A DNA stretch of 64,000 nt, taken from Gluconacetobacter takamatsuzukensis. GTDB taxonomy: Bacteria > Pseudomonadota > Alphaproteobacteria > Acetobacterales > Acetobacteraceae. Below are positions 1-64,000 of the stretch, piece after piece; position 1 is the stretch's first letter, and each line of letters starts with the position of its first letter. Below the pieces are notes generated by a model. That model did no database searches. It was not told the DNA's origin and saw nothing but the letters and a program-made list of their open reading frames with translations. The position numbers and the translations under genes were made by a program. Location of the stretch: the NCBI RefSeq assembly GCF_014174275.1, contig NZ_JABEQK010000002.1:248001-312000 (forward strand), read 5' to 3'.

Positions 1-122
1 CCGTCGCCGGCGGCAACCAGCACATGCACCTCCCCCAGCGGGGCAAGGGCGGAGAGCGTCCGCGCAACCGCATCGGTGGCCAGACGGCCCTGATGGGTTT
101 CGGCCAGCAGCAGAACAGTCAT
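1..122 (-). CDS. etfA: Electron transfer flavoprotein alpha subunit, N-terminal part (cut by window edge)
   Basis: Only about the first 40 codons lie in the window; the gene continues past the left edge. The visible start reads [14 protein letters not shown] and then GEVHVLVA, which matches the N-terminus of the etfA at 62287-63219 ([11 protein letters not shown], then GEVHVLVT). EtfA with EtfB forms the FAD-containing heterodimer that carries electrons from acyl-CoA-type dehydrogenases to the membrane quinone pool. Its ATG overlaps the etfB stop codon (TGATG), so the two are translationally coupled. FAD-binding residues lie outside the window. Confidence 0.85.
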   Translation of the reverse strand, partial: MTVLLLAETHQGRLATDAVARTLSALAPLGEVHVLVAAGD

Positions 123-883
123 CAGAGTACTCCCGCCTGGGTCTTGAGTTTGTCGACCAGTTCATCCACCGACGCCACCCGCACGCCCGCGACACGCTGC
201 GCGGGCTCGACCGTGCGCACGATCTTCAAGCGTGGCGTCACATCCACATCCAGCTCCGCCGCCGTGCGGTCCTCCAGCGGCTTCTTCTTGGCCTTCATGA
301 TGCTGGGCAGCGAGACATAGCGCGGCTCGTTCAGGCGCAGGTCCACGGTCACGACGGCCGGCAGTTTCACACCGATGGTCTGCAACCCGCCATCGACCTC
401 CCGCGTCACCACGGCACGGCCATCGGCGATCTCGATCTTGGAGGCAAAGGTCGCCTGCCCCCAGCCCAGCAGCCCCGCCAGCATCTGGCCGGTGGCGTTC
501 ATGTCGTTGTCGATGGCCTGCTTGCCGGCAATCACCAGGTCGGGCCGCTCCGCCTCCACGATCCGCGACAGCAGCCGCGCCACGGCAAGCGGCTCGATAT
601 CCCGGTTCACGTCCGACGTGGCATCGACCAGGATCGCCCGGTCGGCCCCCATGGCCAGCGCCGTGCGCAGCGTATCCTTCGCCTGCTGCACCCCGATCGA
701 CACGACGACGATCTCCGAGGCCACGCCGCGCTCCTTCAGGCGCACGGCTTCCTCCACCGCGATCTCGTCGAACGGATTCATCGACATCTTGACGTTCGCC
801 AGCTCGACCCCGCTCCCATCCGTGCGGACACGGACCTTCACGTTGTAGTCGACCACCCGTTTGACAGGGACAAGAATCTTCAT
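122..883 (-). CDS. etfB: Electron transfer flavoprotein beta subunit (first paralogue)
   Basis: A 253-residue protein starting [18 protein letters not shown], with the ETF-beta signatures [33 protein letters not shown] and LRLNEPRY. EtfB pairs with EtfA, binds AMP and accepts electrons from flavoprotein dehydrogenases. The start is the ATG at 883; an in-frame extension upstream is Arg-rich and unlike the family. It sits 16 bp after the isomerase-like gene and overlaps etfA, ending a six-gene leftward operon that starts with an acyl-CoA dehydrogenase. It is clearly paralogous to the etfB at 63222-63971, but has a few extra residues before EPLAV and a diverged C-terminal third. This suggests an ETF dedicated to the cluster's dehydrogenase. 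Confidence 0.93.
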
Positions 884-899
884 GATTTCCTCGGCATGT

Positions 900-1757
900 T
901 CAACAGACGGACCGAAAGCGCTCGACCATCGTGTCCAGGACCTCCGCCGGGTCGCGCTTCCACCAATTATTCGCGGAGAAGATTTCCACCTCGCAGAATC
1001 CCCGGTACCCGGCAGCCTCCACGGCCGCGCGCAGGCCCCGCAGATCGGCCACCCCATCGCCCATCATGCCGCGATCCAGCAGCACATCCGTCGTCGGCAC
1101 CAGCCAGTCGCACAGATGAAACCCCAGAATGCGCCGCCCCGCCCGCACAAGCTGGCGCGGCAGGTCGGTATCCCACCACACATGATAGACATCGATCGCC
1201 ACCCCCAGACCTTCGGCGCCGATCAGGTCGCACAGATCCAGCGCATCCCGCGCCGTGGTCAGGCAGGACCGGTCCCCGGCATAGACCGGGTGCAGCGGCT
1301 CCAGCGCCAGCTGCACGCCACAGGCGGCAGCATGGGGCAGCACCGCGGCCACCCGCTCGGCCACGATCTTCAGGCTCTCGGCCACCCCCTTCGTCCCGGC
1401 CTCCACCCCGCCGGTCACGATCGTCAGCACCGGCGCGCCCAGGGCCGCGGCCTCGTCGATCGCCAGCCGGAAATCGTCCCGGATTTCCACCGTCCCGCGC
1501 GGCGCCAGCGGGCCGACCAGAAAGGGCGCGCGGCACAGCCCCGCCACGCTCACCCCGGCGGCACGCGCATGGGCACCGATGACCGCAGCCCGGCCCGCAA
1601 TCTCCCGCCGCCAGAACACGATCCCGCCGATCCCGCGCTCCGCGCAGGCATCGATGGTCCGCTCCGGCGACCACCCTGCCCCGGCACCGGGGACATTATG
1701 GCCCAGCGTCGCGGTATTCAGCGCCAGCGCCGTAAGGTCGTGACGAAAATCGCGCAT
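900..1757 (-). CDS. Sugar phosphate isomerase/epimerase family TIM-barrel protein
   Basis: About 285 residues with the pattern of the xylose-isomerase-like TIM barrels: [10 protein letters not shown] at the first strand, [15 protein letters not shown] with the metal-ligand Glu, [12 protein letters not shown] with Asp and His, GFHLCDW, and CEVEIFSAN with the last Glu. The metal ligands of the fold therefore look intact. The start MRDFRHDL at 1757 places the gene 1 bp after the DUF993 stop; an in-frame codon at 1778 is an alternative. Family members isomerise or epimerise sugars, keto-sugars or hydroxypyruvate. The substrate cannot be read from the sequence. Its place between a DUF993 gene and etfB suggests a keto-sugar-like or polyol-like intermediate. 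Confidence 0.8.
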
Positions 1758-1758
1758 C

Positions 1759-2907
1759 TCATGCCCCGTAGAGCGCAAGCAGCGATTTCATGCGGCTGGC
1801 CGCGCGCTCGGGGTCGCGCAGCAGCCCGCACCCGTCGGCAAGGCGAAAGATCCCGGTAAAATAAGGCAATGGCCGCATCGCCTGCGCCCCGTTGACCATG
1901 ACGAAATGGTCCTGAAAACCATTCAGCCACGCCAGAAAGACCACACCCGTCTTGTAGAACCGCGTCGGCGCGCGAAAGATCAGCCGCGCCAGCGGCACGG
2001 TCGGGTCCAGCACGGCATGGAAGGCCGCCACATCCCCCTCCCCCAGCTTCGCCACGGCGTAGGACGCAGCGGCGGCCAGCGGGTCGAAGATCCCCAGCAG
2101 CGCGTGGCTGAACCCCTGCCCATCCCCCGCGATCAGTTCGGGATAGTTGAAATCGTCCCCCGTATACATCCGCACGCCTTCCGGCAGGCGGCGCCGCAGG
2201 ATGATCTCCTTCTCCTTGTCCAGCAGCGAGATCTTGATCCCGTCGATGCGCGACCGGTTCTCCTCGATGATCGCCAGCACCGTCTCCAGCGCCCCGTCGA
2301 AATCGCGGCTGCCCCAATATCCCGCCAGTTCCGGGTCGAACATCTCGCCCAGCCAGTGCAGGATCACCGGCTGCTCGCACTGCGCCAGTACCGTGCGATA
2401 GACGCGCTCGTAATCCTTGCCGCTCTGCGCCACGCGCACCAGCGCCCGGCTGGCCATCAGGATCAGCCGGCCGCCGACGGCCTGGATCGCCTCCACCTGT
2501 TCCAAATAGGCGCCGATCACCTGGTCGACCGAGCGGGCATGAAGCGGGTCCAACTGGTCCGTCCCGCAGCCATTGCCGATCAGCGCATCGGGCAGTTCCG
2601 CCCGCGTGCGCCGGATCAGCTCCAGCGAGCGCGGCCAGTCCATCCCCATGCCGCGCTGCGCCGTATCCATGGCCTCGGCAATGCCCAGCCCCAGCCCGGC
2701 CAGATACCGGCGGAACTCGAGTGTCTTCTCCCAGTCCACGGCGGCCGGTCCGGAAGGATCGGCGGCGGTGAACGGATCGGCCACCACATGCGCGGCCGAA
2801 TAAACGATCCGCGCAGGGTCGCGCGGCAATACCGCATGCGGCAGGGGCGTGCCGGTCATGACATGATCCGTCATCCGGCCCGTTTCGTCGGGAAGTGCGA
2901 TTTTCAT
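1759..2907 (-). CDS. DUF993 family protein (dihydrodipicolinate synthase/aldolase-like)
   Basis: A 382-residue protein starting MKIALPDETGRM. Features such as GNGCGTDQLDP, HWLGEMFDPELAGYWGS, GIKISLLDKEKE (with the Lys expected for a Schiff-base aldolase) and MYTGDDFNYPELI fit the DUF993 branch of the DHDPS/NAL aldolase superfamily. No reaction is firmly assigned to this branch as far as I know. Homologues are often found beside sugar isomerases and oxidoreductases, as here. The start at 2907 is preferred over an ATG two codons upstream because a GAGA stretch sits at normal Shine-Dalgarno distance. It lies 8 bp after the SDR gene and 1 bp before the isomerase gene. Confidence 0.75.
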   Translation of the reverse strand: MKIALPDETGRMTDHVMTGTPLPHAVLPRDPARIVYSAAHVVADPFTAADPSGPAAVDWEKTLEFRRYLAGLGLGIAEAMDTAQRGMGMDWPRSLELIRRTRAELPDALIGNGCGTDQLDPLHARSVDQVIGAYLEQVEAIQAVGGRLILMASRALVRVAQSGKDYERVYRTVLAQCEQPVILHWLGEMFDPELAGYWGSRDFDGALETVLAIIEENRSRIDGIKISLLDKEKEIILRRRLPEGVRMYTGDDFNYPELIAGDGQGFSHALLGIFDPLAAAASYAVAKLGEGDVAAFHAVLDPTVPLARLIFRAPTRFYKTGVVFLAWLNGFQDHFVMVNGAQAMRPLPYFTGIFRLADGCGLLRDPERAASRMKSLLALYGA

Positions 2908-2915
2908 GGCCATTC

Positions 2916-3683
2916 TCAAAAACGGGGCACGAGCATGCCGGCATCGGCCGAAATGACCTGCCCGGTGGTATAAGGAAGCTTTCCGCAGGCAAGCGTCGCG
3001 ATGATGGTCCCGATCTCCCCGGGCTCCCCCACGCGCGGCATCAGCGTCAGCCCGTCGGCGGCGCGTTTGCGATAGGCCTCGATCACCGGCGCCGTCATGT
3101 CGGTGGCCACCAACCCGGGCTGCACGTCGTAAACGGCGATATTCTCCGGCCCCAGCCGCACGGCCAGCGCCTTCGACACCATCGCGGCCGCCGCCTTCGA
3201 CACGCAATATTCCGCCCGCTGCACCGCCACGGCCACGGCGTTGGACGAGGTCACGTTCACCACCGCATGAAACAGCGCCTCCGGCCGCGCCCGCGCCAGC
3301 AGCCGCCGCGCAAAGGCCTGCGACAGAAAGAACGCCGCCCGTGCATTGACCGTCAGGCAGCGGTCCCAGCTTTCCTCGCTGACATCCAGCAGGTCGCCCC
3401 GGTGCAGCACGCCGACGCCGGCATTGTTCACCAGCGTCGTCAGCGGCCCCAGCGTGTCCTCGATCCGCGCCAGCCAGGGCGCGTGCGCGGCGGTGTCGCC
3501 CACGTCGAAGGGTGCCGCCATCACCGGCACGCCCAGCGCCTCCACCCGCGCCACCGCCGCGTGCAGTTCGGCGTCCGCGACGGGCCCGTTGATCGCCACC
3601 GCAAAGCCGGCCCGCGCCAGCGCCTCGGCGGCCGCCAGCCCGATCCCGCGCGAGGACCCGGTGACCAGCGCAACCTGTCTCAT
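2916..3683 (-). CDS. Short-chain dehydrogenase/reductase (FabG-like)
   Basis: A 255-residue classical SDR. The Rossmann motif TGSSRGIG is at residues 8-15, NNAG near residue 88, and the catalytic pair in YCVSK near residue 160, with a Ser in VTSSNAV upstream. The C-terminal TGQVISADAGMLVPRF closes the fold in the usual way. Such enzymes reduce or oxidise keto/hydroxy groups with NAD(P). The start codon overlaps the acyl-CoA dehydrogenase stop (ATGA), so the genes are coupled. Annotation as 3-oxoacyl-ACP reductase is possible, but the operon points to a catabolic hydroxy intermediate. Confidence 0.85.
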   Translation of the reverse strand: MRQVALVTGSSRGIGLAAAEALARAGFAVAINGPVADAELHAAVARVEALGVPVMAAPFDVGDTAAHAPWLARIEDTLGPLTTLVNNAGVGVLHRGDLLDVSEESWDRCLTVNARAAFFLSQAFARRLLARARPEALFHAVVNVTSSNAVAVAVQRAEYCVSKAAAAMVSKALAVRLGPENIAVYDVQPGLVATDMTAPVIEAYRKRAADGLTLMPRVGEPGEIGTIIATLACGKLPYTTGQVISADAGMLVPRF

Positions 3684-4822
3684 GCCCGCGCGCCCTTCTT
3701 CATCAGCTCGCGGGCGATGATCATGCGCTGGATCTGGTTGGTCCCTTCATAGATCTGCGTGATCTTGGCATCGCGATACAGCCGCTCGACCTCGAAACCC
3801 CGGATATAGCCCGAGCCCCCGAACACCTGCACCGCATCCGCCGTCCGGGCGACGGCGGCATCCCCGGCGAAGCATTTGGCCATCGAGCACGCACGCGTGG
3901 CGTCCAGCCCCCGGTCGATCTTCACGGCGGCGGAATGCACCAGCAGCCGCGCCGCCTCGATATCCTTCGCCATGTCGGCCAGCAGCCACTGCACGCCCTG
4001 GAATTCCGCGATATGCTTGCCGAACTGCTTGCGGGTGCCCGCATAATCCACGGCGGCTTCCAGCCCCGCCTGGGCAATGCCCACGGCCAGCGCCGCAATG
4101 CCCACGCGCCCCTTGTCCAGCACGCTCATCATCATGTGGAACCCGCGCCCGGCCTCGCCCAGCAGCGCATCGCGCCCCAGCCGCACGTCCGAGAAGTTCA
4201 GTCCCCCCACCTGGCTGGCCCGCTGCCCCATCTTGTGTTCCTTGGGCCCGCGCTCCACCCCCTGCGCATGCAGGTCGACGATAAAGATCGACATGCCCCG
4301 GGTGCCCGCTTCCCTGTCGGTCCGCGCCAGCACGAAGCCGGTATCCGCGACCGGGGCATTATGGATCCAGATCTTCCCGCCATTCAGCACCCAGCCATCG
4401 CCATCCTTCTCGGCGGTGGTGCGGATCCCCGATACATCGGTCCCGGCCTCGGGCTCGGTGATGCAGTACGCCACCTTGCGCCGCATGCCCAGGATATCGG
4501 GCAGCATCGCCTGCTGCCGCCCGGTGCCATGCCGCACCAGCAGGGTCGAGATCAGCTCCACCAGCCCGCACTGGTCCGCCACGCTGGCGTACCCGCGCGA
4601 AAGCTCCTCCATCACCACGGCATAGGTCAGCGTGTCGAATCCCGGCCCGCCCAGCGCCTCGGGAACGCCGATGCCGAACAGGCCCAGTTCCGCCATCTGG
4701 TCGTAAATTTCGGAAGGGAACCGCTCCTCGCGGTCCAGCGCCTCGGCAGCGGGGCGAATCACCTCGTCGGCGAAGGCCTGGACTGTCTCGCGCACCTGTT
4801 CCTGTGTCTCGTTCAGATACAT
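3680..4822 (-). CDS. Acyl-CoA dehydrogenase
   Basis: A 380-residue FAD enzyme. It shows the family motifs YCITEPEAGTD, GGKIWIHNA and GMSIFIVD, the flavin/substrate region GTRKQFGKHIAEFQGVQW, FGGSGYIRG, and the catalytic Glu in QIYEGTNQIQRM. It introduces a double bond next to an activated carbonyl and passes electrons to ETF; etfB and etfA are in the same operon. The ATG at 4822 (MYLNETQEQ) gives the usual family length; an in-frame TTG at 4840 would add six residues. First gene of the leftward operon. No acyl-CoA ligase or transferase is nearby, so the true substrate is open. Confidence 0.92.
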   Translation of the reverse strand: MYLNETQEQVRETVQAFADEVIRPAAEALDREERFPSEIYDQMAELGLFGIGVPEALGGPGFDTLTYAVVMEELSRGYASVADQCGLVELISTLLVRHGTGRQQAMLPDILGMRRKVAYCITEPEAGTDVSGIRTTAEKDGDGWVLNGGKIWIHNAPVADTGFVLARTDREAGTRGMSIFIVDLHAQGVERGPKEHKMGQRASQVGGLNFSDVRLGRDALLGEAGRGFHMMMSVLDKGRVGIAALAVGIAQAGLEAAVDYAGTRKQFGKHIAEFQGVQWLLADMAKDIEAARLLVHSAAVKIDRGLDATRACSMAKCFAGDAAVARTADAVQVFGGSGYIRGFEVERLYRDAKITQIYEGTNQIQRMIIARELMKKGARA

Positions 4823-5443
4823 TCCGGCATTCCCGCTCAAATATGAACTAACTGGTTACATACATCCGGGCAGAGGCCCGATCAAGGACAAAGCAGCCGC
4901 CACCCCCGTCACATTCCCCCGATTCCACGCAAAGGATCGCAATCGCAGGCCCCAGCGACCCGCCGGCCCCGATCGCACACGGCATGGAACATCCGAATCC
5001 CTGTTGTTTTCAACAGCATTTTTCACGAACCCGGCACAAACCCCTTCCCGCCGGCTCCCCCGCCTATCACGGCAAATTGAGTTACCCCGCCCGAGCCGCC
5101 GGTCTATCAGTATGTAACCAGACGGTGCGTTTGGGCGAAGTCGTTCTAGAAAAACAGGTGCCGTCGCAAAAATGCGACACCAGGCATAATAAAAACAGGA
5201 CGCCGAAAGATGATGAAAGCCGGAACCAGGCAACCGACAGGCAAGGCAGGCGCCACCTCCGCGCGCCCCCAGTCGCCGCCTGCGCGCAAACGAACCAACC
5301 GGCCTTCCAACGGTTGACCGACCCACGGGCGCACCCGCGCCCGCGTCGCGTCACACCGTTTCACGCATCGCCTCGCGACTTCGCGACATGCGCCCGACCA
5401 CCCAACCACGCCCGACCACCCAACCAGGGAGGACAGTTCGTCG
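4823..5443. promoter_or_regulatory. Divergent regulatory region of the oxidative cluster
   Basis: About 620 bp without a convincing gene. It holds a 12-bp motif GTATGTAACCAG once on the minus strand (4852-4863) and once on the plus strand (5110-5121), forming a widely spaced inverted pair facing the two operons. On the minus strand TTGATC (4880-4885) and TATGTA (4857-4862) are 17 bp apart, a weak sigma70-like promoter whose -10 lies in the motif. TAACTGGTTA at 4849-4858 is palindromic around two central bases. Two further short hairpins are CTGTTG/CAACAG (5001-5016) and GTCGC/GCGAC (5163-5178). The region before the rightward gene is AT-richer than the flanks. No regulator gene is adjacent. 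Confidence 0.5.
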
Positions 5444-6943
5444 ATGAACGACATGGCATATGGGGCGCTCCTGCCTGAAACCCCGCGTGAATTCGGTTTT
5501 TTCGTCGATGGTGCATGGCGCGCCGGCCATGACTGGTTCACGCGCACATCCCCCAGCCACGACATTCCGGTCACGCGCATCGCCCGCTGCACGACGGACG
5601 ATCTGGATGCCGCCGTCGCCGCCGCCCGCCGCGCGTTCGAGAACCGGAGCTGGGCCGGCCTGCCCGGCGCCGAGCGCGCCGGCATCCTGCTGCGCACCGC
5701 CGAGGGCCTGCGCCGTCGCCGCGACGAAATCGCCTATTGGGAAGTGCTGGAAAACGGCAAGCCCCTGACCCAGGCACGCGGCGAGATCGACCATTGCATC
5801 GCGTGTTTCGAGGTCGCGGCCGGCGCGGCCCGCCTGATGCACGGCGACAGTTTCAACAATCTGGGCGATAGCCTGCTGGGCCTGACGCTGCGCGAGCCCA
5901 TCGGCGTCGTCGGCCTGATCACGCCATGGAACTTTCCGTTCCTGATCCTGTGCGAGCGCGTGCCCTTCATCCTCGCCTCGGGCTGCACGCTGGTCGTCAA
6001 GCCCGCCGAAGTCACCAGCGCCACCACCCTGATCCTGGCCGATATCCTTGCCGAGGCCGGCCTGCCGGGCGGCGTCTACAACGTGGTCACGGGCGCGGGC
6101 CGCACCATCGGCCAGGCACTGGCGGACCATCCGGACGTGGACATGCTGTCCTTCACCGGCTCCACCGCCGTCGGCCGCTCCTGCGTCCACGCCTCGGCCG
6201 ACAGCAACCTCAAGAAGCTGGGGCTGGAACTCGGCGGCAAGAACCCGATCGTCGTCTTCGCCGACGCCAACCTGCACGACGCCGCCGATGCCGTGGCCTT
6301 CGGCATCGGCTTCAACACCGGCCAGTGCTGCGTCTCCTCCAGCCGCCTGATCGTGGAACGGTCGGTGGCGCGCGAATTCGAAACCATCCTGGCCGACAAG
6401 ATGGCGAAGATCCGTGTCGGCGACCCGTTCGATCCGCAAACCCAGATCGGCGCCATAACCACCCAGGCCCAGAACGACACCATCATGGGCTATATCGCCC
6501 AGGGCCAGAAAGAGGGTGCGAAGCTGCTGTTCGGCGGCCGGGCGCTGGATCTGGGGCGCGGCCATTTCATCCAGCCGACCCTCTTCTCCGACCTCACCCC
6601 CTCCATGGCGGTCGGGCGGGAGGAAATCTTCGGCCCCGTTCTGTCCTCCTTCCATTTCGACACGACGGAGCAGGCGATCGCGCTGGCCAACGACACGGTC
6701 TACGGCCTCGCGGCCTCGCTGTGGACGCGCGACATCGACAGGGCGCTGACCGTCACCCGCCGCGTGCGCGCCGGCCGCTTCTGGGTCAACACCATCATGG
6801 CCGGCGGGCCGGAAACCCCCATCGGCGGCTTCAAGCAGTCGGGCTGGGGTCGGGAATCCGGCCTGCTGGGCGTCGAGGAATATACCCAAGTCAAATCGGT
6901 GCATATCGAAACCGGCGGCCGCACGCACTGGATCGCATCATGA
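5444..6943 (+). CDS. NAD(P)-dependent aldehyde dehydrogenase
   Basis: A 499-residue member of the ALDH superfamily. Visible are the cofactor/oxyanion motif ITPWNFPFLI, KPAEVTSATT, the NAD-loop region SFTGSTAVGR, the general base Glu in LELGGKNP, and the catalytic Cys in GQCCVSSS. It oxidises an aldehyde to the acid. The start ATG at 5444 has GGGAGGA at 5427-5433. Its stop overlaps the start of the GMC oxidoreductase gene (ATGA), so an alcohol-to-aldehyde-to-acid sequence is likely made from one transcript. Substrate specificity (betaine aldehyde-like or other) cannot be set from the sequence. Confidence 0.93.
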   Translation: MNDMAYGALLPETPREFGFFVDGAWRAGHDWFTRTSPSHDIPVTRIARCTTDDLDAAVAAARRAFENRSWAGLPGAERAGILLRTAEGLRRRRDEIAYWEVLENGKPLTQARGEIDHCIACFEVAAGAARLMHGDSFNNLGDSLLGLTLREPIGVVGLITPWNFPFLILCERVPFILASGCTLVVKPAEVTSATTLILADILAEAGLPGGVYNVVTGAGRTIGQALADHPDVDMLSFTGSTAVGRSCVHASADSNLKKLGLELGGKNPIVVFADANLHDAADAVAFGIGFNTGQCCVSSSRLIVERSVAREFETILADKMAKIRVGDPFDPQTQIGAITTQAQNDTIMGYIAQGQKEGAKLLFGGRALDLGRGHFIQPTLFSDLTPSMAVGREEIFGPVLSSFHFDTTEQAIALANDTVYGLAASLWTRDIDRALTVTRRVRAGRFWVNTIMAGGPETPIGGFKQSGWGRESGLLGVEEYTQVKSVHIETGGRTHWIAS

Positions 6944-8538
6944 CGCAGGGATTCGACTATATCATCGTCGGCGGCGGCTCGGCCGGCTGCGTCCTGGCGG
7001 CGCTGCTGTCCGAAAACCCGTCCTCCCGCGTCTGTCTTTTCGAAGCCGGCAAGCGCGACACCAACCCGCTGATCCACATGCCGATCGGCTTCGCCAGGAT
7101 GACGACGGGCCCCATGACATGGGGCCTGACCACCACGCCGCAGAAACACGCCAACAACCGGCAGATCCCCTATGTGCAGGCCCGGGTGCTGGGCGGCGGC
7201 TCGTCGATCAATGCCGAAGTCTTCACCCGCGGCCACCCTTCCGACTACGACCGCTGGGTCGAGGAAGGCGCCGAGGGCTGGGGTTTTCGTGATATCCAGA
7301 AATACATGATCCGCTCCGAGGGCAATACGATGCTCTCGGGCCCCTGGCACGGCACCGACGGCCCGCTGGGCGTGTCCAACCTGTCCGAGCCCAATCCGGT
7401 CAGCCGCGCCTTCGTGCAGAGCTGCCAGGAGATGGGCATGCCCTACAACCCCGATTTCAACGGCGCGGTGCAGGAGGGCGCGGGCATCTACCAGATGACC
7501 ATCCGCAACAACCGCCGCTGCTCCGCCGCCGTCGGCTATCTGCGCCCGGCGCTGGGGCGGCCCAACCTGCATGTCGTCACCGGCGTGCAGGTGCAGCGCA
7601 TCGTCTTCGAGGGCCGCCATGCCGCCGGCGTGGAATATCTCACGCGCGACGGCACAAGCCGCATCGCCCGCGCCGACCGCGAGGTCATCGTCACCTCGGG
7701 CGCCATCGGCACGCCCAAGCTGCTGATGCTCTCCGGCGTGGGCCCCGCCGCCCACCTGCGCCAGCACGACATCTCCGTGGTGCAGGACCTGCCCGGCGTG
7801 GGCCAGAACCTGCAGGATCATTTCGGCGTCGACGTGGTGGCGGAACTCAACACGCACGACAGTCTCGACAAATACCGCAAGCCCCACTGGATGCTCTATG
7901 CGGGCCTGCAATACGCCCTGTTCAAATCCGGCCCGGTGACGTCGAACGTGGTCGAGGCCGGGGCCTTCTGGTATTCCGACCGCCAGGCCCCCTGCCCCGA
8001 CCTGCAATTCCATTTCCTGGCCGGCGCGGGGGCCGAGGCCGGCGTGGCCTCGGTGGACAAGGGCATGTCGGGCGTGACGCTCAACAGCTACGCGTTGCGC
8101 CCCAAGTCGCGCGGCTCCGTCACCCTGCGCTCCTCCGACCCGCGCGAGGCCCCGCTGGTCGATCCCAACTTCCTGGCCGACCCCGACGACCTGCGCATTT
8201 CGGCGGAAGGCGTGCGCCTCAGCGTCGATCTCTTCTCGCGCCCGTCGCTGCGCAAATATGTCCGCCGGGTCGCCGGTTTCGACCGCACCCCCACCACCCG
8301 CTCGGGGTTCGAAGCCTATGCCCGCCAGCACGGCCGCACCTCCTACCACCCCACCTGCACCTGCAAGATGGGCCGCGACGCCATGTCGGTGGTCGATCCG
8401 CAACTGCGCATCCACGGTCTGGAAGGTATCCGGATCTGCGACAGTTCGATCATGCCCTCCATCATCGGCTCCAACACCAACGCCCCGACCATCATGATCG
8501 CCGAGCGGGCAGCCGACCTGATCCGGGGCAACGCCTAG
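6940..8538 (+). CDS. GMC-family flavin alcohol oxidoreductase (choline dehydrogenase-like)
   Basis: A 532-residue FAD protein. The dinucleotide-binding motif GGGSAGCVLAALLSE is at residues 11-25; ARVLGGGSSINAEVFTRGH is the GMC signature 1, and SGAIGTPKLLMLSGVGP is signature 2. The C-terminal active-site region has SYHPTCTCKMG (catalytic His) and GSNTNAPTIMIAERAAD (partner Asn). It oxidises a primary alcohol with the electrons leaving through FAD, normally to the respiratory chain. The gene overlaps the aldehyde dehydrogenase gene by 4 bp. No betaine-choline transporter or betI-type regulator is visible, so a choline function is not supported by context. Confidence 0.9.
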   Translation: MTQGFDYIIVGGGSAGCVLAALLSENPSSRVCLFEAGKRDTNPLIHMPIGFARMTTGPMTWGLTTTPQKHANNRQIPYVQARVLGGGSSINAEVFTRGHPSDYDRWVEEGAEGWGFRDIQKYMIRSEGNTMLSGPWHGTDGPLGVSNLSEPNPVSRAFVQSCQEMGMPYNPDFNGAVQEGAGIYQMTIRNNRRCSAAVGYLRPALGRPNLHVVTGVQVQRIVFEGRHAAGVEYLTRDGTSRIARADREVIVTSGAIGTPKLLMLSGVGPAAHLRQHDISVVQDLPGVGQNLQDHFGVDVVAELNTHDSLDKYRKPHWMLYAGLQYALFKSGPVTSNVVEAGAFWYSDRQAPCPDLQFHFLAGAGAEAGVASVDKGMSGVTLNSYALRPKSRGSVTLRSSDPREAPLVDPNFLADPDDLRISAEGVRLSVDLFSRPSLRKYVRRVAGFDRTPTTRSGFEAYARQHGRTSYHPTCTCKMGRDAMSVVDPQLRIHGLEGIRICDSSIMPSIIGSNTNAPTIMIAERAADLIRGNA

Positions 8539-8557
8539 CAACGGCGCCCCGGACAAA

Positions 8558-8589
8558 CCGGCGCGATAGACGACCAATATTCGCGCCGG
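8558..8589 (+). terminator. Hairpin downstream of the GMC gene
   Basis: CCGGCGCG (8558-8565) pairs with CGCGCCGG (8582-8589) around a 16-nt loop, followed by CTTTA. It lies 20 bp after the GMC stop and may end the ALDH-GMC transcript, though the loop is long and the T run is poor. Confidence 0.4.
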
Positions 8590-8608
8590 CTTTACCGAAG
8601 ACGAATCA

Positions 8609-8647
8609 CCGATCCGCCAGAGCAGGTAAATGCTGAAGGCGGATCGG
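8609..8647. repeat. 10-bp perfect inverted repeat in the GMC-OprB gap
   Basis: CCGATCCGCC (8609-8618) and GGCGGATCGG (8638-8647) are perfect inverted repeats with a 19-nt spacer. The element lies between the GMC gene and the porin gene. It could be a second terminator hairpin or an operator for the porin. The sequence after it (about 8665-8740) is AT-rich and probably holds the porin promoter. Confidence 0.45.
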
Positions 8648-8820
8648 CGTGTACGGACTGCCGAACGTTAAAATATCATCATGCCCGTACCAGTAACGGA
8701 TCACGCGAAACCAGAAATGTGAACGTGTAACAAATCGACCAACGCCACTGTGCCGCAAGCATGAGCCTTCGTTCGGGCAAGGAAAACAATGCGGGCACGC
8801 GTGCAGGGAGAAACAGAAAA

Positions 8821-10380
8821 ATGAAGATCCATGCAACAAGATGGACCCATTCCCTCGCAGCCGGCTTCACCCTCCTCTCCTGCCTGCCCGGCGGGCTGTC
8901 CCAGGGGCTGGCCCAGTCCGTTTCCCGCATCACCCCCAAGCCGCATACGGTGCCGGCCCCCACGCCCCCGCACCCGGCGGCAAAGAGCATCCACACGCCC
9001 ATCGTGTCGGTCCAGCCGCAACCCGTCCTCCTCCCGCCGGAAGCGGAGGATCTCGGAAACACCAAAAGGCAGGAACTGTCCGATACCACCGAACACGCTT
9101 TCTTCCCCGCCAGTTTTCACGACTGGATGACCCAGGCGACCCTGACCGGCAACTGGGGCGGCAGGCGGACATGGCTGGTCGATCGCGGCGTCACCATCAC
9201 CGGCCATTATTTCCAGGACAGTGCGGGAAACCCGATGGGCGGACAGTCGCAGAACGTCCGCTACGCGCATGAAATCGGCATCAACGTCGATTTCGATCTC
9301 AAGAAACTCACCAGCATGAATATCGGCCTGTTCCATTTCATCGTCACCTCCCGCGCCGGCCAGGGGCTGGGGGCCAAGCTGCCGGCGCTGGACAGCCCGC
9401 AGGAAATCTATGGCTCGCCCACCGTGCGCCTCTCGCTGCTGTCGTGGGAAATGCCGTGGAACAAATACGTCGCCACCACGGTCGGCGAGATCAACGCCGA
9501 GACCGATTTCGAAACCTGGTCCTATTACTGGGGCATGAACAATTACTGCCAGTTCCAGACCAACGCCATCTGCGGCATGCCGCAATCCATCGCCTACAAT
9601 TCCGGCTACAGCTACTACCCCACGGCCCATCCCGGCGCATGGGTCAAGTTCTACCCTGCCGGCAACAACCATTATTCCATCCAGTTCGGTGCCTATTCCG
9701 TCGACCCCACGATCGCCAACACGCATAACGGATGGAAGCTGAACCTCCACGGCGCCACCGGCACCTTCCTGCCCTTCCAGCTCGTCTGGCACCAGGGCGG
9801 CAAGGACGATTACAGCGGCCCCCTGCAAACCAACGTCAAGGTCGGCGGCTACTGGGACACGTCGCAGGTCAGCGACGTCTATTCCAAACTGGGCATGTTC
9901 CAGATCCCGTCGCAATATCTCGTGGGCGCCCCCACCTCCACCGTCCGGGGCCGCTTCGGCGGCTGGCTCCAGTTCGACCGCCTGCTCCAGCGCGACACCT
10001 ACGCCCCCCACCGGGGCACATCCTTCTTCGCATCCTTCACCTGGGGCGACCCCAGGACGGCCGTCTTCCCCTATTTCGTGGACTGGGGCATCACGCGCAA
10101 GGGCACCTTCGCCAGCCGCCCCGACGACACGGTCAGCCTCGGCATGAAATATCTGTGGGTCAACGCCAAACTGACAAACTACGTGGCACAACTACAAAAA
10201 GAGGGAGATACTGGCCTGTACAAACCCACGCAGGAACACGCGATCGAACTCAATTACGGCTGGCACCCCGCCCCCTGGCTGCTGATCCGCCCCGGCGCGC
10301 AATATATCTGGAGCACCGGCGGCACCAACCGCTACAAGAACCCGCTGATCCTGGATTTCGAAACCGGCGTGTCCTTCTAG
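8821..10380 (+). CDS. OprB-like carbohydrate-selective porin
   Basis: About 519 residues. A signal peptide (hydrophobic core LAAGFTLLSC, cleavage after LAQ) is followed by a Pro-rich linker and a long aromatic-rich beta-barrel segment. Features typical of OprB are LTGNWGGRRTWLVDRGV, ETWSYYWGMNN, FGGWLQFDRLL, and a C-terminal Phe (ETGVSF) for outer-membrane insertion. Such porins let sugars and polyols through the outer membrane, which fits the oxidative cluster upstream. The ATG at 8821 has an AGGGAG box at 8805-8810; an in-frame ATG at 8761 would add a charged stretch before the signal peptide. The stop is only 7 bp from the pdxJ stop on the other strand. Confidence 0.85.
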   Translation: MKIHATRWTHSLAAGFTLLSCLPGGLSQGLAQSVSRITPKPHTVPAPTPPHPAAKSIHTPIVSVQPQPVLLPPEAEDLGNTKRQELSDTTEHAFFPASFHDWMTQATLTGNWGGRRTWLVDRGVTITGHYFQDSAGNPMGGQSQNVRYAHEIGINVDFDLKKLTSMNIGLFHFIVTSRAGQGLGAKLPALDSPQEIYGSPTVRLSLLSWEMPWNKYVATTVGEINAETDFETWSYYWGMNNYCQFQTNAICGMPQSIAYNSGYSYYPTAHPGAWVKFYPAGNNHYSIQFGAYSVDPTIANTHNGWKLNLHGATGTFLPFQLVWHQGGKDDYSGPLQTNVKVGGYWDTSQVSDVYSKLGMFQIPSQYLVGAPTSTVRGRFGGWLQFDRLLQRDTYAPHRGTSFFASFTWGDPRTAVFPYFVDWGITRKGTFASRPDDTVSLGMKYLWVNAKLTNYVAQLQKEGDTGLYKPTQEHAIELNYGWHPAPWLLIRPGAQYIWSTGGTNRYKNPLILDFETGVSF

Positions 10381-10387
10381 GGAAAAA

Positions 10388-11137
10388 TCAATCCGCCCCG
10401 TTCCTGGCCGCGTCCATGCAGGCGCGCATCCGCCCGATGGTCGCGGCCAGCCCGTCGAAAATTGCCTGCCCGATCAGGAAATGTCCGATATTCAGCTCCA
10501 CCACCTGCGGCAGGGCCGCAATTGGCCCCACATTGCCGTAGGTCAGCCCATGGCCGGCATGCACTTCCAGCCCGGCCGCATCGGCCTGGGCGGCGGCCCG
10601 GCGCAGGCGCTCATATTCCCCAACGCGCCCCTCGGCATAGGCACCGGTATGCAGTTCCACCACCGCCGCGCCGATCTCGGCCGACGCCGCGATCTGCGCC
10701 GGGTCCGGGTCGACGAACAGCGAAACCCGGATCCCCGCCTCGCGCAGCGCGCGCACGCGCGGCGCCAGCGCCGCCGCCTGCCCGGCCACGTCCAGCCCGC
10801 CCTCGGTCGTAACCTCGGCCCGCCGCTCGGGCACGATGCAGCAGGCATGCGGGCGCAGGTCCAGCGCAATGGCCACCATCTCGTCCGTCGCGGCCATTTC
10901 CATGTTCAGCGGCGCCGCGATCTCGGCACGCAGCCGCGCCAGGTCGGCATCGCGGATATGGCGCCGATCCTCGCGCAGATGCGCGGTAATCCCGTCCGCC
11001 CCGGCCGCGACGGCGGCCATGGCGGCCGCCACCGGGTCCGGATGCGTGCCCCCGCGCGCATTCCGCACGGTGGCGACATGGTCGATATTCACCCCCAGGC
11101 GCAGGGCCCGCACGGGGAAAGCGGGGGAGAGGGTCAT
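10388..11137 (-). CDS. pdxJ: Pyridoxine 5'-phosphate synthase
   Basis: A 249-residue TIM-barrel enzyme that joins 1-deoxyxylulose 5-phosphate with 3-amino-2-oxopropyl phosphate to make pyridoxine 5'-phosphate, the last ring-forming step of vitamin B6 synthesis. Family motifs are [68 protein letters not shown] and [10 protein letters not shown]. The ATG at 11137 overlaps the pdxA stop (ATGA). PdxA supplies one of its substrates, so the pair is functionally coupled. Confidence 0.97.
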
Positions 11138-12120
11138 GCGGCGCTCCGGTTGCGGGTCATGTCGCGGGCCAGTCTCAGGGCGGCGATCAGGCTGGACGGA
11201 TCGGCCACGCCCCGCCCGGCGATATCGAAGGCGGTGCCATGGTCCGGCGAAGTCCGCACGATCGGCAGCCCGAGCGTGACATTGACCCCGCCCGCCATGT
11301 CGATCGTCTTCAGCGGAATCAGCGCCTGGTCGTGATACATGCACAGCGCCGCGTCGTATCGGGCCCGCGCCGGCGGGGTAAACATCGTGTCCGGCGGCCA
11401 GGGCCCCGTCACGTCGATCCCCTCACCCCGCAACGCGGCAATGGCGGGGGCGATGACAACCTCCTCCTCCCCCCCCATCACCCCGCCCTCACCCGCATGC
11501 GGGTTCAGCCCGGCCACGGCCAGGCGGGGCGCCGCAATCCCGAAATCGCGCCGCAGGGCGGCCGCCGTCGTCCGTCCGCACCGCACGATCCCGTCCGTCG
11601 TCAGGCTGTCCAGCGCGCGCCGCAGCGACACATGGATCGTCACCGGCACCACCCGCAGCTCGGGGCAGGCCAGCATCATCACTTCCCGGCCCGGCACGGC
11701 GCAGAGTTCGGCCAGATATTCGGTATGGCCCGGGTGGGCGAAGCCCGCCTGCTTCAGCACCAGCTTGCTGATCGGGTTGGTCACCACCGCCCCGACCTGC
11801 CCCGCCAGCGCCAGTTCCACCGCGCGGGCAATACTGCCGATCACCGCCGGCGCATTGGCCATGTCGGGCTGCCCGGCCCGCGCCGGACCCGCCAGCCCGA
11901 CCGGCAGCACAGGCAGCGCCTCGGCAAAAACCGCCGCCGCCTGCGCAGCATCCGCCACCACCCGCACCGGCACGCCGGGATACAGCGCCGGGTCCCCCAG
12001 CACGACAAAGGCGGGCCCGTCCGCGCGCAGCGCGCGCCACGCCGCCACCGTCAGCTCCGGCCCGATCCCGGCCGGATCGCCCATGGTCAGGGCCAGCACC
12101 CGCCCCACCCCGGCCGCCAT
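11134..12120 (-). CDS. pdxA: 4-hydroxythreonine-4-phosphate dehydrogenase
   Basis: A 328-residue enzyme that oxidises 4-phosphohydroxy-L-threonine with NAD(P) in the DXP-dependent B6 pathway. Seen: [13 protein letters not shown] at the N-terminus, [23 protein letters not shown], the metal-ligand His residues in [18 protein letters not shown] and [11 protein letters not shown], and [20 protein letters not shown] near the end. The ATG at 12120 lies 1 bp from the upstream M20 peptidase stop, so all three genes may be co-transcribed. Confidence 0.97.
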
Positions 12121-12121
12121 G

Positions 12122-13546
12122 TCAGCCGGCGAACCGGCGGTCGCGCGCCAGCGCCTCCAGCACCCGAACCCAGGAGCGGATGCCCTTGTGGAACGAGACC
12201 AGGTCGTATTTCTCGTTGGGCGAATGGATGCGGTCGTCATCCCGCGCAAAGCCGACCAGCAGCGAATCCATGTCCAGCGCCTGCCGCACTTCCGACACGA
12301 CCGGGATCGACCCGCCGCTGCCGATCGTCACCGCCGGGCGGCCCCATTCCTCGCCCAGCGCCGCCAGCGTGGCCCCCAGCCCCGGCCCGTCCGCCGGCAC
12401 CACACTGGCCGACGACCCGCCATGGCCGACAAACTCCACCGTGCAGTCGGCCGGCAGCATGGCCCGCACATGGGCGCGGAACGCCTCGCGGATGCGCACC
12501 GGATCCTGCCCCGACACCAGCCGGAACGACACCTTGGCCGAGGCCTGGGCCGGCAGCACGGTCTTGAACCCGTCGCCGGCATAGCCGCCGCTGATGCCGT
12601 TGATCTCGAAGGTCGGCCGGCACCAGGTCTGCTCCACGGCGGTATAGCCGCGCTCGCCCGCCGGCACCGACAGGCCGACCGGCCCCAGGAATTCGGCGTC
12701 GGAGGGCGCAATGGCCCGCCACTGGTCGCGCACCTCGGCCGGCGGGTCCTGTACCCCGTCATAGAAACCGGGCAGCACCACCCGCCCGCTGTCATGGTCG
12801 CGCACCGAGGCCAGGATCCAGCTCAGCAATTCCAGCGGGTTACGCGCGGCATTGCCATAGATGCCGGAATGCAGGTCGCGATTGGCGCAATGGATCGTAA
12901 TTTCCTCGCCGACCATGCCGCGCAGCGCGGTGGTGATGGCGGGCACGCCCCCATCCAGCATCCCGGTATCGCAGATCAACGCGACATCGGCACGCAATTC
13001 GTCCCGATTTGCCTTCAGGAACGGCAGCAGGTTGGCCCCCCCGCTCTCCTCCTCGCCCTCGATCACCAGCGACACGCGCAGCGGCAGCGCGCCATATTCG
13101 GCCTTCAGCGCGCGCAGCGCCTCGACAAAGGTCATCACCTGCCCCTTGTCGTCCGACGCACCGCGCGCAACGATCCGCGCCCCCGCCTCGTCGCGGACCA
13201 CGCGCGGATCGAAGGGCGACGTCTCCCACAATTCCAGCGGATCGACCGGCTGCACGTCGTAATGGCCATAGAACAGCACATGCGGCAGCCGCCCAGCCGA
13301 CTTATCGGCGGTCCGGTCATGCGCCACCACCATCGGATGGCCCGCCGTCTCGCGCACCGAGGCCTCCAGCCCGATCGCCGCCAGCTCGTCACGCAGCCAC
13401 TCCGCCGCACGGCGGCAATCGCCGGCATGGGCAGGCTGGGCGGAAATGCTGGGAATGCGCAGGAAATCGAACAGCCGCTCCAGGCTGGCCTCCAGCGTGC
13501 GGTCCACCCTGTCCAGCACCGGCGCCAGGTCACGTCCGTTCGTCAT
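12122..13546 (-). CDS. M20-family dipeptidase / zinc metallopeptidase
   Basis: About 474 residues. Metal-site motifs are [11 protein letters not shown] (His and Asp), GASDDKGQ (bridging Asp), EGEEESGG (catalytic and ligand Glu), ALICDTG (Asp) and RIHSPNEKY (His). A dimerisation domain inserts between them. Related proteins hydrolyse dipeptides or N-acyl amino acids in the cytoplasm. The ATG at 13546 is preferred over 13555 because GAGG at 13556-13559 is then at normal spacing. It lies upstream of and nearly touching pdxA; a link to B6 synthesis is not obvious. Confidence 0.88.
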
Positions 13547-13637
13547 CTCATCCATCCTCGATCGAATGCGGCAGGCGCCGCGAGTCAGTCGGGAATGTGC
13601 GAACAGGACGCGGGAAATGCAATGCGCGGCGAAGGTT

Positions 13638-13757
13638 CTTCTTTTTCTGAAGAAAAGGCAGCAGAAAGACGTCTATCCGTTCAGGAACCTCGTCCGCCCC
13701 CAGCCCAAGGCTCCCGACCGAATCAGAGTTTTTTGGTTCTTTTTTGCAAAAAAGAAC
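13638..13757 (-). repeat. Family B intergenic repeat, copy 1 (with secB terminator hairpin)
   Basis: Read on the minus strand, this starts with a perfect 10-bp hairpin GTTCTTTTTT/AAAAAAGAAC (13736-13757), directly after the secB stop. It continues with CCAAAAAAC and TGATTCG, and ends in a second A/T-rich hairpin (AGAAAAAGAAG side at 13638). The same arrangement occurs at 37720-37814 after the threonine aldolase gene. The first hairpin probably terminates secB transcription. The 203-bp gap upstream of the M20 gene holds nothing else that I recognise. Confidence 0.65.
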
Positions 13758-13758
13758 A

Positions 13759-14250
13759 TCAAGCCGCCGCCCTCCGGCTCCGCTGCAAGGCAGCAAAATC
13801 CACCGCCTGCATCCAGACCGGCGGAAACCCGGCATCCCGCGTCAGGTCCGCCAGCAGGTTGCGCGCGGCCGGAAACATCAGCGCCGGGACCTCCACCAGC
13901 AACAGCGGCTCCAGCACCGAAGGCGCGGCCATCCCCCCGGCAGCGCGCAGGCTGACCAGCGCGGCATAGGCCAGCTCGGCCTCGAACAGCACCTGCTCGT
14001 CCGGCGTCCTTCCCTGGCAGCGCACCACCAGCGCGACCTCGAACAGCGGCGCCCCGTCCGCGACCTGCCGCGCATCCACATCCAGGTCCAGATGCAGGCG
14101 CGGCCGCTCCTTCGGCGCGGCATGGACAGCCGGCGCACCGGGCACCGCCAGACGCACCGACTTGACATACTGGCTGACGATCTCGGCGTGCGGCGCGGCC
14201 ACTCCTTCCGCCGCCCCGGCAACCGTGGCGGTGGCGTCTCCATCATGCAT
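13759..14250 (-). CDS. secB: Protein-export chaperone SecB
   Basis: A 163-residue protein in line with alphaproteobacterial SecB. The chaperone core is GAPLFEVALVVRC, LFEAELAYAALVSL, then LEPLLLVEVPALMFPAARN and LTRDAGFPPVWMQAVDF, the strongly conserved C-terminal part. SecB keeps secretory preproteins unfolded and hands them to SecA. The start at 14250 (MHDGDATATV) fits the family's variable acidic, Ala-rich N-terminus; longer in-frame readings are Arg/Ser-rich noise. The usual Cys in the conserved C-P-x-L-L-F stretch is replaced (VEVPALMFP), a mild departure. Confidence 0.92.
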   Translation of the reverse strand: MHDGDATATVAGAAEGVAAPHAEIVSQYVKSVRLAVPGAPAVHAAPKERPRLHLDLDVDARQVADGAPLFEVALVVRCQGRTPDEQVLFEAELAYAALVSLRAAGGMAAPSVLEPLLLVEVPALMFPAARNLLADLTRDAGFPPVWMQAVDFAALQRSRRAAA

Positions 14251-14353
14251 CGCGCTCGCGTACTCCGGATCGTGAAACCCGATTGTGCAGCAGGCAAAGT
14301 GAACGCGGCGTTTATGCGACGCCATTTTTATCGGCCCGGAACCAGCGAGGCTC

Positions 14354-14644
14354 TCAGATGAACTGTCCACGCAGGAATCCCAGCGCCGGCAGCGGCCGCC
14401 AAGCCCGCGGCAGGTCGGCCCGGCGGATGGGCTGCACGCTATAGCGGGGGACAGGCTGGCGGCTCTGGCGCAGGAAGGCCGCATAGGCCCGGACCTGCTG
14501 CTCCCGCCAGTCGCGGTCGGCCATCGCGGCCGGGCGGGCGGGATAGATCTCCGCGATCCGCAGGGCCCGGCCGACGGTCGCGACAACGGCCCAGACCATG
14601 TCATCCTTGCGCCCGGTGCGCTGAAACGCGATGATTTCACTCAA
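14354..14644 (-). CDS. Conserved-looking hypothetical protein, 96 aa
   Basis: A 96-residue reading frame upstream of secB on the same strand, starting at a TTG (MSEIIAFQRTGRKDD) with GGAG about 12 bases before it. It has a short non-polar stretch (MVWAVVATVGRALRIAEIY) followed by Arg- and Trp-containing sequence rich in Ala and Pro. I do not recognise a domain. Codon use looks coding (G/C third positions) and the frame fills the gap between secB and the divergent lapA gene. The start is uncertain; no ATG near the N-terminus gives a better choice. Confidence 0.5.
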   Translation of the reverse strand: MSEIIAFQRTGRKDDMVWAVVATVGRALRIAEIYPARPAAMADRDWREQQVRAYAAFLRQSRQPVPRYSVQPIRRADLPRAWRPLPALGFLRGQFI

Positions 14645-14783
14645 GAGCCCGCTCCGCCCCGATCCGGCAACGACACCATGCCGGCGCGGTGGGAATCAAG
14701 GCCGATCTGCGGGCGTCGGCTCGCCGCACCGCTCTGTCCCGCGTTCCTTGCCGGACATCGCGCGAAACGGTAGGAGGCTGCCC

Positions 14784-15125
14784 ATGCTGCGTCTACTCGT
14801 CACCTTGCCTTTCCTGCTGGGACTGATCGTCTTCAGCGCCTGCAACCAGGACCCGATCCAGATGTGGTTCCTGGACTGGGGGTGGAAATCCTCGGTCGGC
14901 GTGCTGACGCTGGTCGTCGCCGCCGCGTTCTTCCTCCTCGGCGCGGTCGCGGTATGGTTCGCGGAACTGCGCCAGCGCGGCCGCGCCCGCCGGGCAGAAC
15001 AGCAGGTCCGCGCGCTGGAGGAACAGGTGGCCGACCTGCGCCGCCAGCAGGCCGAAACCTTTAACCCACCCCCCGCGCCGGTGCCCGCCGCCCTGCCGGC
15101 ATCGCACGAGGCCCCCCTGCCATGA
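14784..15125 (+). CDS. lapA: LapA-domain membrane protein (DUF1049)
   Basis: A 113-residue inner-membrane protein with two transmembrane segments (LLVTLPFLLGLIVFSAC and VGVLTLVVAAAFFLLGAVAVWF). They are followed by a coiled-coil-like basic region (RARRAEQQVRALEEQVADL) and a Pro-rich tail. This matches the lipopolysaccharide assembly protein A domain. In alphaproteobacteria it commonly precedes pyrF, as here. The ATG at 14784 has AGGAGG at 14772-14777, and the stop overlaps pyrF (ATGA). Confidence 0.82.
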   Translation: MLRLLVTLPFLLGLIVFSACNQDPIQMWFLDWGWKSSVGVLTLVVAAAFFLLGAVAVWFAELRQRGRARRAEQQVRALEEQVADLRRQQAETFNPPPAPVPAALPASHEAPLP

Positions 15126-15829
15126 CCACCCGCCGCACGCGCCTGATCGTGGCGCTGGACACCAAGGACGAGGCCCAGGCCACCCGCTGGCGCGACCAGA
15201 CCGCCGGCAGCGCCGACGCGATCAAGCTGGGGCTGGAATTCACCTACGCACGGGGGCTGGACGCGGTGCGCCGGGTGGCGGACGGGCACGGGCTGTTCCT
15301 GGACCTCAAGCTGCACGACATCCCCAACACCGTCGGCTCGGCCGTCGGCAGCCTGGCTGAAACCCGGCCCGCGATGCTGACGATCCACGCCCAGGGCGGC
15401 AGCGCCATGATCGCGGCGGCCCGCACCGCCGTCGACCGCGCCTTTCCGCCCGACGCCCGCCCCCTGCTGCTGGCGGTCACGGTGCTGACCAGCATGGATG
15501 CCGAGGCCCTGCGCGAAATCGGCGTCAACGACGACCCATGCCAGCAGGTGCTGCGCCTGGGCGCGCTGGCCATCGCGGCCGGCGCCGACGGGCTGATCTG
15601 CTCGCCGCACGAAATCATCCCCCTGCGCGACCGGCTGGGCGACGCGCCGGTGCTGGTGGTGCCCGGCATCCGCCCCGCCGGCGCCGAGACTGGGGACCAG
15701 AAGCGGGTCATGACCCCGGCCCAGGCCCGCCGCGCCGGCGCCGACTGGATCGTGGTCGGCCGCCCGATCACCACCGCCGCCGACCCTGCCGCCGCCGCCG
15801 CCGCCGTGGCGGCGGAACTGGCCGACTGA
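15122..15829 (+). CDS. pyrF: Orotidine 5'-phosphate decarboxylase
   Basis: A 235-residue enzyme making UMP from OMP, the last step of pyrimidine synthesis. The N-terminal RLIVALDTKD, the substrate Lys in IKLGLEF, the catalytic DLKLHDIPNT motif (Lys-Asp-Asp-type network) and the phosphate-binding LVVPGIRP and DWIVVGRPIT segments are all present. The middle gene of lapA-pyrF-trpF. The tail is Ala-rich (a run of Ala near residues 222-230). Confidence 0.97.
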   Translation: MTTRRTRLIVALDTKDEAQATRWRDQTAGSADAIKLGLEFTYARGLDAVRRVADGHGLFLDLKLHDIPNTVGSAVGSLAETRPAMLTIHAQGGSAMIAAARTAVDRAFPPDARPLLLAVTVLTSMDAEALREIGVNDDPCQQVLRLGALAIAAGADGLICSPHEIIPLRDRLGDAPVLVVPGIRPAGAETGDQKRVMTPAQARRAGADWIVVGRPITTAADPAAAAAAVAAELAD

Positions 15830-15833
15830 CCCC

Positions 15834-16481
15834 GTGACCCACCCCGTCGCCATCAAGATCTGCGGCCTGACCGAGCCCGAAGGGCTGGACGCCGCAATCG
15901 CCCATGGCGCCGACTGGGTGGGCTTCGTCTTCTTTGCCCGCTCGCCCCGCGCCGTCACCCCGGCCCAGGCCGCGCCGCTGGCAGCCCGCGTGCCGCCCGG
16001 TGGCCCACGCCGCATCGGCCTGTTCGTCGCTCCGGACGACGACACGATCGCGGCAACCCTCGATGCGGTCGCGCTGGACGGATTGCAGATCTACGCCCCC
16101 CCGGCGCGCGCGCTGGAAATCCGCCAGACCTTCGGCCTGCCGGTCTGGCAGGCCCACGGCGTCGCCACGGCCGGCGACCTGCCCACGGCAAGCACGCTGG
16201 ACGGGCTGGTGATCGAATCCCGCCCCCCGGCGGGCGCCGACCGGCCGGGCGGCAACGCGCAGCCGATCGACTGGGCGATGACCAAGGGCTGGCAATCCCC
16301 CGTCCCGTGGATGCTGGCGGGCGGCCTGACGCCCGAGACCGTGGCCCAGGCCATCGCGCTCAGCGGCGCGCCGGCGGTCGATGTGTCATCGGGCGTGGAA
16401 AGCGCACCGGGCCGCAAGGATGCGCGCCTGATCGCACGCTTCATCCAGGCGGCCCGGCAGGGCCCTCACCAGCGCCGATAA
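15834..16481 (+). CDS. trpF: Phosphoribosylanthranilate isomerase
   Basis: A 215-residue TIM-barrel enzyme of tryptophan synthesis. Visible are VAIKICGLT (catalytic Cys), WVGFVFFARSPR, RIGLFV, MLAGGLTPE and VDVSSGVESAPGRKD (phosphate site and catalytic region). It starts with GTG at 15834, 4 bp after the pyrF stop. trpB and trpA, which often follow trpF, are not here; the next gene is an unrelated secreted protein on the other strand. Confidence 0.95.
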   Translation: MTHPVAIKICGLTEPEGLDAAIAHGADWVGFVFFARSPRAVTPAQAAPLAARVPPGGPRRIGLFVAPDDDTIAATLDAVALDGLQIYAPPARALEIRQTFGLPVWQAHGVATAGDLPTASTLDGLVIESRPPAGADRPGGNAQPIDWAMTKGWQSPVPWMLAGGLTPETVAQAIALSGAPAVDVSSGVESAPGRKDARLIARFIQAARQGPHQRR

Positions 16482-16837
16482 CCGTACGGGTAGCCGTACA
16501 CGGGATACGGATAGGCATAACCGGGATAGGCATAGACCGGGTAGGCGTATCCCGGATAGGCCGGCGGATAATAGCGATACCGGTATCCGTATCCGTAATA
16601 GGGCGCCGCCAGCGCCGCGCCGGCCAGCGCGCCGACCCCGAAGCCGCCCCAGCCCCAGCCCCAGCGCGGCCCCCAGCCGCCACCCCAGCCTCCGCGGCCC
16701 CAACCGCCGCCCCAGCCGCCGCGTCCCCATCCGCCGCCGCCGCCCCAGCCCCAGCCACCCCGGGCCATGGCCGCACTCGAGGATAGCGGCCCCGCCGCAG
16801 CCAACGCCGCCGCCAGCAGGAAAGCCATCTTGCGCAT
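16466..16837 (-). CDS. Secreted Gly/Trp/Tyr-rich low-complexity protein
   Basis: A 123-residue protein. A signal peptide (MRKMAFLLAAALAAAG, cleavage after AMA) is followed by a Gly/Trp/Arg-rich block built on GGWGRGGW-type units, a small hydrophobic link (VGALAGAALAAPYY), and a Tyr/Pro/Ala block with AYP-YAYP-type repeats ending YPYGYRRW. No catalytic motif is seen. It is probably periplasmic or surface-associated. The coding end overlaps the trpF end by 16 bp on the opposite strand. A relative in style, not clearly in sequence, is at 20585-21256. The start at 16837 has GGGAGAATT upstream. Confidence 0.7.
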   Translation of the reverse strand: MRKMAFLLAAALAAAGPLSSSAAMARGGWGWGGGGGWGRGGWGGGWGRGGWGGGWGPRWGWGWGGFGVGALAGAALAAPYYGYGYRYRYYPPAYPGYAYPVYAYPGYAYPYPVYGYPYGYRRW

Positions 16838-17011
16838 CGGAATTCTCCCTTCCCAGCAGGAACACATCGTCACGTCATCATGTCGGCAGAACAGGCGGGA
16901 TGGTAAACCCGTCCGGCATGCACGATCACGGGATCGCAGTCCGCCTTCCTGTCGGTACACAGCCCATCCGGCACCCCGATCCCGGCCTTTTTGTGGCAAT
17001 CGCGCCACCTC

Positions 17012-17509
17012 TCACCGCCGACCGTCACGCTCGCGGATGCGCGCACCCAGGGCCGCCAGCGCATCCTTCAGCGGCCCGTCCTGCATGTCGGCAATCGGCA
17101 CCGGCGGGGGCGGGTCGCGCCGCACCGGGCGGGGCGGCGGGGCGGCACCGGCCACCATGTCCTGCACCAGCTTCAGCGACCGCACGGTGCCGGGCCCGCA
17201 GGACCGGTTGACGCGCGCGATCAGTTCCGGCGCCAGATGCTGCAACTCCATCGCCACCGGCCCGGCGCAGCCCAGCGTCAGCACTCCGGCCGACAGCCGG
17301 CGCGGCACGGTGCAGCGGGCCAGGTCGGGCCCCACGATCTCCGCCCAGTCGGTCATCACCTGCGCCAGCGCCGCCGGATGCCGGCGGAAGGCGGGGCGGG
17401 AGACAGCCGGGATCAACGCCCCGAGGCTGCGCATCGTCAATGCGCGCCGCGGTTCGGGCGGGGGCGCGGCAAGGCCCACGCGCTTGCCGTCGGTCCGATC
17501 CTTCGCCAT
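17012..17509 (-). CDS. dciA: DciA-family protein (DUF721), replicative helicase loader candidate
   Basis: A 165-residue protein with the DUF721 core: LGALIPAVSRPAFRRH, QVMTDWAEIVGPDLARCTVP, RLSAGVLTLGCAGPVAMELQHLAPELIARVN and VRSLKLVQ. DciA proteins help load DnaB in bacteria that lack DnaC. The C-terminal tail is Pro/Arg-rich. It is divergent from mutY with only 9 bp between start codons, a pairing common in alphaproteobacteria. No Shine-Dalgarno is evident upstream, so its promoter must lie in the mutY coding region. Confidence 0.82.
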   Translation of the reverse strand: MAKDRTDGKRVGLAAPPPEPRRALTMRSLGALIPAVSRPAFRRHPAALAQVMTDWAEIVGPDLARCTVPRRLSAGVLTLGCAGPVAMELQHLAPELIARVNRSCGPGTVRSLKLVQDMVAGAAPPPRPVRRDPPPPVPIADMQDGPLKDALAALGARIRERDGRR

Positions 17510-17518
17510 AAGCGCCCC

Positions 17519-18577
17519 GTGCCTCCTTCTTCCGCCGCCCTGCTGCGCTGGTACGACCGCCATCGCCGGACCCTGCCCTGGCGGGCCCTGCCCGGCCGGA
17601 CAGCCGATCCCTATCACGTCTGGCTCAGCGAAATCATGCTGCAACAGACGACGGTGGCGGCGGTCATCCCCTATTACCATCGTTTCCTCGACCTGTTTCC
17701 CACGGTGGGCGACCTGGCACGGGCCGAATCCGACACGGTTATGGCCGCATGGGCGGGCCTCGGCTACTATGCGCGGGCCCGCAACCTGCACGCCTGCGCG
17801 CAGGCCGTGGCGGCCGCCGGCGGCTTTCCGCGCGACGTGGCAGGCCTGCTGGCGCTGCCCGGCGTGGGCACCTACACCGCCGCCGCCATCGCCGCCATCG
17901 CGTTCGGCCTGCCGGTGGTGCCGGTCGACGGCAATGTGGAGCGCGTGACCAGCCGGCTCTTCGCCCTGACCGACCCGCTGCCCGGCGCCCGCAAGGCCAT
18001 CGCCCGCCACGCCGCCACCCTGAACGCCTCGCCCGAAGCCCAGGCCCGCCCCTCCGATTTCGCGCAGGCGCTGTTCGATCTCGGGGCGGGCATCTGCACG
18101 CCGCGCCAGCCGGCCTGCGCCCTGTGCCCATGGCGCGAGCCCTGCGCCGGCCTCCGCCAGGGCATCGCCGCCGGCCTGCCGGCCAAGGCGCCCCGCACCG
18201 CCCGCCCGGTGCGCCACGGCGCGCATTTCCTGCTGGCCGATGCCGCCGGCCATATCCTGCTCCGCCGCCGGCCGGAAAAAGGGCTGCTGGGCGGCATGCT
18301 GGAACTGCCGGGCACCGAATGGCGCACCACCCCCTGGCCCGAGGCCGAGGCCCTGCCCCACGCCCCGGCCCACGCCGACTGGCGCCCGGCGGGCCGCGTC
18401 ACCCACGTCTTCACCCATTTCACATTGCATGTGGATGTCTACGCCGCCCAGGTCGCGCATTTCCCCAACAGCGTGGCCCGCATCGGCGGAATGGCTGTGA
18501 CGCACGCCGACCTCGACACGCTGGCCCTGCCGTCGCTGATGCGCAAATGCGTGGCCATGGCATGGCCCGAGCCCTGA
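17519..18577 (+). CDS. mutY: A/G-specific adenine glycosylase
   Basis: A 352-residue repair glycosylase removing adenine opposite 8-oxoguanine. Present: the N-terminal WRALPGRTADPYHVWLSEIMLQQT region, the helix-hairpin-helix ALPGVGTYTAAAIAAIAFG, the catalytic Asp in VPVDGNVERV, and the 4Fe-4S ligands in CTPRQPACALCPWREPC (C-x6-C-x2-C-x5-C). A C-terminal Nudix-like 8-oxoG recognition domain includes LLGGMLELPGTEW and HVFTHFTLHV. The start is a GTG at 17519, immediately after the dciA start on the other strand; there is no visible Shine-Dalgarno, so it may be leaderless. Confidence 0.94.
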   Translation: MPPSSAALLRWYDRHRRTLPWRALPGRTADPYHVWLSEIMLQQTTVAAVIPYYHRFLDLFPTVGDLARAESDTVMAAWAGLGYYARARNLHACAQAVAAAGGFPRDVAGLLALPGVGTYTAAAIAAIAFGLPVVPVDGNVERVTSRLFALTDPLPGARKAIARHAATLNASPEAQARPSDFAQALFDLGAGICTPRQPACALCPWREPCAGLRQGIAAGLPAKAPRTARPVRHGAHFLLADAAGHILLRRRPEKGLLGGMLELPGTEWRTTPWPEAEALPHAPAHADWRPAGRVTHVFTHFTLHVDVYAAQVAHFPNSVARIGGMAVTHADLDTLALPSLMRKCVAMAWPEP

Positions 18578-18595
18578 ACGGGGCGCAGGGCTCGG
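18567..18595 (+). terminator. Hairpin at the mutY stop
   Basis: CCGAGCCCT (18567-18575) pairs with AGGGCTCGG (18587-18595) around an 11-nt loop and overlaps the mutY stop codon. There is no strong T run, so termination is likely but not certain. Confidence 0.4.
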
Positions 18596-18778
18596 TCGCA
18601 CGCCGTTCCGTCATGCTTCCGTCATTTTTTCTTGACGATTCGTAAAGCGACAAGCTTGACTGATTGCGCGGTCCGGATGGCCTGCTTCCCAGGTCCGGTC
18701 CCGCCGCGAATGCCTTCCTGCAAGCGAAAACCGCCAGAATCCCTCGGCGGCCCGTCGTTTCCGGAGGGGATGGAGAGC

Positions 18779-18925
18779 ATGATGACCGTCATTACCGCGT
18801 TTCTGTCGTCATCCCTGCCGGTTCTGGGCCTGTGCCTCGCCATGGGCTGTGCCGCGCTGGCCGCATGGCGCAACGCCCCTGCGCCCCAGCCGGTTCCCGT
18901 CCGCGTCCGTTCGCGCCGCCGCTGA
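18779..18925 (+). CDS. Small single-pass membrane protein, 48 aa
   Basis: A 48-codon gene reading MMTVITAFLSSSLPVLG and onward through a hydrophobic stretch (LCLAMGCAALAAW) to a Pro/Arg-rich basic tail ending RVRSRRR. GGAGGGG at 18763-18769 is 9 bp before the ATG at 18779; the ATG at 18770 is too close to the box. The layout (one membrane helix, positive cytoplasmic tail) fits a small inner-membrane protein. I do not recognise a family. It lies between mutY and hemH on the same strand. Confidence 0.5.
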   Translation: MMTVITAFLSSSLPVLGLCLAMGCAALAAWRNAPAPQPVPVRVRSRRR

Positions 18926-19019
18926 ATACGCGCCCCGTCGCGTCCGGTTCCGCCCCGATCCGTTTTGCCGGCCTGCCCGTTTTGCCAGTCTCCGGCGGGT
19001 CCTGTAGCATCCCGGACCG

Positions 19020-20057
19020 ATGACCTTCCTTACCGTCCGTCCGGGCGATTCCCTCGCCCCGTCCCGTATCGGCGTCCTGCTGACCAATCTCGGCACGCCC
19101 GATGACACCGGCTATGGCGCGGTGCGGCGCTATCTGGCCGAATTCCTGTCCGACCGGCGGATCATCGAAGCCCATCCGGCCCTCTGGCAGCCCATCCTGC
19201 GCGGGCCGATCCTGACCCTGCGCCCCCGCCGCACCGGCAGCGCCTATCGCCGCATCTGGAACCGGGAGCGCGACGAGAGCCCCCTGCGCACCTACACCCG
19301 CGCGCAGGGCGAAGCCCTGGCCGAGCGCCTGGAGCCCGACGGCGTGGCGGTGGAATGGGCCATGCGCTACGGCACGCCCTCGATCGCGTCGGGCATCGCC
19401 GCCCTGCTGCGCCGGGGCTGCGACCGGGTGCTGCTGCTGCCGCTCTACCCGCAATACAGCGCCACCACGACCGCGACCGCCAACGACCAGGCCTTCCGCG
19501 CCCTGATGCGCCTGCGCAACCAGCCGGCCGTGCGCACCGTACCGCCCTTCCCCGATCATCCGCTCTATATCGCGGCCCTGGCCCGCTCGGTGCGGGAGAC
19601 GCTGGCCGGCCTGCCCTTCGCCCCCCAGCGGATCGTGGCCTCGTTCCACGGCCTGCCCCGCGCCTATGTCGAGCGCGGCGACACCTATGCCGAGGAATGC
19701 ACCCGCACCATGGCGGCGCTGCGGCAGGCCTTGGACATGGACGAAACGACCATGCCGCTGACCTACCAGTCCCGCTTCGGCCCCGCCCGTTGGCTGGAAC
19801 CCTATACCGCGCCGCTGATCGCCGGCCTGCCGGCCCAGGGCGTCACGCGCGTCGCGGTCATCATGCCCGGCTTCATGGCCGACTGCATCGAAACGCTGGA
19901 CGAAATCGGCAACGAGGTCCGGTCGGAATTCCTCGCCGCCGGCGGCACCGATTTCGCCCTCATCCCGTGCCTGAATGCCGCCCCGGCCGCCATCGACCTG
20001 CTGGAGGCCCTGACCCGGCAGGAACTCGCCGGCTGGCTGCCGGCCCAGCCGGCCTGA
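19020..20057 (+). CDS. hemH: Ferrochelatase
   Basis: A 345-residue enzyme inserting iron into protoporphyrin IX, the last step of protoheme synthesis. Motifs: GVLLTNLGTPD near the N-terminus, LLLPLYPQYSATTTATAND, VASFHGLPRAYVERGDTY with the metal-site His, TYQSRFGPARWLEPYT, and VIMPGFMADCIETLDEI with the conserved Glu. The length is normal for proteobacterial HemH. A 13-bp perfect hairpin lies 6 bp after the stop. Confidence 0.97.
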   Translation: MTFLTVRPGDSLAPSRIGVLLTNLGTPDDTGYGAVRRYLAEFLSDRRIIEAHPALWQPILRGPILTLRPRRTGSAYRRIWNRERDESPLRTYTRAQGEALAERLEPDGVAVEWAMRYGTPSIASGIAALLRRGCDRVLLLPLYPQYSATTTATANDQAFRALMRLRNQPAVRTVPPFPDHPLYIAALARSVRETLAGLPFAPQRIVASFHGLPRAYVERGDTYAEECTRTMAALRQALDMDETTMPLTYQSRFGPARWLEPYTAPLIAGLPAQGVTRVAVIMPGFMADCIETLDEIGNEVRSEFLAAGGTDFALIPCLNAAPAAIDLLEALTRQELAGWLPAQPA

Positions 20058-20063
20058 CCACGG

Positions 20064-20092
20064 ATCGGGGTCGCCCAATGGGCGACCCCGAT
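20064..20092. terminator. Perfect 13-bp hairpin between hemH and the convergent small gene
   Basis: ATCGGGGTCGCCC (20064-20076) and GGGCGACCCCGAT (20080-20092) form a perfect stem with a 3-nt loop, AAT. It sits between the ends of two convergent genes, so it can serve both. There is no T run. Confidence 0.65.
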
Positions 20093-20117
20093 GCCGCACG
20101 GGCCTCTGCGGCCCGGT

Positions 20118-20480
20118 TCAATGCGTGTTGGGGGCCTGCGGATGTTCCGCATCCCACAGCGTGGCCTTCTGCTCGTCCGTCTTGCTCTGGCGATACCGCT
20201 CCAGCATGCTCAGATGCGGGTCGACCGGATGTTCCTTGTCGTACAGGGCCGCCTTCTCCCGCAATGTCTTGCGGTATTCGTGGCGGGTATACATGCCGGC
20301 GGCACAGCCCCCGACCGCCCCCAGCACGGCATGATGGTTGGCCACATGCCCGCCGACCGCACCGACCGCGCCATATTTCAGGCATCCGCCCGGTTCCGCA
20401 TGCGCTCCGGCCACCAGGCCGGCCGACATCAGGCCGGCAGTCAGCAGCATCGCCATGCCGCGCGTCTGGATCTTCTTCAT
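20118..20480 (-). CDS. Exported small Gly-zipper-like hypothetical protein
   Basis: A 120-residue protein: basic start MKKIQTRG, hydrophobic core, cleavage after AHA. Then comes a Gly/Ala-rich segment (GGCLKYGAVGAVGGHVANHH, continuing AVLGAVGGCAAG) resembling a glycine-zipper membrane hairpin. A charged C-terminal half follows (RKTLREKAALYDKEHP, RYRQSKTDEQKATLWDAEHP), in which the KEHP and AEHP endings suggest an internal repeat. The function is unknown; the periplasm or outer membrane is likely. ATG at 20480. Confidence 0.6.
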   Translation of the reverse strand: MKKIQTRGMAMLLTAGLMSAGLVAGAHAEPGGCLKYGAVGAVGGHVANHHAVLGAVGGCAAGMYTRHEYRKTLREKAALYDKEHPVDPHLSMLERYRQSKTDEQKATLWDAEHPQAPNTH

Positions 20481-20584
20481 CAGTCCTGTCCATGCTCCAA
20501 TGGCGGGTAGCGGATGGAAACACCCATCCGCCCCCGCCGACATCAGTCTTCAGACATACTATGTCATTCCCGTGACGTCAGCGC

Positions 20585-21256
20585 TTACGGGCTGTCGCAG
20601 CTTTCGGTCAGCGGATTGAAGAACCGTCCGCCGGTGCAGGCCACGGTAGGCGAGGGCGCCTGCTGGGGAGGCGTGGGCTGCACATAAGGCTGCGGCACAT
20701 AGGCCTGATTGGGATAAGGCTGCGCCGGGTAGGGCTGTGTCGGATAAGGCTGGGCGGGATAGCCATATCCCGCGGGCGGATAGGCGCCTCCCTGATAGGC
20801 CGGCGGCGGATAATCGTCGTAATCCGCCCCGTACCCGTCATCCGCGTACCCATCGTCATACGCGCCATAGGCCGCCGCCCCGGCAGCCATGCCGAACATC
20901 GTGCCGAACGCCAGCGGCCAGCCCCAGCCGCCGTAATATCCACCCCAGCCCGGATAGCCCCAGCCACCCCAGCCGCCACCCCAACCGCCGTAACCGCCAT
21001 ACCCACGATAATAGCCGCCACCGCCGCGATAATAACCACCGCCGCCCCGGTAGCCGCCTCCATACCCGCCACCGTGCCAGCCACCACCACCGCCGCCACG
21101 GTAACCACCGCCACCGCCGCCGAACCCGTGGCCGCCACCACCGCCGCCCCCATGGCCGCCGCCGCCACCGCCGCCATGCTGAGCCAGGGCTCCGGCCGGC
21201 GCCATCGCCACGCCCAGCATGACCGTGGCCGCCCCTAACATCAGAAATCGCCGCAT
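20585..21256 (-). CDS. Secreted Gly/Tyr/Pro-rich low-complexity protein
   Basis: A 223-residue protein. A signal peptide (MRRFLMLGAATVMLG, cleavage after ALAQ) is followed by a Gly/His then Gly/Tyr/Trp-rich region of about 80 residues and a short hydrophobic stretch (LAFGTMFGMAAGAAAYGAY). An acidic Asp/Tyr patch follows, then Pro/Gln/Tyr repeats of the type QPYP-AQPYP, and a C-terminal CTGGRFFNPLTESCDSP in which two Cys could form a disulfide. It is probably envelope-associated. Regular GGX codons make the DNA strongly repetitive. The start at 21256 has GGGAGAG upstream. Confidence 0.7.
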   Translation of the reverse strand: MRRFLMLGAATVMLGVAMAPAGALAQHGGGGGGGHGGGGGGGHGFGGGGGGYRGGGGGGWHGGGYGGGYRGGGGYYRGGGGYYRGYGGYGGWGGGWGGWGYPGWGGYYGGWGWPLAFGTMFGMAAGAAAYGAYDDGYADDGYGADYDDYPPPAYQGGAYPPAGYGYPAQPYPTQPYPAQPYPNQAYVPQPYVQPTPPQQAPSPTVACTGGRFFNPLTESCDSP

Positions 21257-21417
21257 GTGCCGAACTCTCCCGCGTTTCCAGCCCATATAGGCATGAAAGA
21301 TGGTCTTTTTCAGAGGGGGGACGTATCGATGTGTAACGCCTTCATACCACTCGGAAAACGCTCCCGCACGGCCACGATCGGGTCCGGCAAGGCACGAAAC
21401 GGGCGGCCCGATGCTCC

Positions 21418-22272
21418 TCAGGCCGGATGGGCGGTAGCGCGGCGCTCTTCCCAGTCGGCCATCAGGCCCATGATCGCGGCCGACGTCTCCTCGATCGAAC
21501 GCCGGCTGACATCGACCAGCGGCCAGCCATGCCGGGCGCACAGGCGCCGGGCCCAGCGCACTTCCTCCTCGACCCGCTCGGGATCGATATAGGGATTGTC
21601 CGCCAGCAGCAGCATCTCGGAACGGCGGTCGCCCATCACGTCCAGGCGATGGCGGCGGATGCTGATCAGCACGTCGGGGTCGATGGTCAGCCCCACGATC
21701 GGGCGCTGCACATGCAGCAGCTCGTCGGGCAGCGGCAGGTCGGGAATCAGCGGCACGTTCGCCGCCTTGACCCCGCAATTGGCCAGATAGAACGATGTCG
21801 GCGTCTTCGAGGCACGCGAGATGCCCACCAGCACGACATCGGCGTGCGACAGGCCGCCAATCTCCTGCCCGTCATCATGCGCCAGCACGAAATGCATGGC
21901 GTCGATCCGGCGGAAATAGGCATCGTCCATCACATACTGGCCGCCCGGCCGGCCGATCGCCTTCTCGCCCAACTCGTCCTGCAACACGGCCGTCACCGGG
22001 TCCAGCACGTTGATCAGCCGCACCTTCATATGCGCACAGCCGATCGTGAGCTCATGCTGCAACCGCTGGTCGACCACCGAGGACAGGACCGGCCCCCGAT
22101 CCTGCTCGATGGCCTCCAGCACCCGCCGCAACTGCGACCGGGTACGGATCAGGTTCCAGCGATGGCAGGTAACTTCGGCATGGCTGAACTGGGCGATCGA
22201 GGCCCGGACGACGGAATCCAACGTCTGTCCCGTCGCATCCGACACCAGATGCAGCACGATGTGAGGCGACAT
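21418..22272 (-). CDS. ppsR: PPDK/PEP synthase regulatory protein (kinase-pyrophosphorylase, DUF299)
   Basis: A 284-residue protein with the family signature LHLVSDATGQTLDSVVRA at the start, the P-loop-like GISRASKTPTSFYLAN, HDDGQEIGGLSHADVVLVG, and a C-terminal ARRLCARHGWPLVDVSRRSIEET. These bifunctional proteins phosphorylate a Thr on the PPDK/PEP synthase catalytic domain with ADP and remove it by phosphorolysis. Its target gene, ppdK, is the next gene upstream on the same strand (136 bp gap with a strong hairpin), which supports PPDK as the substrate. ATG at 22272. Confidence 0.93.
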   Translation of the reverse strand: MSPHIVLHLVSDATGQTLDSVVRASIAQFSHAEVTCHRWNLIRTRSQLRRVLEAIEQDRGPVLSSVVDQRLQHELTIGCAHMKVRLINVLDPVTAVLQDELGEKAIGRPGGQYVMDDAYFRRIDAMHFVLAHDDGQEIGGLSHADVVLVGISRASKTPTSFYLANCGVKAANVPLIPDLPLPDELLHVQRPIVGLTIDPDVLISIRRHRLDVMGDRRSEMLLLADNPYIDPERVEEEVRWARRLCARHGWPLVDVSRRSIEETSAAIMGLMADWEERRATAHPA

Positions 22273-22362
22273 GGGCGCAACCGGGCTCCGCCATCGCCCC
22301 GGGCGGCACGAGCCACCCGGGGGAATAAAATCCGAGGAAACAAGACAAGTCAGGCAGACAGC

Positions 22363-22395
22363 CCCGCCCTGCCCGCGCGATGCGGGCAGGGCGGG
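22363..22395 (-). terminator. 14-bp perfect hairpin between ppdK and ppsR
   Basis: CCCGCCCTGCCCGC (22363-22376) and GCGGGCAGGGCGGG (22382-22395) form a perfect stem with a 5-nt loop, 13 bp past the ppdK stop. No T run follows on the minus strand. It may lower ppsR expression relative to ppdK by partial termination, or protect the ppdK mRNA end. Confidence 0.55.
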
Positions 22396-22408
22396 ACCGA
22401 TGCCGTGG

Positions 22409-25093
<2,685 letters not shown>

Positions 25094-25358
25094 AGCTCTC
25101 TCCTCTGTCCCGCCCATTCTACTGTGGAACGTGAACATCTCCTGGCCCGACGCCGCATACTCATCTTGTTTGTTCTTGGTGTAGTCAGTCCGGCCCCCAC
25201 CGGGCCCTTCTAGCCGGAAGGCGCATCAATTACGATCCTTTTTCACGCAGCCGATCCACCCAAGCCCCACGAAAGCTGCCGGTTGACATGCCCACCGGGA
25301 TAGGCAACCTCATCGTTCGATGCCCGCAATCAATCAAGAAAATAAGGCCACAATCGGG

Positions 25359-25535
25359 ATGAAAAAGCTGTACCTGGCTCTGCTGCTGCCCTTTGTCGGG
25401 TTGCTCTGGCTTCCGTTCTATGACCGAACGGAACCGACCCTGCTGGGTTTCCCTTTCTTTTACTGGTACCAGCTCGCCTGGGTGCCGGCGACGTCCCTGC
25501 TGGTGTGGGTCGTCTGGAAGCGGGACGCACGCTGA
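25359..25535 (+). CDS. DUF3311 small membrane protein (transporter partner)
   Basis: A 58-residue protein with two hydrophobic helices: LYLALLLPFVGLLWLPFY and, after a YDRTEPTLLGFPFFYWYQ segment, WVPATSLLVWVVW, ending KRDAR. The pattern of a first helix, a LGFPFFYWYQ motif and a second helix is typical of DUF3311, which is found beside sodium:solute symporters. Its stop overlaps the symporter ATG (TGATG), so the two are coupled. The start at 25359 has only a weak ribosome site; an upstream in-frame ATG at 25320 would add a polar stretch. Confidence 0.75.
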   Translation: MKKLYLALLLPFVGLLWLPFYDRTEPTLLGFPFFYWYQLAWVPATSLLVWVVWKRDAR

Positions 25536-27019
25536 TGACATCGCACGTTCCTTCCGCCCCCGCACTGGTCGTCTTCATCCTGTTCTTCGCCATGACCATC
25601 CTGCTGGGCAGCACGGTATCGTGGTGGCGCGGGCGCGGGCGCAGCCGGGCCGCACAGCCCGACGCCCACGGGTCCGAGGACTGGGGCCTGGGCGGCCGCC
25701 AGTTCGGCACCTGGGTCACGTGGTTCCTGGTCGGCGGCGACTTCTATACCGCCTATACCGTCATCGCGGTGCCCGCCCTGGTCTACGCGACCGGCGCGTT
25801 CGGCTTCTTCGCACTGCCCTATACCATCATCGTCTATCCGTTCGTGTTCCTGGTCATGCCCATCCTGTGGCAGATCGCCCATGACGGCAGGCACGCGACG
25901 GCGGCCGACATCGTCCGCGCCCGCTTCGGCAGCCGCGCGCTGGAACTGGCCATCGCCGCCAGCGGGCTGATCGCGGTCATGCCCTATATCGCGCTGCAGC
26001 TCATCGGCATCCGCACCGTCATCGAGGCCCTGGGCCTGCCGGGCGAAATCCCGCTGATCGTCGCCTTCCTCTCGCTGGCCGCCTACACCTGGCTGGGCGG
26101 CCTGCACGCGCCGGCGCTCACCGCCTTCATCAAGGACATCATGATCTATATCGCGGTCCTGGCCGCGGTCACGGTCATTCCGCTGCACCTGGGCGGCTAC
26201 GGCGCCATGTTCGCCACGGCGGCGCAGCACCTGCCCCACCCGCCCGAAGGCCATGCGCTGATGCCGGGCCAGAGCGTGCCCTATGCCACGCTCGCCCTGT
26301 CGTCGGCACTGGCGGCCTTCCTCTACCCGCATACGCTCACCGGCGTGCTGGCCGCCCGCTCGGCCGACACCATCCGCAAGAACGCGGTCATGCTGCCGGC
26401 CTATACGCTGCTGCTGGGCCTGATCGCGATGCTGGGCCTGATGGCCCACGCCGCCGGGGTCGTGACCACCAACACCTCGTCGATCGTCCCCAACCTGTTC
26501 CTGGCGATATTCCCCGACTGGTTCACCGGCTTCTGCTTCGCGGCCATCGCCGTGGGCGCGCTGGTCCCCGCCGCCGTCATGGCGATCGGCGCCGCAAACC
26601 TCGTGACCAGCAACATCTCCCCCGGCCTGCGCAACAATGTCCGCGCCTCGCGCCTCGTCGCCCTCGTGGTCAAGCTGGGCGCGCTGGCCTGCGTGCTGTT
26701 CCTCAACGCCCATTTCGCCATCGACCTGCAACTGCTGGGCGGCCTGTGGATCCTGCAGACCTTCCCGGCACTGGTGCTGGGCATCACGAAGCTGCGCTTC
26801 TCCGCCGCGGCGATGCTGACGGGCTGGGCCGTGGGCACGCTCTACGGCACCTATGTCTGCTTCCATGACGGGCTCAAGCCCACCCACATGCTGTCGATCG
26901 GCGGCATGCACCAGCTCGTCTCCACCGGCCTGCTGGCGCTGCTGGTCAATATCGGCACCGTGGTCATCGTCAGCCTGCTGGTCCCCGGCCGCAGCCGCAA
27001 GGGCGCCACCGCCGCCTGA
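25535..27019 (+). CDS. Sodium:solute symporter family permease (monocarboxylate type)
   Basis: A 494-residue protein with about 13 hydrophobic helices and SSS-family features: GGRQFGTWVTWFLVGGDFYTAYTVIAVP early on, GGLHAPALTAFIKDIMIYIAV in the middle, and FLYPHTLTGVLAARSADTIRKN. This layout, with a DUF3311 partner, resembles the MctP-type monocarboxylate permeases (lactate, pyruvate, acetate, short amino acids). Import of a monocarboxylate would fit the neighbouring pyruvate, phosphate dikinase, though the substrate is inferred. The C-terminus is Arg/Lys-rich and short. Confidence 0.85.
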   Translation: MTSHVPSAPALVVFILFFAMTILLGSTVSWWRGRGRSRAAQPDAHGSEDWGLGGRQFGTWVTWFLVGGDFYTAYTVIAVPALVYATGAFGFFALPYTIIVYPFVFLVMPILWQIAHDGRHATAADIVRARFGSRALELAIAASGLIAVMPYIALQLIGIRTVIEALGLPGEIPLIVAFLSLAAYTWLGGLHAPALTAFIKDIMIYIAVLAAVTVIPLHLGGYGAMFATAAQHLPHPPEGHALMPGQSVPYATLALSSALAAFLYPHTLTGVLAARSADTIRKNAVMLPAYTLLLGLIAMLGLMAHAAGVVTTNTSSIVPNLFLAIFPDWFTGFCFAAIAVGALVPAAVMAIGAANLVTSNISPGLRNNVRASRLVALVVKLGALACVLFLNAHFAIDLQLLGGLWILQTFPALVLGITKLRFSAAAMLTGWAVGTLYGTYVCFHDGLKPTHMLSIGGMHQLVSTGLLALLVNIGTVVIVSLLVPGRSRKGATAA

Positions 27020-27041
27020 CCCGGCCGTCGGGCGGCGCGGC

Positions 27042-28217
27042 CTACGCGGCGCCGTCCGACACCAGCACGGGCCGCGTCCCGCGCGACCACAGGCCCGACA
27101 CCCGGCGCAGCACCCGCGCCACATCGATCCCCACCTCCCAGCGGGCGACATGGTCCTGTCCCGTCGCCCCGGTCGGATAGACATCCGCCCAGTAGTTCAG
27201 ATGCCCGCGCATCGCCATTGCCAGGAAGCACGGATTGGCATGGTGGTCGGGCACCAGCTCGTAGACCAGCGTACCGGGCCGGCAGAACCCGATATTGGTC
27301 ATTCCGGCCCCCAGCGGCCCCACCACCATCGCCGCCGCCCGAAACAGGTCGATCTGCTCGGCGACCCCCATCCGCTCGGGCCGCACCACGCAGAACCCTT
27401 CCGCCGCCAGCGCCGCCGCCAGCGCCGCCTCGTTCGGAATCGCCCGATTGCCCGCCCCGCCCCGATCGACATACAGCCGCAGCCCGCGCCGGCGCATGAC
27501 CGGCACCCGCGCCGCCATGCGCGGAAAGACCGACTGGCTCAGCCGCGACAGCGCAAAATCGGCCGCCCCGGCCACGATCGTGCAATAGACGGCCCGATCC
27601 AGCCGATACTGCCGCCCGGCCGCCAGGGCCGGCCCCCCGCCCCGCTCCGTCCCCAGCAGGTCCAGCGTCTGGCGCTGCCACGGCAGCAGCTCGGGCAGCA
27701 GCCAGCGCAGCCGCCCCCGGCGCCGGATGTCGGGCCGGTCCGACAGCGCCGCCATCACCGGCAGCGCATGCGTCATCCAGTGATAGTAATTGCCCGGCCA
27801 ATGGTCGCTGCATGGCACCGCCATCCCCGGCCCCGCATGACCGATCAGGCGCGCGGAATCGACCCGCAATTCCGCCAGCATCTCGGGCGGCTGGAGGTAA
27901 CAGGTCTCCACGACCAGCTTCCCCCCCTTCAACAGCACCCGACTGTCCACGTCGTACACGACATCGCGCAGGATATGGGCCGTCAGTCCGACGGGCGTGC
28001 TGACCCAGTCCAGAAACGGGTTGGCCGCGCCCTCGCGCCGCGCGTCCGCCGGCGCAAAGCGCGCGGCTCGCGCCGGGCAGGATTCCAGCAGCACCGAAGA
28101 TTCGGCAATGTCCGCCAGCAGCACGCGGCCGGGCGGATGTCGGGGGCGGCGCAGATGCCGCAGCAGCGAAAAAACCATGATCGTGCCGGAAACCGCATGC
28201 AGGACAGGCACCAGCAT
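27042..28217 (-). CDS. Glycosyltransferase family 61 protein (DUF563)
   Basis: A 391-residue protein. The GT61 signatures are the HWPGNYYHWMTHALPVMAAL segment in the middle and VVGPLGAGMTNIGFCRPGTL followed by VYELVP near the C-terminus; LYVDRGGAGNR is the usual sugar-nucleotide region. Such enzymes add sugars to surface glycans. No other polysaccharide gene precedes it; the divergent neighbour at 28587 is also glycan-related. The start at 28217 lacks a clear Shine-Dalgarno and lies just past a family A repeat; ATGs at 28178 and further in are alternatives. Confidence 0.8.
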   Translation of the reverse strand: MLVPVLHAVSGTIMVFSLLRHLRRPRHPPGRVLLADIAESSVLLESCPARAARFAPADARREGAANPFLDWVSTPVGLTAHILRDVVYDVDSRVLLKGGKLVVETCYLQPPEMLAELRVDSARLIGHAGPGMAVPCSDHWPGNYYHWMTHALPVMAALSDRPDIRRRGRLRWLLPELLPWQRQTLDLLGTERGGGPALAAGRQYRLDRAVYCTIVAGAADFALSRLSQSVFPRMAARVPVMRRRGLRLYVDRGGAGNRAIPNEAALAAALAAEGFCVVRPERMGVAEQIDLFRAAAMVVGPLGAGMTNIGFCRPGTLVYELVPDHHANPCFLAMAMRGHLNYWADVYPTGATGQDHVARWEVGIDVARVLRRVSGLWSRGTRPVLVSDGAA

Positions 28218-28270
28218 GAGGGCAAGAGGTTGATCAGCCCTTAAGGGGCGCCGCCCTCGCCGGCGCCTTT

Positions 28271-28318
28271 CAAGGGCTTTGCCCTTGACCCACCAAAAGG
28301 CGAAGCCCTTTGGAAAAC
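28271..28318 (-). repeat. Family A double-hairpin repeat, copy 1
   Basis: Contains CAAGGGCTTTGCCCTTG (a hairpin), GACCCACC, and AAAGGCGAAGCCCTTT, ending TGGAAAACC. It is the reverse complement of the elements at 46375 and 52367. Unlike those, it lies between divergent genes, upstream of both the GT61 and RgpF-like genes, so a terminator role is not obvious for this copy. Confidence 0.75.
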
Positions 28319-28586
28319 CGTTCGTTATCAGAGAATTCGGGGATGAGTGGAACTTTCGGCAATTGTATCCGGGGCTGCCGAAACGTAACCCAATCTATGA
28401 AAGTGTAATTCGCTTTGCACCCAATACAGATAGGTGAATATGATTTCTCGTTGCACTGCCCACGGGTTCCAATAACGAAATTTTAACGAAATCGATCCGT
28501 CTTTTTTCCGCACCGGAACCATATTCATGCGTTGTGTCATTGCTTTGTTCAGACACAATCATTTCCATAAGAAAACGGAACAAACA
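28319..28586. other. AT-rich gap before the RgpF-like gene
   Basis: About 270 bp that is clearly richer in A and T than the surrounding DNA and merges into the equally AT-rich 5' half of the following gene. No gene, tRNA or clean hairpin was seen. It probably contains the promoter of the rightward gene and marks the left edge of transferred DNA. Confidence 0.4.
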
Positions 28587-29693
28587 ATGCCATTGCTCAG
28601 ATCGATATATGAAGAATATTACCATGCGGCGAATTTTGTTTCGCGGTTCCTTTTCCGCAGGATCTTCCTGGATCTGAACGTCATGGCGCAAAAGGACCGC
28701 CTGAAATCATACACCACGAACATAAAGGACATCGTCGACGCCGCGCCGCTGGAATCCGATGTCTATTGCATATTCGTTTATTACGAGCAGCGGGAAGACG
28801 TATCCGCCAGCGTAAAACGGGTCATTCTTGAACTCAGGGAAAACAACATAAACACAATTCTGGTGTGCAACCATGAAATGACGCCAGAACAAAAGGATTT
28901 TTTCCAAAACAACTGCGCCACGATCGTCTTCAGGGGCAATCAGGGTTTCGATTTCGGCGCCTACAAGGACGCGATACAGTCTCTGCGGAAACCGGTATCC
29001 CGGCTGATCATCATGAACGACAGCGTGTTCTTCTCACCCGCCGGCCTGAAGCAGATGATCCGCAGGCTGCTCGGCCCCGAGGACGTCATCGCGGCCTATG
29101 AAAACTGGAGCGGCTCCGAACATCACCATCTCCAGTCCTTCTGCCTCTCCGTCTCCGGCCATGTCTTCAACTCCCGAAGCTTCCGGCAATTCTGGAAAGA
29201 CTATATCCCGATCAACAACCGGATCTACGCCATCGAATATGGCGAGAAAAAACTGTCCCAGGCCATGTTGAACGCGGCACGCGACACCCACGTCATATAT
29301 TCCGTCTCCGCGCTTTATAAGGAACTGCTGAACACGCACCTGCCCATTCGCGAAAAACCGTTCCAGCTTCCCCGCCCCTGGCGCGACCTGATCTTCGAAA
29401 TCGACGAGAAGGAACCCTACGAATCCGTGGCGACCAAAGCCGTCGAACTGATAAACGTCACGTCACCCATCCATGCGGGGGCCTATTATTTCCCCGCGGC
29501 GCTGGGCTCGCCCCTTTTCAAGAAAGACCTCGTCTACCGGCACCGGTTCGATTTCTGGGAGGTGGAAACCTGGATCTCCGACCTCATGAGCACAGACGAC
29601 GCCGACGAATATCTGACCATCCTGCGCAAGAGGGGAGACGAGAACAAACTCTCCCGCCTCGACCGGATCAAATACGATCTGGGGATAAAATAA
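28587..29693 (+). CDS. RgpF-like (rhamnan synthesis protein F family) glycan protein
   Basis: About 368 residues. The core NQGFDFGAYKDAIQSL followed by LIIMNDSVFFSP matches the RgpF domain, where a G-F-D-F-G-A-Y and a NDSV motif recur; YCIFVYYEQRED precedes it. Family members are glycosyltransferase-like proteins for rhamnose-containing or related cell-surface polysaccharides. The first half uses A- and T-ending codons (ATA, AAA, AAT) unlike its neighbours, which suggests horizontal acquisition. The ATG at 28587 (MPLLRSIYEEYYH) is chosen; an in-frame ATG at 28527 would add 20 residues. There is no transferase operon around it, only a divergent GT61 gene. Confidence 0.7.
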   Translation: MPLLRSIYEEYYHAANFVSRFLFRRIFLDLNVMAQKDRLKSYTTNIKDIVDAAPLESDVYCIFVYYEQREDVSASVKRVILELRENNINTILVCNHEMTPEQKDFFQNNCATIVFRGNQGFDFGAYKDAIQSLRKPVSRLIIMNDSVFFSPAGLKQMIRRLLGPEDVIAAYENWSGSEHHHLQSFCLSVSGHVFNSRSFRQFWKDYIPINNRIYAIEYGEKKLSQAMLNAARDTHVIYSVSALYKELLNTHLPIREKPFQLPRPWRDLIFEIDEKEPYESVATKAVELINVTSPIHAGAYYFPAALGSPLFKKDLVYRHRFDFWEVETWISDLMSTDDADEYLTILRKRGDENKLSRLDRIKYDLGIK

Positions 29694-29911
29694 GGTCCCC
29701 GCCGCCCAGCGGCGCAGAGATGCGCATCGCAGGCAGGGACATCGCCCTCGCCGGAACAGCCAGCCGGCGCGATCGGGGATCATGAAACATCACGATGGCC
29801 GGGCCCCGACGGGCACGGAAAAAGCGGCATCCCGGCGCGGTACGGCACCGGAACAAGGCGGTCATATCACCGCCCCGCGGCGGCCTATACCGCCCGACAT
29901 CGGGGAAAATC

Positions 29912-29988
29912 TGGTCGGAGTGAGAGGATTCGAACCTCCGGCCCCTGCGTCCCGAACACAGTGCTCTACCAGGCTGAGCTACACTCCG
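29912..29988 (-). tRNA. tRNA-Pro (anticodon CGG)
   Basis: Read on the minus strand this folds as a 77-nt tRNA including an encoded CCA. The acceptor is CGGAGTG/CACTCCG, the D arm is AGCTCAGCCTGGTAGAGC, the anticodon stem is CTGTG/CGCAG with loop TTCGGGA, so the anticodon is CGG. The T arm is GGAGG-TTCGAAT-CCTCT, the discriminator is A, then CCA. The gap from 29694 to the tRNA (about 218 bp) and the 118 bp after it show no other gene. Confidence 0.97.
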
Positions 29989-30106
29989 AACTCGTGTGGG
30001 GGCTATACATCCCCTCCTGCCTCTCCGCAAGGGTCCCCGCGCCAACTATTCGCCCGAGCCGCCCTTTTTTGTCATGCCGCCGTCCTATCCCGCCCCCGCG
30101 CCGATC

Positions 30107-30688
30107 CTACAACCGGCTGGAATCCGCCACGACCGGGGTGCGGATCACGCTGCCCAGCCGCGCCATCGTGGCGGCCACGTCGGGCACGACCTCGAACAGG
30201 TCCAGCGCCGCAGGCTCCGCGAAGCCGTTCTCCACCGCCGCCCGCAACATGCCCAGCATCGGGTCCGCCCAGCCGGCGACGTTGACGATGAAGATCGGCT
30301 TGTCATGCAGCTTCAGCTGCCGCCAGGTGATGATCTCCATGGTCTCGTCGAACGTGCCCAGCCCGCCGGGCAGCACGACGAACGCATCGGCCCGCGCGAA
30401 CATCAACTGTTTGCGACTGTGCATGGAGTCCGTCACCGTCAGGTCGGTCACGCCCTGGTGCATCACCTCCCGCGCTTGCAGAAAGGTGGGAATCACCCCC
30501 GACACGGTGCCGCCGGCCGCCAGCGTCGCATCCGCCACCGCACCCATCAGCCCGACATCCCCACCGCCATAGACCAGCCGCATGCCCGCCTGGCCAAGCC
30601 GGTGCCCCATCTCGCGCGCGGCCTCGTGGAACACGGGCCGGGCCCCGAAACGCGACCCGCAGAATACAGCGACGGCAGCAACGGACAT
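30107..30688 (-). CDS. LOG-family protein (cytokinin riboside 5'-monophosphate phosphoribohydrolase-like)
   Basis: A 193-residue Rossmann-like protein with the family motifs AVFCGSR, RLVYGGGDVGLMGAVADA, MHSRKQLMFARADAFVVLPGG (first half of the signature) and GLGTFDETMEIITWRQLKLH. The PGGxGTxxE motif is the nucleotide/phosphate-binding active site. LOG proteins cleave nucleoside 5'-monophosphates to free base and ribose 5-phosphate; plant-associated bacteria can make cytokinin this way, but most have housekeeping roles. ATG at 30688 with AGGAGG upstream. Confidence 0.9.
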   Translation of the reverse strand: MSVAAVAVFCGSRFGARPVFHEAAREMGHRLGQAGMRLVYGGGDVGLMGAVADATLAAGGTVSGVIPTFLQAREVMHQGVTDLTVTDSMHSRKQLMFARADAFVVLPGGLGTFDETMEIITWRQLKLHDKPIFIVNVAGWADPMLGMLRAAVENGFAEPAALDLFEVVPDVAATMARLGSVIRTPVVADSSRL

Positions 30689-30759
30689 GGATCATTATCC
30701 TCCTGAAGATGGGTCATGCGCGCGGCCGGGCCCGCCCGACCCCGCGAAGGCGGCTGCCG

Positions 30760-31965
30760 TCAGGCGGCATCCGGGCGGGACTGCTCCCGCAGCAGCAGGG
30801 TGGCACCGACCCCCGCCCCGGTAAACAGGGCCGAGACCAGAAACATCGGACCATAGCCCAGGCTGTGGATCACCAGCCCCAGCATCGGGCCGGAAAGCCC
30901 GATCCCAATATCCAGAAAGACGCTGAAGGCCCCCAGCGCCGCCCCCCGGTTCTGCGGCCCGGCGCGCGACACCGCCTCCACCCCCAGCGCGGGAAAGACC
31001 AGCGAGAACCCCGCCCCCGTCAGCGCCGCCCCCAGGTCGGCCGACGGCACGTCGGCACTCCGCCACAGCAGCAGCAACCCCCCGACCTCGACCAGCAGCG
31101 ACACCACCGCCACCTTCATCCCGCCCCGCAGGCCGATCTGGCGCGAGAACAGCAGCCGCACCAGCACGAAGACCAGGCCGAACACCATCAGCCCCAGCGC
31201 CGCGCCATCCCAGTGGCGGTCGGCGAAATACAGCGACAGGCAGGCCGAAATGGCCCCGAATCCCACCGACCCGCAGGCCAGCACGATGCCATAGGGCAGC
31301 ACGCGCCAGAAAACCTGCGAGAACGGCATGACCTCGCCCCCCTTGGCGATCGGCGGCACGGCGGCATAGCGCACGGCCAGCCCCAGCCCCAGCGCGGGCA
31401 GCAGCGCCGAGAGCAGCCCGACCCCGGCCAGCCCGCCCAGCGCGCCATGGGCCTGCGCCAGCAGCGCACCCACCGGCGCCCCGAAGGCGATGCCGCCATA
31501 GGAGGTAATGCCGTTCCACGAAATCACCTGCGCCGTGCGCTCCGCCCCCACCCGGCCGATATTCCACAGGATGGCCCCGGTCGCGGTCCAGCTTTCGCCC
31601 ACCCCCATCAGGATGCGGCTCGCGACCAGCAGCAGCACCGCCAGCCCCGCCCGGTGCGCGAACAGCCCGGACAGCATCAGCGCCAGCCCCGCCAGCACGC
31701 AGATCGCAAGCCCGATCACCACCGCCGGCTTCGCGCCCCGCTCGTCCACGAACCGGCCCGCCTGGGCCCGCGAGGCAAAGGTAGCCAGATATTGCAGCGA
31801 CACCGCCAGCCCGGCCATGACCGTGTTATAGCCGAGCGTGCCGTGCACGAAGAGCGGGATCACCGCCAGCGGCAGGCCGATATCGACGTAACAGATCAGG
31901 TTGAACAGAACGACGGCGAGGATTCGCAGCGTCGGGTTGGCCGGCCCGCTCCGTAAGACAGTCAT
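30760..31965 (-). CDS. MFS transporter, 12-TM sugar/drug efflux type
   Basis: A 401-residue protein with about 12 hydrophobic helices. The loop after helix 2 carries SRAQAGRFVDERGAK, the major facilitator motif A region (G-R-x-x-D-x-x-G-x-(K/R)), and SRILMGVGESW resembles motif B. The general layout recalls the arabinose/drug efflux group (YhhS/YfcJ-like). The substrate is unknown. An ATG at 31965 is chosen over a GTG at 31977. It runs 71 bp upstream of the LOG gene on the same strand and may share its transcript. It is divergent from the Nudix gene. Confidence 0.85.
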   Translation of the reverse strand: MTVLRSGPANPTLRILAVVLFNLICYVDIGLPLAVIPLFVHGTLGYNTVMAGLAVSLQYLATFASRAQAGRFVDERGAKPAVVIGLAICVLAGLALMLSGLFAHRAGLAVLLLVASRILMGVGESWTATGAILWNIGRVGAERTAQVISWNGITSYGGIAFGAPVGALLAQAHGALGGLAGVGLLSALLPALGLGLAVRYAAVPPIAKGGEVMPFSQVFWRVLPYGIVLACGSVGFGAISACLSLYFADRHWDGAALGLMVFGLVFVLVRLLFSRQIGLRGGMKVAVVSLLVEVGGLLLLWRSADVPSADLGAALTGAGFSLVFPALGVEAVSRAGPQNRGAALGAFSVFLDIGIGLSGPMLGLVIHSLGYGPMFLVSALFTGAGVGATLLLREQSRPDAA

Positions 31966-32078
31966 GACGAGGCGCACACTCCGTTATCCGCACAGCATAG
32001 GGGCGCACCCCGCCCTTCGCCAAGCATGCGGACCATGCGCCATGATGACAAAAGCCACACTACGAGAAGGACTCCCCC

Positions 32079-32666
32079 ATGTCCCCCGACTCCCCAGCAT
32101 CCGGCCCCGAGGATTCGGGCGGTTTCGTCACCCTCTCCTCGCGGATCACCTACGAAAACCCATGGACCCGCGTGCGCGAGGACATCATCCGCCGTCCCGA
32201 TGGCGGCGAAGGGCTCTACGGCGTGGTGGAACGCGGGGAATTCGTTGTCATCCTGCCGCTGGGCCAGGGCCCGGACGGCCCCACCGTCACGCTGGTGCGC
32301 CAGTACCGCTACCCGATACGCGCACGGCTGTGGGAACTGCCGATGGGCATGTGGGAACACCGGCCCGACGCAGCCCCCGAAACGGTGGCGCGGGGCGAGC
32401 TGGAGGAGGAAACCGGCCTTCGCGCCGAGCATCTGCGCCATGCCGGCGCCCTCTACCAGGGGGCCGGCTATTCGACCCAGCGCGGCCATGTCTACCTGGC
32501 AACCGGCCTGACGCAGGGCACCCCCCGGCCCGAGGCGACCGAGGCGGACCTGACCAGTCACACGATGCCTCTGGCCGAAATGGAGCGGATGATCCGCGAG
32601 GGCGAGATCACCTGCATGGTCACGCTGGCCGCGCTGGCCCTGATCCGCGCGCGCGGCTGGCTATAG
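32079..32666 (+). CDS. Nudix hydrolase (ADP-ribose pyrophosphatase-like)
   Basis: A 195-residue protein. The Nudix box is GMWEHRPDAAPETVARGELE followed by EETGL, a slightly relaxed form (R-G-E-L in place of R-E-L) that keeps the metal-binding E-E-x-x-E face. LVRQYRYPIRARLWELPMG before the box and the acidic GAGYSTQRGHVYLAT after it resemble ADP-ribose/GDP-mannose pyrophosphatases. It hydrolyses nucleoside-diphosphate-linked compounds in the cytoplasm. ATG at 32079 with AAGGA upstream. Convergent with the M1 peptidase gene. Confidence 0.88.
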   Translation: MSPDSPASGPEDSGGFVTLSSRITYENPWTRVREDIIRRPDGGEGLYGVVERGEFVVILPLGQGPDGPTVTLVRQYRYPIRARLWELPMGMWEHRPDAAPETVARGELEEETGLRAEHLRHAGALYQGAGYSTQRGHVYLATGLTQGTPRPEATEADLTSHTMPLAEMERMIREGEITCMVTLAALALIRARGWL

Positions 32667-32717
32667 AGGCCGGTCCGGGAATGGCGGCCGGCGGCCCCCT
32701 TCCCGGACAGCCGTCCC

Positions 32718-34853
32718 TCAATGCGCCGGCGATGCCGCCGGCTGGGCGGCCGGGGCCAGGGTCAGCGTGTTGTCGGCGCGGTTCAGGTCCGGGATGTCGT
32801 GCCCGGGGTCCAGCGTCACCGCCTGCGGCGTGCGCGAGCCCGGGATCGTCAGCTCGATCTCGTTGCGCAGGTACCAGGCCTCGGTCGGGATGGTCAGGCG
32901 CGAACTGGTGCCGTCGGTGTAGCTCACCTGCAACGTCACCGGCAGCGGCAGCCAGCCCTTGTTGTCGACCGTCACCAGCAGCCCGTGCTCCGCGCCCTCG
33001 CCGGTCGGGGTGGCGGATTTCACCGCATAGTCCGGCGCCCAGTTGTTGAAATACCAGCCCCGCCAGAACCATGACAGATCCTCGCCCGCCTCGCTGTCCA
33101 TCAGGCGGAAGAAGTCCGAGGGCGTCGGGTGGCGAAAGGCCCACGTCGCGATGTAGTGGCGGAAGGCGCGGTCGAACCGCTCCGGGCCCAGGATCTGCTC
33201 GCGCAGCAGTTTCAGCCCGTAGGCCGCCTTGAAGTAGCTCACCGGATGCCGGTAACGCTCCGAAATCAGGTCCGAAGGCGTCATCAGGCGCGGCGCCGCC
33301 GGGTCGCGCAGCACCGACAGGATATCGTCGGCCGGCTTTCCGGTCTCGGGGGCGAACTCGCTGTCGCGCTTGGGCGCGAACTCGCCGGAATTGAAATCGT
33401 CCGAGGCATAGGTATCGATGAAGGTATTGAACCCTTCATCCATGAAGGCATGCCGCCGCTCGTTGGAGCCCACGATCATCGGGAACCAGCCATGGCCCAG
33501 CTCATGCGCCGTGATCCAGAACAGTTCGGGGTCCTTGTCGTGCATGCCGTCGAAGACGATGCCCGGATATTCCATCGCCGCGCCATACCCGCCCAGGTTG
33601 ATCGCGTTCGGCCACGGATAGGGGTACCAGCGGCGCGAGAAATACTCGATCGCGTATTTCACATACGACGTGGACCGGTCCCACTGATGCGGCCCCACCG
33701 CTTCCACCGGATAGGCCGACATCGCCAGGCGCGGCACCGGCGCACGGCCCGGTTCCACCACCACCGGCGGCAGGTCCAGCCGCGCCGCATCCCACAGAAA
33801 GGCCGGCGAGGCCGCAAACGCCACGTCGCGCGTGTTGTTCATGCGGAAATGCCAGGTCTTGGTGCCGGTCTGGGCCACATGGCTCTTGGGGTCGTGGATA
33901 TCGACCTCGGTGCGGATCATCACCCGCTCGTCGCTCTTCGCCGCCTGGGCCAGCCGGTCGCGCTCGGTCTGGGTCAGGACCTCGGCCTGGTTGATCAGCG
34001 CGCCCGACCCGACCACGGTGAAGTTCCACGGCACCGTCACGCTGTAATCGATGTCGCCGTAATCCAGGAAGAATTCCTGCCCCAGATAGGGCGCGGTATC
34101 CCACCCGCGCACATCGTCATAGACGGCCATGCGCGGAAACCATTGCGCGACCTCGTAGACATCGCCGTTGCGGGTGGAGCTGACGGCGGTGCGCCCGCCC
34201 CAGGTCCCGGGGATCGTGTAGTGCCAGACGATCTTCAGCCGGATCTTGCCGCCCTTGCCCTCCAGCGCCGTCGGCAGCGGCACCTGCATCCGCGCGTCGG
34301 AAATGACGGGCGTGACCGGGATGCTCTTGCCGTCCTGCTCGATCGACACGCTCTCGATCACATCGCCATCCGTGTGCTCGGCATGGCGCAGCGGATAGAC
34401 GAAATTCCCGCGCGAGCCGTCGCGATAGATATTCTGGTCCAGCTGCACCCACAGCACGTCCAGCGCATCGGGGCTGTTATTGGCATAGGTGATGATTTCG
34501 CTGCCCGAAAGCAGGCGGTTGGTGGGGTCGATCGCCGCCTTGATCTCGTAATCGACACTGTTCTGCCAGTACGCGCCACCCGGCACGCCACCGGCCGAAC
34601 GGGTCGCGCCCGCCGGCATCGGATAGGCCAGCGGGGCGAAGATACGGGCCGGATCGGGCGCCGGCATGGCGGGGGCCGCGACGGGCGCGGGGGCAGCCGT
34701 GCCCTCTTCGGCGCGCGCGGGCGTCGTGCCGCCCACGACCAGCATGGCAGCGCCCAGCACAAGCCCGATCGCGGTCATGGAGCCGGCGATCCCCGACTGA
34801 AACCCTGGCCCGACGGGCTGGCGTGGACATGGACGATGATAAGGCACGATCAT
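32718..34853 (-). CDS. M1-family zinc metallopeptidase, exported
   Basis: A 711-residue protein. A signal peptide (MTAIGLVLGAAMLVVGG, cleavage after ARA) lies at residues 26-48. The zinc site is HELGHGWFPMI followed by MDEGFNTF, giving HExxH-18-E, and the exopeptidase-like loop is GAAMEYPGIVF, a variant of GAMEN. The N-terminal beta domain and C-terminal helical region fit the M1 aminopeptidase fold. It is likely periplasmic and cleaves N-terminal residues from peptides. The ATG at 34853 has GAGAGG very close; the ATG at 34778 would start directly at the signal peptide and is equally plausible. Confidence 0.88.
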   Translation of the reverse strand: MIVPYHRPCPRQPVGPGFQSGIAGSMTAIGLVLGAAMLVVGGTTPARAEEGTAAPAPVAAPAMPAPDPARIFAPLAYPMPAGATRSAGGVPGGAYWQNSVDYEIKAAIDPTNRLLSGSEIITYANNSPDALDVLWVQLDQNIYRDGSRGNFVYPLRHAEHTDGDVIESVSIEQDGKSIPVTPVISDARMQVPLPTALEGKGGKIRLKIVWHYTIPGTWGGRTAVSSTRNGDVYEVAQWFPRMAVYDDVRGWDTAPYLGQEFFLDYGDIDYSVTVPWNFTVVGSGALINQAEVLTQTERDRLAQAAKSDERVMIRTEVDIHDPKSHVAQTGTKTWHFRMNNTRDVAFAASPAFLWDAARLDLPPVVVEPGRAPVPRLAMSAYPVEAVGPHQWDRSTSYVKYAIEYFSRRWYPYPWPNAINLGGYGAAMEYPGIVFDGMHDKDPELFWITAHELGHGWFPMIVGSNERRHAFMDEGFNTFIDTYASDDFNSGEFAPKRDSEFAPETGKPADDILSVLRDPAAPRLMTPSDLISERYRHPVSYFKAAYGLKLLREQILGPERFDRAFRHYIATWAFRHPTPSDFFRLMDSEAGEDLSWFWRGWYFNNWAPDYAVKSATPTGEGAEHGLLVTVDNKGWLPLPVTLQVSYTDGTSSRLTIPTEAWYLRNEIELTIPGSRTPQAVTLDPGHDIPDLNRADNTLTLAPAAQPAASPAH

Positions 34854-34933
34854 AACCTCTCGGGGAAACGGACTCTTTCCCCAAGGCTAACGGAATTGCG
34901 GGGCCGACGTAACCCGTCCCCACCCGTGCCGTA

Positions 34934-35680
34934 TCAGCCCAGCGCCTGCTGGATCGGCCCCAGATAGGCGGCCAGGTTCACCCGCAGCGGCATCAGGTAC
35001 ACATGCCCGCCGGCCGCCCGCACGGCGCGGATCGCCCGCACCGCGAAGGCGATGTTGGCCTCCAGCGTCAGGTCGAACCCACGGGGAAAGACGACATGGT
35101 TCGTCGTCTCCCAGTACGAGCGCGATTTCGGGCCGATGACCGGCGAAATCCCCCAGAACACGGTCTCGCCCTCCAGCCAGCCCATGCACAGGTCCAGCAT
35201 CCGCATGTCGAATACCGGCTGGGTAAAGAAGCCGGCGGCCCCGGCCTCCTTCTTGCGCGCCACCGCCTCCATCTCGCGCCAGGGCGCATGGCGCCATGGG
35301 TCGAAGGCCGCATAGACCGTCAGGTGCGGGGCCTCGCGCCGATAGCGGCGGATCACGCTTTCCGAGGAATTGGGAAAGGTCCGGCGGCTGAGATCGGCCG
35401 GCGGATCGCCCCGCACCACCAGGATTTCCGTCAGCCCCGCCACATCCGCCCCCGGCAGCGGGCCGTCCGGGTCGATGTCGATGGCCCGGATATGCGGCAC
35501 CACGCGCGGCACGATGGGCTGGAGCAGCGGCACCGCGTCCCACCCCTGCATCGGAAAGCGCATCAGGCTGGGCACGTTCAGCGTGTCGGCCAGCGGGAAA
35601 TGGTCGCGAACCTGCCCCGCATCGCGCAGCAGGGCCTCCGCATCGCGCGGAATCAGCTCGACCGACAGGCGCGTCGTCAT
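34934..35680 (-). CDS. Methylenetetrahydrofolate reductase-like protein (short form)
   Basis: A 248-residue TIM-barrel protein with MTHFR-like segments: SVELIPRDAEALLRDAG at the start, ILVVRGDPPADLS (the LVLRGDPP-like loop), AAFDPWRHAPW, RKKEAGAAGFFTQPVFD with the conserved Phe-Gln-Pro, and a region near GISPVIGPKSRSYWE. It is shorter than MetF (about 290-300 residues) and its N-terminal and last parts diverge. It would reduce 5,10-methylene-THF to 5-methyl-THF or act on a related folate or corrinoid. It lies 13 bp downstream of folD on the same strand, which supports a C1 role. Confidence 0.7.
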   Translation of the reverse strand: MTTRLSVELIPRDAEALLRDAGQVRDHFPLADTLNVPSLMRFPMQGWDAVPLLQPIVPRVVPHIRAIDIDPDGPLPGADVAGLTEILVVRGDPPADLSRRTFPNSSESVIRRYRREAPHLTVYAAFDPWRHAPWREMEAVARKKEAGAAGFFTQPVFDMRMLDLCMGWLEGETVFWGISPVIGPKSRSYWETTNHVVFPRGFDLTLEANIAFAVRAIRAVRAAGGHVYLMPLRVNLAAYLGPIQQALG

Positions 35681-35693
35681 CGCCCCGCCGCCC

Positions 35694-36608
35694 TCAGGCC
35701 GCGCCGACGATGCGCCGGGCGGCCGCCAGGGTATTGTTCAGCAGGCAGGCAATCGTCATCGGCCCCACGCCCCCCGGCACCGGCGTAATCCGCCCGGCCC
35801 GGGTCACCGCCTCGTCGAACGCCACGTCGCCCACCAGGCGCGTCTTGCCGTTGGGCAGCGCGATCCGCGTGATGCCCACGTCGATCACGGCGGCACCGGG
35901 CTTGATCCAGTCGCCGCGCACCAGCCCGTTGCACCCGGTCGCCACCACCAGAATATCCCCCTGCCGCGCCAGGGCGGCGGGGTCGCGCGTGTCGATATGC
36001 GCGATCGTCACCGTGCAGCCTTCCGCCAGCAGCAGGCGCGCCATCGGCCGCCCCACCAGGTTCGACGCGCCGATGATCACCGCATGCAGCCCGCGCAGTT
36101 CGCCCAGCTCCGCCTTCAGCAGCATCAGGCAGCCCAGCGGCGTGCAGGGCACGATGCCCGGCTGGCCCAGCGCCAGCCGGCCGGCATTGACCTCGCCCAG
36201 CCCGTCCACATCCTTGTCGGGATGGATGGCATTGGTGATCGCCACCGGGTCCAGCCCGGCCGGCAGCGGCAGCTGCACCAGGATGCCGTGGATTTCCGGG
36301 TCGTGATTCAGCCGCCCGATCAGCGCCAGCAACTCGGCCTGCGACGTGGTTTCGGGCAGCATGTGCATGAACGAGCGCATGCCCGCGCGATGGGTCTGCA
36401 ACGCCTTGTTGCGCACATAGACCTCGCTGGCCGGATCGTTGCCCACCAGCACCACCGCCAGGCCGGGCGTGACCTGATGGCGGTCATGGAACGCCCGGAC
36501 CTCGTGTGCGATCGTCTGCGTCAGGTTCGCCGCGAACGCCTTGCCGTCGATCAGGCGCGCGGACGGGTTGCGAACGGACGCGGTTTCGGCGGAAGCTGGC
36601 TCGGTCAT
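35694..36608 (-). CDS. folD: Bifunctional methylene-THF dehydrogenase / methenyl-THF cyclohydrolase
   Basis: A 304-residue enzyme converting 5,10-methylene-THF to 10-formyl-THF through methenyl-THF. Motifs: [17 protein letters not shown] with the catalytic Tyr and Lys, [14 protein letters not shown] (Gln), [17 protein letters not shown] (Asp), the NADP loop [12 protein letters not shown], and [17 protein letters not shown]. The N-terminus is a little longer than usual. ATG at 36608 with CGGAGT upstream. Divergent from the threonine aldolase gene, another source of C1 units, with 44 bp between the starts. Confidence 0.97.
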
Positions 36609-36652
36609 GCGGCACTCCGGACAATTGGAACGGAAAAAAGCAGGGGAATAGC

Positions 36653-37708
36653 GTGGTAGAGCAGATACGCAAGAACTTCAGCAGCGACAACGTCGTTCCG
36701 GCCTGTCCCGCCGTGATGTCGGCCCTGGTCGCCGCCAACGCCGACGCCGCCCCCGCCTATGGCGCCGACGCCTGGACGGCCCGCCTGGGCAACGTGGCGT
36801 CCGATATTTTCGAACGCCCGGTCAAGGTCTTTCCCGTCGCCACCGGTACGGCGGCCAACGCGCTGGCCCTGGCCGCCATCGCCCCGCCCTACGCCGCGAT
36901 CCTGTGCGACGACAGCGCGCATATCGTCCAGTCCGAATGCGGCGCGCCCGATTTCTTCACCGGCGGCGCCCGCCTCGTCACCATCCCGTCCGAGGACGGG
37001 CGCATGGCGCCGGACGCCCTGTCCTACATGCTCGACCGCCTGCCCGCCGACGACGTGCACAACCCGCTGCCGACGGCACTCAGCCTGACGCAGGCCACCG
37101 AATGGGGCACCGTCTACACACCCGCCCGCATCGCGGACCTGACGACCCGGGCCCGCAGCCGCAGCCTCGCGGTGCATATGGACGGCGCCCGCCTGGCCAA
37201 CGCCATCGCCCATCTGGGCTGCACCCCGGCCGAGGCGACATGGAAGGCCGGCATCGACGTGCTGTCGCTGGGCATGACCAAGAACGGCGCCATGGCCGCC
37301 GAGGCGGTGGTCTTCTTCAACCCCGCCCAGGCCGAACAGTTCGCCCGCCGCCGCAAGCGCGCCGGCCATGACTGGTCCAAGCAGCGATTCCTCAGCGCGC
37401 AGGTCCTGGCATGCCTGGAAGACGATCTGTGGCTGAACAACGCCCGCCACGCCAACGCCATGGCGCAACGCCTGGCCGGCGGCCTGTTCCGCCACCCCGG
37501 CGCGCGACTGCTCTACGAAACCCAGGCCAACGAGATCTTCGTCGTCCTGCCCGACCGGGCCATCGCCCACCTGCGCGCCGCAGGCTTCGCCTTCCACGAC
37601 TGGCACACGCCGCACGGCGTGGACGGCACCGTCATCCGGCTGGTCACCAGCTATTATACCCGCATCGCGGATGTCGATGCGCTGCTGGAGACATTGTCGG
37701 AAGTGTAG
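36653..37708 (+). CDS. Low-specificity L-threonine aldolase
   Basis: A 351-residue PLP enzyme of fold type I. Seen: [18 protein letters not shown] at the N-terminus, the PLP-stacking segment [29 protein letters not shown] with the PLP-binding Asp, and the Schiff-base Lys in [16 protein letters not shown]. It splits L-threonine or L-allo-threonine to glycine and acetaldehyde. In acetic acid bacteria this could also feed acetaldehyde into oxidation. It starts with GTG at 36653, with AGGGGAA at good spacing. It shares a short divergent promoter region with folD. Confidence 0.9.
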
Positions 37709-37719
37709 GAAGCGTTTCC

Positions 37720-37814
37720 GTTCTTTTTTGAAAAAAAGAACCAAAAAACCTTGATTCGTTCAGGCGTTTACGGATCAAAAGTCTTCTTGCTTCTTTTTCG
37801 TAAGACAAAAGAAG
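37720..37814 (+). repeat. Family B intergenic repeat, copy 2 (with terminator hairpin)
   Basis: Begins 11 bp after the threonine aldolase stop with a perfect 10-bp hairpin GTTCTTTTTT/AAAAAAGAAC (37720-37741), then CCAAAAAAC, TTGATTCGTTCAGG, ACGGAT and an A/T-rich second hairpin ending ACAAAAGAAG. It matches the element behind secB (13638-13757, opposite strand) in order and sequence, with a shorter centre. It probably terminates the aldolase transcript and, from the other side, the degP transcript. Confidence 0.65.
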
Positions 37815-37854
37815 ACATGGCGCCGCCCCAAAAAGGAACGGCGCCACTCACCCG

Positions 37855-39420
37855 TCAATCGTTATCGTCGTCACCACCCGACGCGCCGCTGTCATCCGGC
37901 GCCCCCGGGGTCACGGCCACGAAGATGCTCTGCCCGTTGCGCAGCACGCGCAGCAGCACCGACTGGTTGGCTTTCAGGGCCGCGCGAACGGCCGTGACCG
38001 TGGCACCGGGATTATCGACCGGGCTGTTGCCGACGGCCTGGATCACGTCGCCGGCGTGAATCCCCGCCTGCTCGGCCACCGAACCCGCCTGGACATCGCT
38101 GACGACGACACCGCGCACCGAAGCCCCCAGCCCAAGCTGCTGGCGCAGGTCAGAGGTCAGCGGCGACAGCGAAACCCCCAGCCGCGGCCCGCCGACATCG
38201 CTCTTGTCGCCCACCGAGCCGTCGGGCGACGACGCGCTGGACAGGTTGGCGATCTTCACCGTGGCGGTCTGCGCCGCATTGCCGCGCAGATACGCGATCG
38301 TCGCCGACGTGCCCGGCGGCAGAGACGCAACCTTGACCGCCAAATCATGCGGGCTGTCGATCTTCTGGCCGTTCAGGGTGGTGATCACGTCGCCTGCCTT
38401 CAGCCCCGCCTTCTCGGCCGGGCTGCTGTTGCTGACGCTGGCCACCAGCGCGCCGCTGGGCGGGGCGCCGTCGGTGGCCGGCTTCAGGCCCAGCGCCTTG
38501 GCCATGGCCGGCGTGATCACCTGCGCGACAACGCCCAGATAGCCGCGCGTGACATGACCGGTCTTCTGCAACTGGAAGACGACATTCTTGACCACGTCGG
38601 AGGGAATGGCGAACCCGATGCCGATCGACCCGCCCGAGGGCGACAGGATGGCGGTGTTCACGCCCACCACCTTGCCGTCCTGGGTAAAGAGCGGCCCACC
38701 CGAATTGCCGCGATTGATCGGCGCATCGACCTGGATGAACGAATCATAGGGCCCGTCGCCGATATCGCGGCCCCGTGCCGAGACGATGCCCGCCGTCACC
38801 GTGCCGCCCAGCCCGAACGGATTGCCGACCGCGACCACCCATTCGCCGGGCTCCACCTTGTCGGAATCGCCCAGTTCGATGAAGCGCAGCTTGCTCTGGG
38901 TCGAAACCTTCAGCAGCGCCAGGTCGGTCTTGGGGTCGCGGCCGATGATCTTGGCGGGCAGTGTGGTGCCGTCATCGAGCGTCACCGTCACCTTGGTCGC
39001 GCCCTTGACCACATGGTTGTTGGTCACGACGAACCCGTCCGCCGAGATGATGAAGCCCGAGCCCCGGGCCTCCACCGTGCGGCGCTGCTGCTGCGGCATC
39101 ATCTGGAACGGGAACGGGAAGGGAAAGGGCATCTGCTGCTGGCCCTGCATCCCGCCCTCTTCGTCCGCATCGTCCATGCGGATGTTGGCGGTGATCGAGA
39201 CCACGGCAGGGCGCACCTGCTTCACCAGATTGACGAAATTGGGCAGGGTCTGGATCTGGGTATCGGGCCGGATCACCCCTGTCTCGTCAGCCCGTGCCGT
39301 GTCCGCCGTCACGGCCTGCACCGCGCCCCCCAGCATGGTCCCGGCGACCAGCGCGGCCAAAACACTGCCCCGCATCCGGCGAGGGCGGAAAGACATCTTC
39401 GGCTGAAACTCGTCAGTCAT
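37855..39420 (-). CDS. DegP/HtrA-type periplasmic serine protease (Do family)
   Basis: A 521-residue exported protease. A signal peptide is near residues 16-45 (VLAALVAGTMLGGAVQAVTA, cleavage near ARA). The trypsin-like domain has the triad His in VVTNNHVVKGA, Asp in DPKTDLALLKV, and Ser in INRGNSGGPLF. A flexible loop carries a PFPFPFPF-type repeat with Met/Gln. Two PDZ domains follow (GYLGVVAQVITPAMAKALGL and RLGVSLSPLTSDLRQQLGLG regions). The C-terminus ends in an unusual acidic Gly/Asp tail. It acts as protease or chaperone on misfolded envelope proteins. ATG at 39420 with AGGA upstream. Confidence 0.95.
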   Translation of the reverse strand: MTDEFQPKMSFRPRRMRGSVLAALVAGTMLGGAVQAVTADTARADETGVIRPDTQIQTLPNFVNLVKQVRPAVVSITANIRMDDADEEGGMQGQQQMPFPFPFPFQMMPQQQRRTVEARGSGFIISADGFVVTNNHVVKGATKVTVTLDDGTTLPAKIIGRDPKTDLALLKVSTQSKLRFIELGDSDKVEPGEWVVAVGNPFGLGGTVTAGIVSARGRDIGDGPYDSFIQVDAPINRGNSGGPLFTQDGKVVGVNTAILSPSGGSIGIGFAIPSDVVKNVVFQLQKTGHVTRGYLGVVAQVITPAMAKALGLKPATDGAPPSGALVASVSNSSPAEKAGLKAGDVITTLNGQKIDSPHDLAVKVASLPPGTSATIAYLRGNAAQTATVKIANLSSASSPDGSVGDKSDVGGPRLGVSLSPLTSDLRQQLGLGASVRGVVVSDVQAGSVAEQAGIHAGDVIQAVGNSPVDNPGATVTAVRAALKANQSVLLRVLRNGQSIFVAVTPGAPDDSGASGGDDDND

Positions 39421-39560
39421 AGCATTCCTGATTGTTGCTGGGGCGACCGGGCAAGACGCCGCCCCTTCTGAGGGATCGTCCAGCAGAGTACGTGGACCGA
39501 CCAAACCTGTCCCGTACCTGTCGATGAAGGATGCGTTATCTAAGCGCTTCCCGCAAATTC

Positions 39561-40025
39561 TCACCGCCGAAGGGCCTGGAAGAACCCGCGCAGCAGATCC
39601 CCCGCCTCGCGCTCGCGCACCCCGCCCACCCATTCGGGCCGGTGCAGGCAGTCCGGCCGGGCCAGCAGGCGCGGCCCATGCTCCACCCCCCCGCCCTTGG
39701 GGTCGTAGGCGCCGAACAGGATGCGCCCGACCCGGAAATGCACCGCCGCCGCCGCGCACATCGGGCAGGGCTCCAGCGTTACCACCAGCGTGCACCCGGT
39801 CAGGCGCGGGCTGCCCAGCCGCCGGGCGGCGGCCCGCATGACCAGCATTTCGGCATGGGCGCCCGCATCCTGCGCGGCCTCCACCCGGTTGCCGTCCCGC
39901 GCCAGCACGCTGCCGTCCGGCCCCAGCAGCACCGCCCCCACCGGCACCTCGCCCCGGGCGGCGGCGGCCCGCGCCTCGTCCAGCGCCATGCCCATCGGGT
40001 CGGCGGGGGGCCGGTCAGCCGGCAT
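39561..40025 (-). CDS. tadA: tRNA(Arg) adenosine-34 deaminase
   Basis: A 154-residue zinc deaminase making inosine at the wobble base of tRNA-Arg(ACG). The catalytic HAEMLV (zinc His and general-acid Glu) and PCPMCAAA (zinc Cys pair) motifs are intact, as are EVPVGAVLL and GAYDPKGGGVEHGPRL. The start could be 40025 or an internal ATG at 39995 (MGMALDEARAAA), which is closer to the usual length. tadA next to rluB and rsmD is a familiar alphaproteobacterial arrangement; here two genes lie between. Confidence 0.95.
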   Translation of the reverse strand: MPADRPPADPMGMALDEARAAAARGEVPVGAVLLGPDGSVLARDGNRVEAAQDAGAHAEMLVMRAAARRLGSPRLTGCTLVVTLEPCPMCAAAAVHFRVGRILFGAYDPKGGGVEHGPRLLARPDCLHRPEWVGGVREREAGDLLRGFFQALRR

Positions 40026-40342
40026 CGCGCGACACCCGGCCGAAAGATGGCGAGAAACCGCAGAAAATCAGGTCCTGTCGTCGCCCGGTCATGAAACTCC
40101 GTCCTCGTCGCCCGCGTTCGCGTCACACCCCATCCCGTCGCCTCCCTATGCCGGCGACGGGGGCGCTGCGGCGTTCACAAGATATTACAGCGCCACACCG
40201 CGCCAGGGGCCACCCGAACAGGGCGAACCGGGGAAAAAATGTTGATTTTAATGGACAGGCCGCGTCACGAATGACAGTGTAACACAACCCCCGGTAACGT
40301 ATCCTGTAACAATCGGGACCGATATGAAACAGGAGGCTGACG
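40026..40342. promoter_or_regulatory. Upstream region of the small lipoprotein gene
   Basis: A 317-bp gap between tadA and the small gene at 40343. The last 110 bp are AT-richer and carry three direct copies of GTAAC (40279-40283, 40294-40298, 40306-40310). These may be operator half-sites. No clear -35/-10 pair was found and no gene was seen in the rest. Confidence 0.35.
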
Positions 40343-40468
40343 ATGAATACACTCACGTTGATCCTGGCCGCTGCGGCAATCGTCATCGGTTTTTCCGCCT
40401 GCGAACCCGAGCTGATGGGGCACCATACAATGACCGCGAGCCTGCATTCGATGGTCTCCGACGGCTGA
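40343..40468 (+). CDS. Small lipoprotein, 41 aa (entericidin-like)
   Basis: A 41-codon gene preceded by a strong AGGAGG at 40331-40336, seven bases before the ATG. The protein begins MNTLTLILAAAAIVIGF and continues SACEPELMGHH to a short polar tail ending VSDG. The hydrophobic run ends in FSAC, a lipobox-like site, so Cys20 may be lipidated. Size and design resemble entericidin-type envelope lipoproteins, but no homology is claimed. Three GTAAC direct repeats lie upstream. It is easily missed by gene callers because of its length. Confidence 0.6.
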   Translation: MNTLTLILAAAAIVIGFSACEPELMGHHTMTASLHSMVSDG

Positions 40469-40632
40469 CGCCGCGAGGTTCCGGTTTTCCACGAGATGCC
40501 GGATGCTCCCCGGTGACAGCCCGGGCGGCACATACCGATGAGACCGGGCGCGACCGCCTGCCGCCGCCGGCGACAGGCGGTTTCACGCATAGCGGATTTC
40601 CCTGACGACGATATTCCTCTAGGTCAGGCGGG

Positions 40633-41364
40633 ATGACCCGATCCCGCCCCCTGATCGGCGTGACCCTGGACAGCGAAGCCGCCATCCCCGACGGGAGCGG
40701 CTATTCGCGCTTTCCGTGGTACGCCCTGCGCTGCAATTACATGGACGCCATCGCCGATGCCGGCGGCCTGCCGGTCGCACTGCCCCATCGCGCCGACCTG
40801 GCGGCCGCCATGCTGGCGCGGCTGGACGGGCTGGTCATCACCGGCGGCGCGTTCGACCTCGACCCGGTCCTGTACGGCGCGGGCCGGCGCCACGACAGCG
40901 TCACCCTCAAGGCCGGCCGCACCCAGGCCGAACTGGCGCTGGCACAGGGCGCCATTGCGTCGGGCCTGCCGGTGCTGGGCATCTGCGGCGGCCAGCAATT
41001 GCTGGCCGTGGCGCTCGGCGGCACCCTGGTCCAGCATATCCCCGACGAGGTCGCTGCTCCCCTGGCGCACGAACAGCCCAATCCGCGCGACCAGGCCGGC
41101 CACGAGGTCGACATCCTGCCCGGCACCCTTCTGGCACGGGTGACCGGCGCCACGCGGATCGCCGTCAATTCCGCCCATCATCAGGCCGTGCGCGACCCGG
41201 GCCGGGCCGCCATCTGCGCCGTGGCGCCCGATGGCGTGGCCGAGGCCATCGAATATCCTGGCCATCCCTTCTGCCTGGGCGTGCAATGGCACCCGGAATT
41301 CGCCATATCCTTGGCGGACAGACATATTTTTTCCGCCCTGATAGAGGCTTCGGGATCGAGATGA
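40633..41364 (+). CDS. Class I glutamine amidotransferase-like hydrolase (peptidase C26, PuuD-like)
   Basis: A 243-residue protein with the nucleophile in VLGICGGQQLLAVALGG and the His-Glu pair in GVQWHPEFA, plus LDGLVITGGAFDLDP and NSAHHQAV, typical of the gamma-glutamyl hydrolase/PuuD group. It would cleave a gamma-glutamyl amide such as gamma-glutamyl-GABA or gamma-glutamyl amines. No putrescine pathway genes are nearby. Its stop overlaps the rluB start (ATGA), so it is translationally tied to a ribosomal RNA modification gene. Confidence 0.85.
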   Translation: MTRSRPLIGVTLDSEAAIPDGSGYSRFPWYALRCNYMDAIADAGGLPVALPHRADLAAAMLARLDGLVITGGAFDLDPVLYGAGRRHDSVTLKAGRTQAELALAQGAIASGLPVLGICGGQQLLAVALGGTLVQHIPDEVAAPLAHEQPNPRDQAGHEVDILPGTLLARVTGATRIAVNSAHHQAVRDPGRAAICAVAPDGVAEAIEYPGHPFCLGVQWHPEFAISLADRHIFSALIEASGSR

Positions 41365-42137
41365 CAAAGCGCGACGACACCAGCCGACCCGAGCGCGGCG
41401 AACGGATCGCCAAATGGCTGGCCCGCTCCGGCATCGCCAGCCGCCGCGATGCCGAACGCATGGTCGAGGAAGGGCGCGTGCGCCTGAACGGCGAGCCCGT
41501 CGCCCATCCCGCCACCTTCGTCGCGGCGGGCGACGTCGTGCAGGTGGACAATACGGTGGTGGAATCCCCCGAGCGCACCCGGCTCTGGCGCTACCACAAG
41601 CCCGACGGGCTGGTGACGACTCATCGCGACCCCGAGGGCCGGCCGACCGTCTTCGCCTCGCTGCCCGAGGGCATGCCCCGCGTCATAAGCATCGGGCGGC
41701 TGGACCTGAACAGCGAGGGCCTGCTGCTGCTGACCAATGACGGCGAACTGGCCCGGCGGCTGGAACTGCCCTCCAACGGCTGGCTGCGCCGCTACCGCGT
41801 GCGCGTCTTCGGCATGGTGGACGAGGCTCAGCTCAAGTCCCTGGCCGACGGCAGCGTGTTCGAAGGCGTGCGCTACGGCCCGATCGAAGCCGGGCTGGAT
41901 TCCCGCAAGGGCGACAATGCGTGGCTGACCGTCGCCCTGCGCGAGGGCAAGAACCGCGAAGTGCGCAAGGTCATGCGCGGGCTGAACCTGCATGTCAGCC
42001 GGCTGATCCGCACCGCCTACGGCCCGTTCCAGCTCGGCACCCTGCAACGCTCGGAACTCGAGGAAGTGCCGGGAAAGGTCCTGCGCGAGCAGATCCCCGG
42101 GCTGGGCCCGGCCCCGCGTCCCGCGCGCCGGTCCTGA
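41361..42137 (+). CDS. rRNA pseudouridine synthase (RsuA/RluB family)
   Basis: A 258-residue enzyme. An S4 RNA-binding domain at the N-terminus (RIAKWLARSGIASRRDAERM, RVRLNGEPV) is followed by the catalytic domain with ISIGRLDLNSEGLLLLTNDG, whose Asp is the catalytic residue, and REGKNREVRKVMRGLNLHVS. It isomerises a uridine in 23S or 16S rRNA, probably as RluB. It is followed 7 bp later by rsmD, another rRNA-modifying gene. ATG at 41361. Confidence 0.92.
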   Translation: MTKRDDTSRPERGERIAKWLARSGIASRRDAERMVEEGRVRLNGEPVAHPATFVAAGDVVQVDNTVVESPERTRLWRYHKPDGLVTTHRDPEGRPTVFASLPEGMPRVISIGRLDLNSEGLLLLTNDGELARRLELPSNGWLRRYRVRVFGMVDEAQLKSLADGSVFEGVRYGPIEAGLDSRKGDNAWLTVALREGKNREVRKVMRGLNLHVSRLIRTAYGPFQLGTLQRSELEEVPGKVLREQIPGLGPAPRPARRS

Positions 42138-42144
42138 CCGGCCG

Positions 42145-42720
42145 ATGCGCATCGTCGCCGGCCAATGGCGCGGCCGCGCGCTCGTGGCACCCCCGGGCCG
42201 CACCACCCGCCCCACCGCCGACCGGGTCCGCCAGGCCCTGTTCGACATGCTGCTGCACGCGCCCTGGGGCGGCTACGACCTGATGGCACAGGCCCATGTG
42301 CTGGACGGCTTCGCCGGCACCGGCGCGCTGGGGCTGGAAGCCCTGTCGCGCGGCGCGGTCCACTGCACGTTCTTCGAAACCGACCGCGCCGCCCTGGCCG
42401 CCCTGCGCGCCAACATCGCCGCCTGCAGGGCGGCCGGGCGCACGACCCTGCGCGGCGACATCACCCGCCCCCCCGCCGCCGCCCGCCCGTGCGACCTGCT
42501 GCTGCTGGACCCGCCCTACGGGCAGGGCCTGCCCGAACGCGCCCTGGCGGCGCTGTCCCGGACCGGCTGGATCGCCCTCGGCGCCCTGGTCGTGATCGAG
42601 ACCGGCGCCGACGAGCCCCTGCCGACCTGCGCCCCCATCCTGCCCGAGGCCCCCCTGGCCGAGCGGCACCACGGCGCGGCACGGCTTTCGATCTGGCGGG
42701 CCGGCGCAATGCCGCAATAA
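42145..42720 (+). CDS. rsmD: 16S rRNA (guanine966-N2)-methyltransferase
   Basis: A 191-residue Rossmann methyltransferase. It starts MRIVAGQWRGRALVAPPG and carries RPTADRVRQALFDML, the SAM motif VLDGFAGTGALGLEALSRGA, and the catalytic LLLLDPPYGQG (DPPY, as expected for N2-guanine methylation). Acts on the 30S subunit. Seven bp after the pseudouridine synthase gene and probably in the same transcript. Confidence 0.96.
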   Translation: MRIVAGQWRGRALVAPPGRTTRPTADRVRQALFDMLLHAPWGGYDLMAQAHVLDGFAGTGALGLEALSRGAVHCTFFETDRAALAALRANIAACRAAGRTTLRGDITRPPAAARPCDLLLLDPPYGQGLPERALAALSRTGWIALGALVVIETGADEPLPTCAPILPEAPLAERHHGAARLSIWRAGAMPQ

Positions 42721-42858
42721 CGGCCGAACCGCCCTTCTGTATCCGGGAAAGGGCGGGCTATACTTCCTCCGTTTCCGGACCGGGGGCCGGCCCGTTCCCG
42801 GCCGGACCGTCCGCTTCATCGTGCCTGCAATCGGGGCAGCCCCGCCCGTTCCCCCCCG

Positions 42859-45579
42859 ATGACGGCCCAGCGTACAGGACCCGAACATTTGCCGAGCTTT
42901 GGCCGCTACATTCCTGCCTCCCTGAACGCGCCGCGCATCCGGTCCGCCGCACGGCAGAGACTGGCCGAGATGGGCGGCATGGTGCTGTGGCTTCTGGCCC
43001 TGGCGCTGGCCGCGTCGCTGTGGAGCTACAATCCGCTCGACCCGTCGATGAACACCGCCAGCACCCAGCCCCCCACCAACCTGCTGGGCATGGCCGGTTC
43101 CTACCTGGCGGACGTGCTGCTGCAGAATGTCGGCATCACCTGCGCCCTGCCGATCCTGGCGATGATGGCATGGGGCTGGCGCGTCATCCGCCACGCGGCC
43201 ATGGGGTCGATCCTGCTGCGGGCGGTGGCGGTGCTGTGCGCCATGCCGGTCATGGGCGCATTGCTGGCGGCCGTGCCGGTGCTGGCCCCGTTCCTGCCGG
43301 CCCCGCACTGGCCCACCGAATCCGGCCTGGGCGGCGCGTTCGGCCTGTCCATCGCCCATACCGCGATCCAGGCGGGCGCCTCGCTGCTGGGCCCGGCCGG
43401 GCGGCTGGCCGTCTGGGTGCTCGGGCTGCTGCTGACGATCCTGCTGGTACCGCTCGGGATCGGCCTGTCCCGCACCGAATGGGCGGCCATCGCCCGGGCC
43501 GTGCGCCTCGTCGCCCGGCAGCCGATGCGCCTGGCCCGCCGCATGCCCGCCCCCCCTGCCCCGGCCGACCGCCCCGCCGCCGACACGGGTCGCTGGAGCG
43601 GCACGCTGGACGGCACGGTCCCCCCGCCGCGCCCCGATCTGTCCGCCCAGGCACGCGCGCCCGAACCGCCCCGCCCCCTCCGCACCGAGCGCCCGGCACC
43701 CGAGGCACGGCCCGCCGCCGCCTCTCGCCCGGCCGCCCGGCCGCCCGCCCGCCCGTCGCTGGGCACGGGCTGGGTCCAGCCCCCGGGCATGGAGAGCGAC
43801 ACCACCGACGAAGCCCCGCCCCTGTTGCTGGGCGGCCCCGCCACACAGGCCGTAGCCCCCCGGCCGGTACCGGACGCCCCACGCCCCGCCGCCCCGCCGG
43901 CCGCGCCGACGGTCGAGGGCCCGCGCCCCTCGCTGATGGGCCGGCTGTTCGGCAGAAGCCCCGACACGGCCGAACCACCCTCCGCCGCCCCCCGCGCGGC
44001 TCCCGACCGGGGCGATTACGCGCCTCCCCCCCGCTCCGACGGCCGCGACCCGTGGCGCCTGCCGCCGCTGGACCTGCTGAAACCCGCGCCGTCGCACGCC
44101 CAGACCGGGCCGTCGCAGGACGCGTTGCAGGCCAATGCGCGGCTGCTGGAAACCGTGCTGTCCGATTACGGCGTGCAGGGGCAGATCGGGCAGATCCATG
44201 CCGGCCCCGTGGTCACGCTGTACGAGCTGGAGCCCGCGCCGGGCATCCGCTCGGCCCGGGTGATCGGCCTGGCGGACGACGTGGCGCGGTCGCTGTCGGT
44301 GCTCAGCGTGCGCATCGCCACCGTGCCGGGCCGCAACGTGATCGGCATCGAAGTGCCCAATGCACGGCGCGAGACGGTGTACCTGTCCGAACTGTTCACC
44401 GACGATGCCTGGCACCACGCCTCGTCGCAGCTCTGCCTGGCGCTGGGCAAGGATATTTCCGGCATGCCGGTCTATGGCGACCTGGCGCGCATGCCGCATC
44501 TGCTGATCGCCGGCACCACCGGCTCGGGCAAGTCGGTCGGCGTCAACGCGATGATCCTGTCGCTGCTGTTCCGCATGTCGCCCGAGGAATGCCGCCTGAT
44601 CCTGATCGACCCCAAGATCCTGGAACTGTCGATCTACGAAGGCATCCCGCACCTGATGACGCCGGTCGTCACCGAACCGGCCAAGGCCGTCGCCGCGCTG
44701 AAATGGACGGTGCGGGAAATGGACCGCCGCTACCGCGCCATGTCGCACCTGCAAGTGCGCAATATCGGCGGCTATAACGAGCGGGTAGCCGACGCAAGGC
44801 GGCGCGGCGAGGTCGTCTCGCGCCGCGTGCAGACCGGCTACGACCCCGAAACCGGCCGCCCGACCTTCGAGGAACAGCAGCTCGCGCTGGACTCCCTGCC
44901 CTATATCGTCGTGGTGATCGACGAGATGGCGGACCTGATGATGGTCGCGGGCAAGGAGATCGAAACGGCGGTGCAGCGCCTGGCGCAGAAGGCCCGCGCG
45001 GCGGGCATCCACGTGATCATGGCGACCCAGCGCCCGTCGGTGGACGTGATCACCGGCACCATCAAGGCCAATTTCCCTACCCGCATCTCGTTCCAGGTCA
45101 TCAGCAAGTTCGACAGCCGCACCATCCTGGGCGAGCAGGGGGCCGAGCAGCTCCTGGGCCAGGGCGACATGCTGTACATGCAGGGCGGCGGCCGGATCAC
45201 CCGCGTCCACGGCCCCTTCGTCGCGGATGGCGAGGTCGAGGACGTGGTCCGCTTCCTGCGCAGCCAGGGCGAGCCGATCTACGACGACGACGTGATCTCG
45301 GCCCAGGACGAGGATGGCGGCGGCGGCAGCAGCGGCAAGTCCTCCGGCAACGGGCTGGCCGGCAGCTACGACGACGAAACCAGCCTGTTCGACCAGGCGG
45401 TGGCCGTGGTGGCGCGCGAGGGCAAGGCCTCGACCTCCTTCATCCAGCGCCATCTCTCCATCGGCTACAACCGCGCGGCCAAGATCATCGAGCAGATGGA
45501 AAAAGAGGGTATCGTCAGCCCGGCCAACCATGTCGGCCGGCGCGAAGTCCTGCTGCGCCGAACCGACGAAGACGAATGA
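42859..45579 (+). CDS. ftsK: DNA translocase FtsK
   Basis: A 906-residue divisome protein. The N-terminal part (residues about 35-200) has four membrane helices. A Pro/Ala/Arg-rich linker to about residue 400 follows. The motor domain has an alpha region and the Walker A GTTGSGKSVG near residue 552, Walker B VVVIDEMADLMMV, and a RecA-like ATMRPSVDVITG-type stretch (ATQRPSVDVITGTIKANFPT). The C-terminal winged-helix gamma domain reads FDQAVAVVAREGKASTSFIQ and on to VGRREVL. It pumps DNA at the septum and activates XerCD at dif. The stop overlaps the pseudouridine synthase start. Confidence 0.97.
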   Translation: MTAQRTGPEHLPSFGRYIPASLNAPRIRSAARQRLAEMGGMVLWLLALALAASLWSYNPLDPSMNTASTQPPTNLLGMAGSYLADVLLQNVGITCALPILAMMAWGWRVIRHAAMGSILLRAVAVLCAMPVMGALLAAVPVLAPFLPAPHWPTESGLGGAFGLSIAHTAIQAGASLLGPAGRLAVWVLGLLLTILLVPLGIGLSRTEWAAIARAVRLVARQPMRLARRMPAPPAPADRPAADTGRWSGTLDGTVPPPRPDLSAQARAPEPPRPLRTERPAPEARPAAASRPAARPPARPSLGTGWVQPPGMESDTTDEAPPLLLGGPATQAVAPRPVPDAPRPAAPPAAPTVEGPRPSLMGRLFGRSPDTAEPPSAAPRAAPDRGDYAPPPRSDGRDPWRLPPLDLLKPAPSHAQTGPSQDALQANARLLETVLSDYGVQGQIGQIHAGPVVTLYELEPAPGIRSARVIGLADDVARSLSVLSVRIATVPGRNVIGIEVPNARRETVYLSELFTDDAWHHASSQLCLALGKDISGMPVYGDLARMPHLLIAGTTGSGKSVGVNAMILSLLFRMSPEECRLILIDPKILELSIYEGIPHLMTPVVTEPAKAVAALKWTVREMDRRYRAMSHLQVRNIGGYNERVADARRRGEVVSRRVQTGYDPETGRPTFEEQQLALDSLPYIVVVIDEMADLMMVAGKEIETAVQRLAQKARAAGIHVIMATQRPSVDVITGTIKANFPTRISFQVISKFDSRTILGEQGAEQLLGQGDMLYMQGGGRITRVHGPFVADGEVEDVVRFLRSQGEPIYDDDVISAQDEDGGGGSSGKSSGNGLAGSYDDETSLFDQAVAVVAREGKASTSFIQRHLSIGYNRAAKIIEQMEKEGIVSPANHVGRREVLLRRTDEDE

Positions 45580-46322
45580 CCCGGCGCACCCGCCGCCCCC
45601 CGCCCCGTCCGGCCCCCCCGCCGGCACGCGCCCCCGCACCGCGCACCCTGGGCGACGGGGCCGACCCGTTCCCGGTCCTGTTCCGCGATCCCCGCTTCCT
45701 GGTCATCGACAAGCCGCCGGGCCTCGCCGTCCACCCCGGCCCCGGCGGCGGCCCCTCGGTCGAGGATTCCTTCCCGCTGCTATCGCGGCGGCCCGACGGC
45801 CCATGGCTGGCCCACCGGCTGGATCGCGACACTTCGGGTTGCCTGCTGATCGCCCTGCGCAAGCAGCCGCTCCTGGCCGCACAGGCAGCCTTCGCCAACG
45901 GCCTGGCCCGCAAGACCTACTGGGCCGTCGTCCACGGGCGTCCCCCCGCCGACAGCGGCATGGTGACGATGACGATGGCCAAACAGTCGGACAAACAGGG
46001 CTGGCGCATGATCCAGACCCCGACCGGGCAGGATTCGCGCACCACATGGCGGCTGCTGGCCACCGACGGCCAGATCAGCTGGCTGGAACTGCATTTGCTG
46101 ACGGGGCGCACCCACCAGGCCCGGCTGCACTGCGCCAGCCTGGGCTGCCCGGTATTGGGCGACCCGCTCTACGGCGACGCAGCCGGCCAGGACGGCACCA
46201 TGCTGCACCTGATGAACCGCGCCCTCTCCCTGCCCCTGGAACCGCCGGTGTCCGCCATCGCCCCTCCACCCGACCATATGCGCGCGGCCCTCGCACGCCT
46301 GGGCTGGAAGGACGAAGGCTAA
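45576..46322 (+). CDS. RluA-family RNA pseudouridine synthase
   Basis: A 248-residue enzyme with the RluA signature HRLDRDTSGCLLIALRK (catalytic Asp), FLVIDKPPGLAVHPG, ARKTYWAVVHGRP, and LELHLLTGRTHQARLHCASL followed by GCPVLGDPLYG. It lacks an S4 domain; the first 30 residues are Pro/Arg/Ala-rich. Probably an RluC-, RluD- or TruC-type enzyme acting on rRNA or tRNA. ATGA overlap with ftsK. A family A repeat follows the stop. Confidence 0.92.
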   Translation: MTRRTRRPPPRPAPPPARAPAPRTLGDGADPFPVLFRDPRFLVIDKPPGLAVHPGPGGGPSVEDSFPLLSRRPDGPWLAHRLDRDTSGCLLIALRKQPLLAAQAAFANGLARKTYWAVVHGRPPADSGMVTMTMAKQSDKQGWRMIQTPTGQDSRTTWRLLATDGQISWLELHLLTGRTHQARLHCASLGCPVLGDPLYGDAAGQDGTMLHLMNRALSLPLEPPVSAIAPPPDHMRAALARLGWKDEG

Positions 46323-46374
46323 CCGTATCGCCCCACCACGGCTCCGCCCTGCCCCCAATCGCCGGAAAACGACC

Positions 46375-46427
46375 GGGTTTCCAAAGGGCGACTGCCCTTT
46401 GGTGGGTCAAGGGCAAAGCCCTTGGCG
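46375..46427 (+). repeat. Family A double-hairpin repeat, copy 2
   Basis: GGGTTTCCAAAGGGC, then GCCCTTTGG (hairpin 1), GTGGGTC, then CAAGGGCAAAGCCCTTG (hairpin 2) and GCG. It lies between the convergent RluA-type gene and the hypothetical gene at 46439, so it can terminate both. Same order and almost the same sequence as at 52367-52417. Confidence 0.8.
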
Positions 46428-46438
46428 GCACGCCCCGC

Positions 46439-46987
46439 TCAAGGCACCTCCTCCAGCGCATGAAGGCAATCGGCCCCCTGGTCGATCAGATGGATATCAT
46501 GCACCCCCCGGATCGCCGTAAGCGCCCGGGGCCGCCACGATGCGGGCTCGGCCACCGGCGCGCAGATCGTCCGCCCGCCCAGCTCGGCGCTGTTCGTCCG
46601 GTCGAGGATCGCCAGCACCGCACGCGGATTGCGGGGCAGCGCCCGGCGCAGTGCCCCCTGAAGCGCGCGGCCGGTTGCCTGGTCGGCGGCCGGTATCAGG
46701 TCAGGCAGCAGCGCGATCCAGTTCTCCCATCCCGCCGCCACCGCGCGGCGCACGCGCGGCCATTCCCGCTCGCGGGTCAGCATCCGCGCCACCTCGTGGG
46801 CGCCGTCCTGCCGGATCCGCTCGGCCAGCCCCCGCGCGGTCAGCGGCTGTGCGGCTTCCAGCGGCCCGAAGGCCGTCGTCACCGCCTCGGCACCGATGGC
46901 GGGGAATGTCAGCACCAGCCCCGTCGCCAGCAGGGCAAGGCGCAGCGGCGTGAACAGGCGGGCGAGCAGGGCACGGCGGATGAACAA
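46439..46987 (-). CDS. Exported hypothetical protein, 182 aa
   Basis: A 182-residue protein with a basic N-terminus and hydrophobic core (LRLALLATGLVLTFPAIGAEA) that looks like a cleavable signal peptide ending near AEA. The rest alternates charged and hydrophobic residues with RWENWIALLPD-type helices (GWENWIALLPDLIPAADQ) and LDRTNSAELGGRTICAPVAE; two Cys are present in the mature part. I recognise no domain. It starts at 46987 and is divergent from the DUF3126 gene. A periplasmic location is likely. Confidence 0.6.
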   Translation of the reverse strand: MFIRRALLARLFTPLRLALLATGLVLTFPAIGAEAVTTAFGPLEAAQPLTARGLAERIRQDGAHEVARMLTREREWPRVRRAVAAGWENWIALLPDLIPAADQATGRALQGALRRALPRNPRAVLAILDRTNSAELGGRTICAPVAEPASWRPRALTAIRGVHDIHLIDQGADCLHALEEVP

Positions 46988-47185
46988 AAGGGCCTCCGGA
47001 ACAGGGTGCTGATGGAACAGGACAATCAGACGATTGAGGCGGGAAGGCGGCTTTTCCGCGCTCCGACGCGGTTGCGGGCGGGCCGTCGAATGCCTATAGC
47101 GGGCAGCATCAGATCGGGCACGGACGGCGTCCGCCCCGTCACCGGGCCGCGCCGGCGGCCCACCCTATCCGACAGAGAGCATTCC

Positions 47186-47434
47186 ATGAGCAGCATGTCC
47201 GCCTCCGAAATCGCCCGCCTCCAGGTGTGCCTGCGCCGCCTGCTGGGTTCGCCCGAACTCACGGTCAATCCGCCGCCGCGCGCCGGCCTGTCGGTCGAGG
47301 TCGCGGTGAAGGGCGAAATCATCGGCACCGTTCACCGGGACGAAGACGAGGGCGAGGTTTCCTACGCCCTGCACATCACGATCCTGGAAGAAGACCTGCC
47401 GGCCGAAACGGCCGCGACCCGCGCGCGCCGCTGA
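47186..47434 (+). CDS. DUF3126 family protein
   Basis: An 82-residue protein: SASEIARLQVCLRRLLGSPE at the N-terminus, a beta region (LTVNPPPRAGLSVEVAVKGE) with IIGTVHRDEDEGEVSYALHI and a C-terminal acidic/Arg tail. This is the layout of DUF3126, a short alphaproteobacterial protein of unknown role. The start at 47186 has GAGAG at 47175-47179. A terminator hairpin follows at 47452. It stands alone, divergent from the hypothetical gene at 46439. Confidence 0.75.
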   Translation: MSSMSASEIARLQVCLRRLLGSPELTVNPPPRAGLSVEVAVKGEIIGTVHRDEDEGEVSYALHITILEEDLPAETAATRARR

Positions 47435-47451
47435 ACCCCATACCCGTCCCG

Positions 47452-47472
47452 CCCGGGCCCCGAAGGCCCGGG
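47452..47472 (+). terminator. Hairpin downstream of the DUF3126 gene
   Basis: CCCGGGCC (47452-47459) pairs with GGCCCGGG (47465-47472), loop CCGAA, 17 bp after the DUF3126 stop and before the convergent DUF2939 gene. There is no T run. Confidence 0.5.
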
Positions 47473-47541
47473 TGGAGCCGGGGAAGGCAATGCGCGAAAC
47501 CCTGCCCACGGCCAGCGCGCCCACAGGGAGAATGATCGCCG

Positions 47542-48174
47542 TCAGCGCGACAGCAGGGCAACCCGGTCCGGCGCTGCGGCCGAGGCCTCGATCGCGGGAT
47601 GATCGGCCCGGCTGGCCGGCAGATCGACTTCGGTGATCTTCCACCGCCATCCCTGGATGCGCATCTGCAACCGCAGCGGCGTCTCGCGCTCGTGGCCCGG
47701 CATCACGGCCCGGGCCTCGAACATGTCGGGGCGGAGGAAACGGATGCGCACATGATGCAGCATGGCGACGGGCGAGCCGACGGACACTGTCTGCGTCGCC
47801 GCCGGCATGACCTGCCCCATCAGCGTATCGAGATTGGCGGCATTCACATGCACGTCGATCGCCCGCGACACCGCCGTTGCGGCGAAGGACGACCCGAATT
47901 CCGGCAGGTCGTCGTCACTGGCCGGCTGGGTGACGATCCCGCTGATGATCTGCGATTTCAGGCTGGCCTGAATGGCGCGCCAGTTCAGGAACGTGCCGAG
48001 CGTGCGCGTATCGTGCGACTGGATGGCCGCAGAAACCGACCAGAGCGTGACGAAAGGCGAGGCGACGAACAGGGACAGGGACATGACCAGCGTCACCGCG
48101 CAGATGCGCCGCGCCTGTTGCCGCCGAACGGCGACCATGTAACCGGCTGGCATCAGACGCATGAAACGGTTCAT
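47542..48174 (-). CDS. DUF2939 domain protein, membrane-anchored
   Basis: About 210 residues. One membrane helix near the start (ICAVTLVMSLSLFVASPFVT) is followed by a mixed alpha/beta domain with SAAIQSHDTRTLGTFLNWRA and IQASLKSQIISGIV, the typical opening of DUF2939, then VGSPVAMLHHVRIRFLRPD and a C-terminal RIQGWRWKITEVDLPA. Role unknown. The start is taken at 48174 (MNRFMRLMPAGYM), where an AGAGG lies upstream; an in-frame ATG at 48228 would add 18 residues. It is divergent from moeB. Confidence 0.7.
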   Translation of the reverse strand: MNRFMRLMPAGYMVAVRRQQARRICAVTLVMSLSLFVASPFVTLWSVSAAIQSHDTRTLGTFLNWRAIQASLKSQIISGIVTQPASDDDLPEFGSSFAATAVSRAIDVHVNAANLDTLMGQVMPAATQTVSVGSPVAMLHHVRIRFLRPDMFEARAVMPGHERETPLRLQMRIQGWRWKITEVDLPASRADHPAIEASAAAPDRVALLSR

Positions 48175-48337
48175 CAAAAAAATCGCCTCTGTCTTGCTCC
48201 CACAGCATACGATAAACATATCGGCCATGCATGCGTTTCATGCCGATTGATACAAATTGTTATAAAACGTCAGTCCAGGCGCCATATTTCCGCATCCATC
48301 CGGGGCTGCCAGCAGGGACTGAAACAGGGCAGGACGC

Positions 48338-49171
48338 ATGATTCCTGATTTTTCCGAGGCCGAGATCCAGCGCTATGCCCGGCATATCCTGCTGCCGGAA
48401 ATCGGCGGCACGGGGCAGGCCGCGCTGCGCGCCGCCAGCGTGCTGATCGTCGGCGCGGGCGGCCTGGGCTCGCCGCTGGGCCTGTATCTGGCGGCGGCGG
48501 GGGTCGGCCGGATCGGACTGGTCGACGACGATGTGGTGGACCTGTCGAACCTGCAACGCCAGATCGCCCACACGACCGACCGGATCGGCCGGCGCAAGGT
48601 CGACTCGGCGGCCGAGGCCATGCGCGCGGTCAACCCGCTGGTCCGCGTCGACACCCATGCGACACGGCTGGACGCCGCCAATGCCCGGGCGCTGGTCGCC
48701 GGCTACGACCTGGTCTGCGACGGCAGCGACAATTTCGGCACCCGCTACCTGGTGGCCGACGCCTGCGCGCTGGAACGGCGCACCCTGGTCTCGGCCGCCG
48801 TCCTGCGCTTCGAGGGGCAGCTCTCGACCTTCCGCCCCCATCGCGGCGGCCCGTGCTATCGCTGCCTCTATCCCGCCCCCCCGCGCGACGGCGCGGTACC
48901 CTCCTGCGCCGAGGCCGGGGTCTTCGGCGCCGTCACCGGCGTCATGGGCACCCTGCAAGCCACCGAGGCCCTGAAGGAACTGCTCGATATCGGCGAGAGC
49001 CTCGCCGGCCGGCTGCTGGTCTGGGACGCGCTGGCGGCGCGCTTCCACACCATCCGCCTCCCGCCCGACCCGGACTGCCCGCTCTGCGGCGCCCACCCCA
49101 CCATCCACGACCTGTCGGCCCACACGGCCGGCACGGTGCCCAGCGGAGCCTGCGCGATCCATGCCGACTGA
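48338..49171 (+). CDS. moeB: MoeB/ThiF-family adenylyltransferase
   Basis: A 277-residue E1-like enzyme. It opens with EIQRYARHILLPEIGGTGQ, then the nucleotide loop VLIVGAGGLGSPLGLYLAAA, the VDLSNLQRQIAHTTDRIGR segment, DGSDNFGTRYLVADAC, and the zinc Cys pairs in PCYRCLYP and PLCGAHP (four Cys). It adenylates the C-terminal Gly of a small sulfur-carrier protein (MoaD or ThiS). It overlaps the DsrE-like gene by 11 bp, which suggests a sulfur relay. ATG at 48338 with CAGGGCAGGA upstream. Confidence 0.9.
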   Translation: MIPDFSEAEIQRYARHILLPEIGGTGQAALRAASVLIVGAGGLGSPLGLYLAAAGVGRIGLVDDDVVDLSNLQRQIAHTTDRIGRRKVDSAAEAMRAVNPLVRVDTHATRLDAANARALVAGYDLVCDGSDNFGTRYLVADACALERRTLVSAAVLRFEGQLSTFRPHRGGPCYRCLYPAPPRDGAVPSCAEAGVFGAVTGVMGTLQATEALKELLDIGESLAGRLLVWDALAARFHTIRLPPDPDCPLCGAHPTIHDLSAHTAGTVPSGACAIHAD

Positions 49172-49568
49172 CCCCACGCACGAAAATCCGGCGCGCGAAG
49201 GGCTGGCGATCCTGCTGCTCGATGGCGGTTTCGAGCGTGCGCATTACGCCCTGGTCCTCGCCGCCGGGGCGCTGGCGGTGGACCGGCCGGTGCTGCTGTT
49301 CGCCTCCGGCCACGGGGTCCATGCTCTGGCACGCAACTGGCAGGGGCTGCGCGATGCCGGCGCCGACCGCACGGTGCAGGCCAGCGGCGTGGCCGGGTTC
49401 GACACGCTGCGCGAAGCGGTGCTGGCGCTGGACGGCACGCTGATGGCCTGTGAATCCGGCCTGCGCATGGCCGGTCTGGCAGCCGACGCCCTGCTGCCGG
49501 AAGTGATCGTGGCCGGCATCCCTACCTTTCTCGACGCCGCGCGCGGCCGACAGGTCATCAGCCTGTGA
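49161..49568 (+). CDS. DsrE-family protein
   Basis: A 135-residue protein with the pattern of the DsrE/DsrF-like fold: LAILLLDGGFERAHYALVLA, a helical stretch, then the conserved Cys in MACESGLRMAGL and an end strand VIVAGIPTFLD. The fold is used in sulfur transfer (DsrE/TusD) and in other thiol chemistry. The 11-bp overlap with moeB indicates coupled translation. It could accept sulfur for thiocarboxylate formation by MoeB, or be a distinct DsrE-like protein. I cannot assign a partner. Confidence 0.7.
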   Translation: MPTDPTHENPAREGLAILLLDGGFERAHYALVLAAGALAVDRPVLLFASGHGVHALARNWQGLRDAGADRTVQASGVAGFDTLREAVLALDGTLMACESGLRMAGLAADALLPEVIVAGIPTFLDAARGRQVISL

Positions 49569-49647
49569 CCGGGCAACGGGCTCCGCGATGCCTCCGGGGC
49601 CGCAAACCCCCTTGCCGTGCGCCGCGCGCCTTGGCAGGGATGCAGCC

Positions 49648-50757
49648 ATGATGCCCTCTTCCTTCCTCGCCCATTCCCCCGCGCCGCACCATACCCGCCC
49701 GCGCGGTCGCGCCGGCTGGATGCTCTGCGCGGCGCTGCTGGCCCCCCTGCTGCCCCATGGCGCGACGGCGGCCACGGCAGAGCCCTCCGGCACGCCGCAC
49801 CACCACCATCATCACCCCGCCACGGCGACGACCAAGGCCACGAAGGGCAGCAAGGCCGGGGCGACCGGCACCGTCCACCACAAGCATCATCCGGCGGCAA
49901 CCTCCGCCACGGCCACGACGCATCGCCACGGCCATCCGGCCCCCGCGCACGCCACCGCCCATGCCGGCACCGCGCCCCATCGCCATGCCGCCATCGGGTC
50001 CCATGCCCGCCACGCGGCAGCCATCGCGGCACCGGTCGCGGCGGCGGGCCTGGCGGCAGCGGCTGCCACGGGGACACCGGCGGGCGGGGCAGCCGTCGCC
50101 ATCCCGCCGACGGCCGCCCCCGCCGGACCGCCGGCCCCGACGGACAAGGGCGCGATCACCGGCCTGCCGCTGCCCCGCTTCGCCGCACTGCGCGCCGACG
50201 AGGTCAACATGCGCTCGGGCCCCGGGCAGCGTTACCCGATCGAATGGGTCTATCACCGCCGCGACCTGCCGGTGAAAATCGAGCGCGAGTTCGACGTCTG
50301 GCGCCTGGTCGAGGATTCCGACGGCCAGAAAGGCTGGGTGCAGCAGGCCACGCTGGTGGGCACACGCAGCTTCGTCATCCCCGGCCTGCCGCCGGTCGAC
50401 CCGGCACAGGCTACGCCCCCGGCGCCCGCCGCATCCCCCGCCGCCGGCACGCCGGCCGCACCGCCGTCCCCCCCGGCGGCAACCAGTCCGCCGGCCGGCC
50501 ATTCAGACAGTCGTGAAGTCGCACGGCTCGCCGATCCGGCCGCGGCGGCTTCCATTCCCGGAGCGGTCATGCTCCGCTCGTCTCCGGATGCCGGCTCGCC
50601 CCTCGTCGCGGTGCTCAAGCCCGGCACGGTCGGCATCCTGCGTACCTGTGCGGCCGGCACCAGCTGGTGCCGTGTCAGCGTCCAACATTATTCGGGCTGG
50701 CTGGACCGCAACGCGGTCTGGGGCCTGCTGCCGCAGGAGACCATTCAACCGTCCTGA
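49648..50757 (+). CDS. Exported SH3-domain protein with a His-rich linker
   Basis: A 369-residue protein. A signal peptide (GWMLCAALLAPLLPHGATA) is followed by a long low-complexity linker rich in His, Ala, Thr and Pro; it contains HHHHHH and several HH or HxH clusters (residues about 50-140). Then comes an SH3-like domain (LRADEVNMRSGPGQRYPIE, EFDVWRLVEDSDGQKGWVQQ), a Pro/Ala linker, and a second SH3-like copy (GAVMLRSSPDAGSPLVAVLK, GTSWCRVSVQHYSGWLDRNAVWG). Such domains bind peptidoglycan or metals in the envelope. ATG at 49648 with AGGGA upstream. Confidence 0.75.
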   Translation: MMPSSFLAHSPAPHHTRPRGRAGWMLCAALLAPLLPHGATAATAEPSGTPHHHHHHPATATTKATKGSKAGATGTVHHKHHPAATSATATTHRHGHPAPAHATAHAGTAPHRHAAIGSHARHAAAIAAPVAAAGLAAAAATGTPAGGAAVAIPPTAAPAGPPAPTDKGAITGLPLPRFAALRADEVNMRSGPGQRYPIEWVYHRRDLPVKIEREFDVWRLVEDSDGQKGWVQQATLVGTRSFVIPGLPPVDPAQATPPAPAASPAAGTPAAPPSPPAATSPPAGHSDSREVARLADPAAAASIPGAVMLRSSPDAGSPLVAVLKPGTVGILRTCAAGTSWCRVSVQHYSGWLDRNAVWGLLPQETIQPS

Positions 50758-50854
50758 CGATCCGCGCGGGCTGAAGAGGCAAAGACGACGGCACCCGCCG
50801 GAAGCAGGACGCAGCGAACCGGTTGCGGACAGAATCCAGAAGGAGAAAACGCCC

Positions 50855-52294
50855 ATGTCCTCCGCCACAGCCTTGCACCCGCGGCGCACCAAGATCGTGT
50901 CGACGCTGGGCCCGGCCTCGTCCACCCACGAGATCATCCGTGCGCTGGCCCAGGCCGGGGCCGACGTGTTCCGCCTGAACTTCTCCCACGGCACGCACGC
51001 CGACCACGCCGCCCGCTACGAGATCATCCGCGCGGTCGAGGCCGAGCTGGGCCGCCCCATCGGCATCCTGGCCGACGTCCAGGGCCCCAAGCTGCGCGTG
51101 GGCACGTTCGAGCACGGCAAGGTCACATTGCCCACCGGGGCCTTCTTCCGCCTCGACCTGGATCCCGCCCCGGGCAACGAGCGCCGGGTGCGCCTGCCCC
51201 ACCCCGAAATCATCCACGCCGCCACCGTCGGCAGCAACCTGCTGCTCGACGACGGCAAGCTGCGCCTGGTGGTGCGCGAGGTCGGGGTGGACCATCTCGA
51301 TACCGTGGTCGCGGTCGGCGGCGTGCTGTCCGACCGCAAGGGCGTGAACGTGCCCGACATCGTGCTGCCGATCCCGGCCCTGACCGAAAAGGACCGCAGC
51401 GACCTCGATTTCGCCCTCGATCTCGGGGTCGACTATATCGGCCTGTCTTTCGTCCAGCGCCCCGAAGACGTGCAGGAGGCCCGCGCCATCGCCGGCAACC
51501 GCGCGTGGATCATGACCAAGATCGAAAAGCCGCAGGCGATGGACAATCTGGACCAGATCGTCCGCCTGTCCGACGCGGTGATGGTCGCGCGCGGCGATCT
51601 GGGCGTCGAGCTGCCGCCCGAGGCCGTGCCGCTGGCCCAGAAGCACATCATCCGCCTGTGCCGCCAGCTCGGCAAACCGGTGGTGGTGGCCACCCAGATG
51701 CTGGAAAGCATGATCAACGCCCCCACCCCGACCCGCGCCGAGGCGTCGGATGTCGCAACCGCCGTGTTCGACGGCGCCGACGCCGTGATGCTGTCGGCCG
51801 AAACGGCGGCCGGCCAGTTCCCGCTGGAGGCGGTCGGCATCATGAGCCGCATCGTCAGCCGGGTGGAGGAAGACGCGGTCTGGCAGTCGATGATGCAGGC
51901 CAGCTGTCCGGCGCCGGAAGGCTTCGTGGCCGACGCCATCGCCGCCGCCTCGGGCCAGATCGCCACCACCGCCGACGCGCGGGCCATCGTCGCCTTCACC
52001 CTGGCCGGCGCCACCGCCCTGCGCATCTCGCGCGAACGACCCTCCTGCCCGATCATCGGCCTGACCCCGACCGACGAGATCGCGCGCCGCCTGTGCGTGG
52101 TGTGGGGCGTCACCGCCCAATCGGTGGGCCAGGAAACACCGGTCCGCACGGTCGAAAACGTGGTCGACCAGGCCATCGAAACCGCCGTCGCCAGCGGCCT
52201 GGCCCGCTCGGGCGACCGGATCGTCATCGCCGCCGGCCTGCCCTTCGGCGTCGCGGGCAGCACCAACACGCTGCGCGTTGCCAAGGTGCCGTAA
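50855..52294 (+). CDS. pyk: Pyruvate kinase
   Basis: A 479-residue enzyme making pyruvate and ATP from PEP and ADP. Present: RRTKIVSTLGPASS, FRLNFSHGTHADH, the ADP/Mg region in LADVQGPKLRVG, the catalytic IMTKIEKPQAMDN and MVARGDLGVELPPE, VVVATQMLESMINAPTPTRA with the PEP/K site, and the DAVMLSAETAAGQFP motif, followed by the C-terminal allosteric domain. ATG at 50855 with AAGGAGAA in front. A pair of family A repeats follows the stop. With ppdK it makes a potential futile cycle that needs regulation, consistent with PpsR. Confidence 0.97.
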   Translation: MSSATALHPRRTKIVSTLGPASSTHEIIRALAQAGADVFRLNFSHGTHADHAARYEIIRAVEAELGRPIGILADVQGPKLRVGTFEHGKVTLPTGAFFRLDLDPAPGNERRVRLPHPEIIHAATVGSNLLLDDGKLRLVVREVGVDHLDTVVAVGGVLSDRKGVNVPDIVLPIPALTEKDRSDLDFALDLGVDYIGLSFVQRPEDVQEARAIAGNRAWIMTKIEKPQAMDNLDQIVRLSDAVMVARGDLGVELPPEAVPLAQKHIIRLCRQLGKPVVVATQMLESMINAPTPTRAEASDVATAVFDGADAVMLSAETAAGQFPLEAVGIMSRIVSRVEEDAVWQSMMQASCPAPEGFVADAIAAASGQIATTADARAIVAFTLAGATALRISRERPSCPIIGLTPTDEIARRLCVVWGVTAQSVGQETPVRTVENVVDQAIETAVASGLARSGDRIVIAAGLPFGVAGSTNTLRVAKVP

Positions 52295-52298
52295 GTAT

Positions 52299-52346
52299 CA
52301 AGGGGCTCTGCCCCTTGACCCCGCCAAAGGCTGAGCCTTTGGAAAC
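52299..52346 (-). repeat. Family A repeat, inverted copy after pyk
   Basis: CAAGGGGC-TCT-GCCCCTTG hairpin, then ACCCCGCC, AAAGGC-TGA-GCCTTT and GGAAACG. This is the reverse-complement form of the element at 52367, with variations, and lies 5 bp after the pyk stop. The two copies face each other across about 20 bp (TTATTTGATAAC), so the DNA here is a nearly complete inverted pair. Confidence 0.75.
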
Positions 52347-52366
52347 GCATTTATTTGATAACTAAT

Positions 52367-52417
52367 GGGTTTTCAAAGGGCGATGCCCTTTGGTGGGTCA
52401 AGGGCAAAGCCCTTGGC
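52367..52417 (+). repeat. Family A double-hairpin repeat, copy 3
   Basis: GGGTTTTCAAAGGGC, GCCCTTTGG, TGGGTC, CAAGGGCAAAGCCCTTGG and CGCG. It matches the element at 46375 almost base for base. It lies between the convergent pyk and DUF1275 genes and probably ends both transcripts. Confidence 0.8.
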
Positions 52418-52431
52418 GCGCAACCGCCCTC

Positions 52432-53112
52432 TCAGGACGGCCCCAACGTCTCCAGCCGCTCCAACAAGGGATGGTCGCCCACATACAGCAGGCACCCGGC
52501 GGTGCCGACCAGCAGCCCCACCAGCCCGATCGCGACCGGCACCGAAACGCTGGACATCAGCGCCCCCAGCACCGCGCCGCCGAACAGGGCAAGGATCGCC
52601 GCCACCCGCCGCCAGGCCCCTTTCGCCGGGCCGCCGGCCAGCCGGCTGTCATGCATCAGCCCGTGCAGCAGCATGGTGGCGGCCGGCAGGGTCAGGTCCG
52701 TGACCTGGGCGTGACGGGTCGCGGAAGTCTGCAATCCCATGGCAACGGCCAGGACCACCAGCGTGCCGTAATACCGCCAGGCCGCGTCCTGCCACCACAC
52801 CAGCGCCGCCACCATCACCAGCGCGCCCACCGCCATCAGCAGATCCGCCACCGTGCGCCGGCGCGAACAGGATCGCCGGACCAGCCGCCCGCCCAGCGCC
52901 GCCCCGGCCAGATAGGCCGTAATCGCCACCACCCCCGGCCCGGCAATCGATTCCCCCGAGGTCAGATGCACCGCGATCAGGATGACGGTCGCCGTCATGT
53001 AGCCGGTAAAGACCTTCAGATGCGTCAGCGAGATGGCATCCAGCGCCCCCATGGCGACGGTGACCATGATGACGACAATAACCAGCCTTGGGTCGTGGGA
53101 AATCGGTTTCAA
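52432..53112 (-). CDS. DUF1275 (YoaK-like) membrane protein
   Basis: About 226 residues with six hydrophobic helices. The first reads VIVVIMVTVAMGALDAISLT with HLKVFTGYMTATVILIAVHL just after it, which is the DUF1275 hallmark (D-A-x-S and T-G-N/Y-M-T). Later helices include ITAYLAGAALGGRL and MGLQTSATRHAQVTDLTLP. Function is unknown. The longest frame starts inside a terminator hairpin at 53166, so a later start is likely. A TTG at 53112 (MKPISHDPRLV) or an ATG at 53067 is possible. Confidence 0.75.
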   Translation of the reverse strand: MKPISHDPRLVIVVIMVTVAMGALDAISLTHLKVFTGYMTATVILIAVHLTSGESIAGPGVVAITAYLAGAALGGRLVRRSCSRRRTVADLLMAVGALVMVAALVWWQDAAWRYYGTLVVLAVAMGLQTSATRHAQVTDLTLPAATMLLHGLMHDSRLAGGPAKGAWRRVAAILALFGGAVLGALMSSVSVPVAIGLVGLLVGTAGCLLYVGDHPLLERLETLGPS

Positions 53113-53165
53113 TCCGGGCCTGTCCTCAGAAACGAGGACCCGCGCATATCGCAGGCAGCCCAATA

Positions 53166-53199
53166 AAAAAAGGTGCATCGTGAAAGATGCACCTTTTTT
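53166..53199. terminator. Strong bidirectional intrinsic terminator
   Basis: AAAAAAGGTGCATC (53166-53179) and GATGCACCTTTTTT (53186-53199) form a perfect 14-bp stem with a 6-nt loop; A and T runs sit at its two ends, so it should work in both directions. It insulates DUF1275 from DNA to its right. A shorter IR, AGAGTG/CACTCT, is within 53270-53302. Confidence 0.85.
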
Positions 53200-53462
53200 A
53201 AGGTCAGTCCGAGGGTTCGATCCCCCGTTTGTAAGTCCCGCGATCGTATCGCCACGGGTTTCTTGTTCTCTAGAGTGGGCCGTTCCGGTCTTCTCACTCT
53301 GATGAAGCTTTAATGACGGGTTTTTTTCTACCGGTCAAACGAAATATGCAAATAAATGCCGTTTGATGATTTTGTTGCACCGCACAATACATCGCAACGC
53401 ACAATAAACGATCACGTTCCATTCAATGTTATTTCAAGTCGGTGCCAATTTTTCGTGCAGGC
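53200..53462. other. AT-rich gap between two terminators
   Basis: About 260 bp between the terminators at 53166 and 53466. It is AT-richer than the flanks and contains no convincing protein frame. GAGGGTTCGATCCCCC at 53211-53226 resembles a tRNA T arm, but the stem pairing fails and no tRNA body is present. The region may hold a small RNA gene transcribed between the two terminators, which cannot be decided here. Confidence 0.35.
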
Positions 53463-53465
53463 ATG

Positions 53466-53495
53466 AAAAAAGGGCGGGCCCCGAAGGACCCGCCC
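53466..53495 (-). terminator. Intrinsic terminator of the RND efflux operon
   Basis: On the minus strand GGGCGGGTCC (53495-53486) pairs with GGGCCCGCCC (53481-53472) around a TTCG loop, followed by a run of six T (53471-53466). It lies about 30 bp after the oprM-like stop, an ideal position. Confidence 0.9.
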
Positions 53496-53524
53496 TGCAT
53501 ATCCCGAACAGTTGCCCGGTCCGC

Positions 53525-55039
53525 TCAGCCTTTCTGCGTCGCCGCCGCGGCAACGCGGCCCGGCGGCACGGTCCGTTCCGTCCACCCGCCGCCCAGGGCC
53601 CGATAGACGGTGATCAGGTTCTGGTAGCGCGCCTCGTGTACCGAAATCCGGCTCTGCTGCGCGCCATACAGCGTGCGCTGCGCGTCCAGCGTGTTCAGGT
53701 ACGAATCCACCCCGGCATCGAAGCGCATCCGCGCCAGCCGATAGGCATCGGCCGAGGACGTGACCAGCGCGTCGAGCTGCCGCGACTGGTCCAGATAGGT
53801 CGCCCGCGCGGTCAGCGCATCCGAGACCTCGCGGAACGCGGTCTGGATCGCCTTCTCGTACGCCTGCATCCGCTGGTTGCGCAGCGCCTTGGAGGCCTGG
53901 AGCGTCCCCTCGTTCTGGCCCCAGGTCAGCAGCGGAATCTGGATCTGCGGATTGACGCCGAAGGTGGTGGCGCCCTGGGTGAACAGGTTGCGGAACTGGA
54001 GGCTGGAAACCCCGTCCGACGCCGTCAGGGTCAGGCGCGGGAAGAAGGCGGCCCGCGCCGCGCCGATATCGTCATTGGCCGACAGCAGCGAGAATTCGGC
54101 GGACTGGATATCCGGCCGCCGGTCCAGCAGGTCGGACGGCAGGCCCGCCGGCAGGTCGGCCAGCACCGTCTGCTGCCCGAACGGCGCCGGGGGCGGCAGG
54201 TCGGCGGGCAGGGGCGCCCCGATCAGCAGCACCAGCTGGTTTTCGTCCTGCGCCACCTGGCGCTGGTACTGGGCATGGTTGGCCGCCGCCTGCTCCACCT
54301 GGGTCTCGACCTGGCGCAGGGTCAGCTGATTGGCCTCGCCCTGGTCGAAGCCGGCCTGCGTCAGGCGCAGCGTCTCCTTCTGCGACGCCAGCGTCTGGTC
54401 CGTCACCTTCAGCTGCTCGCTGTCGGCCAGCCACGCGACATAGGTCGTCGCGACCTGCGAGATGACGCTGATCAGCAGGCTGCGCTGGTTGGCGGCCTGG
54501 CTGAGAACCTGGTCCGCCGCCTCGCGCGACAGGCTGCGGACGCGGCCGAACAGGTCGATCTCGTACGACGAGAAGCCGATGCCCGCCTGATAGAATTTGA
54601 AGACATGCCCATCCGCATAGGGCTGGCCGCTCTTCCCTTCCTGCAAGCCCGGCGCGAAGCTCAGGCCCGCATTGCCCGACGGCGCCTGGTAGATCCCCTG
54701 CCCGGTCGATCCGATCTGCGGAAAGAGCGAGGCATGCTGCACCCGGTACTGGCCCTGCGCCTGCACGATGGCATAGGCCGCCGACCGCAGGTCGCGATTC
54801 TCCCGTACCGCCAGCGCGATAAGGGCCTGCAAGCGCCGGTCGACGAAGAACTCGCGCCAGCCCAGGTCCGCCGCCGCGGTGCCGATCTGCCCGGGCGCAC
54901 CGGCATGATAGCCCGGCCCCTGCGGCCAGGTGGAGGCGACCGGCAGGGCCGGCCGCTTGTAGTCGGGGATCATCGTGCATCCCGACAGCGCCGCCAGGAC
55001 CATCAGCCCGGCCCGGCGCGGAGAAAGAAACCCGTTCAT
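53525..55039 (-). CDS. RND efflux outer-membrane factor (OprM/NodT family lipoprotein)
   Basis: A 504-residue protein. It has a lipoprotein signal (LMVLAALSGC, lipobox LSGC) and the OEP repeats: REFFVDRRLQALIALAVREN, VRQAA-type helices (VLSQAANQRSLLISVISQ), LRQVETQVEQAAANHAQY, then LLDRRPDIQSAEFSLLSAND and the second half with NPQIQIPLLTWGQN. It forms the trimeric channel across the outer membrane and periplasm. Start MNGFLSPRRAG at 55039. Last gene of the tripartite operon, 4 bp after the RND gene. Confidence 0.93.
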   Translation of the reverse strand: MNGFLSPRRAGLMVLAALSGCTMIPDYKRPALPVASTWPQGPGYHAGAPGQIGTAAADLGWREFFVDRRLQALIALAVRENRDLRSAAYAIVQAQGQYRVQHASLFPQIGSTGQGIYQAPSGNAGLSFAPGLQEGKSGQPYADGHVFKFYQAGIGFSSYEIDLFGRVRSLSREAADQVLSQAANQRSLLISVISQVATTYVAWLADSEQLKVTDQTLASQKETLRLTQAGFDQGEANQLTLRQVETQVEQAAANHAQYQRQVAQDENQLVLLIGAPLPADLPPPAPFGQQTVLADLPAGLPSDLLDRRPDIQSAEFSLLSANDDIGAARAAFFPRLTLTASDGVSSLQFRNLFTQGATTFGVNPQIQIPLLTWGQNEGTLQASKALRNQRMQAYEKAIQTAFREVSDALTARATYLDQSRQLDALVTSSADAYRLARMRFDAGVDSYLNTLDAQRTLYGAQQSRISVHEARYQNLITVYRALGGGWTERTVPPGRVAAAATQKG

Positions 55040-55043
55040 GAAC

Positions 55044-58000
55044 TCAGCTCTCCTGACCGGACGGCCCGGCGGGACGGGATAGATCGGCATGCGGGTCCAC
55101 ACGGTCCTTCACCCGGCGAACCCGGAACAGCCGCAGCACCAGCACGAAGAACAGCGGTACGAAATAGATCGCCAGCAGCGTGGCCGACAGCATGCCGCCC
55201 ACCACGGCGGTGCCGATCGCGACCCGCGCGCCCGACCCGGCACCGGTCGCGATCGCCAGCGGAAACACACCGCAGACGAAGGCGATCGACGTCATCAGGA
55301 TCGGCCGCAGCCGCTCGCGCCCCGCCTTGACCACCGAGTCCAGCAGGCTGTCGCCGGATTCGAAGAAGGCCTTGGCGAATTCCACGATCAGGATCGCGTT
55401 CTTCACCGCCAGCCCCACCGTGGTCAGCAGGCCCACCTGGAAATAGACGTCGTTGGCCAGGCCCCGCCACAGCGTGGCCGTCAGCGCGCCCATCACCCCC
55501 AGCGGAATGACCAGCATCACCGCGAAGGGCACCGCCCAGCTTTCGTACAGCGCAGCCAGGCAGAGCAGGATCACCGTCCCGGCCAGCGCATAGAGCGGCC
55601 CGGTCGATCCGCCGGAGGCCATCTGTTCGAACGACAGCCCGGTCCATTCATAGCCGATGCCCGGCGGCAGCTTGGCCAGCGCCTCCTGGATCGCCACCAT
55701 CGCGGTGCCGGTGCTGTAGCCCGCCGAGGGCTGGCCCAAAATCTCGTAGGCGTTCAGGCCGTTATAATCCTCGACCTTCTGCGGGCCCACGACCCAGTGG
55801 CCCGAGGCCACCGCGTTGAAGGGCACCAGCCCGTTGGCCACGTTGCGCAGGTACCATTTGTCCAGGTCCTGCGGCAGCATGCGCGCGTCGGGCTCGCCCT
55901 GAATATAGACCTGCTTCACACGGTCGTCGCGCATGAACTGGTTGACGTAGATCGACCCCAGGGCGCCCTCGATCATGGTGTTGATCTCGGCATTCGTCAC
56001 GCCCAGCGCGTTCGCCTTCTCGCGGTCGATATCCAGCTTGTATTGCGGCGCATCCTCCAGGCCGTTGGGGCGCACCGCCATCAGGCGCGGGTCCTGCGCG
56101 GCCGCCATCAAAATCTGGTTGCGCGCGGCCAGCAGCTTCTCGTGCCCCACATGGCCACGATCCTCCAGCTCCAGGTCGAAACCGGTCGCATTGCCCAGTT
56201 CCAGCACGGCAGGCGGATTGATGGCGAAGATCTGCGCCTCGGGATCGCCCCAGAAATGCATCATCACCCGCATCGCGATCGCCGAGGACGAGCGCGCGGC
56301 ACCCGGGCGCAGGTCCCAGTCCTTCAGCCGGATGAAGAAGGCGCCCGCATTCTGGCCCTGCCCGGCGAAGTTGAACCCGTTCATCGCGAAGACCGACGCC
56401 ACGTTGTCGCTCTCGCTCTTCAGGATGTAGTCGGTGATCTTGCGGTTGACGGCGGCCGTCTGCTCCTTGGTCGCCCCCGCCGGCATCGTCACCTGGCCGA
56501 AGATCAGGCCCTGGTCCTCGTCGGGCAGGAAGCCCTGGGGCAGGCGGGCGAACAGGAAGACCACCAGCCCGGTCAGCACCACATACAGCACCAGCGACAG
56601 CGCGCTGCGCGCCAGCATCCAGCGCACGCCCGACTGGTAGCCCGTGTTGATGCGCGCGAAGGTGCGGTTGAACCACCCCGCCAGGCCCCGGGTCTTCTCA
56701 TGCGTGCCGGGCTTCAGCATCGTGGCGCACAGGGCCGGCGTCATGATCAGCGCCACCAGCACCGACAGCCACATCGCGGCGACGATGGTGATCGAGAACT
56801 GGCGATAGATCACGCCGGTCGAGCCGCCAAAGGCCGCCATCGGCAGGAACACCGCCGTCAGCACCAGCACGATGCCCACCAGCGCGCCCGAAATCTCGTC
56901 CATCGAGACCCGCGCGGCCTCCCGGGGCGAGAGGTTCTTCTCCGACATCACGCGCTCGACATTCTCGACCACCACGATGGCGTCATCGACCAGCAGGCCC
57001 ACCGCCAGCACCATGGCCAGCATGGTCAGCGTGTTGATCGAGAACCCGAGCGCCGCAAGGATGGCGAACGTGCCCAGCAGCACGACCGGCACCGCAATGG
57101 TCGGGATCAGCGTCGCGCGGAAATTCTGCAGGAAGATCAGCATCACCACGAAGACGAGCGCGATCGCCTCCGCCAGGGTAATGACGACTTCCTTGATCGA
57201 CAGCACGATGAAGGGCTCGGTATCCAGCGGATAGACGACCTTCAGCCCGGGCGGGAAGAATTTCTCCAGCTGCGCGATCTCGGCGCGCACGGCGGTCTCG
57301 GTCGTCAGCTGGTTCGCACCCGGCGCCAGCTTCAGCGCCATGCCGACGCTCGGCTGGTTGTTGTAGAACGAACTGATATTATAGGTCTGCGGCCCCAGCT
57401 CGACCCGCGCGACATCGCGGATACGCACCTGCGATCCCCCCTGCGCCACACGCAGCAGGATATTGCCGAATTCCTCGGGCGAGGTCAGGCGCGTCGGGCC
57501 GATGATGGTGGCATCCATCCGCGCGCCCGGCTTGGCCGGCAGCCCGCCGATCTCACCCGACGAGATCTGGATGTTCTGCTCCTGCAACGCCGTCTGCACG
57601 TCGCTGATCGTCATGCCGTATTTGAACAGCTTGCCCGGGTCCAGCCAGATGCGCATGGCATATTCCGAGCCGAACATCGTGTGGTCGCCCACGCCCGAGA
57701 CACGGCTGATCGGGTCGGACACGTTCGACGCCACATAATCGGCGATATCGAAGCCCGACATGCTGCCGTCGGTGGAAATGAAGGCCAGGACCAGCATGAA
57801 GTTCTTCACGGCCTTGGTCACGGTCAGGCCTTGGGCCGTCACCTCGGTCGGCAGGCGCGGCTGGGCAAGCTGCAGCTTGTTCTGCACCTGGACCTGCGCG
57901 ATGTCGGGGTTGGTCCCCTGCTCGAACGTCAGGTCGATTTCCATCTGGCCGCTGGCGTAGGACTGCGCCGAGACATATTCCAGATGGTCCAGCCCGTACA

Positions 58001-58205
58001 TCTGCTGCAGGATCGGCCGGACCACGGTGTTGTTCACCGTCTCGGCCGACGCGCCCGGATAGGTCACGCTGATCGCGATCTGCGGCGGCGCGATGGAGGG
58101 ATACTGGGCGATCGGCAGGCGGAAGATCGAAACCGCCCCCACCAGCATGATCACCAGCCCGATGACCCATGCGAAGATGGGCCGGTCAATGAAGAAGCGC
58201 GACAT
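55044..58205 (-). CDS. RND multidrug efflux inner-membrane transporter (HAE1 type)
   Basis: A 1053-residue pump with 12 membrane helices. Motifs include FFIDRPIFAWVIGLVIMLVG at the N-terminus and TYPGASAETVNNTVVRPILQ. The proton-relay region in helix 4 reads LAMVLAVGLLVDDAIVVVEN with the Asp-Asp pair, and the TM10-12 region carries the GLAVKNAILIVEFAKAFFE segment with its Lys. The tail is basic and Pro/Ser-rich. It exports hydrophobic drugs or solvents from the inner membrane and periplasm with the MFP and OprM-like proteins of the same operon. Confidence 0.96.
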   Translation of the reverse strand: MSRFFIDRPIFAWVIGLVIMLVGAVSIFRLPIAQYPSIAPPQIAISVTYPGASAETVNNTVVRPILQQMYGLDHLEYVSAQSYASGQMEIDLTFEQGTNPDIAQVQVQNKLQLAQPRLPTEVTAQGLTVTKAVKNFMLVLAFISTDGSMSGFDIADYVASNVSDPISRVSGVGDHTMFGSEYAMRIWLDPGKLFKYGMTISDVQTALQEQNIQISSGEIGGLPAKPGARMDATIIGPTRLTSPEEFGNILLRVAQGGSQVRIRDVARVELGPQTYNISSFYNNQPSVGMALKLAPGANQLTTETAVRAEIAQLEKFFPPGLKVVYPLDTEPFIVLSIKEVVITLAEAIALVFVVMLIFLQNFRATLIPTIAVPVVLLGTFAILAALGFSINTLTMLAMVLAVGLLVDDAIVVVENVERVMSEKNLSPREAARVSMDEISGALVGIVLVLTAVFLPMAAFGGSTGVIYRQFSITIVAAMWLSVLVALIMTPALCATMLKPGTHEKTRGLAGWFNRTFARINTGYQSGVRWMLARSALSLVLYVVLTGLVVFLFARLPQGFLPDEDQGLIFGQVTMPAGATKEQTAAVNRKITDYILKSESDNVASVFAMNGFNFAGQGQNAGAFFIRLKDWDLRPGAARSSSAIAMRVMMHFWGDPEAQIFAINPPAVLELGNATGFDLELEDRGHVGHEKLLAARNQILMAAAQDPRLMAVRPNGLEDAPQYKLDIDREKANALGVTNAEINTMIEGALGSIYVNQFMRDDRVKQVYIQGEPDARMLPQDLDKWYLRNVANGLVPFNAVASGHWVVGPQKVEDYNGLNAYEILGQPSAGYSTGTAMVAIQEALAKLPPGIGYEWTGLSFEQMASGGSTGPLYALAGTVILLCLAALYESWAVPFAVMLVIPLGVMGALTATLWRGLANDVYFQVGLLTTVGLAVKNAILIVEFAKAFFESGDSLLDSVVKAGRERLRPILMTSIAFVCGVFPLAIATGAGSGARVAIGTAVVGGMLSATLLAIYFVPLFFVLVLRLFRVRRVKDRVDPHADLSRPAGPSGQES

Positions 58206-58211
58206 CGATTC

Positions 58212-59375
58212 TTATCCCGCCTTGCCCTGCGGGGCAGGCTGGGCAGCCGCCTCGGTGGGGGAGACGGTGTCTCCGGGGTGGATCTTCTGCAGGCCACTGA
58301 CCACGACCCGCTCGCCCGGCTTCAGCCCGGCGGTCACGATCCAGTCGGTCCCGGCCGCCGGGCCGGTCGTGACCCCGCGCAGGGCAACCTTGTTGTCCGC
58401 CCCCACGACCATGACCGTCGGGTCGCCGTGCGAATTGCGCGTCACCGCATCCTGCGGCACCCGTAGCGCGGTGGGGTCGACGCCCTCTTCCAGCCGGGCG
58501 TGGACATACATGCCCGGCAGCAGCATGTGCGCCGCATTCGGCATCACCGCGCGCACCACCACGGTCGCCGTCGTCTCGTCCACGTTCACTTCCGAGAATT
58601 CCAGCCGCCCCGGCTGCTCGTAGGTGCTGCCGTCCTCCAGCGTCAGGGTGACGGTGGCGGCATCCTGCCCCGCGCGCTGCAGGCGCCCCTGCTCCAGCTC
58701 GCGCCGCAGTTCCAGCAGCCGCGTCGCCGGCAGGTTGACGTCGACATAGATCGGGTCCAGCCGGGTGACGATCGACAGGTTGGAGGTCTGCCCGACCGTG
58801 GCCAGCGCGCCCACCGTCATCAGCGACCGGCCGATCCGGCCGGAAATCGGCGACAGCACGCGCGTATAGTTCAGGTTGACCGTGGCACTTTCCACATTGG
58901 CGCGGGCCTGGGCGATGTCGGCATCGGCCTCGCGCGCCGCGGCGGTGGCGTCGTCGTAATCCTGCCGGCTGACGGCATGGGCGCGCACCAGCGGCCCGTA
59001 CCGGTCCAGCTTCGCCTGCGCCGTCACCCGGGCCGCCTGCGCGTGCAGAAGCTGCGCCTTAGCCGCGTCGTAGGTCGCCTGATAGGCCGACGGATCGATC
59101 TGGTAGAGCTGCTGCCCGGCGGTCACGTCGGTGCCTTCGACGAACAGGCGCTTCTGGATCACCCCGTTCACCTGCGGGCGGACCTGGGCGATCTCGATCG
59201 CCTCGGTCCGGCCCGGCAGGTCGGTGGTGACGCTGAACGGCGCGGCGCGCAGCGTCAGCACGCCGACCTGCTGCGGCGGAGGGGCGGGGGGCGCTCCCTG
59301 GGGCTTGCATCCGGCCAGCGCCAGAGACGCGCAGGCGGCAAGAAGGACGGCGCGATGGGGACGGGGGTACGTCAT
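58212..59375 (-). CDS. RND efflux membrane fusion protein (periplasmic adaptor)
   Basis: A 387-residue lipoprotein: signal LLAACASLALAGC (lipobox LAGC), a barrel-sandwich part (VRPQVNGVIQKRLFVEGTDV, GQQLYQIDPSAYQATYDAAK) with the coiled-coil hairpin (RYGPLVRAHAVSRQDYDDAT), and the beta-barrel and membrane-proximal domains. It bridges the RND pump and the outer-membrane channel. First gene of the operon. The start at 59375 (MTYPRPHRAV) is the ATG directly before the signal; a longer in-frame reading from 59477 is unlike a signal peptide. Confidence 0.94.
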   Translation of the reverse strand: MTYPRPHRAVLLAACASLALAGCKPQGAPPAPPPQQVGVLTLRAAPFSVTTDLPGRTEAIEIAQVRPQVNGVIQKRLFVEGTDVTAGQQLYQIDPSAYQATYDAAKAQLLHAQAARVTAQAKLDRYGPLVRAHAVSRQDYDDATAAAREADADIAQARANVESATVNLNYTRVLSPISGRIGRSLMTVGALATVGQTSNLSIVTRLDPIYVDVNLPATRLLELRRELEQGRLQRAGQDAATVTLTLEDGSTYEQPGRLEFSEVNVDETTATVVVRAVMPNAAHMLLPGMYVHARLEEGVDPTALRVPQDAVTRNSHGDPTVMVVGADNKVALRGVTTGPAAGTDWIVTAGLKPGERVVVSGLQKIHPGDTVSPTEAAAQPAPQGKAG

Positions 59376-59623
59376 TGCGTGATTGAGCCCTGCGGAAACA
59401 TAGGTCGCCGGACCTGGCCGGGAAACGCGATCGCAGCGGCCATGACCCCGCGAAACCGTCCCATGCAGTACCGGCATATGGAAACCGAGTGGTTTTCTTG
59501 ATCGGAAACTATTTCGTTTCTAAACTCCGGTCAATGGCACCCCCACCCAGGGGAACGGCCGGGCGGGCGGCCACCCGGACAGGCCACGGACCGCACCTCT
59601 CAAGACAGGAAGGAACAGCCGGA
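59376..59623. promoter_or_regulatory. Divergent promoter/operator between the RND operon and tetR
   Basis: TTGATC (59498-59503) and TAAACT (59521-59526) are 17 bp apart, a fair sigma70 promoter for the regulator gene. The spacer contains GAAAC-N6-GTTTC (59505-59520). A second related inverted repeat, GAAACC-GAGT-GGTTTTC, lies just upstream (59481-59497). These are good candidate sites for autorepression by the TetR protein and control of the RND operon. The stretch is AT-richer than its surroundings. Confidence 0.6.
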
Positions 59624-60334
59624 ATGCCCGCTACCGGGGCGACGATGTCGGATCTCGTGCTTTCCCACCCCCGCGAGCCGGAGGAGTGCCCGGAGAAGCG
59701 ATGCCCGGGTCGCCCCCCAGTGCTGGAAGGCGGCGAACGGCGGGAACTGATCCTGAACGCGGCCTGCCAGGTCCTGGACGATCACGGCTACCATAACGCC
59801 TCGATGGACAAGCTGGCGCACCTGTCGGGCATGTCCAAGAAGACGATCTACCAGATGTTCGCCTCCAAGGAGGACCTGTTCCGCACCCTGATCAGCGAGC
59901 GGCTGTTCGACATCAAGTACATGGCGGTCCAGTGCCCCCCCGATATCGCGCCCGAGGCCGAGCTGGTCCATATCCTGGTGACCATCGCAACCCGTGTTCT
60001 GGCGCCGGACCGGATGTGCCTGGTCCGCGCCATCGTCGGCGAAATCCGCGATTCCGCCGAAATCCGGCGGATCATGCACAGCATCGAACTGTGCGGAAAC
60101 TGCAACCAGATCGAGGACTGGCTGCTGCGCCAGCAGGCGGCCGGCACCCTGCCCATCGACGACGCCGAGGACCTGGGCACCGGCCTGTTCAACATGACGG
60201 TGGGCAAGCTGATCCTGGGCGAGCTGTTCCATTCCCGCGACCTGGTGGCCCCGGACGAGATCGAGGCCAATATCCGCCGCTGGGTGCGCATCTTCCTGGC
60301 CGGCCTGTCGGCCATCGAACCGGTCCGGTCCTGA
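59624..60334 (+). CDS. TetR/AcrR-family transcriptional regulator
   Basis: A 236-residue regulator with an N-terminal TetR DNA-binding domain: RRELILNAACQVLDDHGYHN, ASMDKLAHLSGMSKKTIYQM and FASKEDLFRTLISERL, the latter holding the recognition helix. The C-terminal ligand/dimer domain has an all-helical design with several Cys (CNQ, LCGNC). Divergent from the RND operon, so it is most likely its repressor; a MATE gene follows on the same strand. ATG at 59624 has AGGAAGGAA upstream; ATGs at 59489 and 59645 are less good. Confidence 0.9.
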   Translation: MPATGATMSDLVLSHPREPEECPEKRCPGRPPVLEGGERRELILNAACQVLDDHGYHNASMDKLAHLSGMSKKTIYQMFASKEDLFRTLISERLFDIKYMAVQCPPDIAPEAELVHILVTIATRVLAPDRMCLVRAIVGEIRDSAEIRRIMHSIELCGNCNQIEDWLLRQQAAGTLPIDDAEDLGTGLFNMTVGKLILGELFHSRDLVAPDEIEANIRRWVRIFLAGLSAIEPVRS

Positions 60335-60547
60335 CCGCAGCACGTCCGCCCCGCCGCCGGCTCCAGCCATGTGCCGCAAACGGGCCATCGGTCCGCGCGC
60401 CACATGCACGATCTGCACGATCGGGCTTTCGCCCGGCGGGAAAGAGGCTATCATCGGGACAATGATCCCAGGACCCTCAGGCAGGGCCGCACGCGGCACC
60501 AGGGGCGCGGCCGGACGCGCAGCCGGGGCGGGCAAGGACACCGTCCG

Positions 60548-61990
60548 ATGAAAGCCTGCCGTCCCGCCCGTTTCTGTTCCGGCGACATCATGCGCCACGT
60601 CGTCGTCATGGCCGGCACCGGGGCAATCGGGCTGATGGCCGTGTTCGCCGTCGACCTGCTGAACCTGTTCTACATCTCGCGACTCGACGACCCGGCACTG
60701 ACAGCCGCCATCGGCTTCACCGGCGCGGTCGGCTATGTCCAGATCGCGGTCTCCATCGGCATGTCGATCGGCCTCGGCGCCGTCACGGCGCGCCAGATCG
60801 GCGCCGGCCGGCACGACCGGGCGCGGCGCATCGCCTCGTCCTTCCTGCTGGTCATGACGGTCGCGACCGCCGCCCTGGGGCTGGCGACGGCCCTGTTTTC
60901 GACCCCGATCCTGCACCTGTTCGGCGCGACGGGGCGGGTGGCGCAACAGGCCGGCCAGTATATCCGCATCGTCTCGCCCGCGCTGTGGCTGGTGGCCACG
61001 GGCATGGGCTGTTCCAGCCTGCTGCGCGCGGTGGGCGACGCCAAATATTCCATGAACGTGACGCTGATCGGCGCGCTGGCCTCGGCCATGCTCGACCCGC
61101 TGCTGATCTTCTGGCTGCATATGGGGCTGGCCGGGGCCGCCATCAGCACCATCCTGTCGCGCGCGCTGGTGGCCATCCTGGGCTATCTGGCGGTCAAGCG
61201 GCACGACCTGCTGGCCATGCCCTCCAGCCGCTACATCCTGCACGATGCCAGGCTGGTCGGCGGGGTGGCCATGCCGGCGATCCTGACCAACCTGGCCACC
61301 CCCATCGGCGGCCTGTTCGTCACCCATGCCATGGCCACGTTCGGGCTGGCGGCGGTGGCCGGGCAGGCGACCATCGACCGGATCGTGCCCGTCGCCTTCG
61401 CCTTCGTCTTCGCGCTGACGGGCTCGGTGGGGCCCATCATGTCGCAGAACCAGGGCGCGGGGCAGCTCGACCGGGTGCGCCAGACGCTGGTGGCGTCACT
61501 GAAGCTGGTGGCGATCTGCGTGGCGCTGACCTGGGCGATCCTGCTGCCGGCGCAGGACCTGGTGGTGCGCGCCTTCGCCGCCCAGGGCGCCACGGCGGAC
61601 CTGATCCGCCTGTTCTGCACCTGGACGGTAGGCGGCTACCTGTTCATCGGCATGCTGTTCGTCGCCAACACCGCCTTCAACAATCTGGGCTTCCCGCTCT
61701 ACTCCACCCTGTTCAACTGGGGGCGGGCAACGCTGGGCACCATCCCGTTCGTCTGGATCGGCATGCGCTTCGGCCCCTGCGGGGTGCAGGTGGGGCAGGT
61801 GCTAGGCAGCGTGGTCTTCGGCACCTGGGCGGTGCTGACGGCCTTCTCGGTCGTGCGCAACCTCAAGCCCGGACGGATCGTCCCCGGCCTGGCCACCGAA
61901 CTGCCCGGCCGGACCGCGAAGAGCGCGATGGCCGAACTGAACGAACTGGACGAGGAAGAGCAGATCGCCGACGAAGCGGCGCGAGCCTGA
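60548..61990 (+). CDS. MATE-family multidrug efflux transporter
   Basis: A 480-residue protein with 12 predicted helices in two halves. Features: LLNLFYISRLDDPALTAAIG early on, GMGCSSLLRAVGDAKYSMNV (MATE signature-like region with the Gly-x-x-x-x-x-x-G design) and FALTGSVGPIMSQNQGAGQL in the second half, plus a C-terminal acidic tail (LNELDEEEQIADEAARA). It exports cationic compounds with Na+ or H+. The start at 60548 is chosen; an ATG at 60590 lies at the first helix. It lies 213 bp after tetR in the same direction. Confidence 0.9.
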   Translation: MKACRPARFCSGDIMRHVVVMAGTGAIGLMAVFAVDLLNLFYISRLDDPALTAAIGFTGAVGYVQIAVSIGMSIGLGAVTARQIGAGRHDRARRIASSFLLVMTVATAALGLATALFSTPILHLFGATGRVAQQAGQYIRIVSPALWLVATGMGCSSLLRAVGDAKYSMNVTLIGALASAMLDPLLIFWLHMGLAGAAISTILSRALVAILGYLAVKRHDLLAMPSSRYILHDARLVGGVAMPAILTNLATPIGGLFVTHAMATFGLAAVAGQATIDRIVPVAFAFVFALTGSVGPIMSQNQGAGQLDRVRQTLVASLKLVAICVALTWAILLPAQDLVVRAFAAQGATADLIRLFCTWTVGGYLFIGMLFVANTAFNNLGFPLYSTLFNWGRATLGTIPFVWIGMRFGPCGVQVGQVLGSVVFGTWAVLTAFSVVRNLKPGRIVPGLATELPGRTAKSAMAELNELDEEEQIADEAARA

Positions 61991-62018
61991 ACGGACCCTC
62001 AAAGGAAAGGACCACCCA

Positions 62019-62222
62019 ATGTCCCGCCTGACAGAAGAAGAACGCAACGCCCTGCCCGACAGCGCCTTCGCCCTACCCGGCCGCCGCTACCCGATCCCCG
62101 ACGCCGCCCATGCCCGGGACGCGCTGGCCCGCGCCAGCGCAATGCTGCACGAGGGGCACTTGGACCAGGAAGAATACGAAACAATCGTCCAACGCGCCCG
62201 CGCGGTCCTGGGCGAAGAATAA
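62019..62222 (+). CDS. DUF6582-like small protein, 67 aa
   Basis: A 67-residue cytoplasmic protein, MSRLTEEERNALPDSAFALP, then GRRYPIPDAAHARDALARAS and EGHLDQEEYETIVQRARAVL. The E-R-x-A-L-P-x-x-x-F-A-L-P pattern with YPIPDxxHA is the one used by phage and bacterial DUF6582 proteins; function unknown. AAAGGAAAGG is at good spacing before the ATG. It is 28 bp after the MATE gene on the same strand and convergent with etfA. Confidence 0.65.
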   Translation: MSRLTEEERNALPDSAFALPGRRYPIPDAAHARDALARASAMLHEGHLDQEEYETIVQRARAVLGEE

Positions 62223-62233
62223 CGAATCGGGGT

Positions 62234-62275
62234 CAAGGGGCCGCCGGCCCCTTGCGGGTTCGGGCAGAGCCCGAC
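62234..62275. repeat. Diverged family A-like double hairpin
   Basis: GTCAAGGGGCCGCCGGCCCC and TTG form one hairpin, and CGGGTTCGGGCAGAGCCCGA the next. The order hairpin-spacer-hairpin with a central CAAGGG/CCCTTG core resembles family A, but the sequence is diverged. It lies between the convergent DUF6582 and etfA genes and is the likely shared terminator. Confidence 0.5.
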
Positions 62276-62286
62276 CCTCCCCCCCT

Positions 62287-63219
62287 TCAGCCCGCCGTAT
62301 CCAGCGCCGCCTCGACCTGCGGCAGGATCTCGAACAGATCCCCCACCAGCCCGTAATCGGCCACCTGGAAGATCGGCGCCTCCGGGTCCTTGTTGATCGC
62401 GACGATGACCTTGCTGTCCTTCATCCCGGCCAGATGCTGGATCGCACCGGAAATACCGACGGCGATATACAGGTCCGGCGCCACGATCTTGCCGGTCTGC
62501 CCCACCTGGTAGTCGTTGGGCACGAAACCGGCATCGACGGCGGCGCGCGAGGCACCGATGGCGGCACCCAGCCGGTCGGCCAGCGGGTTCAGCAGCTTGA
62601 AATTCTCCTCGTTCTGCATGCCGCGACCGCCCGAGACGATCACCCGCGCCGATTCCAGCTCGGGCCGCTCGGACTGCGACAGCGCGATCGAGACGAATTC
62701 CGACAGCACCGGCCCCTCGGGCACCGCCACCTGCTCGATGGGGGCGGCACCGCCCTCGGCCGGGGCTGGGTCGAAAGAGGACGCGCGCACCGTCAGCACC
62801 TTCTTCGCGTCCGACGATTTCACGGTCGCCAGCGCGCTGCCGGCATAGATCGGGCGCACGAAGGTATCGGCATCGACGATCGACACCACGTCGGGGATCG
62901 GCTGCACGTCCAGCAGGGCGGCGGCACGCGGCAGCACGTTCTTGCCACTGGCGCCGGAGGCCGCGAGGATATGGCTGTAGCCGGGGGCGAGGTCCGCGAT
63001 CACCGCCGCCAGCGGCTCGGCCAGTTCATGGGCGGCGGCGGCACCGGCGGCGCGCAGCACCTTGGCCACGCCGTCGATCCGCGCGGCGGCTTCGGCCACC
63101 GGGGCATCGCCCGTCACCAGCACGTGCACCTCGCCCAGCGCCCGCGCGGCGGTCACGGCCGAACGCGACGCCTGGCGGATGACACCGGACTCATGATCCA
63201 GGAAAACGAGTACGGCCAT
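62287..63219 (-). CDS. etfA: Electron transfer flavoprotein alpha subunit (second paralogue)
   Basis: A 310-residue protein. The N-terminal domain [20 protein letters not shown] with [10 protein letters not shown] is followed by the FAD domain: [59 protein letters not shown] and [20 protein letters not shown], then [19 protein letters not shown], all diagnostic for EtfA. With EtfB it takes electrons from several dehydrogenases to ETF-quinone oxidoreductase. It lies 2 bp after etfB. This is probably the general ETF of the cell. Confidence 0.97.
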
Positions 63220-63221
63220 GA

Positions 63222-63971
63222 TCAGATCACCTTCGCTTCGTTGCGCAGACGGGCCACCAGGTCGGCGGCGGATTCGACCTTGATGCCCTGCTGGCGCGCC
63301 GGCGGCTCGGCCACCGAGACGATGGTCAGGCGCGGCGTCACATCCACGCCCAGGTCGGCGGGCGCAATCGTCTCCAGCGGCTTCTTGCGCGCCTTCATGA
63401 TGTTGGGCAGCGAGGCATAGCGCGGCTCGTTCAGCCTCAGGTCGGCCGTCACGATGGCCGGCAGCGCCAGCGTCAGCGTCTCCAGCCCGCCATCGATCTC
63501 GCGCGTCACGGTCGCCTTGCCATCCGCGATCTCGATCTTGCTGGCGAACGTGCCCTGGCCCCAGCCCAGCAGACCGGCCAGCATCTGGCCGGTGGCGTTC
63601 ATGTCGTCGTCGATCGCCTGCTTGCCCAGCAGCATCAGGTCGGGATTTTCCTTCGCGACCAGCGCCTTGAGGATCTTGGCCACCGCCAGCGGCTCCACCG
63701 CCACGTCGGTCAGGACCAGGATGGCACGATCCGCCCCCATCGCCATCGCGGTGCGCAGCGTGTCCTGCGCCTGCTGCACGCCGACCGACACCGCCACCAC
63801 TTCGGTCGCGATGCCCTTTTCCTTCAGGCGCACGGCTTCCTCGACCGCGATCTCGTCGAAGGGATTCATCGACATCTTCACACCGGCGGTCTCGACACCC
63901 GTGCCGTCCGCCTTCACGCGCGGCTTGATGTTGAAATCGATCACGCGCTTTACGGGAACAAGAACCTTCAT
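63222..63971 (-). CDS. etfB: Electron transfer flavoprotein beta subunit (second paralogue)
   Basis: A 249-residue protein, [20 protein letters not shown], with [40 protein letters not shown], and [20 protein letters not shown], diagnostic for EtfB. ATG at 63971, GAAGAGG upstream. The right edge of the window cuts off anything further upstream; the remaining 29 bp hold only the ribosome site. It is close to the etfB at 122-883 in sequence but lacks that copy's extra residues before EPLAV. Confidence 0.97.
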
Positions 63972-64000
63972 GGACCTCTTCGCCTGTCTGTCAGCGGGCA

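Follow-up and report, generated by a model that had tools for sequence, protein, structure and literature searches.

A compact DUF993 gene island of Gluconacetobacter takamatsuzukensis with a possible role in CoA-linked degradation of a carbohydrate-like compound

Enzymes of the DHDPS superfamily act mainly on 2-keto acids, and LsrF has an aldolase-like fold. LsrF is the thiolase that processes AI-2, with a CoA-dependent cut that yields acetyl-CoA and a triose phosphate (available part of PMC7828210). CoA-linked oxidation of a sugar acid has been described for deoxyribonate in Klebsiella michiganensis, where the pathway includes a beta-hydroxyacyl-CoA dehydrogenase, a CoA-transferase and a glycerate kinase (excerpts of PMC6365646). 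The L-sorbose dehydrogenase (SDH) and L-sorbosone dehydrogenase (SNDH) of Gluconobacter oxydans WSH-004 and T-100 appear in the accessible portions of their reports solely as a two-step oxidation to 2-keto-L-gulonate (PMC7092628, PMC10602560). The DUF993 family has a solved structure, 4dnh. A search of the open-licence literature found neither the name DUF993 nor a described pathway with the gene set reported here, SMc04130-35 included, which agrees with an earlier, sequence-only reading of this DNA that knew of no characterised pathway with such genes.

The window, a stretch of 64,000 nucleotides from Gluconacetobacter takamatsuzukensis, contains two divergent gene groups (Table 1). The sequence-only reading had described six leftward genes that overlap or nearly touch, divergent from a coupled ALDH-GMC pair, and the coordinates bear this out, with only about 120 bases of etfA inside the window and about 805 bases extending to the left of its first base. 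On the leftward side ACAD and SDR overlap by 4 bases, SDR and DUF993 are separated by 8, DUF993 and the TIM barrel gene by 1 and the latter and etfB by 16, and etfB and etfA overlap by 1; ALDH and GMC overlap by 4. The whole island comprises about 17 genes, of which the left part of the window held only the middle. Further to the left are the remainder of etfA and genes for an aldo-keto reductase (AKR), a ribose-type ABC importer, a zinc dehydrogenase, a CoA-transferase and a TetR regulator.

Table 1 Features of the locus (window positions, except where contig C2 is named)
Feature	Coordinates	Strand	Remarks
CoA-transferase	C2:238437-240005		about 8 kb left of the window
etfA, 5' end	1..122	-	full gene C2:247196-248122; Pfam ETF and ETF_alpha on L002:11196-12122
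etfB	122..883	-	Pfam ETF, 142 bits
PF01261 xylose-isomerase-like TIM barrel protein	900..1757	-	Pfam, 129 bits
DUF993 protein, candidate Schiff-base lyase (K225)	1759..2907	-	Pfam, 579 bits
SDR, candidate beta-hydroxyacyl dehydrogenase	2916..3683	-	NCBIfam PRK12745, 345.6 bits (cut-off 250); Y...K motif
Acyl-CoA dehydrogenase (ACAD)	3680..4822	-	three Pfam ACAD domains; YEGT motif at 358
Candidate operator before ACAD	4842..4863	-	TATGAACTAACTGGTTACATAC on the + strand
Second GTATGTAACCAG copy, ALDH side	5110..5121	+	one of two TATGTAACCAG sites in the genome
ALDH, L-sorbosone dehydrogenase homologue	5444..6943	+	7w5l match
GMC flavoprotein, L-sorbose dehydrogenase-like	6940..8538	+	Pfam GMC domains
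OprB carbohydrate porin, probable outer-membrane entry	8821..10380	+	Pfam OprB, 307 bits (scanned from 8761)

The gene set is real, compact and conserved. Among the relative loci, 80 were the best of at least 480 confirmed relatives, and reference genes were counted by tblastn, with hits below 45% identity or half coverage left out. Packing was assessed in 59 SDR-type loci, our own included, that have at least 6 kb upstream and at least 3 kb downstream of DUF993; loci with shorter flanks were excluded. Gaps of less than 60 bp separate ACAD and SDR in 51 of 52 cases, SDR and DUF993 in 57 of 59, DUF993 and TIM in all 58, TIM and EtfB in all 19, and EtfB and EtfA in 18 of 19. Far from being scattered in relatives, the genes are thus tightly packed, and their order is not random. 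ACAD is absent from 7 of the 59 loci, the CoA-transferase from 14, ALDH from 28 and EtfA from 40, counts in which some genes may sit past the flank; all seven loci without ACAD also lack EtfA. OprB occurs in 9 of 81 loci, and in a few loci of acetic acid bacteria it adjoins GMC.

Close relatives of the island occur across several alphaproteobacterial families; acetic acid bacteria, rhizobia and relatives of roseobacters are the groups known so far. When 385 genomes of the class were sampled evenly, 35 had DUF993, and the ACAD kind occurred only at our own locus and at L119. In a quick DUF993 tree, 48 of the 113 inner branches had support below 80, and only the starred branch of 83 rows was relied on. 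Outside the ACAD-SDR clade, Gfo/Idh genes accompany DUF993 in most loci, and CoA genes are absent from these. The NCBIfam matches of this outgroup to inositol 2-dehydrogenase and levoglucosan dehydrogenase scored far under the cut-off, and both identities were dropped. Box-pathway-like genes, recognised from sequence, adjoin DUF993 in L100, L103, L106 and L114 and are taken as chance neighbours.

The two sides of the locus share a palindromic operator. The genome contains two related operator words with three sites in total, all inside this locus: TATGTAACCAG has exactly two sites genome-wide, one ahead of each divergent operon, and the related word precedes the CoA-transferase gene by 23 bases. 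Because TATGTAACCAG occurs only twice, once per operon, the ACAD and ALDH sides look co-regulated. The motif was first noticed in our own locus and then counted post hoc in relatives against random windows. TAAC-N6-GTTA precedes ACAD in 62 of 72 relatives, the CoA-transferase in 56 of 61 and AKR in 53 of 61 but occurs in only 3.2% of random windows; ahead of ALDH it is rare (5/35). In 15 of 18 relative genomes all 29 operator sites lie, by coordinates, within about 23 kb of DUF993, and the strict motif was not found in the other three.

ALDH belongs with a known enzyme. It matches the Gluconobacter L-sorbosone dehydrogenase 7w5l with 911.7 bits (the next other enzyme reaches 488.9) and 78.3% identity over 484 amino acids, and its GQCC at position 293 includes the Cys-Cys pair expected of a putative L-sorbosone dehydrogenase. 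GMC resembles the L-sorbose dehydrogenase partner, judging by the similarity of its start and end to the primers for the WSH-004 SDH. In GMC proteins of relatives, 14 to 21 of 32 published SDH positions agree at a constant offset among the loci with at least 14. The start of the WSH-004 SDH gene had no match in 299 Acetobacteraceae genomes. The sequence-only reading had noted the ALDH-GMC pair and missed its match to the sorbose/sorbosone enzymes.

The DUF993 gene is present in a single copy in the genome, and the predicted structure of its product (pLDDT 86.8) has the TIM-barrel fold of DHDPS and N-acetylneuraminate lyase. The top Foldseek match was 4dnh, followed by DHDPS-type enzymes, among them 3na8, 7loy and 2a6l (E about 4e-10 to 9e-9); target-normalised TM scores were 0.66 to 0.83 and identities 12 to 18% among the matches listed. 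The hydratase-aldolase 9frt and PhdJ (6dan), which we take to be a hydratase-aldolase as well, ranked below the plain DHDPS enzymes. In a weak alignment (E 0.05 to 0.09), K225 falls on the GIK lysine of DapA, and it is conserved in at least 97% of 116 sequences. DUF993 is the likely carbon-carbon bond cutter of the set.

The PDB chain nearest to ACAD is CarC, a subunit of caffeyl-CoA reductase, and its best NCBIfam match, below the cut-off, is acryloyl-CoA reductase; the YEGT motif is presumably the catalytic Glu site. Pfam domains, this motif and the adjacent EtfBA mark it as a putative ETF-linked ACAD. The reading of EtfBA as the ACAD's own ETF is right in that the pair is encoded in the cluster; besides it, the genome encodes two more strong EtfBA pairs and a weak one, the other EtfB copies being 69-70% identical to that of the cluster. 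The genome also encodes an ETF-QO, so a connection to the quinone pool, into which all redox steps had been proposed to feed, is possible. In Gluconobacter, ETF-QO-like genes recognised from sequence adjoin DUF993; one of them gave only generic weak NCBIfam matches. PDB relatives of the PF01261 protein are 3ju2 (SMc04130), 3qc0 and 7vpf.

According to the sequence-only reading, CoA ligase, hydratase and thiolase were all missing. This stands for thiolase, for which tblastn with the genome's own thiolase found no match longer than 100 amino acids at E<=1e-5 in 116 loci; Gluconobacter species with DUF993 loci gave weak partial Thiolase_N matches only (4 genomes). For the other functions the argument fails and was mostly a window-edge artefact, since a CoA-transferase lies beyond the window and relatives have crotonase (45/116) or MaoC (25/116), counts that, like those for glycerate kinase (23/116) and AKR (45/116), are rough owing to an ORF caller that lost genes under antisense ORFs, such as the SDR. 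In our own locus neither a hydratase nor a glycerate kinase gene was seen and no CoA-synthetase was noted, and the two weaker ECH_1 matches of the genome are both outside it. The earlier observation thus survives in its gene set and packing and, as an interpretation, in the idea of a coherent oxidative catabolic unit, without its argument from missing CoA activation and hydration.

Tentatively, and at somewhat less than an even chance, we regard the island as one inducible unit that degrades a carbohydrate-like compound via CoA thioesters, with DUF993 making the carbon-carbon cut. A carbohydrate-like substrate, akin to the sugar- or polyol-like intermediate proposed before, is suggested by the ribose-type importer, OprB, the sorbosone-type ALDH, the PF01261 protein and the glycerate kinase of relatives; most plausible is a deoxy-polyol, a deoxy-ketose or its acid with CH2-CH2 beside the oxidised end. 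The compound would be imported by the ABC importer, here together with OprB, and AKR and the zinc dehydrogenase would exchange hydroxyl and carbonyl groups. GMC, passing electrons to the quinone pool, and ALDH would turn a terminal CH2OH group into COOH in the manner of their sorbose/sorbosone homologues. After activation to the acyl-CoA by the CoA-transferase, ACAD would desaturate C2-C3 via EtfBA and ETF-QO, crotonase or MaoC, where present, or else another enzyme or DUF993 itself would hydrate the product, and SDR would oxidise the beta-hydroxyl. DUF993 would then take the place of thiolase, its K225 forming a Schiff base with the ketone before C-C cleavage, and the PF01261 protein, with glycerate 2-kinase in relatives, would lead the polyol fragment into glycolysis. 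Points against this pathway are the scarcity of the ACAD kind in the even sample, the loci that lack ACAD, CoA-transferase, ALDH or EtfA, the want of a hydratase and a glycerate kinase in our own locus, the rarity of the operator ahead of ALDH and the weakness of the K225 alignment. The narrower claim that DUF993 is a lysine-dependent DHDPS-fold lyase making a new thiolase-type cut in the beta-keto compound that ACAD and SDR would form by beta-oxidation of a carbohydrate, with sorbose/sorbosone dehydrogenases as a borrowed front end, is rather doubtful.

It is also conceivable, if doubtful, that cleavage comes first. DUF993 would then be an aldolase or dehydratase for a 2-keto (deoxy) sugar acid prepared by GMC, ALDH, SDR and the isomerase, and the small acid released would pass to the CoA-transferase and ACAD, for example from propionyl- to acryloyl-CoA. 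The DHDPS-type matches of DUF993 and the acryloyl-CoA reductase match of ACAD, both given above, fit this order, as does the retention of all or part of SDR-DUF993-TIM in the 7 of 59 loci without ACAD. In Gfo/Idh-type loci DUF993 lacks CoA genes, so its substrate need not be a CoA compound. A sorbosone-type ALDH would moreover yield a 2-keto acid (part of PMC10602560 at hand). However, the translational packing of ACAD, SDR and DUF993 fits consecutive steps better; gene order is weak evidence for the order of reactions.

Less likely still, DUF993 is a hydratase-aldolase: the enone or enoyl product of ACAD, bound to it as a Schiff base, would be hydrated and then cleaved, which would make crotonase unnecessary. 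The presence of 9frt and PhdJ among the Foldseek matches is consistent with this, and ECH_1 was not found in either of two Gluconobacter genomes tested, both with ACAD, SDR, DUF993 and ETF. But these could have a hydratase of another family, relatives' loci do contain crotonase or MaoC, and Foldseek ranks plain DHDPS higher. Catabolism of L-sorbose, in which GMC and ALDH would form 2-keto-L-gulonate for consumption by the rest of the locus, draws on the ALDH homology and on the DkgB-like AKR, under its family cut-off; it is quite improbable and was demoted because it leaves ACAD and the CoA-transferase, as well as ETF, without a role, and the authors of the WSH-004 SDH report very low activity on L-sorbose (available text of PMC7092628). 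Ordinary beta-oxidation of fatty or branched acids uses the families of ACAD, EtfBA, SDR, crotonase and CoA-transferase but was rejected as hardly credible because no thiolase match was found in the 116 loci and a separate group at C1:476-485 kb encodes a thiolase together with a FadB-like protein, a different ACAD (29% identical), EtfBA and ETF-QO. Our locus has a sugar-type importer and a PF01261 protein, and neither the thiolase nor the hydratase that a canonical operon combines with a 3-hydroxyacyl-CoA dehydrogenase was seen in it. Routes of vitamin B6, ascorbate, furan or pantothenate metabolism were also considered and dropped.

If the narrower claim of a lysine-dependent, thiolase-type cut by DUF993 is true, organisms free of thiolase and crotonase, here Gluconobacter species, could run CoA-linked oxidation of a sugar-derived acid, and if DUF993 makes the cut, a thiolase-free carbohydrate beta-oxidation would be a new metabolic route. 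The DUF993 family gains a testable context, and relatives of the sorbose/sorbosone dehydrogenases that serve in making vitamin C precursors gain a suggested native setting. Through the operator the substrate can be approached directly, since whatever compound induces these promoters should be the substrate or near it.

Among known systems, the WSH-004/T-100 pair, as far as its reports are available (PMC7092628, PMC10602560), shares with our locus an SNDH 78% identical to ALDH and an SDH that GMC resembles in type and at its two ends. DUF993 has in common with the DHDPS/N-acetylneuraminate lyase superfamily the TIM barrel and, by a weak alignment, perhaps the GIK lysine. The Gfo/Idh-DUF993-TIM loci, including S. 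meliloti SMc04130-04139, share DUF993 and the PF01261 protein; in them a Gfo/Idh dehydrogenase replaces ACAD-SDR and no CoA genes were seen. LsrF is a precedent for the cut itself, likened to DUF993 in its reaction rather than by homology, and it differs in acting on a phosphorylated substrate (partial text of PMC7828210). The deoxyribonate pathway of K. michiganensis uses a CoA-synthetase and a thiolase, with MFS rather than ABC transporters, and the part of its description at hand does not name ACAD/ETF, GMC/ALDH, PF01261 or DUF993 (PMC6365646); our locus lacks the thiolase, no CoA-synthetase was noted in it, and glycerate kinase is confined to relatives. By analogy, the island may nevertheless work like this acyl-CoA pathway of the deoxyribonate type.

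As judged from its sequence and from its relatives, the locus at the left end of the window is genuine and conserved, a catabolic island with a common operator, for which the substrate and the reaction of DUF993 can only be suggested. The results partly confirm the observation and partly support the interpretation of the sequence-only reading, which had proposed an undescribed oxidative pathway; no description of the island was found in the open-licence literature searched, and DUF993 is not named there. The genes on which that proposal was based (leftward ACAD, SDR, DUF993, the PF01261 TIM-barrel protein TIM, etfB and etfA, divergent from ALDH and GMC) are all present at about the coordinates assigned to them and are conserved, but nearly all of etfA lies beyond the window edge. 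On the right side a 4-base overlap joins ALDH to GMC, and an OprB porin gene comes next. A second etfB-etfA pair is located near the right window edge (identity with the pair of the cluster, 69 and 55%), and an ETF-QO match lies just past it.

Features around the locus in the 3.78-Mb genome (C2, contig; the window is C2:248001-312000)
Feature	Position	Orientation
etfA	C2:247196-248122	same strand as leftward genes
aldo-keto reductase (AKR)	C2:246001-247014	same strand as etfA
ribose-type binding protein, permease, ATPase, second permease	C2:241230-245830	same strand as etfA
zinc dehydrogenase	C2:240175-241209	same strand as etfA
CoA-transferase	C2:238437-240005	convergent to zinc dehydrogenase side
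TetR-family regulator	C2:237384-238100	divergent from CoA-transferase
second etfB-etfA pair	window 62302-63971	-
ETF-QO match	C2:312062-312364	

Among the named genomes listed, the closest DUF993 proteins are those of Gluconacetobacter liquefaciens (95% identity) and G. asukensis (94%). The comparison covered 116 loci: 80 that were the best of at least 480 confirmed relatives and are therefore biased to close relatives, 35 from 34 other genomes among 385 sampled evenly across the class, and our own. DUF993 occurs in 35 of the 385 genomes, and in this sample the ACAD kind of locus is represented only by our locus and by L119. With the locus kinds pooled, DUF993 is found in 3/7 genomes of the genus and 77/299 of the family and is thus an accessory trait. 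Among 59 well-flanked SDR-type loci (at least 6 kb upstream and at least 3 kb downstream), TIM is present in 58, ACAD in 52, GMC in 47, CoA-transferase in 45, AKR in 44, ALDH in 31 and EtfA in 19; the order ACAD-SDR-DUF993-TIM-EtfB-EtfA is almost always kept when the neighbours are present, and the median gaps range from -1 to 16 bases. De novo clustering of all 116 loci revealed a crotonase and a DkgB-like AKR (45 each), Dabb (26) and MaoC (25) proteins and a glycerate-kinase-type DUF4147/MOFRL protein (23). The importer binding protein was recovered in 10 of the 54 loci that span 19 kb or more, a low count that results partly from flanks that stop there, since in the Paracoccus, Ensifer and Oricola genomes importer and TetR lie just past the locus flank. 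The loci of the two nearest named relatives (L004, L005) contain ~3 to 5 kb of additional DNA between EtfA and AKR that is not in our genome. A contig named Enemella evansiae (Actinomycetota; L078) carries the alphaproteobacterial kind of cluster with its operator, by either transfer or contamination.

The cluster has a candidate palindromic operator, TAAC-N6-GTTA. GTATGTAACCAG is present twice, in opposite orientations, in the divergent ACAD/ALDH region, which also holds both of the exactly two genomic sites of TATGTAACCAG; the single genomic site of GTAACYNNNNRGTTA ends 23 bases ahead of the CoA-transferase start. In the relatives, the motif occurs within 300 bases upstream of ACAD (62/72), CoA-transferase (56/61) and AKR (53/61), the ACAD and AKR counts not being independent because these genes often share one divergent region, but seldom upstream of ALDH (5/35) and GMC (5/63); it was present in 3.2% of 2000 random 320-base control windows. 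Of 18 whole genomes with the cluster, 15 contain 29 sites of TAACYANNTRGTTA, against 7 for the backward control pattern, all 29 within ~23 kb of DUF993 by coordinates, with the identity of the contig verified from its length in four of the genomes; in the other three it was not found. The ALDH-side copy is exact only in our locus and has at most two mismatches in 4/7 other acetic acid bacterial loci examined. We infer that the neighbouring TetR protein binds the operator. In Ensifer (L123:10317) the operator stands ahead of a glyoxalase-like (VOC) gene accompanied by a dehydrogenase, and in Oricola (L124:13764) ahead of a TetR gene that has a ribokinase-like gene behind it, all named from sequence reading; the genes behind these two sites are possible clues to the substrate.

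The AlphaFold model of DUF993 (pLDDT 86.8) is matched best by 4dnh, S. meliloti SMc04132 (TM 0.95), followed from E ~4e-10 by DHDPS-family entries, including a DHDPS K161A mutant and the hydratase-aldolase 9frt. K225, conserved in at least 97% of 116 DUF993 sequences, was aligned by phmmer with the lysine of DapA GIKEATGD, though the alignment is statistically weak (E 0.05 to 0.09). The best-supported guess is that DUF993 is a candidate Schiff-base lyase. In the available part of a study of S. meliloti AniA (PhaR), SMc04132, SMc04133 and SMc04135 are among the changed proteins, listed without function (PMC12542648).

In 21 loci a Gfo/Idh-type dehydrogenase lies beside DUF993, usually together with the PF01261 protein; CoA genes are absent. 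In a quick DUF993 tree, one side of a long branch (SH-aLRT 100) comprises 72 ACAD-linked, 8 of 9 SDR-only and three unclassified rows. On one reading, ACAD-(hydratase)-SDR may take the place in one kind of locus that the Gfo/Idh dehydrogenase has in the other, each producing a ketone on which DUF993 would act. Four genomes of one family (L100, L103, L106, L114) have a gene near DUF993 that reads as benzoyl-CoA epoxidase BoxB.

EtfA is missing from 7/7 well-flanked SDR-type loci without ACAD. In G. tumulisoli (L006), upstream of SDR at ~8.7-9.2 kb, the operator is kept and followed by an apparent decayed ACAD start, and neither EtfB nor EtfA has a match in the locus. These findings link EtfBA to ACAD; the retention of SDR-DUF993-TIM without ACAD argues against ACAD as an obligatory step.

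Plain beta-oxidation is disfavoured, since a separate gene group at C1:~476-485 kb on another contig encodes thiolase, a FadB-like protein, EtfBA, ETF-QO and an ACAD 28.7% identical to that of the cluster, and the thiolase of our genome had no match longer than 100 aa across the 116 loci. The genome has two weaker ECH_1 matches, both outside the locus. In four Gluconobacter genomes with DUF993 loci (the full cluster is visible in three; L019 begins just ahead of DUF993), Thiolase_N matches are only short and weak (best E 2e-8), and ECH_1 had no match in the two tested. Even so, DUF993-TIM is followed in all four by an ETF pair and an ETF-QO-like gene. These genomes encode a second ETF pair elsewhere, so the cluster is not their sole source of ETF.

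The ALDH scores 912 bits against L-sorbosone dehydrogenase 7w5l of G. oxydans WSH-004 (next different enzyme, 489), with 78.3% identity over 484 aa and up to 82.6% for Gluconobacter members; such an ALDH (at least 65% identity over at least 400 aa) is found in 29/116 loci. The lengths of the T-100 enzymes first prompted the match of GMC to L-sorbose dehydrogenase. The window GMC begins with MTQGFDYI and ends with RGNA, and the L-sorbose dehydrogenase primers in the accessible text of PMC7092628 translate to MTSGFDYI (forward) and QGNA-stop (reverse). There, FAD L-sorbose dehydrogenase is the partner of L-sorbosone dehydrogenase in WSH-004 and T-100, and the L-sorbose activity of the WSH-004 enzyme is termed very low, which would fit another native substrate.

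For deoxyribonate in K. michiganensis, a CoA-synthetase, beta-hydroxyacyl-CoA dehydrogenase, thiolase, CoA-transferase and glycerate kinase have been proposed (PMC6365646). Speculatively, a compound like 4,5-dihydroxypentanoyl-CoA would, by desaturation, hydration and oxidation, yield an intermediate of the deoxyribonate-pathway kind, with glycerate as product, an idea to which the presence of a glycerate kinase in 23 loci lends appeal but nothing beyond that. As far as that pathway is described in the portion of the source consulted, the two sets are comparable on paper; ours differs in being without thiolase and in having ACAD/ETF, GMC/ALDH, PF01261 and DUF993 in addition.
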